Source: Desulforudis sp.
Lineage (GTDB): Bacteria > Bacillota > Desulfotomaculia > Desulfotomaculales > Desulforudaceae
Assembly: GCA_019084485.1 (NCBI GenBank)
Contig: JAHRFU010000018.1
Coordinates: forward strand, 1 to 47,047
Length of the DNA: 47,047 nt
Direction: 5' to 3'
Part shown: positions 1 to 47,047 of the stretch, piece after piece
Position numbering within the stretch: position 1 is the first letter of the stretch
Layout: each line of letters begins with the position of its first letter
The notes under the pieces: model-generated
Told to the model about the DNA's origin: nothing
Seen by the model: only the letters and a program-made list of their open reading frames with translations
The model's database searches: none
Program-made: the position numbers and the translations under genes

Positions 1-138
1 TACGGCCCGACATTGGCTATATTATGTAAATGGTGATGTGAAGAGCCGTATGCCTTAGTTGGGCTAGTACGGTTCTGTGAGGGGGGCTGGGACAATTCGT
101 ACACGCAGAGGTTCAAAGAGTCCCGCTTCTACTCGACA
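1..138 (+). mobile_element. 3' end of a group II intron (domains V and VI)
   Basis: Positions 43-75 form a domain V hairpin: it opens GAGCCGTA, has the catalytic AGC triad at 44-46, and closes GTACGGTTC. Positions 76-138 fit domain VI, with a long arm (GGGAC near 92 pairing with GTCCC near 120) and the usual CTTCTACTCGAC end. The window begins inside the intron, so the 5' domains and any intron-encoded reverse transcriptase lie outside. The exact 3' splice site, near 136-138, is inferred from the family pattern. Confidence 0.75.
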
Positions 139-226
139 CTATTTCACGACGTAATCTACCCCACCACCTGTCGTTTTGTATCATAGAAGGCTTAGAACGG
201 GGATGTGTCTTACATACGAGAAAAAG

Positions 227-355
227 TAGCCTGTCCCCGATTCCCGCCCTGAGCAGATTCCGCTGTCACGTACGTGTTTGTGTAGGCAATCCCTCAGGAA
301 AGCGCACAGCACCAGACAAAAGTTTTCATCATTCGTGGTGCCGGTCGTTGGACGG
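227..355 (+). repeat. Dispersed repeat, copy A
   Basis: About 130 bp recur at 35153-35288 in the same orientation, roughly 80% alike by eye. The shared blocks are CCTGTCCCCGATTCC, GTCACGTACGTGTT, then GGCAATCCCTCAGGAAAGCG followed by CACAGCACC, TTCATCATT and GTGCCGGTCGTTG. No protein is recognisable in any frame. Just downstream (359-377) a GGGG-cgactgt-CCCCTTTT hairpin resembles REP-like motifs elsewhere in the window. It may be a non-autonomous element or the edge of a larger one. Confidence 0.7.
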
Positions 356-388
356 AATGGGGCGACTGTCCCCTTTTCTGATCCAGTA

Positions 389-880
389 TTAAAGGATAAC
401 GGTGAAGAACCAGATGATCATTACGGTGGCGATGCCGAACTTCAGGACGGTGCCGCCGAGGAAACCGATCAGGGTGCCGATCCCGACCTGCACGGCGCGG
501 GAGGGTGAGCCTCCAGCCAGGAGTTCTCCGGCCAGGGCCCCGGCAAACGGCCCGACGATGACGCCAAAGGGGCCGAGCAGCAGAACACCGAAGAGGATCC
601 CGATCACGCTACCCCAGAGGGCAGCTTTGGAACCACCGAACCGCTTGACACCCCAGACATTAGCCGCATAATCAACGACGAAGGCGAGCGCCACGCCGAC
701 CGCCTGCCCCAGGAAAAAGGCGAGGGTGAGGGTCTCGAACCCGGTGAGGAAGCCGTACACCAGCATTCCCAGCCAGATCAGGGCGATACCCGGGATGATC
801 GGGAACACGATTCCGATAGCCCCCACCGCGAAGAACAGAACGGCAATACCTACGGCCAGCGTAGACAAACAGACAACCAC
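389..880 (-). CDS. DUF456 family membrane protein
   Basis: A small, very hydrophobic protein with four or so membrane segments and glycine-rich turns such as VFPIIPG near the N-terminus and LLGPFGVIVGPF in the middle. These are typical of DUF456 proteins, whose function is unknown. The open frame continues upstream to 943, but that part is transcribed from the end of an IS element ending at 916, so the first 15 codons of the long frame are IS-derived. I chose GTG at 880, just before the first membrane segment, although its ribosome site (CGGAAG) is weak. The insertion probably separated the gene from its native promoter, so expression is doubtful. Confidence 0.7.
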   Translation of the reverse strand: MVVCLSTLAVGIAVLFFAVGAIGIVFPIIPGIALIWLGMLVYGFLTGFETLTLAFFLGQAVGVALAFVVDYAANVWGVKRFGGSKAALWGSVIGILFGVLLLGPFGVIVGPFAGALAGELLAGGSPSRAVQVGIGTLIGFLGGTVLKFGIATVMIIWFFTVIL

Positions 881-915
881 CTTCCGATTCGGAAAGAGTA
901 CCTCACTTATTTTAC

Positions 916-1928
916 CCTGAATCCGTGACGATAGATAGCACAAAGCGCCTAAATGGATAATATTGTCGCTAATAACACTTTGTTCCTTCGAGACGCTATT
1001 GTAATCAAATTTTTGATGACCGTTCGGATTCGCCGGCGCTGTGCCTTGTTTCTCAAGGGCACTACCTTGTGACCAAGTTGTACGGTCATTTGACGCATGA
1101 TGCGCAGAATATTGTAAGCCAGAACCCCCAGAAGGAGAATCAGGGCGTTGGTTTCAAACTTTCCGGTGGGTAACCGTTCCAGATCCAGATCTGTTTTGAT
1201 TTCACTGTGAAACTGTTCGCTTGTTCCGTGATCGTGATACAATTCAACGATGGTGTGTGCCGGATCCGGCAGCGAAGTCCAATAGGTATCTACTTCAATC
1301 TCCGGAGTAAGTAAGATTTGACCGTTGGCCAGGATGTTTCTTTCTACAACCCTGTACACCAAATGCCGTTCTTTATCGAATCCTTTGGGCCTACGCATGA
1401 CACTGCCCATGTAAACTATCTTGCCTTCACGTTTTATGCATCCCGGCCCATACTCTTTTGCCGTAGCCAGCCAGGTTTCCAGAGATTCTATTCGCAGATT
1501 ACGCTTGACAAGGTAGTCGGTTTGATTTGCTTCACAGATACGAATGTTGTCGGCGCTGTCATTTCCGGAGTCCAAGCGTACCAAAAGAGGCAGTTTGGTG
1601 ATCCGGCGGGTGTATTGGAACGTTTCTTGCAAAAACTCGGGGGTTCCTTTTTGGCAATGGTCTTTTCCGCAACGTAATTGTGCATTGACACAGTAACCTT
1701 CCTGGCCCAAATAGGTTCAAATCGGTCTTGCTCAACAATGCACCCACTAGCGCCAACCCAGAATGTGGCGTCAGGAATTCGTTGGACTGCTCAATGATAA
1801 ATTTCACGTTCATGCGTTCACCCCGCAGGTGAGATTATGAAGACCTGATTATCCTTCATTATCTCTATTATACAGGGAATTACGCTTAATTTCTAGTGCT
1901 TTGTCATTATTTGGGTCACGGATTCAGG
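916..1928 (-). mobile_element. IS1380-type element with internal deletion
   Basis: Imperfect terminal inverted repeats bound the element. The left end begins CCTGAATCCGTGAC at 916 and the right end finishes GTCACGGATTCAGG at 1928; similarity continues inward through a GCTTTGT block. The 5-bp direct repeat TTTAC flanks it at 911-915 and 1929-1933, which marks a real transposition event. The element is 1013 bp, whereas full IS1380 members are about 1.7 kb (family knowledge). The missing part is inside the transposase gene. It cannot supply its own transposase but could be mobilised in trans. Confidence 0.8.
949..1813 (-). pseudogene. IS1380 family transposase, internally deleted
   Basis: The N-terminal 34 residues (from ATG 1813: NVKFIIEQSNEF, LALVGALLSKTDLN) match the start of IS1380 transposases. 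The frame then jumps near 1710-1722 to a segment beginning LGQEGYCVNAQLR. This continues through the DDE domain, including LVRLDSGNDSADN, a YHDHGTSEQFHSEIKTDL block and LLLGVLAYNILR, to the stop at 949. About 100-150 central residues are absent and the junction shifts the frame, so no functional enzyme can be made. The C-terminal part alone is open for 253 codons. Confidence 0.85.
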
Positions 1929-2066
1929 TTTACCATAAGGATTTGTCTTCCGACCAACCAAAAGGTGTGTCCCATGGATAATCGCGAAGCTATACTTGCC
2001 GTATTTGCGACTGATGAAGGCCTTGGGCGGCAAGGAACAAAGAGGTGAAGGACGGTACGCGTCGGA

Positions 2067-2336
2067 TTGTTAACCATAGACCTCCATTTCAGCGAAGCCC
2101 GGAGTTTGAAGGATCGGAGACGCATCCTGAAAAGCCTGCTGGCCCGGCTCGGGAACCGTTATAACGTTTCTGTGGCCGAATCAGGGGAAAGTGAGATGTG
2201 GCAACGGGCCGAAATTGGGGTGGCGGTGATCAGCAACAGTACGCCGCACGTGCACGAGATGCTGTCGGAAGTGATGCGTTTCGTAGAGTCCCAGCCAGCG
2301 GTAACTGTAATCAGTTCACATATGGAAGTAATGTGA
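2067..2336 (+). CDS. DUF503 family protein
   Basis: An 89-residue protein of the DUF503 family, a ferredoxin-like fold of unknown function often found near rbfA in Firmicutes. Family hallmarks are SLKDRRRILKSLLARL, NRYNVSVAE, MWQRAEIGVAVISN and the C-terminal SSHMEVM. The start is unclear. Homologues begin a few residues further upstream (VGLLTIDLHF here), but no ATG or GTG lies in frame before the stop at 2046-2048. TTG at 2067 is the nearest candidate, with GAGGTGAAGG at 2042-2051 rather far away. A weak hairpin with five Ts (2404-2430) could terminate the transcript. It sits between the IS element and the scar of transport and ligase genes. Confidence 0.8.
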   Translation: MLTIDLHFSEARSLKDRRRILKSLLARLGNRYNVSVAESGESEMWQRAEIGVAVISNSTPHVHEMLSEVMRFVESQPAVTVISSHMEVM

Positions 2337-2455
2337 AAAAATAGATTGCCAGAAAACAGAGGATTTTGGCGCTTCTCTGTGGAAGAGGGAATTTTTATGC
2401 CTTAGCCGGCACTACCGGTTCGGGCTTTTTATAAAGGAAGGGATGTATTAATCAG

Positions 2456-2905
2456 TTGACTCCCCAACTGACTATCAAAGGTCTGACCTTACATTTCGGG
2501 GGCGTTACTGCCCTTACCGGAATCTACCTCGAGATCACGCGGGGTGAGATCCTGGCCGTGATCGGCCCGAACGGGGCCGGCAAGACCAGTCTCTTAAACT
2601 GCATCAGCGGCCTGTACCGGCCGAGTGATGGCAAGATCGCCTTCGAAGAACGGGAAATCACCGGTATGGCACCGTACCAGCGGGCACGCTTGGGGATCGG
2701 ACGTACCTTCCAGAATATTGAGCTGTTCAAACATATGACCGTGCTCGAGAACCTGATGCTGGGCCGGCATATTCACCTTAAGTCCGGCCTGATCTGCAGC
2801 GGACTGTACTGGGGCCGGGCGCAGCGCGAGGAAGTGAAACACCGTCGCCGCGTAGAGGAGATCATCGACTTCCTCGAGATCCAGAGTATCCGCAAGCAGC
2901 CGTGG
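2456..2905 (+). pseudogene. livG: livG remnant: branched-chain amino acid ABC transporter ATPase, 5' part
   Basis: About 150 residues match LivG-type ATPases: Walker A GPNGAGKTSLLN, the Q-loop block GIGRTFQNIELF, and MTVLENLMLGRH. The protein breaks off after FLEIQSIRKQP, just before the expected ABC signature and Walker B. The sequence then continues directly into an unrelated acyl-CoA ligase fragment. Without signature and Walker B motifs it cannot hydrolyse ATP. The start is TTG 2456 behind GGAAGGGATG. The likely ancestral cluster (liv transporter genes with acyl-CoA ligases) is known in related Clostridia; here it is reduced to a scar. Confidence 0.85.
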
Positions 2906-3010
2906 TTGAAGACCAGGAGCAGGTCGACAAGATGCTCGAGATCAAGGATGAGATGCCGAAGGTAGAGAAGGTCGTCTTCTACGACGACAAGGGGATGAAG
3001 AACTACCGCG
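2902..3010 (+). pseudogene. Fragment of an AMP-forming acyl-CoA synthetase
   Basis: Thirty-six codons reading VVEDQEQVDKMLEIKDEMP and then VEKVVFYDDKGMKNYRD. These match an internal stretch of long-chain acyl-CoA synthetases that sit inside liv clusters in Clostridia. Both ends are deletion junctions: the upstream side joins livG near 2902-2905 and the downstream side joins a phenylacetate-CoA ligase frame near 3008-3013. It is non-functional. Confidence 0.65.
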
Positions 3011-3797
3011 ATCTACGACCCGCAGGGGAAAAACCCCGACTATTGGCGCTGGGGAGCGGCCATGGAATCGGCCGGTTTTGTCCCCGGTGATGTTGTTCAA
3101 AACACGTTTTCGTACCATCTTACTCCGGCCGGAATGATGTTTGACAGTGCCCTGCGCGCCTTGGGTTGTACGGTGGTGCCCGCCGGTGTGGGGAATACCG
3201 AGATTCAGGTCAACGTTATGCGCGACCTACCAGGGATACGGTACGGCGGACCTCGGGTGCGTTGCCTATGAATGTACCGAGCGGCGCGGCTTTCACCTGG
3301 CACTGAGTGTAATTGTGGAGATCCTGGATCCGGAAACCGGGGATAACCTCCCTGACGGTGAGCCCGGCGAGGTGGTGGTCACGGTAATGGAACCGCTGTA
3401 CCCGTTGATTCGTTTCGGAACCGGCGATCTGGGGATGATGCTTACCGATCCTTGCTCCTGCGGACGTCCAGCCAGGCGTTTGGCCGGTATTTTCGGACGG
3501 ACGGCGGACGGGGTCAAGGTGCGTGGGCTGTTCCTGTACCCGCATCAGATCGAAGCTCTTGAGGATCGCATTCCGGAGATCCGGTTCTGTCAGGCGGTGG
3601 TGACCACATCCGATTTTCGTGACGTCCTGACCCTGAAGGTGGACAGTGTAGACGGGATCGACCCAGATGCGCTGAAGGGAAAAGTGGCCCGCGAGGCCAA
3701 GGCCTGTCTGCGGCTGACTTCGGCCGTGGAGATAGTAACGGCAGACTCCTTTGGGGATAATAAGCGGAAGGTCGTCGACCTGCGCAATTGGGAATAG
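3011..3797 (+). pseudogene. Phenylacetate-CoA ligase family protein, two pieces with internal deletion
   Basis: From 3011 one frame reads IYDPQGKNPDYWRWGAAMES, then SAGFVPGDVVQNTFSYHLTP and VVPAGVGNTEIQV. This is the N-terminal third of a PaaK-type ligase. Near 3228 the frame shifts by one and continues at GYGTADLGCVAYEC, the segment just after the adenylate-binding region, to the normal C-terminus at 3797 (RFGTGDLGM, CGRPARRLAGIFGRTADGVK). Around 100-200 central residues, including the ATP-binding loop, are missing. The C-terminal domain alone stays open from 3141. It once activated an aromatic or branched acid with CoA and is now inactive. Confidence 0.85.
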
Positions 3798-3809
3798 GAG
3801 TGACCGTCA

Positions 3810-4343
3810 GTGGGTAGAAGAGTCCTTCTGGTAATTGATATGCTGCACGATTTCGTTTCGCCGCAAGGGGCACTCTTTTGTGGCGAGGCGGCACAGAGGA
3901 TTATCCCTTTTGTCCGGGACAAGGTACGTGAGTTTGAGCATGCTGATGAGCCGATTATCTATATCAATGATGCTCACGCCGAGGATGACCTGGAGTTCGC
4001 ACGCTTTCCCCGGCATTGTGTGGCCGGGTCAGAGGGGGCCGGCCTGATTCCGGACGTGCAGCCCGGTAACAGCCGGCGTGACCGGGTCTATACCATCGAA
4101 AAGAGACGCTACAGCGGGTTCTTTGAAACTAATCTGGGCGAGATTCTGGAGACCCTTGCCCCCGACGAAATTCACGTGGTCGGGGTGTGCACAAATATCT
4201 GTGTCCTCTACACAGTGGAGGAACTGCGGAATCGCGATCTGGCCACGGTCGTGTACCGTCAGGGCATGGCGAGCTTTGATGAGGAAGCGCATACCTGGGC
4301 CCTGCAGCAAATGACGGACGTACTCGGTGCCCGTATTGAATAG
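3810..4343 (+). CDS. Isochorismatase-family cysteine hydrolase (nicotinamidase-like)
   Basis: A 177-residue member of the isochorismatase/nicotinamidase superfamily. The catalytic triad is visible as D10 (LLVIDMLHDF), K98 (IEKRRYSGF) and C131 (GVCTNICV). D54, H56 and H69 fall where nicotinamidases bind metal. The family hydrolyses amides such as nicotinamide, N-carbamoyl compounds or isochorismate; the substrate cannot be read from sequence. The GTG start at 3810 follows GGAGTGACC. It lies 12 bases after the ligase scar and may once have belonged to that operon. A hairpin terminator follows. Confidence 0.85.
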   Translation: MGRRVLLVIDMLHDFVSPQGALFCGEAAQRIIPFVRDKVREFEHADEPIIYINDAHAEDDLEFARFPRHCVAGSEGAGLIPDVQPGNSRRDRVYTIEKRRYSGFFETNLGEILETLAPDEIHVVGVCTNICVLYTVEELRNRDLATVVYRQGMASFDEEAHTWALQQMTDVLGARIE

Positions 4344-4377
4344 GAAATAATTTTCTAGACGCAAGTACCATCGTTTT

Positions 4378-4407
4378 AGCCGACCGCAGTCGGCTATCGC
4401 CTTTTTT
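4378..4407 (+). terminator. Rho-independent terminator after the cysteine hydrolase
   Basis: A perfect 7-bp stem AGCCGAC-cgca-GTCGGCT is followed, after ATCGCC, by six Ts. The gap between stem and T-run makes it weaker than ideal. Confidence 0.55.
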
Positions 4408-4576
4408 CAGGACTTAGACCGGGTCAGAAGCCCTTCTTTCCGGTGCGAATACCACAGGGGTAGAGACAAAGGATATCGGTAAGCTAGGGTAAGCTACTTT
4501 GATGGGAAGGAACAATATGCTGTTGGACAAGTTTTACCTCCGGAGCGTAAAATAGGTTTCGGAGGAGGGGAGTTCC

Positions 4577-5371
4577 TTGGTTGACGGTAACGGTGTGGTA
4601 CTGCGGAAATACCGTGAGGGAAACATCACGGCGGCGTTTGGAACCGACCTCTTTATCCACGGAATCACCTTTGTCCCCAATATGCTTCTGGAGTTTTATC
4701 CCCGGATGGGGCTTGACGAGTCTGAGGTCATGCTCCTGATTCATCTGCTCCGGATGCGGGCGCAGGACAAGAACCTGTATCCCTCCCGGGAGGAACTCGG
4801 AGAATGCCTTTCCGGAGGCGTGGAGCAGGTAGACCGAGATCTCGCCCGTCTTCGTGAGAAGAAAATTCTCGCGGTTACTGACTACTATCTTGAAGACAAA
4901 AAAACCGTCACCGAGGGTTATGACTTTGAGGTTCTCTTCGAGCGACTGTCGGAGCTTTGGGCCTGCAGTAAGGTTTCAGAGATCGAACGCGCAAAGGACG
5001 CACTGGAAAAAGAGGACGGCGAGCTGGAGAATCCCGAATTAGGGAAGCTGTACGAGGCGTTTGCAGGGGAGTTTGGGCGCCCGCTTTCGCCGATCGAGGT
5101 TGATCAGATCGACCAGTGGCACAGTAAAGTCGGCCCGATCCTGGCCCGCGAGGCGTTGCGCCGGTCGGTGCTCCTCGGTAAGTACAACTTTAGGTACATC
5201 GATAGCATTATACTGGAGTGGCAGAAGAACCGGTTGCTGACACTGGAGGAGATCACTGCTTACGAAAAAGACTTCCAACAGCGCCGGAACAATAAGAAGG
5301 CCCCCCGCAAGACAACCGTGAATAACCGTGATAAAGAGATAGCGCTGATTAAGACACTGTACATGAGCTAA
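4577..5371 (+). CDS. DnaD domain protein (primosome component)
   Basis: A 264-residue protein with DnaD architecture. The N-terminal part (about 30-110) is a winged-helix module (DESEVMLLIHLLRMR, YPSREELGECL). The C-terminal DnaB_2/DnaD part (about 155-225) carries FGRPLSPIEVDQI and the YIDSIILEWQKN motif typical of the family. DnaD proteins help remodel DNA and load the replicative helicase. The basic tail (KKAPRKTT) could bind DNA. The TTG start at 4577 sits behind an excellent GGAGGAGGGGAG site. It is 15 bases upstream of a DnaI/DnaC-like loader, which supports a joint role in helicase loading. Confidence 0.88.
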   Translation: MVDGNGVVLRKYREGNITAAFGTDLFIHGITFVPNMLLEFYPRMGLDESEVMLLIHLLRMRAQDKNLYPSREELGECLSGGVEQVDRDLARLREKKILAVTDYYLEDKKTVTEGYDFEVLFERLSELWACSKVSEIERAKDALEKEDGELENPELGKLYEAFAGEFGRPLSPIEVDQIDQWHSKVGPILAREALRRSVLLGKYNFRYIDSIILEWQKNRLLTLEEITAYEKDFQQRRNNKKAPRKTTVNNRDKEIALIKTLYMS

Positions 5372-5386
5372 GGAGAGCACGGAAAC

Positions 5387-6130
5387 GTGGTTGATTGTCC
5401 ATTCTGTAATAACAGCGGGTTGATTCTGGAGAACGACCTAGCCAGGCCGTGTGAGTGCATCCAGCAGCGCAAACTGGTGAAGCGACTGACCCTTTCCCAT
5501 CTGACCCCCATGCTGCAAACCCTTACCTTTAACCGCTTTTCATTTAATTACTACTCTTCCCAGGCGACACCGAACCGTAAGTATTCATACCTGGAGGCGG
5601 CCAAACGTGCCCACCGGGCGGCGCTGGAGTTCTGTGAGCGCTACGGGAAGGACGGCTATGCCGAAGGGATGCTGATTCAGGGTGGCGTCGGCAGCGGGAA
5701 GACCTTCCTGGCCTGCTCCGTTGCCAACCGCCTGCTAGAGGACGGTCACCAGGTGCTGTTTCTGATCGTGCCGGACTTTCTGGATCAAATCCGGTCTTCA
5801 TACGATGTGAACGGCAGTGGAACCAGTGAAAGTGATCTGATGGAAAGTGCCCGTGACGTTCCCCTGCTAATCCTGGATGACCTTGGTGCCCACCAGTACA
5901 CCGACTGGTCGCGGCAGAAAATCTACTCCCTGATCAACTATAGGGTCAATCACCAACTGCCGGTGATTGTGACCACCAACATCACCGACCTTACCGCCCT
6001 CTACGACCACCTCGGCGAACGCACCGTCTCCCGCCTGATGCAGGTGTGTCAGCTATGGCATCTCGGGGTCGAGATGGACATCCGCCTCATCAAGCGCAAA
6101 GAATCCGAGCGCACCAGACGAACTTCCTAA
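5387..6130 (+). CDS. DnaI/DnaC-like AAA+ helicase loader
   Basis: A 247-residue AAA+ ATPase. The N-terminus has a small zinc-finger pattern (C4, C7, C22, C24). Walker A GGVGSGKT is at 99-106, Walker B LLILDDLG has D164-D165, the sensor TTN is at 196-198, and an arginine finger is likely in ERTVSRLM. This is the layout of primosomal DnaI/DnaC proteins that load DnaB-type helicase. IstB-type transposition helpers are close relatives, but there is no transposase beside it and dnaD precedes it, so the replication role is preferred. GTG 5387 follows AAGGAGAGCACG. Confidence 0.85.
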   Translation: MVDCPFCNNSGLILENDLARPCECIQQRKLVKRLTLSHLTPMLQTLTFNRFSFNYYSSQATPNRKYSYLEAAKRAHRAALEFCERYGKDGYAEGMLIQGGVGSGKTFLACSVANRLLEDGHQVLFLIVPDFLDQIRSSYDVNGSGTSESDLMESARDVPLLILDDLGAHQYTDWSRQKIYSLINYRVNHQLPVIVTTNITDLTALYDHLGERTVSRLMQVCQLWHLGVEMDIRLIKRKESERTRRTS

Positions 6131-6188
6131 TTTTTTGCCCTTATTAACCATGGGCGGGCCTTTTTGGGCTTTATTAAAATATTTTTTT

Positions 6189-6215
6189 GAATAATTATCG
6201 GTTTCTTCATACAAA
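6189..6215 (+). promoter_or_regulatory. Putative sporulation promoter (sigma-E/sigma-G type)
   Basis: GAATAAT at 6189-6195 and CATACAAAA at 6208-6216 resemble the -35 and -10 elements of the forespore and mother-cell sigma factors. The 14-base gap from the ATA core to CATA fits sigma-E better than sigma-G. It lies 31 bases before the start of a spore-cortex-type hydrolase. Confidence 0.45.
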
Positions 6216-6246
6216 ATAGACTCTGTGCTAATTAAGGAGGAGACCA

Positions 6247-6879
6247 ATGAATGCCATGGCGACAAGAATTAAGGTGATTTTGCTTTCTACCCTGGTCTGT
6301 ATGTGGCTGAGCATGGGGACGGCTTTCGGAAGTCAGCCGGTTTACTACACGGTCAGTGAAGGAGATACCCTCTACGGCCTTGCCGAACAATACGGTGTTT
6401 CGATAGGTGCGGTTACGGTGGCCAATTCACTCCGGAGTTCGCTCATTTTCCCGGGGCAGACGCTTATTGTACCGGACCAGCTAAGCCTTCGGCGTGGGAA
6501 TGTCACTCCGGACGACCTTGAACTGTTGGCCCGGGTCATCCACGCCGAGGCTCGCGGAGAATGCATTGTCGGACAGGTGGCGGTGGGTGCAGTGATTCTA
6601 AACCGGCTGGCCAGCCCGGATTTCCCGTCCCGGCTTGAGGAGATCATTTACCAGAGAACCCAAAACAACGTGTATCAGTTTTCGCCGGTCGGGGACGGCA
6701 CGATCAATCTGGTACCGGATGACAGAGCCTTTGAGGCGGCACGGATGGCCCTGATGGGTCAAGATCCGACCAACGGAGCCCTGTTTTTCTACAATCCGGT
6801 CAAAGCTCAGGATACGTGGATCCGAACGCTTCCGGTCGTGACGGAGATCGGCAACCATGTCTTTGCCACCAAAATATAG
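6247..6879 (+). CDS. LysM / SleB-like cell wall hydrolase
   Basis: A 210-residue exported protein. It has a signal peptide (about 1-29), a LysM peptidoglycan-binding domain (about 33-76: YYTVSEGDTLYGLAEQYG, LIFPGQTLIVP), then a Hydrolase_2 domain from about 88. This is the spore cortex-lytic SleB/CwlJ fold with the likely catalytic glutamate E101 in ARVIHAEARGE. Such enzymes cleave cortex or cell-wall glycan during germination. SleB itself usually carries a different N-terminal binding domain, so this is a SleB-like relative. The ATG at 6247 follows AAGGAGGAGACCA, an ideal ribosome site. It is a single-gene unit with its own terminator. Confidence 0.87.
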   Translation: MNAMATRIKVILLSTLVCMWLSMGTAFGSQPVYYTVSEGDTLYGLAEQYGVSIGAVTVANSLRSSLIFPGQTLIVPDQLSLRRGNVTPDDLELLARVIHAEARGECIVGQVAVGAVILNRLASPDFPSRLEEIIYQRTQNNVYQFSPVGDGTINLVPDDRAFEAARMALMGQDPTNGALFFYNPVKAQDTWIRTLPVVTEIGNHVFATKI

Positions 6880-6913
6880 GGAATAGTAGTTGGAACATTG
6901 AATTAATTTAAAT

Positions 6914-6935
6914 AGCGCCTTATTGGCGCTTTTTT
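6914..6935 (+). terminator. Rho-independent terminator after the SleB-like gene
   Basis: A perfect 6-bp stem AGCGCC-ttatt-GGCGCT runs straight into six Ts. Confidence 0.8.
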
Positions 6936-7041
6936 CCTGACTTTTGACAGGAGATTATGATTGTTTAGCGAATAGCTGATAAAAAGCGGCGGCACAGCAC
7001 AGGATATCTTGTAGCCATAACAGGTAAGAGGGTGACGGGTA

Positions 7042-9144
7042 TTGGGTCGACTGACTTCCTTTTTTAGCCCGCAATCGGTGGCCGTTATCGGTGCCTCCAA
7101 GGCGCGTGGGAAGATTGGCAACATTATCCTCCGTAACGTGATTGAGAGCGGTTACGAAGGTAAGATATATCCAGTTAATCCAAAGGAAACTGAAATCGAG
7201 GGTTACCCTGTTTTCCGGTCGATCGATGAAATTCCGGGCGCGGTTGAACTGGCTGTGGTGTCTGTTCCGGCACCGCTTGTTATACCGGTCATCGAAAGCT
7301 GCGGCCAATCGGGTGTTAAACACGCCGTGGTAATCAGTGCCGGGTTTAAGGAGATCGGTACCGAGGGTCTGGCCAGGGAAAAGGAATTGCTTGCTGTCGG
7401 TCGGAAATACGGAATGCGCATCTTGGGGCCGAACTGTGTCGGCGTGATGGATACGCACACCCCGTTCAATGCCTCCTTCGCGGCCGGGTTTCCCCAGCGC
7501 GGAGAAATTGCCTTCATCTCTCAGAGCGGCGCGATGCTGGTGGCTATTCTAGACTGGAGCCTGGGCAGCGGTCTTGGTTTCAGCAAGTTCATCAGCCTCG
7601 GAAATAAAGCCGACCTGGACGAAGCGGACTTCATCCTGGATGCGGCCGATGACCCCACCACTAAGGTGATCCTGTGCTACATCGAAGACGTATCCAACGG
7701 CGAACGGTTCCTTGAGGTCGCCAAGCGAGTGAGCAGGATTAAGCCCGTGATCATTCTGAAGTCGGGTGCCAGTCAGGCCGGCGCTCAGGCGGCGTCCTCG
7801 CACACCGGCGCCTTGGCCGGCAGCGACTTGGCTTATGACACCGCCTTCGGGCAAACTGGGATTATCCGGGCTCGGAACATGTCTGAACTCTTTGATCTGG
7901 CCACGGCATTTGCAAAACAGCCGATTCCGAAAGGCGACCGTCTGGCGATCGTCACCAATTCGGGGGGGCCTGGTATTGTGGCCACGGACACCACTGAGGC
8001 GCAGGGGCTGACGATGGCACGTTTTAATAAAGACACTCTGGACGCACTGGCTGGGAACCTTCCCCGGGAGGCTAACATCTACAACCCGGTGGATGTCCTA
8101 GGTGACGCCCGTCACGAGCGCTTCCGCTTTGCCATGGAAACGGTTATGGCCGATCCGAATGTGGACGCCATGGTGGTTCTGGTTTGCCCAACGGCGACCT
8201 CTGAGCCGCTGGAGACGGCCGAAGCGATTGTGGCCGTGGCTAAAGCTCATCCGGAGAAACCGGTCTTTGGGGTCTATATGGGCGGGCCGACCCTGGAATC
8301 GGGGGCCCAGTTTCTGACCCAGGCAGAGATTCCGTCGTTTGTTTTCCCCGAGACGGCGGTTTCGGCGTTAGCCGGAATGGCCCGGTACCGCAGGATTAAG
8401 GAGCGCAGTGTGTCGGAGTCACTGCCGGAGTTGGAGGGGCTAGACAAGGATACCGTACGGCGCGTCTTTGACGAAGCGAAGGCCGACGGGAGGGTGGTTT
8501 TGCTGGGCAGTGAAGGGGCCACCGTAGCTGAAGCCTACGGCATCCCGGCGGCACCAACGCGTTTGGCCACTCGGGCCGAGGAGGCGGTTGCCTTCGCGGA
8601 GGAACTCGGCTATCCGATTGTGCTCAAGGTAGCTTCGCCGAAGATTATCCATAAGACCGATATCGGGGGCGTGCGCATGGGACTGGAGACGCCCGGTGAA
8701 GTGATGGCCGGGTTCTGGGCAGTGATGTCCAACGTCCAGCGTTCCCTGCCGAACGTGATTCCCCACGGCATTGACGTTCAGAAAATGTCGCCCAAGGGGC
8801 AGGAGATTATCATCGGGATGTCCCGCGACGTGCATTTTGGGCCGCTGATCGCCTTTGGGCTTGGCGGTATCTATGTGAACCTGCTTAAAGACGTGTCCTT
8901 CAGACTGGCGCACGTGCTCACCCCGGCCGAGATCCAAGAGATGATCGTGGAAACCAAGGCGTACACATTGCTCAGGGGGTATCGCGGGCAAAAGCCAAGT
9001 GACATTCCGGCCCTGGTGGATATTATTACCCGGGTAGCCAGGCTGGTTCTGGACTTTCCCGAGATTACCGAGATGGATATCAACCCGGTGTTTGCCTATC
9101 CTTCGGGGGCAAGCGCCCTTGATGTGAAAATAACCATATCGTGA
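7042..9144 (+). CDS. ADP-forming acyl-CoA synthetase (fused alpha and beta)
   Basis: A 700-residue NDP-forming acyl-CoA synthetase, which turns acyl-CoA, ADP and phosphate into acid, CoA and ATP (or the reverse). The order is CoA-binding Rossmann domain (about 8-100, VAVIGASKARGKIGN), succinyl-CoA-ligase-like domains (about 150-440) with the phospho-histidine H254 in SSHTGALAGSD, and an ATP-grasp beta domain (about 475-700, YPIVLKVASPKIIHKTDIGG). In anaerobes it gives ATP from acetyl-CoA or other acyl-CoAs; the substrate is not readable here. The TTG start at 7042 follows GAGGGTGACGGG. It runs 11 bases ahead of the BioD/DRTGG protein. Confidence 0.9.
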   Translation: MGRLTSFFSPQSVAVIGASKARGKIGNIILRNVIESGYEGKIYPVNPKETEIEGYPVFRSIDEIPGAVELAVVSVPAPLVIPVIESCGQSGVKHAVVISAGFKEIGTEGLAREKELLAVGRKYGMRILGPNCVGVMDTHTPFNASFAAGFPQRGEIAFISQSGAMLVAILDWSLGSGLGFSKFISLGNKADLDEADFILDAADDPTTKVILCYIEDVSNGERFLEVAKRVSRIKPVIILKSGASQAGAQAASSHTGALAGSDLAYDTAFGQTGIIRARNMSELFDLATAFAKQPIPKGDRLAIVTNSGGPGIVATDTTEAQGLTMARFNKDTLDALAGNLPREANIYNPVDVLGDARHERFRFAMETVMADPNVDAMVVLVCPTATSEPLETAEAIVAVAKAHPEKPVFGVYMGGPTLESGAQFLTQAEIPSFVFPETAVSALAGMARYRRIKERSVSESLPELEGLDKDTVRRVFDEAKADGRVVLLGSEGATVAEAYGIPAAPTRLATRAEEAVAFAEELGYPIVLKVASPKIIHKTDIGGVRMGLETPGEVMAGFWAVMSNVQRSLPNVIPHGIDVQKMSPKGQEIIIGMSRDVHFGPLIAFGLGGIYVNLLKDVSFRLAHVLTPAEIQEMIVETKAYTLLRGYRGQKPSDIPALVDIITRVARLVLDFPEITEMDINPVFAYPSGASALDVKITIS

Positions 9145-9155
9145 GGTGTAAAACT

Positions 9156-10211
9156 ATGAAGAGCCTCTACCTTATCGGTGCTCCAGGTAGTGGGAAAACG
9201 GCGGTGGCCCTGGGACTGGCGCTGAAACTGCGCAAGGAGGGGGTTAATGCCGGGTACTTCAAACCGGTGGGAACCACAGCGGGCGTTCTGGGTAAGCACG
9301 ACGACGACGGAGTGTTAATGCAGAAGGTGCTCGGGATGGATGAGGATCTGGAGACCATTGTGCCCTTCACGGTGGCGAATTTCTATATTTCGAACTTTAA
9401 GCACCCGGATAAGTGCCGTGAACGGGTTTTGCAGTGCTACAACCGGATCGCCGCCAAGTATGAGGTCGTGATTATTGACGGAACCAGCTTCCCCTGGGTT
9501 ATGGCCAGCTTTGGACTGGACGCGATCACCCTGGCTGCGGAATTGGGAGCCGGTATCCTGTGCACGATCCAGGTGGAGAACGACTTCGACTTTGACGAGG
9601 CCCTCTTCTTCAACCGGCACGCCGAGTCCCGAGGAGTGGCGGTGGTCGGCACGATCTTCAATAACATCCCCCGCCAGATGCTGGCTAAGACCGAAGGCGT
9701 GTATTCCCAGCTCCTGACCGGATTCGGTTACGAGTTCCTGGGGGCCATTCCGAGCCGGCGCGAGATCTATTCACCGACCGTGGCCGAGTATCAGGAAGCG
9801 CTGAACGGGGAGGTCCTGGCTGGTGAGGAACATCTGGATCTGCTGGTCGAAGACGTACTGGTCGGGGCAATGACGATCGAGAGCGCCCTGGATACCCTGC
9901 GGCGCGCCCTGAACAAGGCGGTGATCATCGGCGGCGACCGATCAGACTACGCTCTGGCCGCCCTGGAAACCAGCACCTCGGTGTTGATCCTGACCGGGGG
10001 CTTGTATCCGAATATCCGGGTTATCGCCCGGGCGGAAGAAAAGGGTGTGCCGGTAATTCTGGTACACTACGATACGGTGACTACGGTGGAGCGAATCTCA
10101 GAAGTGACGCGCCGGATTAAGCCTAAGGACAGCAAGGCTATCGCCATGGCCTTGGAGAACATTGAGCAGTACTGTCGCTGGGAAGCGATTCTGGAGCGGC
10201 TACGAGCCTGA
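9156..10211 (+). CDS. BioD-like P-loop / DRTGG domain protein
   Basis: A 351-residue protein. The N-terminal half is a dethiobiotin-synthetase-like P-loop domain (Walker A GAPGSGKTAVALGLALKLR from residue 9, FKPVG switch motif). The C-terminal part (about 215-330) is a DRTGG domain, the regulatory module also found at the N-terminus of phosphate acetyltransferases. Catalytic PTA is absent. The role is not established; its place directly behind an ADP-forming acyl-CoA synthetase suggests acyl-CoA or acetate control (inference). ATG 9156 has GAGGTG eight bases upstream and is preferred to GTG 9141. A strong terminator closes the pair. Confidence 0.82.
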   Translation: MKSLYLIGAPGSGKTAVALGLALKLRKEGVNAGYFKPVGTTAGVLGKHDDDGVLMQKVLGMDEDLETIVPFTVANFYISNFKHPDKCRERVLQCYNRIAAKYEVVIIDGTSFPWVMASFGLDAITLAAELGAGILCTIQVENDFDFDEALFFNRHAESRGVAVVGTIFNNIPRQMLAKTEGVYSQLLTGFGYEFLGAIPSRREIYSPTVAEYQEALNGEVLAGEEHLDLLVEDVLVGAMTIESALDTLRRALNKAVIIGGDRSDYALAALETSTSVLILTGGLYPNIRVIARAEEKGVPVILVHYDTVTTVERISEVTRRIKPKDSKAIAMALENIEQYCRWEAILERLRA

Positions 10212-10230
10212 CAAGCTCTCGCAAATAACC

Positions 10231-10262
10231 ATCCCACCCGCGAAATGGGTGGGATTTTTTTA
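10231..10262 (+). terminator. Strong Rho-independent terminator
   Basis: A perfect 9-bp stem ATCCCACCC-gcgaaat-GGGTGGGAT followed by seven Ts. It ends the acyl-CoA synthetase/BioD-like operon. Confidence 0.92.
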
Positions 10263-10274
10263 TTTTCCGAGTCG

Positions 10275-10303
10275 GTATATTAAATGCCGGAGTTCATATA
10301 TAT
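10275..10303 (+). promoter_or_regulatory. Putative sigma-E promoter for spoIVA
   Basis: GTATATT at 10275-10281, a 13-base spacer, then CATATATAT at 10295-10303. This is close to the sigma-E consensus (ATATT-type -35 and CATACAAT-type -10). It is the right sigma factor for spoIVA, which is made in the mother cell. The leader to the ATG is about 140 bases. Confidence 0.6.
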
Positions 10304-10441
10304 ATAGTGTTAATGTCCACCTATGGAAAAAAATTCATCCCAAGGGGATTGTCCCGGGGGGGATGCGTAAACGTTTAGAGCTTTGGGTCGGATACCTATA
10401 CGGATCAAAACCTTGAAAACTAAAGGGGGGAAGTTAGTCAG

Positions 10442-11920
10442 ATGGAACAGCTCGACATCTTTCGCGACATTGCGGAACGCACGGGCGGGGATATCTATAT
10501 CGGAGTGGTCGGGGGGGTACGGACCGGCAAGTCGACATTCATAAAAAGGTTCATGGAATTGCTGGTTATACCCAACATCAAGAACGTCCACGACAAGGAA
10601 AGAGCCAAGGATGAGCTCCCTCAGAGCGGTGCGGGCCGTACCGTGATGACCACGGAGCCGAAGTTTGTACCCAATGAGGCCGTCGAAATCCTGGTGAACC
10701 AGAACCTCAAACTGAAGGTTCGCTTGGTTGATAACGTCGGGTACAGAGTAGAAGGGGCGATCGGGTACGAGGAAGAGGAATTCCCGAGAATGGTATCCAC
10801 CCCTTGGTTTGAGGAGCCGATTCCGTTTGAAGAGGCCGCGGAATTCGGAACCCGTAAGGTGATTACTGAGCATTCCAGCATCGGCCTGGTGATCACGACG
10901 GACGGCAGCATCACGGACATCCCGCGCGAAAACTACGTCCAAGCTGAGGAGCGGGTAGTCAGTGAACTTAAGGAAATCAATAAGCCATTTATCATAGTCT
11001 TAAACTCAACGCACCCTACCGCACCGAGCACGTTGGAACTGGCCCAGGATCTGCAGCAGAAGTATGACATTCCGGTTCTTCCGCTGGACTGCGCCGAACT
11101 TGGCCAGGCGGACATTATGAACATCCTCGAAGAGGTCCTGCTTGAGTTCGGTGTTACCGAGGTTAAGATCGATGTCCCGCGCTGGATCCAGGAACTGAAC
11201 GTCAGCCACTGGCTCCGCGACAAGTTTGAATCCGCCGTACGCGACGCCATCCGCCGGGTGCACCGTGTCCGGGACATCGGCCCGGCCACAGAAATGCTCG
11301 CCGAGAACGACTTTGTGGAAGAGGTCAGCCTGTTGGAAGTCGATCTGGGTACCGGTACCGCCACCGTGGACATCAAGGCCAAAGGGGGACTGTTCTACCA
11401 GGTGATCAAGGAGCACACCGGTTTCGAGATTACCGGAGAGCACGACCTCTTCAGATTGATTGCGGACTTGGCAGTGGCCAAGCGTGAATACGACAAAGTC
11501 GCTTCGGCGCTGGCTGAAGTTCGTGAGACCGGTTACGGAGTGGTTACGCCCAAGCTTGAGGAGATGAACCTGGAGGAGCCGGAACTGATCAGACAGGGCA
11601 ACCGGTTCGGTGTCCGCCTCAAGGCCAGTGCACCGTCGCTCCACGTCATCAGGGCCGACATCACGACGGAAATCACGCCCATTATCGGAACCGAGAAACA
11701 GTGCGAGGAACTGGTCCGTTATATACTCAACGAGTTTGAAGACAATCCCAAGCAGATTTGGAACTCCCAGATTTTCGGCAAGACTTTGCATGACCTGGTC
11801 CGCGAAGGGATTCAGAATAAGCTGCACCGGATGCCGGAAAACGCCCAGGTTAAACTGCAGGAGACTTTGCAGCGGATTGTGAACGACGGTAGTGGTGGTC
11901 TTATCTGCATCATCATCTAG
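10442..11920 (+). CDS. spoIVA: Stage IV sporulation protein A
   Basis: A 492-residue SpoIVA of normal length. It is the ATPase that polymerises on the forespore surface and forms the basement layer of the spore coat in the mother cell. Walker A GGVRTGKS occupies 24-31, TAP-type switch sequences follow (RTVMTTEPKFVPNEAV, VRLVDNVGYRV), and the conserved C-terminus ends GGLICIII, the part needed for membrane targeting. The ATG start is preceded by AAGGGGGGAAG. It stands alone between terminators and has its own sigma-E-like promoter. Its presence is strong evidence that the organism forms endospores or descends from one that did. Confidence 0.97.
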   Translation: MEQLDIFRDIAERTGGDIYIGVVGGVRTGKSTFIKRFMELLVIPNIKNVHDKERAKDELPQSGAGRTVMTTEPKFVPNEAVEILVNQNLKLKVRLVDNVGYRVEGAIGYEEEEFPRMVSTPWFEEPIPFEEAAEFGTRKVITEHSSIGLVITTDGSITDIPRENYVQAEERVVSELKEINKPFIIVLNSTHPTAPSTLELAQDLQQKYDIPVLPLDCAELGQADIMNILEEVLLEFGVTEVKIDVPRWIQELNVSHWLRDKFESAVRDAIRRVHRVRDIGPATEMLAENDFVEEVSLLEVDLGTGTATVDIKAKGGLFYQVIKEHTGFEITGEHDLFRLIADLAVAKREYDKVASALAEVRETGYGVVTPKLEEMNLEEPELIRQGNRFGVRLKASAPSLHVIRADITTEITPIIGTEKQCEELVRYILNEFEDNPKQIWNSQIFGKTLHDLVREGIQNKLHRMPENAQVKLQETLQRIVNDGSGGLICIII

Positions 11921-11937
11921 GAGACCGCTGCTTGCGT

Positions 11938-12000
11938 GTCCTCGCAGAGGGTGTTCGAAGAGTGCTCGTCTTCCGCGCGCGGTTTATCCTCGCAGAGGAC
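11938..12000. repeat. Short direct repeat after spoIVA
   Basis: TCCTCGCAGAGG, itself a small palindrome, occurs at 11939-11950 and again at about 11988-11999. Function unknown. Confidence 0.5.
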
Positions 12001-12030
12001 TTGTTATTCACGGTCTCCCGGGTTCTAACA

Positions 12031-12059
12031 AGAAACCCTTCTCAGAGAGAAGGGTTTCT
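12031..12059. terminator. 12-bp perfect hairpin downstream of spoIVA
   Basis: AGAAACCCTTCT-cagag-AGAAGGGTTTCT is a perfect stem. No T-run follows on either strand, so it may be a transcript-end stabiliser rather than a classic terminator. Confidence 0.45.
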
Positions 12060-12074
12060 ATGTTAAGGAGCCCG

Positions 12075-12465
12075 TAATGACCTTCGCTCCGGCTACCACA
12101 GATTTCTGCGTAGCCTATGACAATCTTTCGACTGCCACAGACCATTACGAAACCTATGACAACCTTTGCTCGACCAAAGCAGCTACCTTGAGAGCCACTG
12201 ACAATCTTTCGACTGCCAGTAACCCTAACCTCGTATAAACAAAGCTCCGGCAACCACTTTGATCTTAGCTCGAACAATATGCCTCTCTTACGACCCAGAA
12301 ACAATCTTTCGACTGCTCCTGAGCCTGCCAAGAAACATATTGCTCTTCCCGCTGGCCGATATCGAGCCTTAACTTAGACCCGATATCAACCTTTGGCCGA
12401 CTACTACCGAGCCTTAATGACCCGGTAGCAGTCTTGGCTCGGCCATTACGAACCCTTGTAGCGTA
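12075..12465. repeat. Degenerate tandem array, about nine units of roughly 40 bp
   Basis: Related units start near 12079, 12119, 12158, 12200, 12261, 12300, 12338, 12384 and 12424, mostly 38-46 bases apart. The best copies share GACAATCTTTCGACTGCCA (12119 and 12200, and with two or three changes at 12300). Others read GACAACCTTTGCTCGACCA or CAACCTTTGGCCGAC. Inverted repeats are embedded, for example GGAGC/GCTCC at 12068-12090 and CCGAGCC/GGCTCGG at about 12408-12442. The period is not a multiple of three and no good reading frame crosses it, so it is taken as non-coding. Together with 11921-12074 it fills the gap after spoIVA. Confidence 0.6.
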
Positions 12466-12502
12466 GTATAACCACCAGTTGTCAAATTATCAGGAGATAC
12501 TG

Positions 12503-12562
12503 ATGCAATATCTGGGCTGTGCGCTTTTGAATAGAAGGCGTCTGTATTGGGAAAAAATATAA
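12503..12562 (+). CDS. Possible 19-residue peptide
   Basis: ATG CAA TAT begins a 19-codon frame (MQYLGCALLNRRRLYWEKI) preceded by a good ribosome site, CAGGAGATACTG. It lies between the repeat array and the winged-helix gene and could be a leader peptide. Nothing else supports it. Confidence 0.25.
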   Translation: MQYLGCALLNRRRLYWEKI

Positions 12563-12639
12563 TTGTAGTTATCTAGTTATTAATGGACTTGTTTCTGTAC
12601 ATACTAGTTTCTAACAAAAAACTCCAGAGGAGGGATAAT

Positions 12640-12927
12640 ATGATCAGCAGTCCGGCAACCCTTACCGAGTATTTTCTCCAGGTGGATCACCGTTTACCGG
12701 AGGAAGCCACCCGTGTGCTCAGAGCACTTGGAGACCAGGGAAGGATGAACAAGGAAGAACTGTCCCTGACCTCCCGGGTTAAAAGAGCAGTCCTCGACCA
12801 CATCATCATGCAGTTGTACGCCTTGGGCCTCGTTGATGTCACAGCTGAAGGCAAGAGCAAGATCTGCAGCCTGACCAGACTTGGCTGGGAATTCGTCGCC
12901 CTAAAGGACGATCGGATCATCCAGTAG
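12640..12927 (+). CDS. Small winged-helix DNA-binding protein
   Basis: A 95-residue protein of unknown function. Residues about 15-90 look like a MarR/ArsR-style winged helix (EATRVLRALGDQGRMNKEEL, then SRVKRAVLDHIIMQLYALGL and a LTRLGWEFVALK wing end). I place the start at ATG 12640, which has AGAGGAGGG at 12627-12634. The longer frame from 12583 has no ribosome site. It is a stand-alone gene, and a short hairpin (AGCGGG/CCCGCT at 12928-12949) follows the stop. It may bind DNA as a local regulator (inference). Confidence 0.7.
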   Translation: MISSPATLTEYFLQVDHRLPEEATRVLRALGDQGRMNKEELSLTSRVKRAVLDHIIMQLYALGLVDVTAEGKSKICSLTRLGWEFVALKDDRIIQ

Positions 12928-12952
12928 AGCGGGTCCGACGTGGCCCGCTTCT
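12928..12952 (+). terminator. Weak hairpin after the winged-helix gene
   Basis: AGCGGG and CCCGCT form a 6-bp stem with a 10-base loop directly after the stop codon. The following TTCTATTG is only a poor T-run. Confidence 0.35.
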
Positions 12953-13012
12953 ATTGTGCGCAGGATGGTTACTGTTTTATAATTGACTAAATTGTAGAAT
13001 TGGAGTAACTAG

Positions 13013-15601
13013 TTGCAAGACAGAAGAATCTGGCGGCTAATGCCGGGCAGCCTGCTCCTGGAACGCATTCTGCGCCAGGAGTTTGGCTGTTCAGGGATCA
13101 TGGCGCGTCTTTTAGTCAATCGGGGCGTTCTTACGGCTGAGGACGCACGCCGCTTCATCTCCGGCAGTCTGGCCGACTTGCACAGTCCGACCCTGCTGCG
13201 CGGGGTGGCGGAGGCAGCCGGGTTAATTTCGGGAGCGCTGGAACGCCAGGATAAGATTTTAGTATATGGTGATTACGACGTCGACGGGATGACCGCCACT
13301 GCGCTCATGATTAAAGTGCTGCGCAGCCTAGGCGGACAAGTCGGCTATTTTGTTCCGGAACGGGTGGACGGTTACGGATTAAAGGAGTCTAGCATCCGCC
13401 AAGCCGTAGATGAAGGCTATCGTCTATTGATAACCGTGGACACCGGAGTCACGGCTACGGCGGAGATTCGCCTGGCCCGGGAATTGGGCCTGGACGTGGT
13501 TGTAACGGATCACCACGAGCCCAACGGCGGGTTGCCGAAGGTACCGGTGGTCAATCCCAAGCGCCCGGACTGCCCCTACCCTTTCAAAGAACTGGCCGGG
13601 GTGGGCGTGGCTTACAAACTAGCGCAGGCCATTTGTCCCGGACTGGCGGGGTCAAGCCTGGATAAGGAACTGCTTGGTCTGGTTTGCCTGGGAACGGTGG
13701 CTGATGTTGTCCCGTTAATCAGTGAAAATCGAATTTATGTACGCCATGGATTGGAAAATCTGCGCCTAAATCCTGGGTTGAACGCCCTGGTGGAAAATGC
13801 CCGGGTGAACCGGGAACTCACGGTTCGGGATCTTTCTTTTGTGTTGGCTCCGCGTTTGAACGCGGCCGGACGGGTCGGGCAGGCCCGCCTGGGAGTGGAA
13901 CTGCTCATGGCCGGGCCGGATGAAGCCGCTGATATGGCCTCTGAGTTGGCCGGTTTGAATACTTACCGGAAGGATCTGGAGAACACCATCGCCTCCGAGG
14001 TGCTGGCCGAAATGGCCACCTGGCGTGAAACCCCCAGTTTCCCTGTGTTTTGCGGAGAGGGTTGGCACGTCGGGATTTTGGGAGTTCTAGCCTCACGCTT
14101 TGCGCAGCGTCTTGATCGACCCCTTGCCTTCCTGAGCACAGACGGGGATATTATCCGCGGTTCCGCCCGCAGCGTGCCGGCGGTCGATCTTTTTCAGGTC
14201 TTCAAGCAGGGAGCACATCTTTTTACCGATTATGGCGGCCATAAACAGGCGGTCGGCTTTAGCATGCTTCGGGAGACGCTTCCGGAGTTTATTCGCCTGA
14301 TCAACGAACAGGTTGCAGTCGCCCAGGAATCAGGGTTAGGGGTACTGGAACTGGAGACGGCGGTGGCTTTTGAAGACCTTACCCCGGAATTGATGGCAGA
14401 GATTGAAAGCCTGGAACCCTGGGGCTCAGGCAACCGGGAACCAGTGCTGCTGGTACAGGGAGTATCACTTCGGGAGTGCCGCGAAGTCGGTAAGAACGGG
14501 GGGCACCTGAAACTGAAATTGTCCCACCGGGGCCGGGTTTTAGGGGGCATTGCCTTTGGTGCCGCCGAGATGAAAGATGACATGCAGGAACCGAAACTGT
14601 TGGACTTAGCCTTCACTCCCACCGTCAATGAGTGGAACGGGAGAAAAAGTATTGAAGCCAAGATGCTGGACTGGAGACCCGCCGCGCGGTTTGAAAAGGG
14701 TGTCGGAGATGAACCGGGAGAGGTTCTGCGCACAGCTGCGCTGCGTATTATGGAGGGCAGGCCGGTGATCCCGGAAGGATTGGAAGGAACACGAGGCGGC
14801 ATCAGCGTTCCTGACCCCGTTTTGGGTCGACGGCTTCAACTGGTGGCAGACTGCCGCGGGCTTGGGGGGCGATGCGAGGTGCTGTTGAAAGTTTTGAACG
14901 CGGGACGAAGAGTATTAGTGGCGGTCGGTAATCCGAGTGAGGCCGTAACTGTATGGGCTTACCTAAGACAGCGGCTAAAGGACACCGGACGGCAGGCCGG
15001 GTTTATGCACCGTTTGTTAAACCAAGATGAATTGGCAGAATGCCGGCAGGGCTTCAATTCAGGCGATCTGAGCCTTCTGGTAGGAACGCCGGAAACACTG
15101 GCCGATAAAGCCGATGACGTCCTGGTCTGGAGTCTTCCCTATACAGAGGCAGAGTGGCGACTGCTTTCAGGTCTGGGAGAACGACTGGTGCTGGCGTATG
15201 GTGAAGGGGATTTCCAACGGAACTGGTCGGTACTTCGTTCGTTCGCACCGAACCGGCGGGTTCTGGGGCTCATTTTTCAACTGGTGAGAATGAAAGGCCC
15301 TGTAACCGCTGAAACGCTTTTCGAACTGCTTAATGAGGCTGGTATCCCCGACCTCGGGCCCTGGACGGTTGACACCGGGATCAAGATATTTGTGGAACTG
15401 GGACTTGTTGAGGAGCGGGACGGGTATGTACGGACCCTTCGGATACCCCAGAAGCGCTTACTGGTTAAGTCTCCAGCCTTTCAGGACGTCCATAAGCTGA
15501 AACGCGAGTCAGCAATGTTGCAGCGCCACTATTTGCGCGCTCCGGCCGTTGCTTTAGCGACCCACTTCGGCTGTGGTATAATTGCTCCGGGTGAACTATA
15601 A
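13013..15601 (+). CDS. recJ: Single-stranded-DNA-specific exonuclease RecJ
   Basis: An 862-residue RecJ of the long Firmicute type; it degrades single-stranded DNA 5' to 3' in recombination and repair. The DHH-phosphoesterase motifs are present: GDYDVDGMT (D87, D89, D91), TVDTGVT, DHHEPNG (D166-H167-H168) and LGTVADVVPL. A DHHA1 part (about 340-440, DYGGHKQAVGFSM) and an OB-fold segment (about 460-550) follow. The last 280 residues are a C-terminal extension as in other Clostridia. TTG 13013 has GGAGTAACTAG upstream. The stop is two bases before rel, so the two are probably translationally coupled. Confidence 0.95.
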   Translation: MQDRRIWRLMPGSLLLERILRQEFGCSGIMARLLVNRGVLTAEDARRFISGSLADLHSPTLLRGVAEAAGLISGALERQDKILVYGDYDVDGMTATALMIKVLRSLGGQVGYFVPERVDGYGLKESSIRQAVDEGYRLLITVDTGVTATAEIRLARELGLDVVVTDHHEPNGGLPKVPVVNPKRPDCPYPFKELAGVGVAYKLAQAICPGLAGSSLDKELLGLVCLGTVADVVPLISENRIYVRHGLENLRLNPGLNALVENARVNRELTVRDLSFVLAPRLNAAGRVGQARLGVELLMAGPDEAADMASELAGLNTYRKDLENTIASEVLAEMATWRETPSFPVFCGEGWHVGILGVLASRFAQRLDRPLAFLSTDGDIIRGSARSVPAVDLFQVFKQGAHLFTDYGGHKQAVGFSMLRETLPEFIRLINEQVAVAQESGLGVLELETAVAFEDLTPELMAEIESLEPWGSGNREPVLLVQGVSLRECREVGKNGGHLKLKLSHRGRVLGGIAFGAAEMKDDMQEPKLLDLAFTPTVNEWNGRKSIEAKMLDWRPAARFEKGVGDEPGEVLRTAALRIMEGRPVIPEGLEGTRGGISVPDPVLGRRLQLVADCRGLGGRCEVLLKVLNAGRRVLVAVGNPSEAVTVWAYLRQRLKDTGRQAGFMHRLLNQDELAECRQGFNSGDLSLLVGTPETLADKADDVLVWSLPYTEAEWRLLSGLGERLVLAYGEGDFQRNWSVLRSFAPNRRVLGLIFQLVRMKGPVTAETLFELLNEAGIPDLGPWTVDTGIKIFVELGLVEERDGYVRTLRIPQKRLLVKSPAFQDVHKLKRESAMLQRHYLRAPAVALATHFGCGIIAPGEL

Positions 15602-15603
15602 AA

Positions 15604-17739
15604 ATGACGATTGATGAAGTAATCCAAAAAGTAAGGCTTTACAACCAGAATGCCGACCTGGATCTGCTGCACCGGGCCTATGAGTTCGCCTCGGACGCCC
15701 ACTGCAAGCAGAAACGTCATTCGGGTGACGACTTCATCAGTCATCCGGTGGCGGTCGCGTTGATCCTGGCCGAACTTGAGATGGACCAGGAAACCATTGC
15801 GGCTGCCCTTTTGCACGATGTTGTTGAGGATGTCGGCTTGGAACTGTGCGCCCTCCGCTGCGAGTTCGGCGAGGAAATCGCTCTTCTGGTGGACGGTGTC
15901 ACTAAGCTTCACCGGCTCGCTTTTCATACTAAGGAAGAGCAGCAGGCGGAAAACATGCGTAAGATGCTCCTCGCCATGGCCAAAGACATCCGTGTGGTAC
16001 TGATTAAACTGGCCGACCGACTACATAACATGCGCACCTTAAAATATCATTCCGAGAACAAGCAGAAGGAGATTGCCTTAGAGACTCTGGAGATTTTTGC
16101 CCCGCTCGCCCACCGTCTCGGAATTTACCATCTCAAGTGGGAACTCGAAGACGAGGCTTTTCGCCATCTAGAGCCTGAGAAGTACTATGATCTGGCGCGT
16201 CAGCTACAACAGACGCGAGAGGTCCGGGAACGCTATATTTACACTGCGATGCGCATCCTGGATGAGAAGCTCGGGGCGACGGGCATCGAGGCCGACATCC
16301 AGGGGCGGGCCAAACACCTGTACAGCATCTACGGGAAAATGGTCAAGCAGGAGAAAGATCTCGCTGAGATATTCGACGCCATGGGCGTCCGAATTATCGT
16401 CAATTCCGTCAGAGACTGTTACGCGACCCTGGGCGCCGTTCACAATGAGTGGAAACCGATCCCCGGCCGCTTCAAGGATTTTGTCGCGATGCCCAAGTCC
16501 AATATGTACCAGTCCCTGCATACCACGGTCGTCGGGCCGGAAGGCAAGCTCCTGGAGATCCAGATCCGGACCTGGGAAATGCATCGCACCGGCGAGTACG
16601 GGATTGCTGCGCATTGGCGCTATAAGGCTGGCAGCCTGCGCGGGGATAAACACTTCGACGAGAAGCTGGCCTGGCTGAGACAGATGCTGGACTGGCAGAA
16701 GGAACTGCGAGAACCCCGCGAGTTTATGGAGACCTTAAAGATTGACCTCTTCGAGGATGTGGTATTTGTATTTACTCCCCGGGGAGATGTCTTGGAACTG
16801 CCGGCTGGATCAGTGCCGCTGGATTTCGCTTACCGCATCCATACCGATATCGGTCACCGCTGTATCGGGGCCAAGGTGAACGGAAAACTCGTTCCGCTTG
16901 ATTATCGCCTGGAGAATGGTGACATCATCGAGATCGTCAAGAGCAAGCACCCGAGCCCCAGCCGGGACTGGCTGTCCGTGGTGCAGACTTCCCAGGCGAA
17001 GACCAAGATTCGCAACTGGTTCAAGAAGGAGCAGCGTGACGAAAACATCGTACGCGGCAGAGAATCACTGGAGCGTGAAGCTAAGAAGCTCGGTGTGGAT
17101 TTTGAACTGCTGCGCGGTGATAAGATGATGGAGATGGGGCGCCGCTACAGCTACCAATCAATCGATGATCTCTACGCCGCTGTCGGGTTGGGCGTCATCG
17201 CCGCACACGGCCTGGTGGCGAGGCTCAGGGAACAGGTTAAAGTGCCGCCTGTCACAGAGATTGTGCCGGACCGGAAGCAGTGGTCTAAGAGTACCAGGGG
17301 GATCATGGTTAAGGACGTCGGGGATGTGTTGGTTCGGCTGGCACACTGCTGTAATCCCGCGCCCGGCGACTTCATCATAGGGTACATCACCCGAGGGCGC
17401 GGAGTATCCGTGCACCGCGGAGACTGCCGAAATGTCATCTCCTGGATTGAGAAGGAAAAGGAACGTCTGGTGGAAGTCATGTGGGACCAAAACTTCGATG
17501 ATTCTTTCCAGATCAGGCTCGAGATTTCCGGTATGGACCGTCATGGCTTACTCCTGGACGTGATGAACTGCCTCACCGAAATGAAGATCAGTGCCAACTG
17601 GGTTAAGGCCCGGAGCGTTAAGCAGAAGGGTGCCGTAGTGGAACTGACCGTGGAGATTCGCAACTTGGAACAGTTAAACTATCTTACTCAACGCATCACC
17701 CGGGTCAAGGATGTGTTTGAGGTCAGGCGGGTTCTCTAA
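15604..17739 (+). CDS. rel: Bifunctional (p)ppGpp synthetase/hydrolase
   Basis: A 711-residue Rel/RelA-SpoT protein that makes and breaks the stringent-response alarmone. Domains in order: HD hydrolase (H71-D72 in LLHDVVEDV; also [12 protein letters not shown]), synthetase (about 230-350, [19 protein letters not shown]), TGS (about 390-450, [20 protein letters not shown]), the zinc-finger/RRM region with [10 protein letters not shown], and a C-terminal ACT domain. R289-D292 reads RFKD, the motif of bifunctional enzymes rather than the synthetase-only RelA form. All key motifs are intact. It lies in the usual recJ-rel-dtd order and begins two bases after recJ. Confidence 0.96.
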
Positions 17740-17741
17740 CG

Positions 17742-18185
17742 ATGCGGGCCGTTATTCAGCGTGTAACCCGGGCTTCGGTTCGGGTGGACGGAGAAACAAT
17801 TGCGCAGACTGATAAGGGTGTCGCCGTTCTGTTAGGTGTGGGACGGGGTGATGCTCCGGAAGACGCCTGCTACCTGGCGGAAAAGACGGCCAATCTGAGG
17901 ATATTTGAGGACTCAGAGGGCAAGCTTAATTTGTCGCTCCAGGACGTCGGGGGAGGTGCCCTGGTGGTATCACAGTTCACGCTATATGGGGACTGCCGCA
18001 AAGGCCGCCGCCCTGGGTTCAGCGAGGCTGCTTCCGGGCCGGAAGCGGTCACACTCTACGAACTCTATTGCGAGCACCTGGCCGGGTTCGGCATCACCGT
18101 AAGCCGCGGTCGCTTCGGTGCCCACATGCTCGTAGAGATCCACAACGACGGCCCAGTCACCCTGCTTCTGGGGTCGGGGCTTTAA
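17742..18185 (+). CDS. dtd: D-aminoacyl-tRNA deacylase
   Basis: A 147-residue DTD, which removes D-amino acids wrongly loaded on tRNA. The two family signatures are clear: [17 protein letters not shown] (about 80-96) and the NDGPVT cross-subunit Gly-cisPro motif (about 135-140). The start MRAVIQRV is canonical. It begins two bases after the rel stop, so it is very likely co-translated with recJ-rel. Confidence 0.96.
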
Positions 18186-18199
18186 TGGTTTTAATTTCT

Positions 18200-18236
18200 C
18201 CATTAAAGGGGTAAAAAGTAGCCTGTCCCCTTATGT
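18200..18236. repeat. REP-like motif between dtd and the MBL gene
   Basis: AAAGGGGTAAAAAGTAGCCT followed by GTCCCCTTAT. The AAAAAGTAGCCTGTCCCC core also occurs at 219-236 within dispersed-repeat copy A. GGGG and CCCC arms could form a hairpin. Confidence 0.5.
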
Positions 18237-18255
18237 GGATAAGGAGGTTGGTTGA

Positions 18256-18885
18256 GTGTTAATTGCCCGGATGATGGTGGGAGCGTTGCAGACGAACTGT
18301 TATCTTTACGGATGCCCTGATACTGGACAGGCTGTGGTCATTGATCCGGGGGATGAGGCCCAGCGGATTAAGCGTGAAGTGGGTGCCAAAGGCTATCAGC
18401 TTACGGCGATCATCCTTACCCACGGGCACGGAGACCACATCATGGGTGCGCCCGAACTAAGGGCAGCCACCGGGGCTGAGATCCTGGTGCACCGTGAAGA
18501 CGCTCCTTTGCTCAAGGACGCCCAACAGAACCTATCGGCCTATCTTGGCCATTCCTTCTCCATTGAAGACGGAATCCGGGAGTTGTCAGACGGGGAGGAG
18601 ATCTCGGTCGGCTCCAAAGGTCTCAAAGTGCTACACACTCCGGGCCACACCCGAGGCGGGATCAGCCTGGTGGGCGACGGCCTGGTTTTCAGCGGAGACA
18701 CCCTCTTCTGCGGTGGTGTCGGTCGTACTGATTTCCCTGGCGGGAGTATGCCCACCCTAGTATCTTCCATTAAGAACAAGTTGCTGAATTTACCCGACGA
18801 CACTACGGTTTACCCCGGCCATGGCCCGGAAACGACGATCGGTGCGGAACGTGTGGACAATCCCTATTTGCACACCGAATGGTAG
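18256..18885 (+). CDS. MBL-fold metallo-hydrolase (glyoxalase II-like)
   Basis: A 209-residue metallo-beta-lactamase fold protein. The metal ligands appear as THGHGDHIMG (about 55-64), H in HTPGHTRGG, D in FSGDTLFCGG, and the final H in YPGHGPETT. The pattern fits the glyoxalase II-like hydrolases found beside dtd in Firmicutes. The substrate is unknown; a thioester is plausible. GTG 18256 follows AAGGAGGTTGGTTGA. Confidence 0.88.
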   Translation: MLIARMMVGALQTNCYLYGCPDTGQAVVIDPGDEAQRIKREVGAKGYQLTAIILTHGHGDHIMGAPELRAATGAEILVHREDAPLLKDAQQNLSAYLGHSFSIEDGIRELSDGEEISVGSKGLKVLHTPGHTRGGISLVGDGLVFSGDTLFCGGVGRTDFPGGSMPTLVSSIKNKLLNLPDDTTVYPGHGPETTIGAERVDNPYLHTEW

Positions 18886-18904
18886 GATGAAAGGGTTGAG
18901 ATCC

Positions 18905-19288
18905 ATGGCCGGTCATTCTAGGATAACACCAGACGCCGATGCTGAATACGAGGTCATCGTTACCGGAGACGGTAAGCATTTCGTTGCCACCTGTAAGGGG
19001 TATCCGGTCTTTGCTCAGGGTGAAACGCGCGAAGAGACGCTGGAGAACCTCCGGGAGGCGATGGCGCTCTATTTTGACGATCTCCCGATCAGCCTGCCGG
19101 CTACGGTGATCAAAACCTTGACCGATGCCGGTTTCTTCGGGGTGAACAAGCGCGGGCGTCACATCCGTTTCCGCCGCTACGGGGAGAACTCCGAGACCCT
19201 CATCATCCCAAATACGGCCGAAGTCGCTGACTCGATCATCGATCACATTCAGCGTATCACCGGTAACAGCACAAGCCGTTCTTCTTGA
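18905..19288 (+). CDS. Single-chain HicB-HicA-like protein
   Basis: A 127-residue protein with two halves. Residues about 12-60 look like a HicB antitoxin (EYEVIVTGDGKHFVATCKGY, then QGETREETLENLREAMALYF). Residues about 65-125 resemble the HicA mRNA-interferase fold (VIKTLTDAGFFGVNKRGRHI, FRRYGENSETLIIPN). The histidine of RGRH takes the place of the catalytic GSH histidine of HicA. Usually hicA and hicB are separate genes with the toxin first; here they are one frame in the opposite order. ATG 18905 is chosen because AAAGGG lies nine bases upstream; an earlier ATG at 18887 has none. It may be a regulated RNase, a dead pair or a regulator. Confidence 0.6.
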   Translation: MAGHSRITPDADAEYEVIVTGDGKHFVATCKGYPVFAQGETREETLENLREAMALYFDDLPISLPATVIKTLTDAGFFGVNKRGRHIRFRRYGENSETLIIPNTAEVADSIIDHIQRITGNSTSRSS

Positions 19289-19326
19289 CAGGAATCCCAA
19301 ATTTGCATAAACTTGCGAAAGAAGCT

Positions 19327-19362
19327 CCCGTTCCCGCATAGCAGGGGCGGGTGTTTACTTTT
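19327..19362 (+). terminator. Possible terminator after the HicB-HicA gene
   Basis: CCCG-TTCCC-gcatagca-GGGG-CGGG forms an interrupted stem followed by TGTTTACTTTTC. The stem has a bulge and the T-run is broken, so this is tentative. Confidence 0.4.
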
Positions 19363-19416
19363 CATGACTTTTAATTGAAGGCACGTGGGATGCCTGGATT
19401 CAGGAGTAACCGTATA

Positions 19417-20679
19417 ATGCAAATTTCGCGAGTGCGTGGAACGAGTGACATTCTCCCGGGAACGACCGAAAAGTGGCAGGCTATGGAACAAACCATGCAT
19501 CAAATCTGCCGGGAATACGCCTACAGGGAGATCAGAACCCCCATCTTTGAGCATACCGAGCTGTTCCTGCGCGGTGTCGGCGAAACTACGGACATCGTGG
19601 AAAAGGAAATGTACACCTTCCTGGACAAGGGCGGCCGGAGCATTACCCTACGCCCCGAAGGAACGGCAGCGATAGCCCGTGCCTACCTGGAGAACAAGAT
19701 GTTTGCCCAGCCCCAGCCGATTAAGCTTTACTGCGCAGGCCCGATGTTCCGGTATGACCGCCCGCAGGCGGGACGGCTACGCCAGTTTCACCAGTTCGAC
19801 GTAGAGGTCATCGGGGCGGAGGGGCCGGGTGCGGATGCGGAGATCATCGTGCTGGCGATGGATTTCCTGGCGCGCCTGGGTTTGAAGAATCTCCAACTTC
19901 ACATCAACAGCGTGGGGTGCCCTCAGTGCCGGCAGGTTCTGCCGGAAAAGCTACGGACTTATTTTTCCGGGGAGGTCGGAGATCTCTGCGGTGACTGTCG
20001 TACCCGGATCGACCGGAACCCGTTGCGGGTGTTGGACTGCAAGAATGGGAAGTGTCGGGATATCGGCCGGGAAGCACCTACCCCGCTGGACTGTCTCTGT
20101 ACGGCCTGTACGGAACACTTCGAACAGGTACGGAGACAACTGGACATATTAGGAATCGAGTGCGTAGTCAACCCGCGCTTGGTGCGCGGCCTGGACTACT
20201 ACACCCGGACCGCCTTTGAGATTCTGTTTACCGAGTCGGGAGCCCAGAACGCCGTTGGCGGCGGGGGTCGGTACGACGGCCTGATGGAAACGATCGGCGG
20301 TGCCTCTGTCCCGGCCGTAGGCTTTGCGATCGGTCTGGAACGAGTGTTGCTGCTGCTGGACAGGCAGGATGTTTCACTGGATACGAGTGTGGGCCTCGAG
20401 GCGTTTGTGGCCGTGGCCGGAGACACCGAGCAGTTGGCCACCCGGATTCTGGCTGATCTTCGCAAAGAGGGTTTGGCAGCCGACCGGGACTACGCCGGGC
20501 GCAGCTTGAAGGCGCAGATGAAGTATGCCGGAAAGACCCAGGTACCTCTGGTAGTCATCACCGGTGAGGACGAGGCTGCCCGTGGAGTGGCGGTGGTCAG
20601 GATGATGACCACCGGGGAACAAACCGAGGTTCCGATCGAAATGGTGGCCGAGAGAGTCCGGACATTGTCCGGGAGATAA
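19417..20679 (+). CDS. hisS: Histidyl-tRNA synthetase
   Basis: A 420-residue class II aminoacyl-tRNA synthetase charging tRNA-His. N-terminal [11 protein letters not shown], motif 2 [20 protein letters not shown], the histidine-binding [14 protein letters not shown] and motif 3 [15 protein letters not shown] are present, followed by the HGTP anticodon-binding domain from about 325. Start ATG 19417 (MQISRVRG) is chosen on homology and an AGGAG site; the longer frame from 19375 is unlikely. No T-box is visible in the 128-base gap upstream. It is followed two bases later by aspS. Confidence 0.95.
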
Positions 20680-20681
20680 TA

Positions 20682-22505
20682 ATGCGTGGGGGTATTAATA
20701 GATTGAGTTACGCTGCGGAATTGGCAAATGATCTTCGTCGTACACATATGTGCGGTGTGTTGACCGAGGCGGACGTGGGACGTGAAGTCGTGCTCATGGG
20801 TTGGGTACAGAAGCGGCGCGACCACGGGGGACTGATTTTTGTGGATCTCCGGGACCGCTGGGGGTTGGTTCAGGTGGTCTTCAATCCGGACTATTCGGAA
20901 GAAGCGCTGAAAAAAGCGGAACGGATCCGTTCGGAATACGTGATTGCGGTCGTAGGCCGGGTGGAGAAGCGCCCGGAAGGAACGGACAACCCAAATCTGC
21001 CCACGGGTGCAATTGAGGTTCATGTAGCCGAGGCGCGGATTCTGAATGCGGCCAAGACACCGCCCTTTTACATCGAGGACGAGGTCGAGGTTGACGAGAA
21101 CATTCGCCTCCGGTACCGCTATCTTGATTTACGCCGTCCAGAGATGCAGCGTGCCTTGCAGTTGCGCCATCGGGCGGCTAAGGCGACCCGGGATTTTCTC
21201 GACGGACGTGGGTTCATCGAGGTGGAAACCCCGATGCTTACCAAGAGTACACCGGAAGGGGCTCGTGACTACCTTGTTCCCAGCCGGGTAAATCCTGGCA
21301 GCTTCTACGCGCTGCCGCAGTCGCCGCAGTTATTCAAACAGATTTTAATGGTGTCCGGGATTGACCGGTACTTCCAGATAGTGCGTTGTTTCCGAGATGA
21401 GGACTTGCGGGCGGATCGCCAGCCGGAGTTTACCCAGATCGACATGGAGATGTCCTTCGTCACTGCCGAGGACGTAATGGAAGTGACGGAATCAATGATT
21501 GCCGAGATCTGCCAGCAGACCACCGGACTGGAGGTGACGGTGCCCTTCCCGCGTCTGACCTACCAGGATGCTCTGAACCGTTTCGGTACGGACAAGCCCG
21601 ACCTACGTTTCGGGCTCGAACTCGTAGACGTCAGTGACCTGGCCGCCGGATGCGGATTCAAAGTCTTCCGAAGCGCTGTTCAGGCCGGGGGATTGGTCAA
21701 GGGAATTCTGGCAACGGGATGCGGCGGGTATTCTCGTAAGGAGATCGACGAACTGACCCAGTATGCCCTGACCTACAAGGCGAAAGGTCTGGCCTACTTT
21801 ATTGTCACCGAGGAAGGGCTGAAGGCACCGATTACCAAGTTCTTCACCAAGGAAGAACTGGCGACCATTCAGACCCGGTTCGGTGCCCGACCGGGCGACT
21901 TAATTCTGTTTGTGGCCGATCAGCCTTCGGTGGTCTATGCCGCTCTGGGTGCCTTGAGAAAAATGCTCGGGGAGAGACTGGGCCTGACGGATAATGCGGA
22001 CTATCGCTTTTCCTGGGTTGTGGATTTCCCCCTCCTGGAGTTCGATGCGGATGAGGGGCGGTATGTGGCAGTGCACCATATGTTCACTTCACCCCGTACC
22101 GATGACCTCCCCCTTCTGGCCGAAGAACCGGGGAGAGTTCGCGCCCAGGCCTACGACCTTGTCCTGAACGGGGTGGAACTCGGCGGAGGCAGTATCAGAA
22201 TCCACCGCCGTGACCTACAGGAGCAGGTGTTCACGGCGATCGGGATGAGCGCGGACGAAGCTTTGGAGAAGTTTGGGTTCTTGTTAGAAGCATTCGACTA
22301 CGGCACACCGCCCCACGGCGGGATCGCTTTCGGATTCGACCGCCTGGTGATGCTGTTGGCGGGGCGCCAAAGCATCCGCGAGGTCATGGCTTTCCCGAAG
22401 ACGCAAAACGCAGCGGATCTGATGACTGGAGCCCCGGATACAGTCTCGCGGGGGCAGTTGCGGGAGCTGCATATCGGGTTGGATGTCAAAAAGGAAGATA
22501 AATAG
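20682..22505 (+). CDS. aspS: Aspartyl-tRNA synthetase
   Basis: A 607-residue bacterial-type AspRS. It has an N-terminal OB anticodon-binding domain ([15 protein letters not shown]), motif 2 in [19 protein letters not shown], a GAD insertion domain (about 300-420), and motif 3 in [16 protein letters not shown]. It is about 15 residues longer at the N-terminus than usual; ATG 20682 has GGGAG seven bases upstream and is kept. Whether it also charges tRNA-Asn cannot be told from this. It is co-transcribed with hisS, the common Firmicute pairing, and 6S RNA follows. Confidence 0.95.
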
Positions 22506-22545
22506 TCAAGCGTCAGCCGGGTTAATGACAGTTTATGGGGCAAGC

Positions 22546-22574
22546 TTGCACAAAAAGATACCCTATGATAGTAT
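22546..22574 (+). promoter_or_regulatory. Sigma-A promoter for 6S RNA
   Basis: TTGCAC at 22546-22551, a 17-base spacer and TAGTAT at 22569-22574 place the start of transcription near 22581, just before the first arm of the 6S RNA. Confidence 0.6.
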
Positions 22575-22580
22575 GTGTAA

Positions 22581-22776
22581 AGATAAGTAAACCCTACTGG
22601 GCCCGTGACCGTCGATGAAGTTCCGAACCAACACCGATACATTGGGAGCTCGACTCTGGGTATAGCTCGCAGGCCTCCCTGGAGTGGAAGCGAAAAGTAT
22701 TCAGGAGGGCACCCGCCTGTTATGCGCAGGGTTCGGGGAACTTCATAGGGGTTACGGCTACGGTGGGGTTTTCTGA
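22581..22776 (+). ncRNA. ssrS: 6S RNA
   Basis: The region folds as one long rod with a central bubble. CCCTAC at 22592 pairs with GTGGGG at 22763-22768. CCGT-ga-CCGT pairs with ACGG-ct-ACGG. GATGAAGTTCCGAACC pairs with GGTTCGGGGAACTTCAT. The middle is internally paired (GCCTCCCTGG/TCAGGAGGGC arm). 6S RNA mimics an open promoter and binds the sigma-A RNA polymerase holoenzyme in stationary phase. The location directly after aspS is that of bsrA in Bacillus subtilis (established synteny). Confidence 0.85.
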
Positions 22777-22781
22777 TTTGA

Positions 22782-22815
22782 TCCGGACGTTTAAGACGTT
22801 CGGATTTAGTTATTT
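22782..22815 (+). terminator. Terminator of 6S RNA
   Basis: TCCGGACGT-ttaag-ACGTTCGGA makes a 9-bp stem with one G-U pair, followed by the T-rich TTTAGTTATTT. Confidence 0.7.
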
Positions 22816-22887
22816 CCTGAGGAAAATGTTGGATTGTTGTCTCTAAGCCATTGGGGGTACAATAACATGATCAGGGAGGGCTCTGAC

Positions 22888-24039
22888 ATGCGTACAATCT
22901 ACCTTGATCACGGAGCAACCACGGCTCCGGATCCCCTGGTCATTGAAGAAATGATTCCCTACCTAAAAAACCGCTACGGTAATCCCTCCAGTGGACACCA
23001 CCTAGGGAGGCAAGCCCGGGCAGGGGTGGAGATAGCCCGTCAAAGACTGGCCGGGGCGCTTGGTGCCGGTTCGCAGGAGATCGTATTCACCAGCGGGGGC
23101 AGTGAAGCGGACTATCTGGCCATCCGCGGTACAATCAGGGCACTGGGGAAAAGGCAGGGCCACATCATCATTTCGGCCTTTGAGCACCACGCGGTGCTGG
23201 ATACGTGCCTGGCCCTGGAGCGAAAAGGCTTCACTCTGTCTCTGGTTTCAATCGGCGAAGACGGGATCATTGACCCGGTTGCGGTGCAGCGGGAGATTCG
23301 TCCCGAGACGTTTCTGTTGTCGGTAATGCATGCCAATAACGAGATCGGGACCGTGCAGCCAGTTCGCGAGATAGCGACGCTGGCGCACAAGCACGGTATC
23401 CTGGTGCATACTGATTCGGTACAGAGTTTTGGGAAAATCGCGGTTGATGTAAACGAGCTGGGAGTTGACCTCCTGACGGTTTCATCCCATAAAATTCATG
23501 GCCCAAAGGGTGCCGGTGCTCTGTATATCCGGGAGGGTACTCCGTGGGAGCCAGTTAATTTCGGCGGCGGTCAGGAGGGTGCCAGACGTCCGGGAACGGA
23601 AAACGTACCTGGGGTGATTGGTCTGGGTGCGGCGGCCGAGATGGCCGTGCGGCAGCTGAAGGATGCTTCGGAAAAGATTCTAATGATGCGCGAGCGGCTG
23701 GTGGACGGGGTGCTCAACAGTATTCCCGGAAGCCGGTTGAACGGTGACCGGGCCAAGCGCATCCCGGGAAACGCACACTTCTCCTTTGAGGGAGTACTGA
23801 GCCGGAGTCTGCTGGAGGCACTGGATCAGCAAGGCATTTGTGCCTCTGGCGCGTCTGCCTGTGCAAGCGGTTCCTGTCAGGCCTCACACGTCTTAACAGC
23901 GATCGGCCTGCCCCTGTCATTGGCGCTGTCCGCAGTACGGTTTACGCTCGGCAAGGAGAATACCGCCGAGGAACTGGACTTCACCCTGGAGATCCTCCGC
24001 GATGTCGTGGATCGTATTAGGCGCGCAAATACCCGCTGA
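22888..24039 (+). CDS. Cysteine desulfurase (IscS/NifS family)
   Basis: A 383-residue class V aminotransferase-fold enzyme that takes sulfur from cysteine, leaving alanine and an enzyme persulfide. The PLP lysine is K202 in SSHKIHGPKGAG. The active-site loop reads GASACASGSCQASHVL with C325 (expected nucleophile position) and an extra C330. Other family marks are YLDHGATT, SGGSEADYLAI and HTDSVQSFGK. ATG 22888 has AGGGAGGG seven bases upstream and gives the canonical MRTIYLDH start, so the longer frame from 22834 is rejected. No iscU or mnmA is adjacent. It may supply sulfur for tRNA or Fe-S work, or serve the sulfur operon nearby (inference). Confidence 0.93.
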   Translation: MRTIYLDHGATTAPDPLVIEEMIPYLKNRYGNPSSGHHLGRQARAGVEIARQRLAGALGAGSQEIVFTSGGSEADYLAIRGTIRALGKRQGHIIISAFEHHAVLDTCLALERKGFTLSLVSIGEDGIIDPVAVQREIRPETFLLSVMHANNEIGTVQPVREIATLAHKHGILVHTDSVQSFGKIAVDVNELGVDLLTVSSHKIHGPKGAGALYIREGTPWEPVNFGGGQEGARRPGTENVPGVIGLGAAAEMAVRQLKDASEKILMMRERLVDGVLNSIPGSRLNGDRAKRIPGNAHFSFEGVLSRSLLEALDQQGICASGASACASGSCQASHVLTAIGLPLSLALSAVRFTLGKENTAEELDFTLEILRDVVDRIRRANTR

Positions 24040-24066
24040 TGAGTAAATAGGAAAAACAAAGCAATT

Positions 24067-24093
24067 GCGGTCGCTTTTTGGCTGACCGCTTTT
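24067..24093 (+). terminator. Terminator after the cysteine desulfurase
   Basis: GCGGTC-gctttttggct-GACCGC with TTTT directly after the stem. Confidence 0.7.
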
Positions 24094-24160
24094 ATGATTT
24101 TTGAGCAACTGGGCATAATAGTTTAAGCAAACCAAGAACCCTTAGACTGGAGGCATCAAG

Positions 24161-24334
24161 GTGCAGTGCCCGATTTGCAGCGGAAGAGCCACCGGCAAGG
24201 TAGGCGTAGAGCAGTATTTTTGCTGGGACTGTTGCGTTGAGTACCGGATCAGTAAGGAAGGAGTCCAGATTTTCGACCTGGACGAGGATGGTTCGCTGGT
24301 CGCCTTTGACCCGGCGAACGAATTGATGTATTGA
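24161..24334 (+). CDS. Small zinc-ribbon protein
   Basis: A 57-residue protein with two CxxC-type pairs (CPIC near the N-terminus, then CWDCC) that probably bind zinc. An acidic strand-rich tail follows (FDLDEDGSLVAFDPANEL). The GTG start at 24161 has ACTGGAGGC upstream. Such short zinc-ribbon proteins are common and uncharacterised in Clostridia. It is followed 24 bases later by a small membrane protein and may be co-expressed with it. Confidence 0.65.
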   Translation: MQCPICSGRATGKVGVEQYFCWDCCVEYRISKEGVQIFDLDEDGSLVAFDPANELMY

Positions 24335-24358
24335 ATCTGAGAGGAGGCTCGTGCAAAA

Positions 24359-24535
24359 ATGACCTTTTGGCGTGGGTTGGCCGTCGGGACTGTCGTCGGG
24401 GCGGCGGCGATAATGCTGATGTCGGACACAAAGACCCGTCACGCGCTTTCCATGGTTCAGGAACCCAAAATGAAGAAACGGGCTAGCCGCATGATGCGTG
24501 AGATTAGGGGCGCCGTTCACGACCTGATGGACTGA
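24359..24535 (+). CDS. Small membrane protein (YtxH-like)
   Basis: Fifty-eight residues: one N-terminal membrane segment rich in Gly/Ala/Val (GLAVGTVVGAAAIMLM) and a basic C-terminal tail (KMKKRASRMMREIRG). The shape resembles small YtxH/DUF3918-type proteins, but identity is not secure. ATG 24359 follows GAGAGGAGGCTC, a good ribosome site. The 137 bases after it, up to the convergent UPF0280 gene, show no feature beyond a GC-rich GGCCTCGCGGCC palindrome. Confidence 0.6.
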   Translation: MTFWRGLAVGTVVGAAAIMLMSDTKTRHALSMVQEPKMKKRASRMMREIRGAVHDLMD

Positions 24536-24672
24536 GGGGCCTCGCGGCCCGCCAGAATCCGAAGACGTTTTCGGCGTGGTTTTGGCGGTTGCATACCAAG
24601 ATTTGTCCCGGCTGGAAGGCTTACCAGCGCGAGCTGGCGGAGAAGGGAACTCGCCGTCACTAGCAATGGTTC

Positions 24673-25419
24673 TTAAGGGGTGATGGGTATTAGTTTGACT
24701 TGGCCCCAGGCGGCTAGACGGTCACCCTTGATCGACAGAACCCCGAGGATGCCCGGGATCTGCGAGGCGAAGTCGGTAGCCCGGTCGACCTCTGCCGGAG
24801 TGGTCACCAGGTTGGCCGCGGCAGTGGCCGTGGCGTCGGCCAGGGCGGTGGACGCGGCCAAAACCACTACGGCGTCAGCCTTGCCCAAACTTAGGGAGTG
24901 GCCGACTACCCCCGATGAGGTACAGATTCCGAGCGGTGTAATGTTGGCCGGAATCTCCAAGGCGATCCGGCCGGTGAACGGCGAATCGGCGGCGAAGATG
25001 CCGATCAGACGCCTTCGTGTGCTCTTCAGGTAAATGTCACCACCGTTTTCGACCAGCACCTCTTTCGAAAAACGGCCTAGTTCCCGTCCGACCCGGGCGG
25101 CAAAGGCACCGGCGACGGCAGCCATGGGGCCGACACCGGCCAGCCGGGCCGCCGCTGCCATTTCGTGAGCGATCTCAGGTGCAGCGGTTGCCGGCGTGAA
25201 TGGTTCCAGGGAGCGCAGAAACAGAGGATCCTCACTGATATACCGTTCCAGAGCACCGCGCAGTTCCCGGACCAGGAAATCAGTGCGTTCCGCCAGTTCC
25301 GGTGAAAAGCGGTCAGTGCGCACACCAATGTGCAGGTCGGTTTCTTTATACACTACCTGAAAGTAAGTGAGATCGTTTTCACGCAACCCCAAACGGTAGG
25401 TACGGTCAGTATTGGACAA
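24673..25419 (-). CDS. UPF0280 (COG2122, ApbE-like) protein of the homocysteine pathway
   Basis: A 248-residue UPF0280 family protein, related in fold to ApbE flavin transferases (VLVENGGDIYLKST, GICTSSGVVGHSLSLGKADAV, DATATAAANLV). In methanogens a COG2122 protein supports homocysteine formation from sulfide together with the DUF39 and NIL-ferredoxin proteins (established knowledge; chemistry not settled). It is the last gene of the minus-strand operon, three bases after the ferredoxin gene, and lies convergent to the small membrane protein. Confidence 0.88.
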   Translation of the reverse strand: MSNTDRTYRLGLRENDLTYFQVVYKETDLHIGVRTDRFSPELAERTDFLVRELRGALERYISEDPLFLRSLEPFTPATAAPEIAHEMAAAARLAGVGPMAAVAGAFAARVGRELGRFSKEVLVENGGDIYLKSTRRRLIGIFAADSPFTGRIALEIPANITPLGICTSSGVVGHSLSLGKADAVVVLAASTALADATATAAANLVTTPAEVDRATDFASQIPGILGVLSIKGDRLAAWGQVKLIPITP

Positions 25420-25422
25420 GGT

Positions 25423-25824
25423 CTAGAATCTCGCCTCCATCGCCCGGACGGGACAGGCTCTGGTACATAGCTGGCAGACGATACACTGCTCACCGTCGAA
25501 AACCACATTCATCTCCGGACGTTCAATGTACAACGCACCCGAGGGACATACTGCGGTACAAGCACCACAGCTGATACAGCGGTCGTGGTTACGCACGATT
25601 TCCTCGGTTAGAGGCTGAACCTGAACGCCGCAGGATCGGATGTACTCGATTCCCTGTTCATAGTTTGCCCCACTCAGCTCCATGATCAGGGTCCCTTCCT
25701 TGTGGGGATTGATATTAGCCTTGATGATGTTGACCACCAGGTCGTAGTCCTTGACCAGATAATAGATGAGCGGCTGGTCGGCAGATGTGGCCGGAAACCG
25801 CAGTACGATCTTTTTTGATTTCAT
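25423..25824 (-). CDS. NIL domain / 4Fe-4S ferredoxin
   Basis: A 133-residue protein. An N-terminal NIL domain (about 1-75), an ACT-like ligand-binding module also found on methionine transporters, is followed by a two-cluster ferredoxin (CISCGACTAVCPSG and CIVCQLCTRACPVRA). This is the partner of DUF39 proteins in anaerobic sulfide-to-homocysteine conversion, where it likely supplies electrons. It is separated from DUF39 by one base and from UPF0280 by three, so the three are one operon. Confidence 0.93.
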   Translation of the reverse strand: MKSKKIVLRFPATSADQPLIYYLVKDYDLVVNIIKANINPHKEGTLIMELSGANYEQGIEYIRSCGVQVQPLTEEIVRNHDRCISCGACTAVCPSGALYIERPEMNVVFDGEQCIVCQLCTRACPVRAMEARF

Positions 25825-25825
25825 T

Positions 25826-27043
25826 CTATTTCACCCCTGATGTGCCTTTGTCCGGCATTGGTTTCCCGACGACGCCGTCGGCCGGAGTTGGCAGTGTCTT
25901 AACCGGTACCGTAAGCTCAAATTTCCCGCCCTGGATCCAGTCCTTCAAAATCTCGGCGATCTCCTTGGCCTTGCTGTAGCTGGATAGCGGGGCCGACGGG
26001 ATCTCCTTGCCTTTGATGGTCACCCAACCGGATTTAAGCTCGGCATAGCTGAGCAGGCCGAGTGACTCCGGTTTGCGGTTCGGATAGGCGTCACTGTAGT
26101 CCACCACCGGAGCATAGAGGTCGGCATCGGATAGGGCCGCGTACCGAAGTACCTCTTCGTCCAGGATCGGGATTGGGATCCCGATTCCGACTACCATGGT
26201 GGCCCCGTATCCGATAAAGCTGGCCCCAAGCAGCCACTTCGGAGACATCCCCTTCAGGTCGCCCAGCACGGTCAGCGTTCCGCCAGCCGCCAGAATCGAG
26301 TTTTCGGCGGGTCCCGACTGTACCGAGGGGAAGTGCTGGGTGCCGTTCCAGGCAACGTACCCTTCGCCCCCGCCCAGGAAGATTTTTGTACCCACACCGA
26401 TGGTTCTAAAATGCGGATCCTTAAGGAGCGGGCTCAACTGGCCGCTGGTAGAGTAGTGAATGTTAGCCATATGGGGTTTCAGCATTCCCATATAGGTGTA
26501 TATGGTACGTGACCCGCAGTTCACCGCCACGTTGTAGTTCTGATAAGCATTTCGGGGATTGAACAGTACTGCTTCATTGAGCTGGTCCAGGGTGACTTCA
26601 GTCTCGATTTCGCGCCGCGGGTAGCAGTCCGTCCCGTAGCTCCACACCTTGAGCGTCACCGGCTTACCGGCCACCAGTTCGTGAATAACGTGCCCCCCGC
26701 CATACCGGAATTCACCCGGAAAGCTCGAGTTCAGTGGATCATCGTCTGGCAGGGCGGTGGCGCCTAGATAGGTGTCGACCGCGGCGATGCCGCCGTAGGC
26801 CGGAACGCCGTTTAGCCAAACCTTGTGGCCGCGGATCCGTGGGGCGCTATGACCGAAGTTCAGATACACGCCCGAAGAGCACATCGGACTAAATGTCCCG
26901 GTGGTGACCACATCGACCTTGCGGGCGGTCTCGGTAAGCCCTTCCGTTTTCACTAGTTGGATAACTTCCTCGGCGGTGACGACCACCGCCTTTCCTTGCC
27001 GAATCCGTTCGTTGATCTCGGCGTAGGTTTTCTGAACACCCAT
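25826..27043 (-). CDS. DUF39 (COG1900) homocysteine biosynthesis protein
   Basis: A 405-residue DUF39 protein. In methanogens this family, with the NIL-ferredoxin, puts sulfide sulfur onto an aspartate-semialdehyde-derived acceptor to make homocysteine (established knowledge). Conserved stretches include TGTFSPMCSSGVYLNFGH with the likely active cysteine, NCGSRTIYTYMG, and a glycine-rich GTKIFLGGGEGYVAW. The ATG at 27043 has GGAGGTGTT upstream. It is the first gene of the operon and stands behind a SAM-I riboswitch, which ties the enzyme to methionine supply. Confidence 0.94.
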   Translation of the reverse strand: MGVQKTYAEINERIRQGKAVVVTAEEVIQLVKTEGLTETARKVDVVTTGTFSPMCSSGVYLNFGHSAPRIRGHKVWLNGVPAYGGIAAVDTYLGATALPDDDPLNSSFPGEFRYGGGHVIHELVAGKPVTLKVWSYGTDCYPRREIETEVTLDQLNEAVLFNPRNAYQNYNVAVNCGSRTIYTYMGMLKPHMANIHYSTSGQLSPLLKDPHFRTIGVGTKIFLGGGEGYVAWNGTQHFPSVQSGPAENSILAAGGTLTVLGDLKGMSPKWLLGASFIGYGATMVVGIGIPIPILDEEVLRYAALSDADLYAPVVDYSDAYPNRKPESLGLLSYAELKSGWVTIKGKEIPSAPLSSYSKAKEIAEILKDWIQGGKFELTVPVKTLPTPADGVVGKPMPDKGTSGVK

Positions 27044-27079
27044 AACAACACCTCCATAGACTTGAGCTCCGGCGAGATC

Positions 27080-27111
27080 AAAAAGGCCTCTCCTATTGTA
27101 AAGAAGAGGCC
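27080..27111 (-). terminator. Riboswitch terminator
   Basis: Read on the minus strand: GGCCTCT-tctttacaatagg-AGAGGCC followed by TTTTT. An upstream AGAGGCC (plus 27125-27131) can pair instead with the first arm to form an antiterminator, and it overlaps the 3' arm of the aptamer P1 stem. Confidence 0.88.
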
Positions 27112-27128
27112 ACTTAGGTACAACGGCC

Positions 27129-27251
27129 TCTCTTATCTGCCAGAAGAACGATTTCTCCTCCTGCAGGACTTAGCACCACGGTCGGCACATAAGTGCCGAC
27201 TGGTTGCCGGGCTTCATCGGGCCAGTCCCTCCACCACTCTCGATAAGAGCT
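27129..27251 (-). promoter_or_regulatory. SAM-I riboswitch aptamer (S-box)
   Basis: On the minus strand the S-box core is nearly perfect: P1 arms GCTCTTATCG and CAGATAAGAGA, then GAGTGGTGGAGGGACTGG, CCCGATGAAGCCCGGCAACC, a P3 hairpin GTCGGCAC/GTGCCGAC, then GTGGTGCTAAGTCCTGC. With SAM bound, P1 forms and frees the terminator to stop transcription ahead of the DUF39 operon. Without SAM the antiterminator forms and the genes are made. Confidence 0.97.
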
Positions 27252-27275
27252 TGCAAGTCATATAAAATTGTTATC

Positions 27276-27304
27276 AGTCTAGCAGTAGAGATATGACGTG
27301 TCAA
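27276..27304 (-). promoter_or_regulatory. Sigma-A promoter of the SAM-riboswitch operon
   Basis: Minus strand: TTGACA (27304-27299), 17-base spacer, TAGACT (27281-27276). Transcription would start near 27269, about 18 bases before the aptamer. Confidence 0.75.
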
Positions 27305-27381
27305 TACATTTCTCCGATTTCCGACTTTATTAATGATATTACTAGGCAATTTTCTGCGGCCTGCCCGCTCCTAAGGATTTC

Positions 27382-27411
27382 TTGACCATGCGCGGGAATT
27401 GTTTGTATAAT
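27382..27411 (+). promoter_or_regulatory. Sigma-A promoter of alaS
   Basis: TTGACC at 27382-27387, an 18-base spacer and a perfect TATAAT at 27406-27411. The 75-base leader contains a hairpin GGGGTTC-gctg-GAACCCC (27447-27464) of unknown use. No T-box is seen. Confidence 0.75.
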
Positions 27412-27492
27412 CTAATGTCGTAAAGTATAATAAATGACGTAATTCGGGGGTTCGCTGGAACCCCTTCAATAATGGGGAGCTGACAAAATCTG

Positions 27493-30129
27493 ATGCGGGG
27501 AAGCGATTTAAGAAAACTGTTTCTCGATTATTTTGTTACCAAGGGACATAAGATTCTGCCGAGTGCGTCGCTAATTCCCGCACAGGATCTCAGTATCCTG
27601 TGGACGGCGGCTGGGATGGTACCGTTTAAACCCTTCTTCACGGGTGCAGCCACGCCTGAACACCGGCGGGCGACCACCTGCCAGAAATGCCTGCGTACCC
27701 CGGATATCGAGATGGTTGGGCGAACGGCCCGCCATCATACGTTTTTTGAAATGCTCGGAAACTTCTCCTTCGGAGATTACTTTAAGAATGAAGCGATCGG
27801 TTGGGCCTGGGAGTTCGTTACAGAGAAGCTGGGGCTCGATCCGGTGAGGCTCTGGATCTCAGTCTACACTGATGACGACGAGGCTTATGACATCTGGACG
27901 CAGACCGGGGTTGCCCCGGATCGCATCGTGCGCTTGGGCAAGGATACCAACTTTTGGGAGATCGGGGTCGGACCTTGTGGCCCATGCTCGGAGATTTACT
28001 ATGATCTAGGTCCGGAACGGAGTTGCGCGGATCCGGAGTGCAGAGTGGGCTGTGAATGCGACCGCTACCTGGAGATCTGGAACCTGGTCTTCATCCAGTT
28101 CTTCCGCAATGAAGAAGGGGAGTACAGCCCGCTTGAAAAGAAGGGCATCGATACGGGCATGGGTCTGGAGCGCGTAGCCGCGGTCCTGCAGGGTGTGGAA
28201 AGCAACTTTGACACCGACCTCTTCCAGGAAATCATTGACGCCACCGCCACAGTCCTAGGGGTGAGCTACGGCGCCGACCGGGACACGGATATCGCCCTGA
28301 AGGTGATCGCCGATCACGCTCGGGCCACAACCTTCGCCATCGGGGACGGGGCGCTTCCCTCGAACGAGGGGCGCGGCTACGTGGTGCGCCGCCTGCTGAG
28401 GCGGGCGATCCGCTACGGATTGCTGTTAGGTAAGGAAGAGCCGTTTTTGAGCGAGGTCAGTGAGGCTGTGATTCGCCAGATGGGTGATACCTATCCGAAC
28501 CTGGAGCAGCTCCACGATACCATCATTAAGATCGTTAAGACCGAGGAAGCCCGCTTCCGCCGGAGCTTGGTACAGGGTACGGAGATCCTCAACAGTCTGA
28601 TCAACGCTGCCCAGGCCAAGGGTGAGCCAAAGCTGAGCGGTCGTGACGCCTTCCGCTTGTACGACACCTTCGGTTTTCCTCTGGAACTGACGCGGGAAAT
28701 ATGCGATGAACACAACCTCGACATTGATGAACAAGAGTTTCAGCTGGCTATGCAGGAACAGCGTAAGCGGGCGCGGGAGGCCAGGCGGGAAACGGAATAT
28801 ATTAGCGAGCATGATGCCTTCTTCCTCGACCTGCGTGATGAACTTGGTGAAACCGTGTTCGTTGGTTATGAGGCGACACGGACGCAGGCTGTCGTCTTAG
28901 CGATTGTTGAGGACGGGCGGCACCTCCCACGGGCCGAAGCCGGGTCTGAAGTAGACATTGTGCTGAACGTGACCCCCTGTTATGCAGAAGCCGGAGGCCA
29001 AGTCAGTGACCGGGGCCGGATTACCGGTGAGGGTCTGCGGGCTAAGATCAGTCAGGTACAGAGTCCCGTTGAAAACCTGATTGTACACCGGGTGCTAATC
29101 GAGCAGGGAACGCTGACGGAATCAGCGGTTGTGGAAGTGGACATCGACACGGACCGGCGCATCGACACCTGCCGCAATCATACCGCTACCCACCTGTTGC
29201 ACAAGGCGTTGCGGACCGTACTCGGTGATCACGTCAATCAGGCCGGGTCGCTGGTTGCTCCGGAACGGCTACGCTTTGACCTTACCCATTTTCAGGCTGT
29301 GACTGCAGACGAACTGGACCGTGTGGAACGGCTGGTTAACAGTGTCATCCTGGATGCGCTTCCGGTGCAGGTGGAGAAGAGTTCCTACGATGAGGCGGTA
29401 AGTAGCGGGGTAACCGCCCTGTTTGGTGAGAAGTACGGGGATGAGGTTCGGGTAGTGCGGATCGGGGAATTCAGCGCCGAACTATGCGGCGGAACCCACC
29501 TTTCCAATACCGCTCAGGCCGGTATGTTGCACATCGTATCTGAAGCCAGTGTCGCTTCCGGAATCCGTCGTATTGAGGCGGTCACCGGGAGCCGGGCGTT
29601 GGAGATGCTCCGAGAGAACAACCGTCAGGTCGGTGAGCTGGCCAGGGTTCTCAAGGCGCCCCCGAGAGACGTCGTGTCCAAGGTGAAGGCCCTATTTGAG
29701 GACCTGCGTGAAGCAGACCGGGAGGTCGAGGCGCTTAAGGACCGGCTCCGGGCCACGGAAATCAAGGATCTCTTGGACCGGGCCGAAGACTATGACGGTG
29801 TCCGCCTACTCACGGCGCGCGTCCGGGCCGGTGATATTGCTGAAATGCGTGGCCTGATGGACCTGCTGCGGGATCACCTGGGCCCGTCGGTGATTGTTCT
29901 GGGGGCGATTACGGGCGACAAGGTCAGCCTCCTGGCTGCTGTCTCTAAGGATCTGATCCAACGCGGTTTGCACGCCGGGAATCTGGTCAAGGAAGCGGCA
30001 GGCGTGGTCGGAGGCGGCGGGGGCGGGCGTCCGGACTTAGCTCAGGCTGGCGGGAAAGACGCCTCTAAGCTGGATCAGGCGCTGGATAAAGCCCGCTTGA
30101 AGATTATCGACCAGTTTAGCAGGAATTAA
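27493..30129 (+). CDS. alaS: Alanyl-tRNA synthetase
   Basis: An 878-residue full-length AlaRS. It has a class II catalytic domain (1-450; RTARHHTFFEMLGNFSFGDY, GPCGPCSEIYYD), the editing domain with zinc-site residues H563 and H567 (NHTATHLLH) and C665/H669 (CGGTH), and the C-terminal DHHA1/C-Ala part with GGGGGGRPDLAQAGG. All catalytic and editing residues are in place. ATG 27493 has GGGGAG 13 bases upstream, a loose fit; the MRGSDLRKLFLDYF start matches the family. First gene of the alaS-ireB-ruvX group. Confidence 0.97.
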   Translation: MRGSDLRKLFLDYFVTKGHKILPSASLIPAQDLSILWTAAGMVPFKPFFTGAATPEHRRATTCQKCLRTPDIEMVGRTARHHTFFEMLGNFSFGDYFKNEAIGWAWEFVTEKLGLDPVRLWISVYTDDDEAYDIWTQTGVAPDRIVRLGKDTNFWEIGVGPCGPCSEIYYDLGPERSCADPECRVGCECDRYLEIWNLVFIQFFRNEEGEYSPLEKKGIDTGMGLERVAAVLQGVESNFDTDLFQEIIDATATVLGVSYGADRDTDIALKVIADHARATTFAIGDGALPSNEGRGYVVRRLLRRAIRYGLLLGKEEPFLSEVSEAVIRQMGDTYPNLEQLHDTIIKIVKTEEARFRRSLVQGTEILNSLINAAQAKGEPKLSGRDAFRLYDTFGFPLELTREICDEHNLDIDEQEFQLAMQEQRKRAREARRETEYISEHDAFFLDLRDELGETVFVGYEATRTQAVVLAIVEDGRHLPRAEAGSEVDIVLNVTPCYAEAGGQVSDRGRITGEGLRAKISQVQSPVENLIVHRVLIEQGTLTESAVVEVDIDTDRRIDTCRNHTATHLLHKALRTVLGDHVNQAGSLVAPERLRFDLTHFQAVTADELDRVERLVNSVILDALPVQVEKSSYDEAVSSGVTALFGEKYGDEVRVVRIGEFSAELCGGTHLSNTAQAGMLHIVSEASVASGIRRIEAVTGSRALEMLRENNRQVGELARVLKAPPRDVVSKVKALFEDLREADREVEALKDRLRATEIKDLLDRAEDYDGVRLLTARVRAGDIAEMRGLMDLLRDHLGPSVIVLGAITGDKVSLLAAVSKDLIQRGLHAGNLVKEAAGVVGGGGGGRPDLAQAGGKDASKLDQALDKARLKIIDQFSRN

Positions 30130-30241
30130 TTAGTTTTCCATATAATGTGTCAAAATTCCCTCCTTACCATAAGAGGAAAGGGAAACCACTACGGCGAATA
30201 AATCACCGGATCGGAGTTTTAAGGTAACGGGGGGTTTGAAG

Positions 30242-30517
30242 ATGGACCGCGATTTCTCCGAAGAAACGATGCGGTTTGAGCGTAAGCCGGATGATGACGA
30301 GGAGGCGCGGGAAGTCCTGTTCGCCGTTTACGATGCTCTGAAGGAAAAGGGTTATAATCCGATTAACCAGATGGTGGGTTACCTGCTTTCCGGGGATCCG
30401 GTATATATCACCGCGCACAAGAACGCCCGCAGTATAATGCGCCGCCTTGAGCGGGACGAACTCCTGGAGGAACTCCTGCGCAAGTACTTGGCCGATCACA
30501 GCCCTACCAGGAAGTAG
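30242..30517 (+). CDS. ireB: IreB-family regulatory phosphoprotein (DUF965)
   Basis: A 91-residue DUF965 protein. In Enterococcus, IreB is phosphorylated by the PASTA kinase IreK and limits cephalosporin tolerance; in other Firmicutes its role is little known. Hallmarks are the N-terminal [10 protein letters not shown] with the phosphorylatable threonine, [35 protein letters not shown] and the basic [21 protein letters not shown] 30242 is preceded by GGGGGG. The alaS-ireB-ruvX order is the classic Firmicute arrangement. The stop codon is inside a terminator hairpin. Confidence 0.95.
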
Positions 30518-30527
30518 GGCTTTGTTT
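30500..30527 (+). terminator. Terminator overlapping the ireB stop codon
   Basis: AGCCCTAC-caggaa-GTAGGGCT forms a perfect 8-bp stem followed by TTGTTTG. The TAG stop lies in the 3' arm. It may reduce transcription into the downstream reductase and ruvX. Confidence 0.6.
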
Positions 30528-30542
30528 GTGGGGTTGAACCTT

Positions 30543-31490
30543 TTGAAGTACCGGATTCTAGGGAATACTGGATTAAGAGTCTCACGGTTGTGTTTTGGTT
30601 CACTGACGATCGGGCCCCTGCAGGCAGATCTTTCCCCTGCCGAGGGGGCTCGTATACTGAGCAGAGCTTTTGACCGAGGGGTCAACTTCGTCGACACCGC
30701 CGAATTGTACGGCAACTATCCGCATCTCGCCCGGGCCTTGGCTGGGCGCTCGGCAGAGATTGTCGTGGCCACGAAGTCTTACGCCTACGAGGCTCGGCAG
30801 GCTGAAGCCAGTCTTCACCGGGCGTTGGCGGAACTGAACCGGGATTACATTGATGTCTACCTGCTCCATGAACAGGAGTCAGAGGCTACGCTCCGCGGAC
30901 ACTGGGAAGCCCTGGAGTACCTGTTCCGGGCCAGGGAGATGGGCGTTGTACGTGCGGTTGGGGTTTCTACGCACCACGTAGCTGGGGTTCGGGCGGTGGC
31001 CGCAGTTCCGGAAATCGATATCATCCATCCCCTGTGGAATATACGTGGCTTCGGCATCGCTGACGGTACACCCGAAGAGATGATGGCCGCGATACGGGAA
31101 GCGCACCAGGCCGGGAAGGGCATCTACGCGATGAAGGCTCTAGGTGGCGGCCATCTGCTCGGAGAATGGGAAAACGCCATCCAGGCTGTGCTCAGCACCG
31201 ACGAGTTCGCCAGCGTTGCTGTCGGTATGCAGAGTACGCTGGAAGTAGAGTTCAACGTCCGCTTGTTCAGCGGAGACCGGGTTCCCGACGGGCTGCAGCA
31301 GATACTGGCCAGAAAGCCCAGACGCCTCCTTGTCGAAGACTGGTGTCACGGGTGCGGGGAGTGTGTGGCGGCCTGCCGAAACAAAGCGCTGTGCCTGATC
31401 GACGGTCGGGTCAGGGTGAACCCGGACCGGTGCCGGTTGTGCAGCTACTGCGCAGCCAGGTGCCCGGATTTTTGCATTAAGGTGATTTAA
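30543..31490 (+). CDS. Aldo/keto reductase with C-terminal 4Fe-4S ferredoxin domain
   Basis: A 315-residue oxidoreductase. The aldo/keto reductase TIM barrel (about 1-260) carries the catalytic set: D in NFVDTAELYGN, Y two turns on, K in VVATKSY, and H in VYLLHEQES. The C-terminal 50 residues hold two cluster motifs, CHGCGECVAAC and CRLCSYCAARC, as in the ferredoxin-like AKRs of anaerobes. The substrate is unknown. TTG 30543 (LKYRILGNTGL) is chosen from the family start, with GGGG about eight bases upstream; GTG 30528 is possible. It is inserted between ireB and ruvX, which are usually adjacent, and its stop abuts the ruvX start. Confidence 0.87.
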   Translation: MKYRILGNTGLRVSRLCFGSLTIGPLQADLSPAEGARILSRAFDRGVNFVDTAELYGNYPHLARALAGRSAEIVVATKSYAYEARQAEASLHRALAELNRDYIDVYLLHEQESEATLRGHWEALEYLFRAREMGVVRAVGVSTHHVAGVRAVAAVPEIDIIHPLWNIRGFGIADGTPEEMMAAIREAHQAGKGIYAMKALGGGHLLGEWENAIQAVLSTDEFASVAVGMQSTLEVEFNVRLFSGDRVPDGLQQILARKPRRLLVEDWCHGCGECVAACRNKALCLIDGRVRVNPDRCRLCSYCAARCPDFCIKVI

Positions 31491-31937
31491 TTGCGCTATA
31501 TGGGTCTGGATATCGGGGAGCGGCGCATCGGGGTGGCCATCAGTGATGAGTGTGGTTTTACGAGCCAGCCCTTGGGAGTGGTGCACCGTTCGAATTTACA
31601 AACCGAACTGGAGACAATCAAAAACCTGGTCGAACGCCACGACGTCAGTGCAGTAGTGGTCGGTCTGCCGCGGAACATGAATGGTACTCTGGGACCGCAA
31701 GCCGAGAAGGTTTTGCTCTATGTCGATGAACTGGTCCGGGTTTTGCCGATCCGGGTAGTGACCTGGGACGAGCGTTTAACTACGATGCAGGTGGAAAGAC
31801 TATTGATTAGTGCCGATGTACGGCGCAAACGGCGCAAGGAAGTCGTGGACAAACTAGCTGCTTCCTTGATCCTGGAAGGATACATGGCTTTCGAGAAGAG
31901 TAAGGCGCCACTTGACGACCGACCGGGATGCACATAG
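31491..31937 (+). CDS. ruvX: Holliday junction resolvase-like RuvX (YqgF)
   Basis: A 148-residue RNase H-fold protein of the YqgF family, thought to process Holliday junctions or pre-16S rRNA ends. Motifs: GLDIGERRIGVAISDE with the first catalytic aspartate, VVGLPRNMNGTLGPQ, VVTWDERLTT and the last acidic helix DKLAASLILEGYM. TTG 31491 starts directly after the reductase stop, with AAGGTGA five bases upstream; ATG 31500 would be too far from that site. Confidence 0.94.
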   Translation: MRYMGLDIGERRIGVAISDECGFTSQPLGVVHRSNLQTELETIKNLVERHDVSAVVVGLPRNMNGTLGPQAEKVLLYVDELVRVLPIRVVTWDERLTTMQVERLLISADVRRKRRKEVVDKLAASLILEGYMAFEKSKAPLDDRPGCT

Positions 31938-31968
31938 AATACTGTTATCTTGGCTAAGGAGTGACATT

Positions 31969-32229
31969 ATGGCAATAGAGAACGAGACCATCACGTTGGT
32001 CGACGAGGAAGGTGCCGAACATGATTTCGGTGTCCTCGACGTTTTGGAAGTAGAGGGTGACGAATACGCGATTCTGATCCCCATGGAAGAAGGAGAAGCT
32101 GGAGACGAGGTCGTCATCTTCAAGTTCTCCGAGGATGAGGAAGGCAACGAAGTCCTGGTTGACCTGGAGGATGACGAATGGGAACGCGTTGCTGACGCAT
32201 GGCAGGAAAAGGTCGGCAACGAGCATTAG
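31969..32229 (+). CDS. DUF1292 family protein (YrzB-like)
   Basis: An 86-residue, strongly acidic protein of the DUF1292 family, function unknown. Typical segments are ETITLVDEEGAEHDFGVLDV, EYAILIPMEE, EVVIFKFSEDEEGNE and the final WERVADAWQE. It usually follows ruvX in Firmicutes, as here. ATG 31969 has AAGGAG six bases upstream; the longer frame from 31912 overlaps ruvX and is rejected. Confidence 0.93.
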   Translation: MAIENETITLVDEEGAEHDFGVLDVLEVEGDEYAILIPMEEGEAGDEVVIFKFSEDEEGNEVLVDLEDDEWERVADAWQEKVGNEH

Positions 32230-32296
32230 ACGTTAGACTCTATGACCCTGTTCATCAGAACGGGGGACTCGGCATTTGCCCCGGGGAGGTTAGACG

Positions 32297-33745
32297 GTGC
32301 CCAGGCATAGACAGATATGGTTGGCAGTCGCTTTGTTGTTTGTCATATCGGCAGCGGGTGCCTTCGCTTTTTGGGGCACGGTATCCGCTGAAGCAAAGGA
32401 ACAAAGGGTGTTCCCCGGTGTTTCTGTGCACGGGGTTCCGTTGGGCGGTTTGGATCCGGACGGATGTCTGGAACGCCTCGCCGCGCTGGACCAACACCTC
32501 AGGGATACCAATATCACCTTACGCTTAAATGACCAAACCTGGCCGGTGCAGCTGGGGCAGCTGGGGGTTTCCCTAGACAGCCCTGCTATTGTTTCCCAAG
32601 CCTATCAAGTCGGTCGCGATGGGTTCGTCATTAATCAGTGGATAGAACGGCGGCGCGTTGAGCAGTACGGATCCAAGATCCCGCTCCAAATTAGCCTGTC
32701 TGAAGAACAGCTTCAACGGACTGTTTCCGAACTGGTTGGGGATGTGGTCAAACCGCCCAAGGACGCAGGCTTCACGATCACGGAACAAGACACGGTGGAA
32801 ATGGTCTCGGAAGAACCGGGCTATGTTGTAGATTATCACTCCTTGAAGGAAGCCCTGCTGACTCGCGTCAATCAATTCGGACATGTCACCATTAACGTTG
32901 AGTTGGATAAAGTTGCTCCCAACCATACTCTTGCTGAAGTGGAAGCCCTGCAGCTGAACGGACTGGTGTCCCGGTTTACCACGCGTTTCGATCCCTCTCT
33001 GGTGGATCGCTCTTATAACGTAGCCGTTTCTGCAAAAGCCTTGAGCAACTTGTTAATCACTCCGGGTGAGGTAGTGTCCTTCAATGAGATCGTGGGGCCG
33101 CGCAGCCAGGAAGCAGGCTACAGAAGTGCCCTAATTATCATTGAGAACGAGTTCCAGGAGGGTTTGGGCGGCGGCGTCTGTCAGGTGTCAACCACCCTCT
33201 ACAACACAGTCTTGCTGGCCAACCTGGAGATCGTCGAACGCAAGAATCATTCGCTCCCCGTGGCCTATGTACCCATCGGCCGGGATGCTACTGTAGTTTA
33301 CGAGGTAATCGATTTTAAGTTTCGGAACAACACCAATAGCTTTCTATACCTCAAAACGGAACTGGGCAACGGTACCCTGACTATGAAGCTGTTCGGCGAT
33401 GCACGGGATATGCCGAAGGTGGAAGTACGCAGCTGGGTTACCGAAACCCTTGAGCCACGAGTTGTTTACGAAGATGATGCCCTACTGGAAATCGGCGAGG
33501 AGATCATCAAGCAAAAAGGTGTCAAGGGTTACCGGGCCCGTGCCGAGCGCTGGGTTTGGCGTGACGGGGCGGTGGAGAAAACGGAACTCCCCCCAAGTTT
33601 CTATCACCCGCAGAACGAGGTCGTCGCAGTCGGTACCAAGGAAGCCCCCCCGACAGTCGTTGCTCCGTCGCCGGATACCCCCGTGATCATCCCGTCCGAA
33701 CTGATTGATGATCCGAGTCCGCCGGACGGAATACTGCCCTTCTAG
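32297..33745 (+). CDS. VanW family protein with G5-type C-terminus
   Basis: A 482-residue exported or membrane-anchored protein: N-terminal membrane segment (about 8-28), two peptidoglycan-binding-4 (YoaR-like) domains (about 40-230), a VanW domain (about 235-370, FNEIVGPRSQEAGYRSALII, GGGVCQVSTTLYNTVLLANL, ERKNHSLPVAYVP), then a G5-like domain (about 385-440) and a proline-rich tail. The function is unknown, probably at the cell wall. GTG 32297 follows GGGGAGGTTAGAC. It is followed by a terminator and then by mltG with its own promoter. Confidence 0.9.
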   Translation: MPRHRQIWLAVALLFVISAAGAFAFWGTVSAEAKEQRVFPGVSVHGVPLGGLDPDGCLERLAALDQHLRDTNITLRLNDQTWPVQLGQLGVSLDSPAIVSQAYQVGRDGFVINQWIERRRVEQYGSKIPLQISLSEEQLQRTVSELVGDVVKPPKDAGFTITEQDTVEMVSEEPGYVVDYHSLKEALLTRVNQFGHVTINVELDKVAPNHTLAEVEALQLNGLVSRFTTRFDPSLVDRSYNVAVSAKALSNLLITPGEVVSFNEIVGPRSQEAGYRSALIIIENEFQEGLGGGVCQVSTTLYNTVLLANLEIVERKNHSLPVAYVPIGRDATVVYEVIDFKFRNNTNSFLYLKTELGNGTLTMKLFGDARDMPKVEVRSWVTETLEPRVVYEDDALLEIGEEIIKQKGVKGYRARAERWVWRDGAVEKTELPPSFYHPQNEVVAVGTKEAPPTVVAPSPDTPVIIPSELIDDPSPPDGILPF

Positions 33746-33763
33746 TTGTTACGCGATTAAACG

Positions 33764-33787
33764 GCAGCCCTCTGGGGGCTGCTTTTG
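33764..33787 (+). terminator. Terminator after the VanW gene
   Basis: GCAGCCC-tctgg-GGGCTGC followed by TTTTG. It closes the alaS-to-VanW group. Confidence 0.7.
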
Positions 33788-33823
33788 CATGTCCCGGGGA
33801 TTTCGGTGGGGAGAAGATGGTTT

Positions 33824-33852
33824 TTTACATTATAGTCAACAGATGCTATAAT
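33824..33852 (+). promoter_or_regulatory. Sigma-A promoter of mltG
   Basis: TTTACA at 33824-33829, an exact 17-base spacer and TATAAT at 33847-33852, which puts the start of transcription near 33859, about 30 bases before the TTG start. Confidence 0.8.
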
Positions 33853-33889
33853 TCTTGCAGAAATTACATTAAGTTCGGAGATTTGACAA

Positions 33890-34945
33890 TTGTCTAATCG
33901 GTCGCATGATCAAAAAGAACGAAGCAGTGCTCAAGGTGTAATGGGTTCGGTGATGGGCTTCGTTGGCTTGCTAACTGTTCTGTTGGCCGTTGTCGGTCTG
34001 TCCGTAAGCCTCAGTCTGGGACCGGCCTCGTCCGCAAATGGTGATCCTGCTCACCTCGAGATTCCGCGTAACGCTTCAACCGCCGATATCGCCTTGGTGC
34101 TTAAGGAAGAGGGACTGATCCGTAATCCGCTGCTCTTTCGCCTGTACGCCCGGTATGTCGGTGCGGACGGGACCTTGCAGGCGGGACTTTTTGCGGTGCC
34201 GCGCGGTCTTTCCGTAGCTGAGATTCTCGATGTGCTCCGTACCAGCCAAGTCAGCTATTCCTCAGTAACCATACCGGAAGGCTACAATACCGCGCAGATA
34301 GCCGATCTGCTTGTGGCAAAGGGACTCGTCACCGAGGACGAGTTCTGGGCTGCGGTTATCGACAGCGAATATCCTTACGCCTATATCGAAGACCTTCCCC
34401 GCGATGAGCGACGCCTGGAAGGGTACCTTTTTCCTGACACCTACCTGATTCACGAGGGAGCTTCCAGCCGTGAGATCATTTCGGTGATGCTGACCCGGTT
34501 CAACCGGGAGGCAAAGAAACTGGATCTGAGTGAGAAGGCGCGTGAGGCTGGGATGAGCCTCCATGAGCTGGTCACGATTGCTTCGATGCTGGAGAAAGAA
34601 GCTAGTACGGAAAGTGACCGAAAACTGATCAGCGGGGTAATCCAGAAGCGAATGGATATCGGTATGCCGCTACAGATTTGCTTTACCGTGATTTACGCCT
34701 TGGGTGATCCGACCAAGCAGGTTGTGCTTTATGAGGATCTGCAGATTCAGTCACCCTACAACACCTATCTGCACCTCGGTCTCCCACCGGGTCCCATCGC
34801 CAATCCCGGTTCGGTAGCCCTCCGGGCCGCGCTCGAACCGACCGCCTCCAACTACCTCTATTACCTGGCCAAGTCTGACGGCAGCCACGTTTTCTCACGC
34901 ACCCTGGCCGAACATAACGCTGCGAAGGTCAAGTACATCCAGTAA
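33890..34945 (+). CDS. mltG: Endolytic transglycosylase MltG (YceG)
   Basis: A 351-residue membrane-anchored enzyme that cuts nascent glycan strands. One N-terminal membrane segment (about 18-45), a LysM-like region (about 55-120) and the YceG catalytic domain follow. The catalytic glutamate is E235 in ASMLEKEAS. EGYLFPDTYLI and PYNTYLHLGLPPGPIANPG are typical. One oddity: the usual aspartate motif after MPLQ (LQxDxTV) reads LQICFTV here. TTG 33890 has GGAG upstream. It has its own promoter and stands upstream of a PBP gene after a 420-base gap. Confidence 0.93.
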   Translation: MSNRSHDQKERSSAQGVMGSVMGFVGLLTVLLAVVGLSVSLSLGPASSANGDPAHLEIPRNASTADIALVLKEEGLIRNPLLFRLYARYVGADGTLQAGLFAVPRGLSVAEILDVLRTSQVSYSSVTIPEGYNTAQIADLLVAKGLVTEDEFWAAVIDSEYPYAYIEDLPRDERRLEGYLFPDTYLIHEGASSREIISVMLTRFNREAKKLDLSEKAREAGMSLHELVTIASMLEKEASTESDRKLISGVIQKRMDIGMPLQICFTVIYALGDPTKQVVLYEDLQIQSPYNTYLHLGLPPGPIANPGSVALRAALEPTASNYLYYLAKSDGSHVFSRTLAEHNAAKVKYIQ

Positions 34946-35152
34946 GCTCCCCTTCAAAACACCAACACACGATAGGTGCAGTGCGCGCTGAGGGTATTGC
35001 CGGAACAAACGATAGGGAGACTTGTTATGACAACACGCCTTCGGGGCTCTCGAACTTTGAAACGCTTGTATTTTGTTACGAATCTAGGGAAGCCTCAATT
35101 GAACTGTGTCCAATCAAAAATGCGCAGTGAGCCGCGGATCAGCGTCGACCGC
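34946..35152. other. Non-coding stretch after mltG
   Basis: No convincing gene. A frame from 34976 to 35266 runs into the dispersed repeat and has no recognisable protein features. GATAGGGAGACTTGTTATG at 35011-35029 looks like a ribosome site and start, but the frame it opens is the same poor one. Probably relic sequence. Confidence 0.4.
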
Positions 35153-35288
35153 CTGTCCCCGATTCCTCGCCCGAGGCGAACGAGTAGATTCCTCTGTCAC
35201 GTACGTGTTGTGCAGGCAATCCCTCAGGAAAGCGCACAGCACCTTCACAAAAACTTTCATCATTGATTGTGCCGGTCGTTGACCGGCG
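35153..35288 (+). repeat. Dispersed repeat, copy B
   Basis: The second copy of the element at 227-355, same orientation and about 80% alike by eye. It ends in a perfect hairpin GCCGGTC-gtt-GACCGGC (35271-35287), of which copy A keeps a decayed form. There is no open frame in common. Confidence 0.7.
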
Positions 35289-35330
35289 ACTATGCCGGTA
35301 TGCCCCCCGATTGTTCAGGAAAAAATATAA

Positions 35331-35351
35331 AAAAGGGGACTAGCCCCTTTT
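35331..35351. repeat. REP-like palindrome before the PBP gene
   Basis: AAAAGGGG-actag-CCCCTTTT is a perfect 8-bp stem with A and T tails, so it could act as a bidirectional terminator. It is 16 bases before the PBP start codon. Confidence 0.55.
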
Positions 35352-35367
35352 CTTTCGGGAGGCTGTT

Positions 35368-37062
35368 TTGGCACACCACAGGCGGGTTTACCTTATGTTA
35401 GCCGGTTTTATACTGGTCGCTGCTTTGACGGGCGGCCGTCTGGTCATGCTACAGCTGGGGGAACACGCCGATCTGGCTTTGGCCGCCTCAGCCCAGAACT
35501 CGATCGAAGTGTCCTTGGAGGAGTATCCCCGGGGCCGGATCCTCGACCGAAACGGGCAGTCCCTGACCGGCACCTACAGTACAGACCGCATTGTGGTCGT
35601 TCCGCACTACATTGCCGAACCGGAACTGATGGCAAGAACCCTAGCCCGAATTCTTGAAGTGGATGCCGCTGATGTCGCGCCCCGGCTTGAGGTGCCGGGT
35701 GTACTACCCTATCCATTGTCACCGGAGCAGAGCAACTTAATCCGGGGACTCCGTTCACGCGGACTCCTGGTCGTGCCGGTGATGCTGCGCTACGGGGATC
35801 AGGCCTTAGCTCCACACATTACGGGGCACCTCGGGAAGATCTACTCAGATCAGGAATTGCACGAACTGCGGACAGCGGGAGGAAGAGGTTACCGACTCGA
35901 CGATTGGGTGGGTAAGACCGGTGTGGAACGGCTCTATGAGCGGTACCTGCACGGTGAACGTCCGACAGCACTCGTCCGGACGTACCGTGATGCGACCGGG
36001 CGGCCCCTTCCCGGTCTGGACATGGTGGTGGAACAAAGGGACGATGTACGAGCAGACATCATTCTCACTCTGGATGCTGAAATCCAGCGGGCCGTGGAAG
36101 AGGTCCTGGCCGCGAACCCGCAACGCGGGGCGGTGGTGGTGTCCGATGTGAAGACTGGGGATATTGTGGCTGCAGCTTCGTACCCGAACTATGCGGCCAG
36201 TGACCCCGTTGCTTCGACCGGCGGTGAGGGGGCCGAAGCAGAGATTTTCTTTGACCGCACCTTGGCGCTGTATCAGCCCGGATCCATATTCAAGATTGTA
36301 GTCGCTGCGGCAGCGCTAGAAGCCGCAGTCGCGGATTTGGAGACCACGTTTACGTGCGGTGGGAAAAAAGACCCCCTGATCACCTGCTGGCACACTGATG
36401 GCCACGCGGACATCAATTTGGCCAGAGCTTTTGCGGAATCCTGCAACCCCTTCTTCGCGAAACTAGGGTTAGCCGTTGGGGCACAAACTCTAGCCGAGTA
36501 TGCCGTCAGCCTGGGTCTGTCCGATCAAACCATTATCGGCTATCAGTACGAACGAGACATGAGACAGAACTTCGACTTGATAAAGGAGCCGTACAACCTG
36601 GTAAACGCCAGCCTGGGTCAGGGACCGGTCCTGCTTTCCCCCGTGCAGGTTAACGCCCTGGTAGCGGCCATTGCCAATGACGGTGTTTACCACACTCCAC
36701 GCTTGGTATCCCGAGTCCAGAGAAGTAGCGGAGAGGTATTGTTGGAGTTTCCGTTTGCGGAACCAGAACCGGTAATGAAAGAGGAGACCGCACAGCTGAT
36801 GCGCCGGTTAATGGAAATGGTGACCCAGGACGGTCAAGGGGTACTGGCCTACTTTAACGACGGCGGGAGCGCCGGCAAGACCGGATCTGCGGAGACTGGA
36901 GTAACCGGGCAAATCAATGCTTGGTTTGCCGGGTATTTCCCCCTGGACTCTCCCCGTTATGCGATTACTATTCTGGTTGAAGAGGGAGTCAGCGGCGGTG
37001 TAAGCGCGGCCCCCCTCTTCCGTGAAATCGCCTCGCAAATTAATGCTTTACAGCTACAGTAA
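35368..37062 (+). CDS. Class B penicillin-binding protein (transpeptidase)
   Basis: A 564-residue PBP2/SpoVD-like transpeptidase that cross-links peptidoglycan. It has an N-terminal membrane anchor (about 7-27), a dimerisation domain (PRGRILDRNGQSL from about 54), and the transpeptidase domain with all three active-site motifs: S306-x-x-K309 (PGSIFKIV), S358-C-N360 and K504-T-G506. No PASTA domain is present. Whether it serves vegetative or sporulation wall growth cannot be told. TTG 35368 follows GGGAGG. A REP-like palindrome sits just upstream; no clear sigma-A promoter is seen in the 420-base gap before it. Confidence 0.93.
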   Translation: MAHHRRVYLMLAGFILVAALTGGRLVMLQLGEHADLALAASAQNSIEVSLEEYPRGRILDRNGQSLTGTYSTDRIVVVPHYIAEPELMARTLARILEVDAADVAPRLEVPGVLPYPLSPEQSNLIRGLRSRGLLVVPVMLRYGDQALAPHITGHLGKIYSDQELHELRTAGGRGYRLDDWVGKTGVERLYERYLHGERPTALVRTYRDATGRPLPGLDMVVEQRDDVRADIILTLDAEIQRAVEEVLAANPQRGAVVVSDVKTGDIVAAASYPNYAASDPVASTGGEGAEAEIFFDRTLALYQPGSIFKIVVAAAALEAAVADLETTFTCGGKKDPLITCWHTDGHADINLARAFAESCNPFFAKLGLAVGAQTLAEYAVSLGLSDQTIIGYQYERDMRQNFDLIKEPYNLVNASLGQGPVLLSPVQVNALVAAIANDGVYHTPRLVSRVQRSSGEVLLEFPFAEPEPVMKEETAQLMRRLMEMVTQDGQGVLAYFNDGGSAGKTGSAETGVTGQINAWFAGYFPLDSPRYAITILVEEGVSGGVSAAPLFREIASQINALQLQ

Positions 37063-37178
37063 ATTTTGCTATCTTGACCAGATTGTATTAGAATAAGGAG
37101 ACGGAATTCAGATAGTGGGCATAATCAGAAAATGTCACGCGAAAACTAGGTTTGATCCGGTAAATTAGAACATCTGTA

Positions 37179-37207
37179 TTGCCACCGACATTACTCTATA
37201 TTACAAT
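37179..37207 (+). promoter_or_regulatory. Sigma-A promoter of fmdB/trxA
   Basis: TTGCCA at 37179-37184, an exact 17-base spacer and TACAAT at 37202-37207; the start would be near 37214, about 38 bases before fmdB. Confidence 0.65.
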
Positions 37208-37251
37208 TTAGAAGATTGAAATTCCAGAATTGGCAACAGGGGTGATTGGGA

Positions 37252-37452
37252 ATGCCGATATACGATTTTAAGTGTTACAGCTGTGGTCACCGTTTTACGG
37301 TGTTGCGTTCGGTTTCCGAAAAGGATAACGCCAGCTGTCCAAAGTGCAAGGGCACAGAAGTGAAACAAGTGGTTTCGCCCTTTAGTTTTGGGGGACCAAA
37401 GAAAGAACGTGGTGGCGGATGCGGTTCCGGGGGTTCTTCTGGCGGCGGTTGA
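37252..37452 (+). CDS. FmdB-type zinc-ribbon protein
   Basis: A 66-residue FmdB-family putative regulator, start MPIYDFKCYSCGHRF, zinc ribbon with CYSC and CPKC, then a glycine/serine-rich tail (GGGCGSGGSSGGG). The family was named from a regulator of formamidase genes, but most members are uncharacterised. ATG 37252 has GGGGTG seven bases upstream and gives the family start. Confidence 0.85.
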   Translation: MPIYDFKCYSCGHRFTVLRSVSEKDNASCPKCKGTEVKQVVSPFSFGGPKKERGGGCGSGGSSGGG

Positions 37453-37517
37453 CGGAGGTAAGAAAGGGACGGTCAGTCCCAAAATCTGATATAAGGCAGA
37501 AGGGATGGTCTGAATAA

Positions 37518-37838
37518 ATGGTAATGGAGTTTAACGAAAAGAATTTTGAAGCAGAAGTGCTAAAGAGTGAGGAGCCGGTTCTGGTGGACTTTTGGGCTGC
37601 CTGGTGCGGACCCTGCCGCAGTATGGCGCCGGTGATCGATCAGCTCGCCAGCGAATTTCAGGGTAAGGCGAAGGTCGGCAAACTGAATGTTGACGAGAAT
37701 CAGTCTCTGGCTACCAAATACGGAATTAAGGGTATCCCGACCCTGCTCTTCTTCAAGGCTGGGGAAGTGGTGGATCAAGAAGTGGGTTATACAGCCAAGG
37801 ACGTTATTGAGGGCAAGCTTAACCGGATTATGGAGTAG
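37518..37838 (+). CDS. trxA: Thioredoxin
   Basis: A 106-residue thioredoxin with active site W29-C30-G-P-C33 in FWAAWCGPCRSM and the cis-proline in GIKGIPTLLFF. Normal length. It reduces disulfides in the cytoplasm. It is 65 bases after fmdB and 10 bases before a heavy-metal-binding protein, so the three probably share a transcript. The start is ATG 37518; ATG 37524 is an alternative, as the ribosome site (AGAAGGGATGG) is spaced loosely. Confidence 0.96.
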   Translation: MVMEFNEKNFEAEVLKSEEPVLVDFWAAWCGPCRSMAPVIDQLASEFQGKAKVGKLNVDENQSLATKYGIKGIPTLLFFKAGEVVDQEVGYTAKDVIEGKLNRIME

Positions 37839-37848
37839 TCTTTAGACA

Positions 37849-38058
37849 ATGATCGAAGTCGTTTTGCAGATCAGCGGGATGAGTTGTCCGCATTGCAGAC
37901 AGGCTGTGGAGAAGGCTTTATCTGCAGTTCCTGGTGTGCAATCGGTAAACGTGGATCTTGACCAGAGTCTGGCCCGAGTTTCGGTAGCGGACAGTGTTGC
38001 ATGCTCTGCTTTGGTGGATGCTGTGCAGCATGCAGGTTTCTCCGTTCTGGATATCTAA
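37849..38058 (+). CDS. Heavy-metal-associated domain protein (CopZ-like)
   Basis: A 69-residue HMA-fold protein with the metal motif GMSCPHC (C13 and C16), typical of copper chaperones. The order beta-alpha-beta is clear (VLQISGM, QAVEKALSAVPGVQSVNVDL, ACSALVDAVQHAGF). No copper ATPase is nearby, so the partner is unknown. ATG 37849 lies 10 bases after trxA. Confidence 0.9.
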   Translation: MIEVVLQISGMSCPHCRQAVEKALSAVPGVQSVNVDLDQSLARVSVADSVACSALVDAVQHAGFSVLDI

Positions 38059-38103
38059 TCCGCGCCTGGTTTGCATCCGGACTGGGAGAAAATGCTTGGA
38101 ACC

Positions 38104-38132
38104 TTGTCTTTGGATTATTTCTATGTTATAAT
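38104..38132 (+). promoter_or_regulatory. Sigma-A promoter of the rimP-nusA-infB operon
   Basis: TTGTCT at 38104-38109, an exact 17-base spacer and perfect TATAAT at 38127-38132. Confidence 0.8.
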
Positions 38133-38167
38133 ACGTCTGGCCTGCGCGAGATTTCTGTTGTTTTTCC

Positions 38168-38195
38168 GAAGGAGTGGGTATAGCCCCACTCCTTC
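38168..38195 (+). other. Leader hairpin upstream of rimP
   Basis: GAAGGAGTGGG-tatagc-CCCACTCCTTC is a perfect 11-bp stem in the leader between promoter and rimP, about 20 bases before the ribosome site. No T-run follows, so it may be an RNA-stability or protein-binding element rather than a terminator. Confidence 0.6.
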
Positions 38196-38234
38196 TCATT
38201 AGAATACTCACCACTCCAAGGAGGAATTGCATCG

Positions 38235-38699
38235 GTGGGCAATAAACGGGTTGCCGATACGGTGGCTACCCTGACTGAGGCCGTATACGACAATCACCAC
38301 GTAGAACCGGTTGAAATCGAGTATGTTAAAGAGGGAGACAACTGGTACCTCCGAATCTACATTGACAAGCCCGAAGGAATCACACTTGACGACTGTCAGG
38401 CTGTTTCCAGAGACATTGACGAGATTCTGGATGCACACGAGGATATCTTCCCCCATACCTACTTCCTTGAGGTTTCCTCTCCTGGGGCGGAACGGCCCTT
38501 GAAGAATCGTGAGGATTATATCCGCTTTGCGGGTCACCTGATAACTGTAAAGACCTATACTCCCCTTAATGGCTGCAAAAAGTTTACTGGTGTTCTCCAG
38601 CACAGTGACGACAACGGTGTACTCTTGCGCGTGTCTGAGGAAGATGTGTCTGTTCCGTGGGAAAACTTGGCCGCTGCCAAGCTGGCGCTTGAAATCTAG
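38235..38699 (+). CDS. rimP: Ribosome maturation factor RimP
   Basis: A 154-residue RimP that helps mature the 30S subunit. N-terminal KH-like domain (VEIEYVKEGDNWYLRIYIDK, with DDCQAVSRDIDEILD) and C-terminal SH3-like domain (FLEVSSPGAERPLKNREDYI) are both complete. GTG 38235 has AAGGAGG upstream. First gene of the nusA-infB operon, the standard bacterial order. Confidence 0.96.
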   Translation: MGNKRVADTVATLTEAVYDNHHVEPVEIEYVKEGDNWYLRIYIDKPEGITLDDCQAVSRDIDEILDAHEDIFPHTYFLEVSSPGAERPLKNREDYIRFAGHLITVKTYTPLNGCKKFTGVLQHSDDNGVLLRVSEEDVSVPWENLAAAKLALEI

Positions 38700-38723
38700 C
38701 CGTTTCTCAGGAGGCCTGAACTG

Positions 38724-39914
38724 ATGAATACAGAGTTTTTATCCGCCCTTCGCGATTTAGAGAAGGAAAAAGGGATTACGGTTGAGGTGCTGCTCGAGGC
38801 GATCGAGGCGGCACTGCTGTCCGCATACCGACGGGACTTTGGCACTTCCCAAAATGCCAGGGTTACAATTGACCGGGACACCGGTTATTTTAAGGTTTAT
38901 GCTAGACGAACCGTAGTCGAAGAGGTTGAGGATCCGATTGTAGAAATCTCCTTGGAAGAAGCCCGCCAGAAGGATCCCTCATATGATCCGGGCGACGCCG
39001 TTGAATTTGAAATCACCCCGCAAAATTTTGGGCGCATCGCGGCCCAGACTGCGAAGCAGGTGGTGGTTCAGCGCATCCGGGAGGCCGAACGCAATCTGGT
39101 CTTTGAGGAGTTTGCCGACCGCGAAGGGGATATCATTAACGGTATTGTCCAGCGTATCGAACAGCGTAGCGTTTACATTGAGTTGGGTAAGGCCGAAGCC
39201 GTGCTACCGCCCCAGGAGCAGATGCCCCGTGAGGACTATCGCTATGGTTCACGGGTTCGGGCTTACATCGTGGAGGTCAAGAAGACCACCAAGGGTCCCT
39301 TGATTCTGGTGTCCCGCACCCATCCGGGTCTGCTCAAGCGTTTGTTTGAAATGGAAGTTCCCGAACTACAGGATGGCATCGTCGAGCTTAAGGCGATTGC
39401 CCGGGAAGCCGGAATCCGCTCCAAGATTGCAGTATACTCCAAGGACGAAAACATTGACCCGGTCGGGGCTTGTGTAGGACCCAGGGGTATCCGGGTACAA
39501 TCCATTGTGAATGAACTCAACGGCGAAAAAATTGATATCGTGAAATGGAGTAACGATCCCTCGAAGTTCGTGGCCAATTCCTTGAGTCCGGCTAAGGTTA
39601 TCGCTGTTGAGGTCTGGGAAGAAGAGAAGATCGCCCGGGTGATCGTCCCTGACTACCAGTTGTCCTTAGCGATTGGGAGAGAAGGCCAGAACGCCCGGTT
39701 GGCGGCCAAGCTCACTGGTTGGAAGATTGATATTAAGAACGAATCGCAAATGGCGGAGATCTACCAGGAGTATATGGACCAGGGTTACGGACAAGAAGAA
39801 TTTGAACCGGAAGCAGAATACACTGAAGCAACTGAAGCCACCGAACCAACCGAAGACACTGAGGCAACTGAAGCCCAACTACAGGACAACGATGACCCGT
39901 CTAACCAAGTTTAG
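38724..39914 (+). CDS. nusA: Transcription termination/antitermination factor NusA
   Basis: A 396-residue NusA of the Firmicute type: N-terminal polymerase-binding domain (1-125), S1 domain (about 130-200), and KH1/KH2 (about 205-345, [38 protein letters not shown]). The acidic repeat domains of proteobacterial NusA are absent. The tail is unusual: a low-complexity acidic/threonine run ([18 protein letters not shown]). ATG 38724 follows CAGGAGG. It pauses or terminates RNA polymerase. Confidence 0.96.
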
Positions 39915-39946
39915 GCGTTTCAATATATGACCAGGGAGGCATTCCG

Positions 39947-40258
39947 ATGCGCAAGGTGAAGAAGCTCCCGATGCGGATGTGTGTAGCTTGCCGGGAGATG
40001 CGTACCAAGCGCGAGTTGATTCGGCTGGTTAGGACAGCGGAAGGCTCGGTTGAGATTGACTTTACCGGCAAACGTTCGGGCCGGGGTGCGTATCTCTGCG
40101 CTTCCAGTCGCTGCCTCAATGCTGCCATAAAGGGAGGCCGCCTTGAGAAGAGCCTTCACCGGAGCCTAACTCCAGACGTCATATCCCGGATCCAGGAGGA
40201 GGTTATACGTTATGAGAACGATTCTACAGCTTCTGGGTCTGGGGCAGCGCGCACGTAG
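39947..40258 (+). CDS. ylxR: YlxR/RnpM family RNA-binding protein (DUF448)
   Basis: A 103-residue DUF448 protein; in B. subtilis the family member binds the RNase P RNA. Conserved PMRMCVACREMRTKRELIRL, the GKRSGRGAYLC motif and basic surface are present. The C-terminal 16 residues overlap the next gene by 47 bases, more than usual. ATG 39947 has AGGGAGG upstream. Confidence 0.93.
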   Translation: MRKVKKLPMRMCVACREMRTKRELIRLVRTAEGSVEIDFTGKRSGRGAYLCASSRCLNAAIKGGRLEKSLHRSLTPDVISRIQEEVIRYENDSTASGSGAART

Positions 40259-40520
40259 TGTGGTGTCTGGTGACGAAGGAGTAAGGGCCAAACTCGAGAG
40301 ACGTCAGGCCAGGCTGATCATTATCGCCACAGATGCGGCTGATTCAACGAGACGGGACTTTTCCGTACTTGCCAAGAGGCTTAACGTCCCCTATCTGATT
40401 TCCGAAACAAAGACAGACCTCGGTACTGCCGTTGGTAAGTCTCCGAGGGCGGTGGTGGCATTACTCGATGATAACCTTGTTAAAAGGATACTTGAACTTA
40501 AAACGCCTGAGGATGACTGA
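40212..40520 (+). CDS. ylxQ: L7Ae-family ribosome-associated protein (YlxQ)
   Basis: A 102-residue L7Ae/L30e-fold protein that likely binds kink-turn RNA. ILQLLGLGQRARSVVSGDE, ARLIIIATDAADSTRRDF and VPYLISETKTDLGTAVGK are typical. It is translated from ATG 40212 inside the ylxR frame, with CCAGGAGG just upstream, so the overlap is genuine. Standard nusA-ylxR-ylxQ-infB order. Confidence 0.92.
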   Translation: MRTILQLLGLGQRARSVVSGDEGVRAKLERRQARLIIIATDAADSTRRDFSVLAKRLNVPYLISETKTDLGTAVGKSPRAVVALLDDNLVKRILELKTPEDD

Positions 40521-40547
40521 GGCTAGTGAAACACTGGAGGTGATTCA

Positions 40548-43500
40548 ATGGGGAAAAAACGAGTACACGAGATAGCCAAAGATTTAGACTTGAACAGCAA
40601 GGACATAATCTCGGCCCTTACGGGTTTGGGCGTTGAGGTCAAGTCTCACATGTCCACCGTTGAGACCGGAGAGATAGACAAGCTGTATCAGACCCTCGGT
40701 AAAGCACCGGGCAACCGGCCAACTCCGGCGAAAACGGTAGGCCAGCAGGCTGCAGAGCGGCCTGCCTCACCTAAACCGGATGCGCCCAAAAGGTCTGTTC
40801 GTCTCAGCCAGTATGGACCGGGACTGGTGGATCGGGTTCCGCAGCGTCCGCCGGATCGGCGGTATGTCGACCGGCCGATGCACATCCCGGTACCAATTCC
40901 GAGGGCTGGATCAGAGCAAGAAGTGCTGCAAGAGACGGTACCCAGGGCGGCCGAACCTGGCCCCGCTGCAGGCCGGCCGGTGGCCTCGGAACCGGCACCG
41001 GAACGTACAGAACCGCAGCCGCAGGCCGAACCGGATCGTCCGACCCCGACTGTTACCAGGCCCCCACAGCAACCCAGACCATATGGTCAGGGTGCGCCGC
41101 ATCCGGCACAGCACCGGCCGCATCAGGGAGACCGACCGGCACCCGGCGCCGCCCCCGGCGGCAGGCCTCCACAGTATGGCAATCGTCCGGCACCCGGCGG
41201 GCCTCCGGGCAGACCGCCGCAGTACGGTAATCGTCCGGCACCCGGCGGGCCTCCGGGCAGACTCCCGCAATACGGTAATCGTCCGGCACCTGGCGGGCCT
41301 CCGGGCAGACCGCCACAGTACGGTGGTCGTCCCGCCCCCGGTGGAGCACCTGGTGGACCCCCGCAGTATGGTAATCGTCCGGCACCTGGCGGGCCTCCGG
41401 GCAGGCCTCCGCAGTACGGTGGACGTCCTGCACCTGGTGGACCCCCGCAGTATGGTAATCGTCCGGCACCTGGCGGGCCTCCGGGCAGACTCCCGCAGTA
41501 CGGTGGGCGTCCTGCGCCCGGTGGAGCACCCGGGAGACCCCCGCAGTATGGTGGCCGACCGGCACCCGGCGGACGACCGACCGGTGGGCCGATTCTGAGT
41601 AAGAATATACCCAAACCGCCGGCACAGCTTGAAGCGACAAAGCCGGATAAGGGTGCGGGTCAGCAGCGTTTTGCCGATCGGAAAGAGAAGGGCAAGGGCG
41701 GCGACCGCAGGCGTCCGTGGGAGAAAAAGGGCGCTCGCGAGCAACAGACCCGTACCCGCCACCGCCGTCCGGCCAAACACGATACTCGCTATATTCCGCC
41801 TTCAGAGCGCAAGCCGATTGTCGTTTCCGGTGCGCTTACGGTTAAGGACTTGGCTGAGAAGGCCGGTATTAAGGCTGCAGAGATCATCAAGAAGCTGATG
41901 GCGATGGGCACCATGGCTACGATTAATCAGGAAGTTGATGCTGATACTGCGGTTTTGATTGCCGAGGATCTCGGATTCAATGTCGAGTTTAAGCCTGAAG
42001 TTACGATCGAAGAACGCCTGGAGTTTGAGTCTGAGGAAGATATCGATCCAGAGAACCAGGAAACCAGACCGCCGGTTGTGACCGTGATGGGCCACGTCGA
42101 CCACGGAAAGACTTCACTTCTGGATGCGATCCGGGACGCCAATGTTACCGCCACCGAAGCGGGCGGTATTACCCAGCATATCGGTGCTTACCAGGTGAGG
42201 CATAACTCTAAGCGGATCACCTTTTTGGATACTCCCGGGCATGAGGCCTTCACGGCGATGCGGGCCCGGGGTGCCAGGGTCACTGACATTGCGATCTTAG
42301 TGGTTGCAGCCGACGACGGTGTGAAACCGCAAACAATTGAAGCGCTAAACCACGCTAAAGCGGCTGGTGTGCCGATGGTCGTGGCTATTAATAAGATTGA
42401 TAAACCCGATGCCAATCCAGATAAGGTCAAGCAACAGCTGGTCGAACATGGACTCGTCGCCGAAGAGTGGGGCGGGGAAACCATTTTCGTACCAGTCTCG
42501 GCGATAACCAGAGAAGGCCTAGAAGACCTGCTGGAAATGATTCTGCTTGTGGCCGAAGTCGCAGAGCTCCAGGCCAACCCCAAGCGGGCGGCCCGGGGTA
42601 CGATCGTGGAATCACAGTTGGATAAGGGACGCGGCCCGGTGGCGACCGTGCTCGTCCAGAACGGTACCCTGAATAACGGTGATGCTCTCGTGGCCGGCGG
42701 CGTGTTCGCCCGGGTTCGGGCCATGATCGACCACAAGGGTCGCCGGGTGGTCAAGGCCGGTCCTTCTGCCCCGGTGGAGGTCCTCGGTTTTTCCGAGGTC
42801 CCTGAGGCTGGTGTACCCTTCTACGTGATCGAAGATGAAAAAATGGCCCGGCAGATTGCCGGAAAACGCCAGGAACAGAAACGGGCCGAGGAGCTTAAAG
42901 GCCCGGGACGCCTGTCTCTGGAGGATGTCTTCAAGCGTATCCAGGAGGGCGAAGTCAAGGAACTGCCCCTGATCATTAAGGCCGACGTCCAGGGCTCAGT
43001 GGAAGCTTTGTCTCAATCGCTTGAGAAACTGAGCACGGAGGAAGTGAAAGTGCAACTCGTGCACCAGGGCGTGGGCGCAATCACGGAAACGGACGTGATG
43101 TTGGCTTCGGCTTCAAATGCGATCATTATCGGCTTTAACGTGCGTCCGGATGTTAATGCCCGTAGAGCAACGGAGCAGGAACACGTGGATGTTCGGCTCT
43201 ACCAGGTAATCTATGATGCCACGGCTAACGTCAAGGCCGCGCTCAGCGGACTACTCGATCCGGAATACCGTGAAGTTGTTTTGGGGCATGCTGAAGTGCG
43301 ACAGGTGTTCAAGGCATCGAAGATCGGAACTATTGCCGGTTGCTACGTTGTGGACGGCAAAATCGCCAGGGATGCCAATATCCGTGTGGTGCGTGACGGT
43401 AAGATCGTACACACTGGAAAGCTCGATTCATTAAAGCGTTTCAAAGATGATGCCAAGGAAGTGGCACAGGGTTACGAGTGTGGCCTGACCATCGAACGCT

Positions 43501-43568
43501 ATAACGATGTTGAAGAGGGCGACGAACTGGAGTTCTACATCATCGAAGAAATTGAACGGAAACTGTAA
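40548..43568 (+). CDS. infB: Translation initiation factor IF-2
   Basis: A 1006-residue IF-2, longer than usual because of its linker. An IF2_N domain (1-50, [20 protein letters not shown]) is followed by a Pro/Gly/Arg-rich linker (about 65-345), a basic segment, a second IF2_N domain (about 425-475), the GTPase domain (G1 GHVDHGKT at 515-522, [22 protein letters not shown]) and C1/C2 domains that bind fMet-tRNA. It places initiator tRNA on the 30S subunit. The linker has nine copies of a PQYG-containing repeat, described separately. ATG 40548 has TGGAGGTGA upstream. Confidence 0.97.
41138..41580 (+). repeat. In-frame tandem repeat within infB
   Basis: Nine PQYG-centred copies of a roughly 16-residue (48-bp) unit, consensus [16 protein letters not shown], with shorter copies lacking GGPPGR. 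Copies differ by small synonymous and replacement changes (R/L, N/G, P/A), so they are not recent identical expansions. The reverse strand also stays open through the array, a shadow of the GC-rich repeat. Confidence 0.95.
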
Positions 43569-43585
43569 CCCGGGGGTGCATTGCT

Positions 43586-43948
43586 GTGGCATACAGACCG
43601 GAGCGTCTGGGCGAGGTCCTGAAGCAGGAAATCGCTGAACTCCTGCGTCAACTGAAGGATCCCCGTATCGGATTCGTGACGGTAACTTCGGTGGACGTAT
43701 CCAACGACTTAAGATACGCCAAGGTCTTCGTGAGTGTACTCGGATCGGCTGAGGAACAGAAGGCTACAATGGATGTTCTGGATAAGGCGCAGGGTCGTTT
43801 GCGCGCTGAGATCGGGCGCCGCATCCGATTGCGCTATACTCCTGAGGTTAGCTTCAAGCTAGACCACTCAATCAGCGAGGGGGTTCGACTGGTCGACCTG
43901 ATCGATGACCTCACCGAAGGGAAGCCGGGGGATCGAGATGGTCAGTGA
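43586..43948 (+). CDS. rbfA: Ribosome-binding factor A
   Basis: A 120-residue RbfA, a KH-fold protein for 16S rRNA 5'-end maturation. RPERLGEVLKQEIAELLRQL, DPRIGFVTVTSVDVSNDLRY and RYTPEVSFKLDHSISEG are canonical. GTG 43586 follows GGGGGTGC. Its last codons overlap the start of nrnA by 11 bases. Confidence 0.96.
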   Translation: MAYRPERLGEVLKQEIAELLRQLKDPRIGFVTVTSVDVSNDLRYAKVFVSVLGSAEEQKATMDVLDKAQGRLRAEIGRRIRLRYTPEVSFKLDHSISEGVRLVDLIDDLTEGKPGDRDGQ

Positions 43949-44936
43949 CCTGCGTGAACTGGCTGAGGTTATCGGGCGGTGTGAGCGCCCGTTGCTGACT
44001 GGTCACATTATGCCTGATGGAGACTGTATCGGATCGGTTTTGGCCCTCGCCCTGATGCTGGAGGGGCAGGGCAAGTCGGTCAGAGCGGTCAGCCCTGATC
44101 CTGTGCCGCAGATATACCGCTTCTTGCCCGCCATCGAGCGGGTTTCGGTAGGCGTACCTCCTGCGGGTTTCGAACCGGACTCTTTCATAATGCTGGACTG
44201 CTCCGATCCGGAGCGGGTGGGACCGGATTTGGCTGTATACCTGGACAAGCCTGGCGTTACGGCCATCAATATCGACCATCACGTTTCCACCAGACCTTTT
44301 GCGCACTACAATTACATCGATCCTGGAGCGTCAGCGGTCGGAGAGATCATCTACGACCTGTCCTTTGAGTTGGGGGCGCCGATTACCTACGAGGTGGCTG
44401 CCAGCTTGTACACGGCCATTTTTACGGATACCGGATCTTTTCGGTACGATAGCACCACGTCCGGTACCCACCGACGTGTGGCGCGGTTGATCGAGCTGGG
44501 TGTCTCCCCGTCGGAAGTTAACACCGCAGTGTATGAGGAAAGGTCGCTGGAGAGTATCAGGCTTTTGCACGCCACCCTTGGATCGGTGGAACGCACTCCC
44601 TCTGGACTGGTGGCGTGGGCGTCGCTTACTATCGATCAGGAGGCGGCGGTGGGGGCTACCGGGGAGGACGGTGAAGGGCTCATCAACTATGTGAGAATGA
44701 TCAAAGGGGTGGAGGTTGCCGCCCTTTTTCGTGAGACCGAGCCCTCGGTCTTTAAGGTTAGCCTGCGTTCCAAGCGTTTTGTCGATGTCTCCGCCCTGGC
44801 CCAGGAATTTGGTGGAGGTGGACATCCACGGGCCGCAGGGTGTACGATATCAGGGGCTTTAAACGAAGTGACAGAGGCGGTCATCCGGGTAGCGGAGCGC
44901 CGCTTGGCGGAGGACTCCGATGGGCGGTCCGCTTGA
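43938..44936 (+). CDS. nrnA: DHH-family oligoribonuclease / pAp phosphatase (NrnA-like)
   Basis: A 332-residue DHH/DHHA1 phosphoesterase that breaks down nano-RNA and pAp. Motifs: HIMPDGDCIGS (H23, D27, D29), MLDCSD, IDHH (D113-H114-H115), TDTGSFRYD, and the DHHA1 GGGGHPRAAG. ATG 43938 (MVSDLREL) with GGGGG upstream is preferred to the longer frame from 43905, which would overlap rbfA further. It lies between rbfA and truB as in most Firmicutes and overlaps truB by 17 bases. Confidence 0.94.
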   Translation: MVSDLRELAEVIGRCERPLLTGHIMPDGDCIGSVLALALMLEGQGKSVRAVSPDPVPQIYRFLPAIERVSVGVPPAGFEPDSFIMLDCSDPERVGPDLAVYLDKPGVTAINIDHHVSTRPFAHYNYIDPGASAVGEIIYDLSFELGAPITYEVAASLYTAIFTDTGSFRYDSTTSGTHRRVARLIELGVSPSEVNTAVYEERSLESIRLLHATLGSVERTPSGLVAWASLTIDQEAAVGATGEDGEGLINYVRMIKGVEVAALFRETEPSVFKVSLRSKRFVDVSALAQEFGGGGHPRAAGCTISGALNEVTEAVIRVAERRLAEDSDGRSA

Positions 44937-45861
44937 GGGAACTCTAAGCCTGATTAAGCCTCCAGGAATGACCTCTCACGACGTTGTCGGGTATGTACGG
45001 CGCACTCTGGGTGAGAAGCGGGTCGGCCACACCGGAACCCTTGATCCTCTGGCCGCTGGACTCCTCGTAATCTGCGTGGGACGGGCGACCAAGATTAGCC
45101 GCTTTCTAACCGACAGTGTCAAGTGCTACCTGGCCGAGGTCACCTTCGGCGTCAGCACGAAGACTCAGGATGCGGCCGGTGATGTTATCGAGCAAGCCGA
45201 CGCCTCCCCTCTGACCGCAGAGGATATTCTTCGGGCTTTGGACAGGCAGAAGGGAGCACAGCACCAGGTTCCACCGATGGCTTCGGCGGTCCGGCACCAG
45301 GGTCGTAAACTTTACGAATTGGCCCGCGCCGGCATCGAGGTGGAGCGCGAACCCCGTGAAATTGAGATATATCAGATCCGGGCGATTCGTATGGATGGTC
45401 TCCAAACCGCAAGACCCAAGGCGCTGTTTGAGGTCACCTGTTCCAAAGGCACATACGTGCGCACACTTTGTTCCGATATCGGCCGATCTGTTGGGCTACC
45501 GGCGTTCAATTCCTTCCTGCTCAGGACACGTGTTGGGGTGTTCACGGTCAATGAGGCCATGACGCTGGAAGAACTGGCAGAGAAAGCCGGGGAAGGCCAC
45601 GTCGAGGAGAACGCATTGACTTCTGTGGATTGTGCACTCGCCCATTTGCCAGCAGTCCTGGTCAAGGATTCCGCCTGTCAGGCGGTACTTAACGGGCGGA
45701 TTCTCCACGCTCCTGGTATCGGGGAGATGTTGTGTCCGCCTGATCAACATGTAAGGCTACGTGACAGCGACAACGAGTTGCTGGCGGTGGCTCAGCGGGT
45801 AACCGGAATCGAAGGCGAAGGGGTTGCTTTCAAGCCGGTTTGGGTCAGATCCAGGATCTAG
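44920..45861 (+). CDS. truB: tRNA pseudouridine-55 synthase
   Basis: A 313-residue TruB, which makes pseudouridine 55 in the T-loop of tRNA. The catalytic aspartate D42 lies in GHTGTLDPLAAG. KPPGMTSHDVV, KLYELARAGIEVE, CSKGTYVRTLCSDIG and a C-terminal PUA-like domain (about 245-313) are present. ATG 44920 lies inside the end of nrnA. ribF follows closely. Confidence 0.96.
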   Translation: MGGPLEGTLSLIKPPGMTSHDVVGYVRRTLGEKRVGHTGTLDPLAAGLLVICVGRATKISRFLTDSVKCYLAEVTFGVSTKTQDAAGDVIEQADASPLTAEDILRALDRQKGAQHQVPPMASAVRHQGRKLYELARAGIEVEREPREIEIYQIRAIRMDGLQTARPKALFEVTCSKGTYVRTLCSDIGRSVGLPAFNSFLLRTRVGVFTVNEAMTLEELAEKAGEGHVEENALTSVDCALAHLPAVLVKDSACQAVLNGRILHAPGIGEMLCPPDQHVRLRDSDNELLAVAQRVTGIEGEGVAFKPVWVRSRI

Positions 45862-45877
45862 GGGGAGGGACTTGCCG

Positions 45878-46807
45878 TTGGATGTCCGAAGAGATTTTGC
45901 CGGTCTGAAGCAGCAGTACAAGAATGTGGCTCTTGGTCTGGGCAATTTTGATGGTGTGCATCGTGGGCACCAGAAGCTGATTCGCCGGTTAGTTACGGAG
46001 AGCCACGAAAAAGGAGATGTATCGGGGATCCTCACTTTTGATCCACATCCCCTGGCTGTGCTACGGCCGGATCAGTGCCCCCCGTTTCTGCTTTCTCAAC
46101 AGGCTAAATTTGAGGTTTTGGAGCGGCTGGGCGTGGAGTTGGTTGTCGCTTTGCCCTTCAACTATGAGTTTGCCCGGCTGACCCCCTACGACTTTGTGAA
46201 AGAAATTCTGTGTCGTGAAATGCAGGTACGCTCGGTGGTCGTAGGCTACAACTTCGCATTTGGACACCGTGGGCAGGGGACGCCTGATACTCTGGCCGAG
46301 TATGCGCATCTGTGCGGATACTCGGTAAGTGTGATCCCGCCGGTGATGATGGGCGACGTGGTGGTCAGTAGTACGCTAATCCGTTCCCTACTGTTGGAAG
46401 GCCGGGTTGAAGAGGCCGCGCGATTCCTGGGCTACAGCCCATTCGTGGATGGTATGGTAATTCAGGGAGACCGCCGCGGTAGCACCATCGGTATCCCAAC
46501 GGCTAACCTTACCATGCGGAGTGAATTGGTCATTCCCGCACGAGGCGTATATGCCGTTAAAGTAGAGGCTCACGGGGAATGCTATGGTGGAGTGGCGAAC
46601 ATCGGTTTGCGCCCGACGTTTAAAGAAAACAACACCGAGTCCAACATCGAGGTTCACATTCTCGACTTTGCGCGAGATCTTTATGGGCAGGAAATACGTG
46701 TTCATCTGATCAGCCGGCTGCGCGACGAGTGCAAATTTGCCTCAGTACACGATTTGCTTGCGCAGATCAACCTGGACATTGAGGCGGCCCGCCGGTGCTT
46801 TGCGGAA
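45878..46807 (+). CDS. ribF: Bifunctional riboflavin kinase / FAD synthetase, 3' end broken by a fold-back
   Basis: The first 310 residues of RibF, which makes FMN and FAD. The FAD-synthetase nucleotidyltransferase domain (GNFDGVHRGHQ, DPHPLAVLRP) comes first, then the flavokinase domain (about 190-305, GSTIGIPTANLTMRS, ANIGLRPTF). TTG 45878 lies eight bases after GGGGAGGG; TTG 45872 is too close to that site. After codon 310 (46807) the plus strand runs into inverted sequence and the frame stays open to 47023 with a foreign tail. The minus strand (46917-46885) instead gives ten more residues, DIGDTALVPE, and a stop, which is probably the real C-terminus (320 residues). Confidence 0.9.
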
Positions 46808-46835
46808 AGCCCACGGGTACACACCTCACCGCCAT

Positions 46836-46864
46836 ATTTTAGCATAATCCCACTTTGGTGTAAA
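46836..46864 (-). promoter_or_regulatory. Sigma-A promoter on the minus strand of the fold-back loop
   Basis: Minus strand: TTTACA (46864-46859), an exact 17-base spacer, TAAAAT (46841-46836), followed by GGTGAGGTG. If the minus strand is the true orientation, this drives whatever follows ribF; rpsO is common there but is not in the window. Confidence 0.65.
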
Positions 46865-46884
46865 TGTTTAGTATCGGTTATGTA

Positions 46885-47047
46885 TTATTCCGGAACGAGT
46901 GCTGTGTCCCCTATATCTTCCGCAAAGCACCGGCGGGCCGCCTCAATGTCCAGGTTGATCTGCGCAAGCAAATCGTGTACTGAGGCAAATTTGCACTCGT
47001 CGCGCAGCCGGCTGATCAGATGAACACGTATTTCCTGCCCATAAAGA
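46885..47047 (-). pseudogene. ribF: Inverted 3' copy of ribF
   Basis: Reads the last 43 shared codons of RibF from the window edge inward, then DIGDTALVPE and a TAA stop at 46887-46885. It is 5'-truncated by the window edge. The tail is a sensible RibF terminus and is followed by a promoter, so this copy probably shows the native 3' end of the gene. Confidence 0.85.

Follow-up and report, generated by a model that had tools for sequence, protein, structure and literature searches.

An exact inverted repeat at the end of a Desulforudis contig is very probably a fold-back chimera of amplified DNA fixed by the assembler

Small flip-flop inversions in genomes are hairpin-mediated and occur between short inverted repeats. 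Inverted chimeras are also made in the test tube. In multiple displacement amplification (MDA) with phi29 polymerase, more than 85% of the chimeras are inverted with an intervening deletion, and they involve priming by short complementary sequences (Lasken and Stockwell 2007, PMC1855051). According to a hotspot study, the overlaps at such chimeras peak at 7 nt, with more than 95% of them within 3–13 nt, and the distance between the joined segments peaks at 80–280 nt (PMC5372508). Palindromic (inverted chimeric) reads are also reported after whole-genome amplification (PMC6218980, PMC13265396). A study of Fennoscandian deep groundwater used MEGAHIT with a k-max of 141, and some of its samples were amplified because of low DNA (PMC8275790).

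The window analysed here, a stretch of 47,047 nucleotides, is the whole of one contig (C59), and its right end is therefore a contig end. At this end, positions 46678–46807 and 46918–47047 form two inverted arms of 130 nt each, 100% complementary, around a loop of 110 nt, and the right arm stops at the last base, 47047. This reproduces to the base the repeat described in an earlier sequence-only reading, in which 130 bases of ribF recur as a perfect reverse complement after a 110-base loop. As no other inverted repeat of at least 30 nt exists anywhere in the window, a chance origin can be excluded. The segment also gave a low folded-strand energy (z about −6), but this value is due to the artificial arms that the segment still contained and does not count as evidence for a natural hairpin. 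The features of the contig end are as follows.

45878–46807, plus strand: ribF (riboflavin kinase/FAD synthetase), codons 1–310 of an expected 320, true up to the junction; from Pfam and the congener RibF.
46678–46807, plus strand: true fold-back arm (3' part of ribF); from complementarity, and colinear with the congener.
46802–46807, plus strand: inverted microhomology GCGGAA, 6 nt, at the junction; its partner TTCCGC is at C73:191–196, the start of the downstream flank.
46807/46808, no strand: chimeric junction (template switch); the loop is joined to the orf/rpsO side on C73, and the congener has ribF-loop-orf-rpsO.
46808–46917, minus strand: loop, 110 nt, genomic but inverted here, with the last 10 codons and stop of ribF, then a promoter-like site; the identical 110 nt lie at C73:81–190.
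46836–46864, minus strand: sigma-70-like promoter TTTACA-17-TAAAAT with TG before the second hexamer; from the sequence match, with TTTACACCAAAGTGGGATTATGCTAAAATATGGCGGTGAGGTG identical in the congener.
46918–47047, minus strand: artefactual copied-back arm (3' part of ribF, reverse complement), running to the contig end; from complementarity and the k = 141 graph.

The product of ribF matches the Pfam families FAD_syn and Flavokinase and is 84% identical to the 319-aa RibF of the nearest named relative found, the metagenome-assembled genome Desulforudis sp. SURF_60. A second genome of the same genus, G001, has an equally close RibF (84%) and may be that same organism. On the plus strand, the reading frame at the contig end runs through the loop and then into inverted ribF, and the automatic ORF there is 399 aa long. 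It is the minus strand that reads a proper RibF C-terminus, RRCFAE-DIGDTALVPE, with its stop at 46887–46885; the last 10 codons and the stop (DIGDTALVPE) occupy 46917–46885 inside the loop, and RibF of SURF_60 terminates in RGCFAEGGQNVGLVP followed by a stop. The C-terminus, the stop and the promoter TTTACA-17-TAAAAT thus lie on the inverted and not on the forward side, just as the sequence-only reading had it. That reading had also proposed a comparison with the 3' end of ribF in a related genome, and SURF_60 supplies it: the ribF stop, a conserved promoter block, small orfs and rpsO follow each other in unbroken order.

The only other copy of the 110-nt loop in the genome is found at positions 81–190 of another contig, C73. 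The start of C73 is itself folded back, with arms at 1–80 and 191–270 (80 nt each, perfect reverse complements) around the same loop as in C59. Downstream of the loop, C73 carries a small orf, rpsO (615–857) and then an apparent pnp, which we take to be pnp by eye and from the usual gene order. Writing A for the ribF side, L for the loop and B for the orf/rpsO side, the end of C59 reads A-L(rc)-A(rc) and the start of C73 reads B(rc)-L-B. The A side finishes with GCGGAA and the B side opens with TTCCGC, so that both fold-backs turn on a single 6-nt inverted microhomology. In G001, a homologue of the loop follows closely downstream of ribF and is on the strand of that gene. This loop position, together with the mirror pair of contigs and the gene order of SURF_60, indicates by sequence comparison that the true chromosome order is ribF (A)-loop (L)-orf, rpsO (B). 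The small orf after ribF encodes 76 aa, has no Pfam match and is intact in SURF_60; on C73 (147–288) it is apparently internally deleted and out of frame, which is either real or another amplification error.

The source genome, related to Desulforudis, comprises 2.34 Mb in 137 contigs and is rated 100% complete. We surveyed 239 usable ends from nearly all contigs (13 right ends of long contigs and 11 short contigs reading N were left out), with runs of N excluded from the fold-back search and 543 random interior pseudo-ends as controls. Fold-backs whose exact arms measure 25 nt or more were found at 48 of the 239 contig ends versus none of the 543 controls, one of which had a 17-nt arm. When mismatches were allowed, 46 fold-backs began within 5 nt of the contig end; in 36 of these the arm is single-copy, and these 36 are therefore not multicopy hairpin elements. 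The loops of the 36 have a median length of 84 nt (range 29–243), large loops probably being under-seen owing to read length and k. At 13 junctions the partner contig shows the true flank, and these junctions share 3–8 nt of inverted sequence that differs between loci (GCGGAA, TTGCGGAC, TTCCG, TTCCATAT and others), as is expected from microhomology priming; no common motif or recombination site was found across the 13. A second mirrored pair consists of the left ends of C25 and C106, which fold back around the same 87-nt loop with the 8-nt microhomology TTGCGGAC, and these are probably neighbouring contigs. Contigs of the same size (C61/C62, C25/C86 and C32/C124) were compared as possible duplicates and are not duplicates.

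Repeats of other kinds are present in the window and the genome. Multicopy intergenic repeats occur at window positions 1–320 and 35113–35243 and at the ends of C3, C18, C48, C58 and others. In 1.9 Mb searched, GGGGACAGGCTACTTTTTC has 20 copies, 10 of them near piece ends, and AGGCAATCCCTCAGGAAA has 22; these repeats are REP-type in look and appear to lie behind many other contig breaks. C5, C70 and C90 also contain roughly the first 150 nt of the window. Within the window, ACAATCTTTCGACTGC occurs three times at 12083–12316, spaced and with diverged sequence in front of the copies, and is absent elsewhere in the sequence searched. At 41109–41627, the part of an apparent infB (IF-2) that encodes the N-terminal region contains 48-nt repeats in tandem, which code for a proline/glycine-rich unit of 16 residues.

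The contig ends also carry the signature of the assembler. An exact overlap of 141 nt with another contig is present at 85 of the 239 ends, and overlaps of 99, 119, 127 and 129 nt at 1–5 ends each, a pattern characteristic of a de Bruijn assembly with a largest k of 141, such as one by MEGAHIT. All exact fold-back arms are shorter than 141 nt (longest 136); this is as expected, since any longer arm would have to repeat k-mers that the contig already contains. Fold-backs occur at 43 of the 154 ends that have no 141-nt overlap versus 3 of the 85 ends that have one. In a simple graph built at k = 141, the ends of C59 and C73 were reproduced by fold-back molecules whose arms were cut at 130 and 80 nt, and these molecules supply all 560 observed terminal 141-mers. 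When the full true A-L-B path was added to this graph, the contigs broke at the junction instead; the 141-mers that span the true path must therefore have been missing. Their loss through low coverage at k = 141 is our inference, plausible if the reads were little longer than k.

We then weighed what else could give such an end. A 110-nt loop that truly inverts in the population, as a phase-variable switch carrying the ribF stop and the promoter, with both orientations mixed by the assembler into fold-backs, would join both flanks to both loop ends across C59 and C73, as an orientation mixture does at small k, and a promoter is indeed present within the loop. At k = 141, however, a loop-flip mixture leaves 36 of the 560 observed terminal 141-mers without a source, and at none of the values of k tried did it produce an A-L(rc)-A(rc) unitig. 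Among the contigs of the genome, none with ribF-loop(rc)-orf was found, that is, the two orientations between the same flanks were not recovered. The flanking repeat is just 6 nt, with no motif shared with the other loci, where an invertible segment would have inverted repeats of recombination-site size in common between sites; no site-specific recombinase is thus indicated, and the orientation of the loop with respect to ribF is unchanged in the congener. We consider this explanation very unlikely, and more doubtful still is a promoter switch between ribF and rpsO that inverts in part of the natural population besides the in-vitro fold-backs. A genuine chromosomal inverted duplication of the ribF 3' end takes the assembled sequence at face value, but it would truncate ribF while the missing C-terminus sits in the loop in congener orientation, it would need a mirror duplication upstream of rpsO as well, and the same type of structure recurs at about a fifth of the contig ends. 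Its likelihood is negligible. The sequence-only reading had called a true duplication less likely because identity is perfect; the judgement holds, yet identity alone is a weak argument, and it is the mirror contig and the other ends that decide. We give as little credence to an assembly break at a natural REP- or MITE-like hairpin element present in many copies. Other contig ends often carry elements of this type, and the left end of the window is one of them, whereas the C59 arm and loop are found nowhere but at the mirror end of C73 and the arm is ribF coding sequence; for the right end of C59, copy number refutes this candidate.

A fold-back that came from library preparation and not from MDA (enzymatic fragmentation or end repair, single-strand snap-back, or PCR) and was then assembled would look alike. 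Library preparation, e.g. of ligation libraries, is also known to yield chimeric inverted reads (PMC13141652), and fold-backs can arise in further low-input library steps as well. The number of affected ends and the overlaps of 3–8 nt fit MDA well, though other steps are possible, and we regard a library origin as rather unlikely. It would change the step alone: counted within the artefact class, it leaves the artefact verdict standing.

We are thus highly confident that the end of C59 is a chimeric in-vitro fold-back from DNA amplification that was fixed by the assembler, and not a biological feature. Its structure, the mirror contig, the microhomology, the genome-wide recurrence, the 141-nt overlaps and the k-mer accounting are direct observations; phi29 MDA, in preference to another amplification or library step, is the most likely source. 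In the proposed mechanism, a 3' end at the ribF locus would have paired by GCGGAA/TTCCGC with the opposite strand, about 110 nt off, during the amplification step, most likely phi29 MDA, and would have been extended back along ribF to give ribF-loop-ribF (reverse complement). On the other strand, priming by the same two hexamers would have produced the mirror product, the B(rc)-loop-B with which C73 starts. With no 141-mers surviving over the true ribF-loop-B path, a de Bruijn assembler with a largest k of 141 would then have closed one contig inside each fold-back, so that the arms stayed below 141 nt. The fold-back product is symmetrical, and its sequence fits a 3' end that jumped onto a displaced strand and one that snapped back on its own strand equally well. 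The occurrence of both mirror events at one locus together with a missing true path can be accounted for only if a hot spot and low k-mer coverage coincided; C25 and C106 show a mirrored pattern like that of C59 and C73. A strand switch about 110 bases ahead followed by copying back, as the sequence-only reading proposed, is borne out by the mirror contig, the 6-nt microhomology, the excess of fold-backs at contig ends over interior controls and the MDA-like overlaps and distances, with MDA itself the probable route. Of its suggestion that the source was single-cell or amplified DNA, amplification is upheld and a single cell disfavoured: given the 100% completeness of the genome and the exact 141-nt overlaps at many of its contig ends, a metagenome assembly of amplified or low-input DNA is more likely than a single-cell genome.

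Read literally, the end of C59 would yield a spurious RibF whose tail is long and wrong (the 399-aa ORF), a spurious inverted duplication and a spurious interruption of the truB-ribF-rpsO-pnp region. Errors of the same type affect about one in five contig ends in this public genome. The C59 fold-back is not a real genomic feature and is relevant for data hygiene and assembly cleaning only. Exact terminal fold-backs whose arms stay below the assembler k give a simple indication of amplified source DNA that needs no reads, and contigs that mirror each other around one common loop are thereby revealed as neighbours.

Compared with the systems described above, C59 resembles flip-flop inversions in that a loop is flanked by short inverted repeats. 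A flip, however, leaves different sequences on either side, while C59 has the same flank on both sides, which is impossible by a flip. Like the palindromic reads reported after whole-genome amplification (PMC6218980, PMC13265396), C59 is sequence folded back on itself after amplification; those are long reads, whereas arms of the C59 type are limited by the assembler k. The agreement with inverted MDA chimeras extends to several properties. The second segment of C59 is inverted and lies 110 nt away according to C73 and the congener, and the segment distance is 110 nt at C59 against a median of 84 nt over the 36 fold-backs. The junction overlap is 6 nt at C59 and 3–8 nt at the 13 resolved junctions, and the fold-backs are spread over the genome (48 of 239 ends) without a site motif. 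Unlike the published MDA chimeras, those described here are known from assembled contig ends and not from reads, and at C59/C73 two mirror products displaced the true path.
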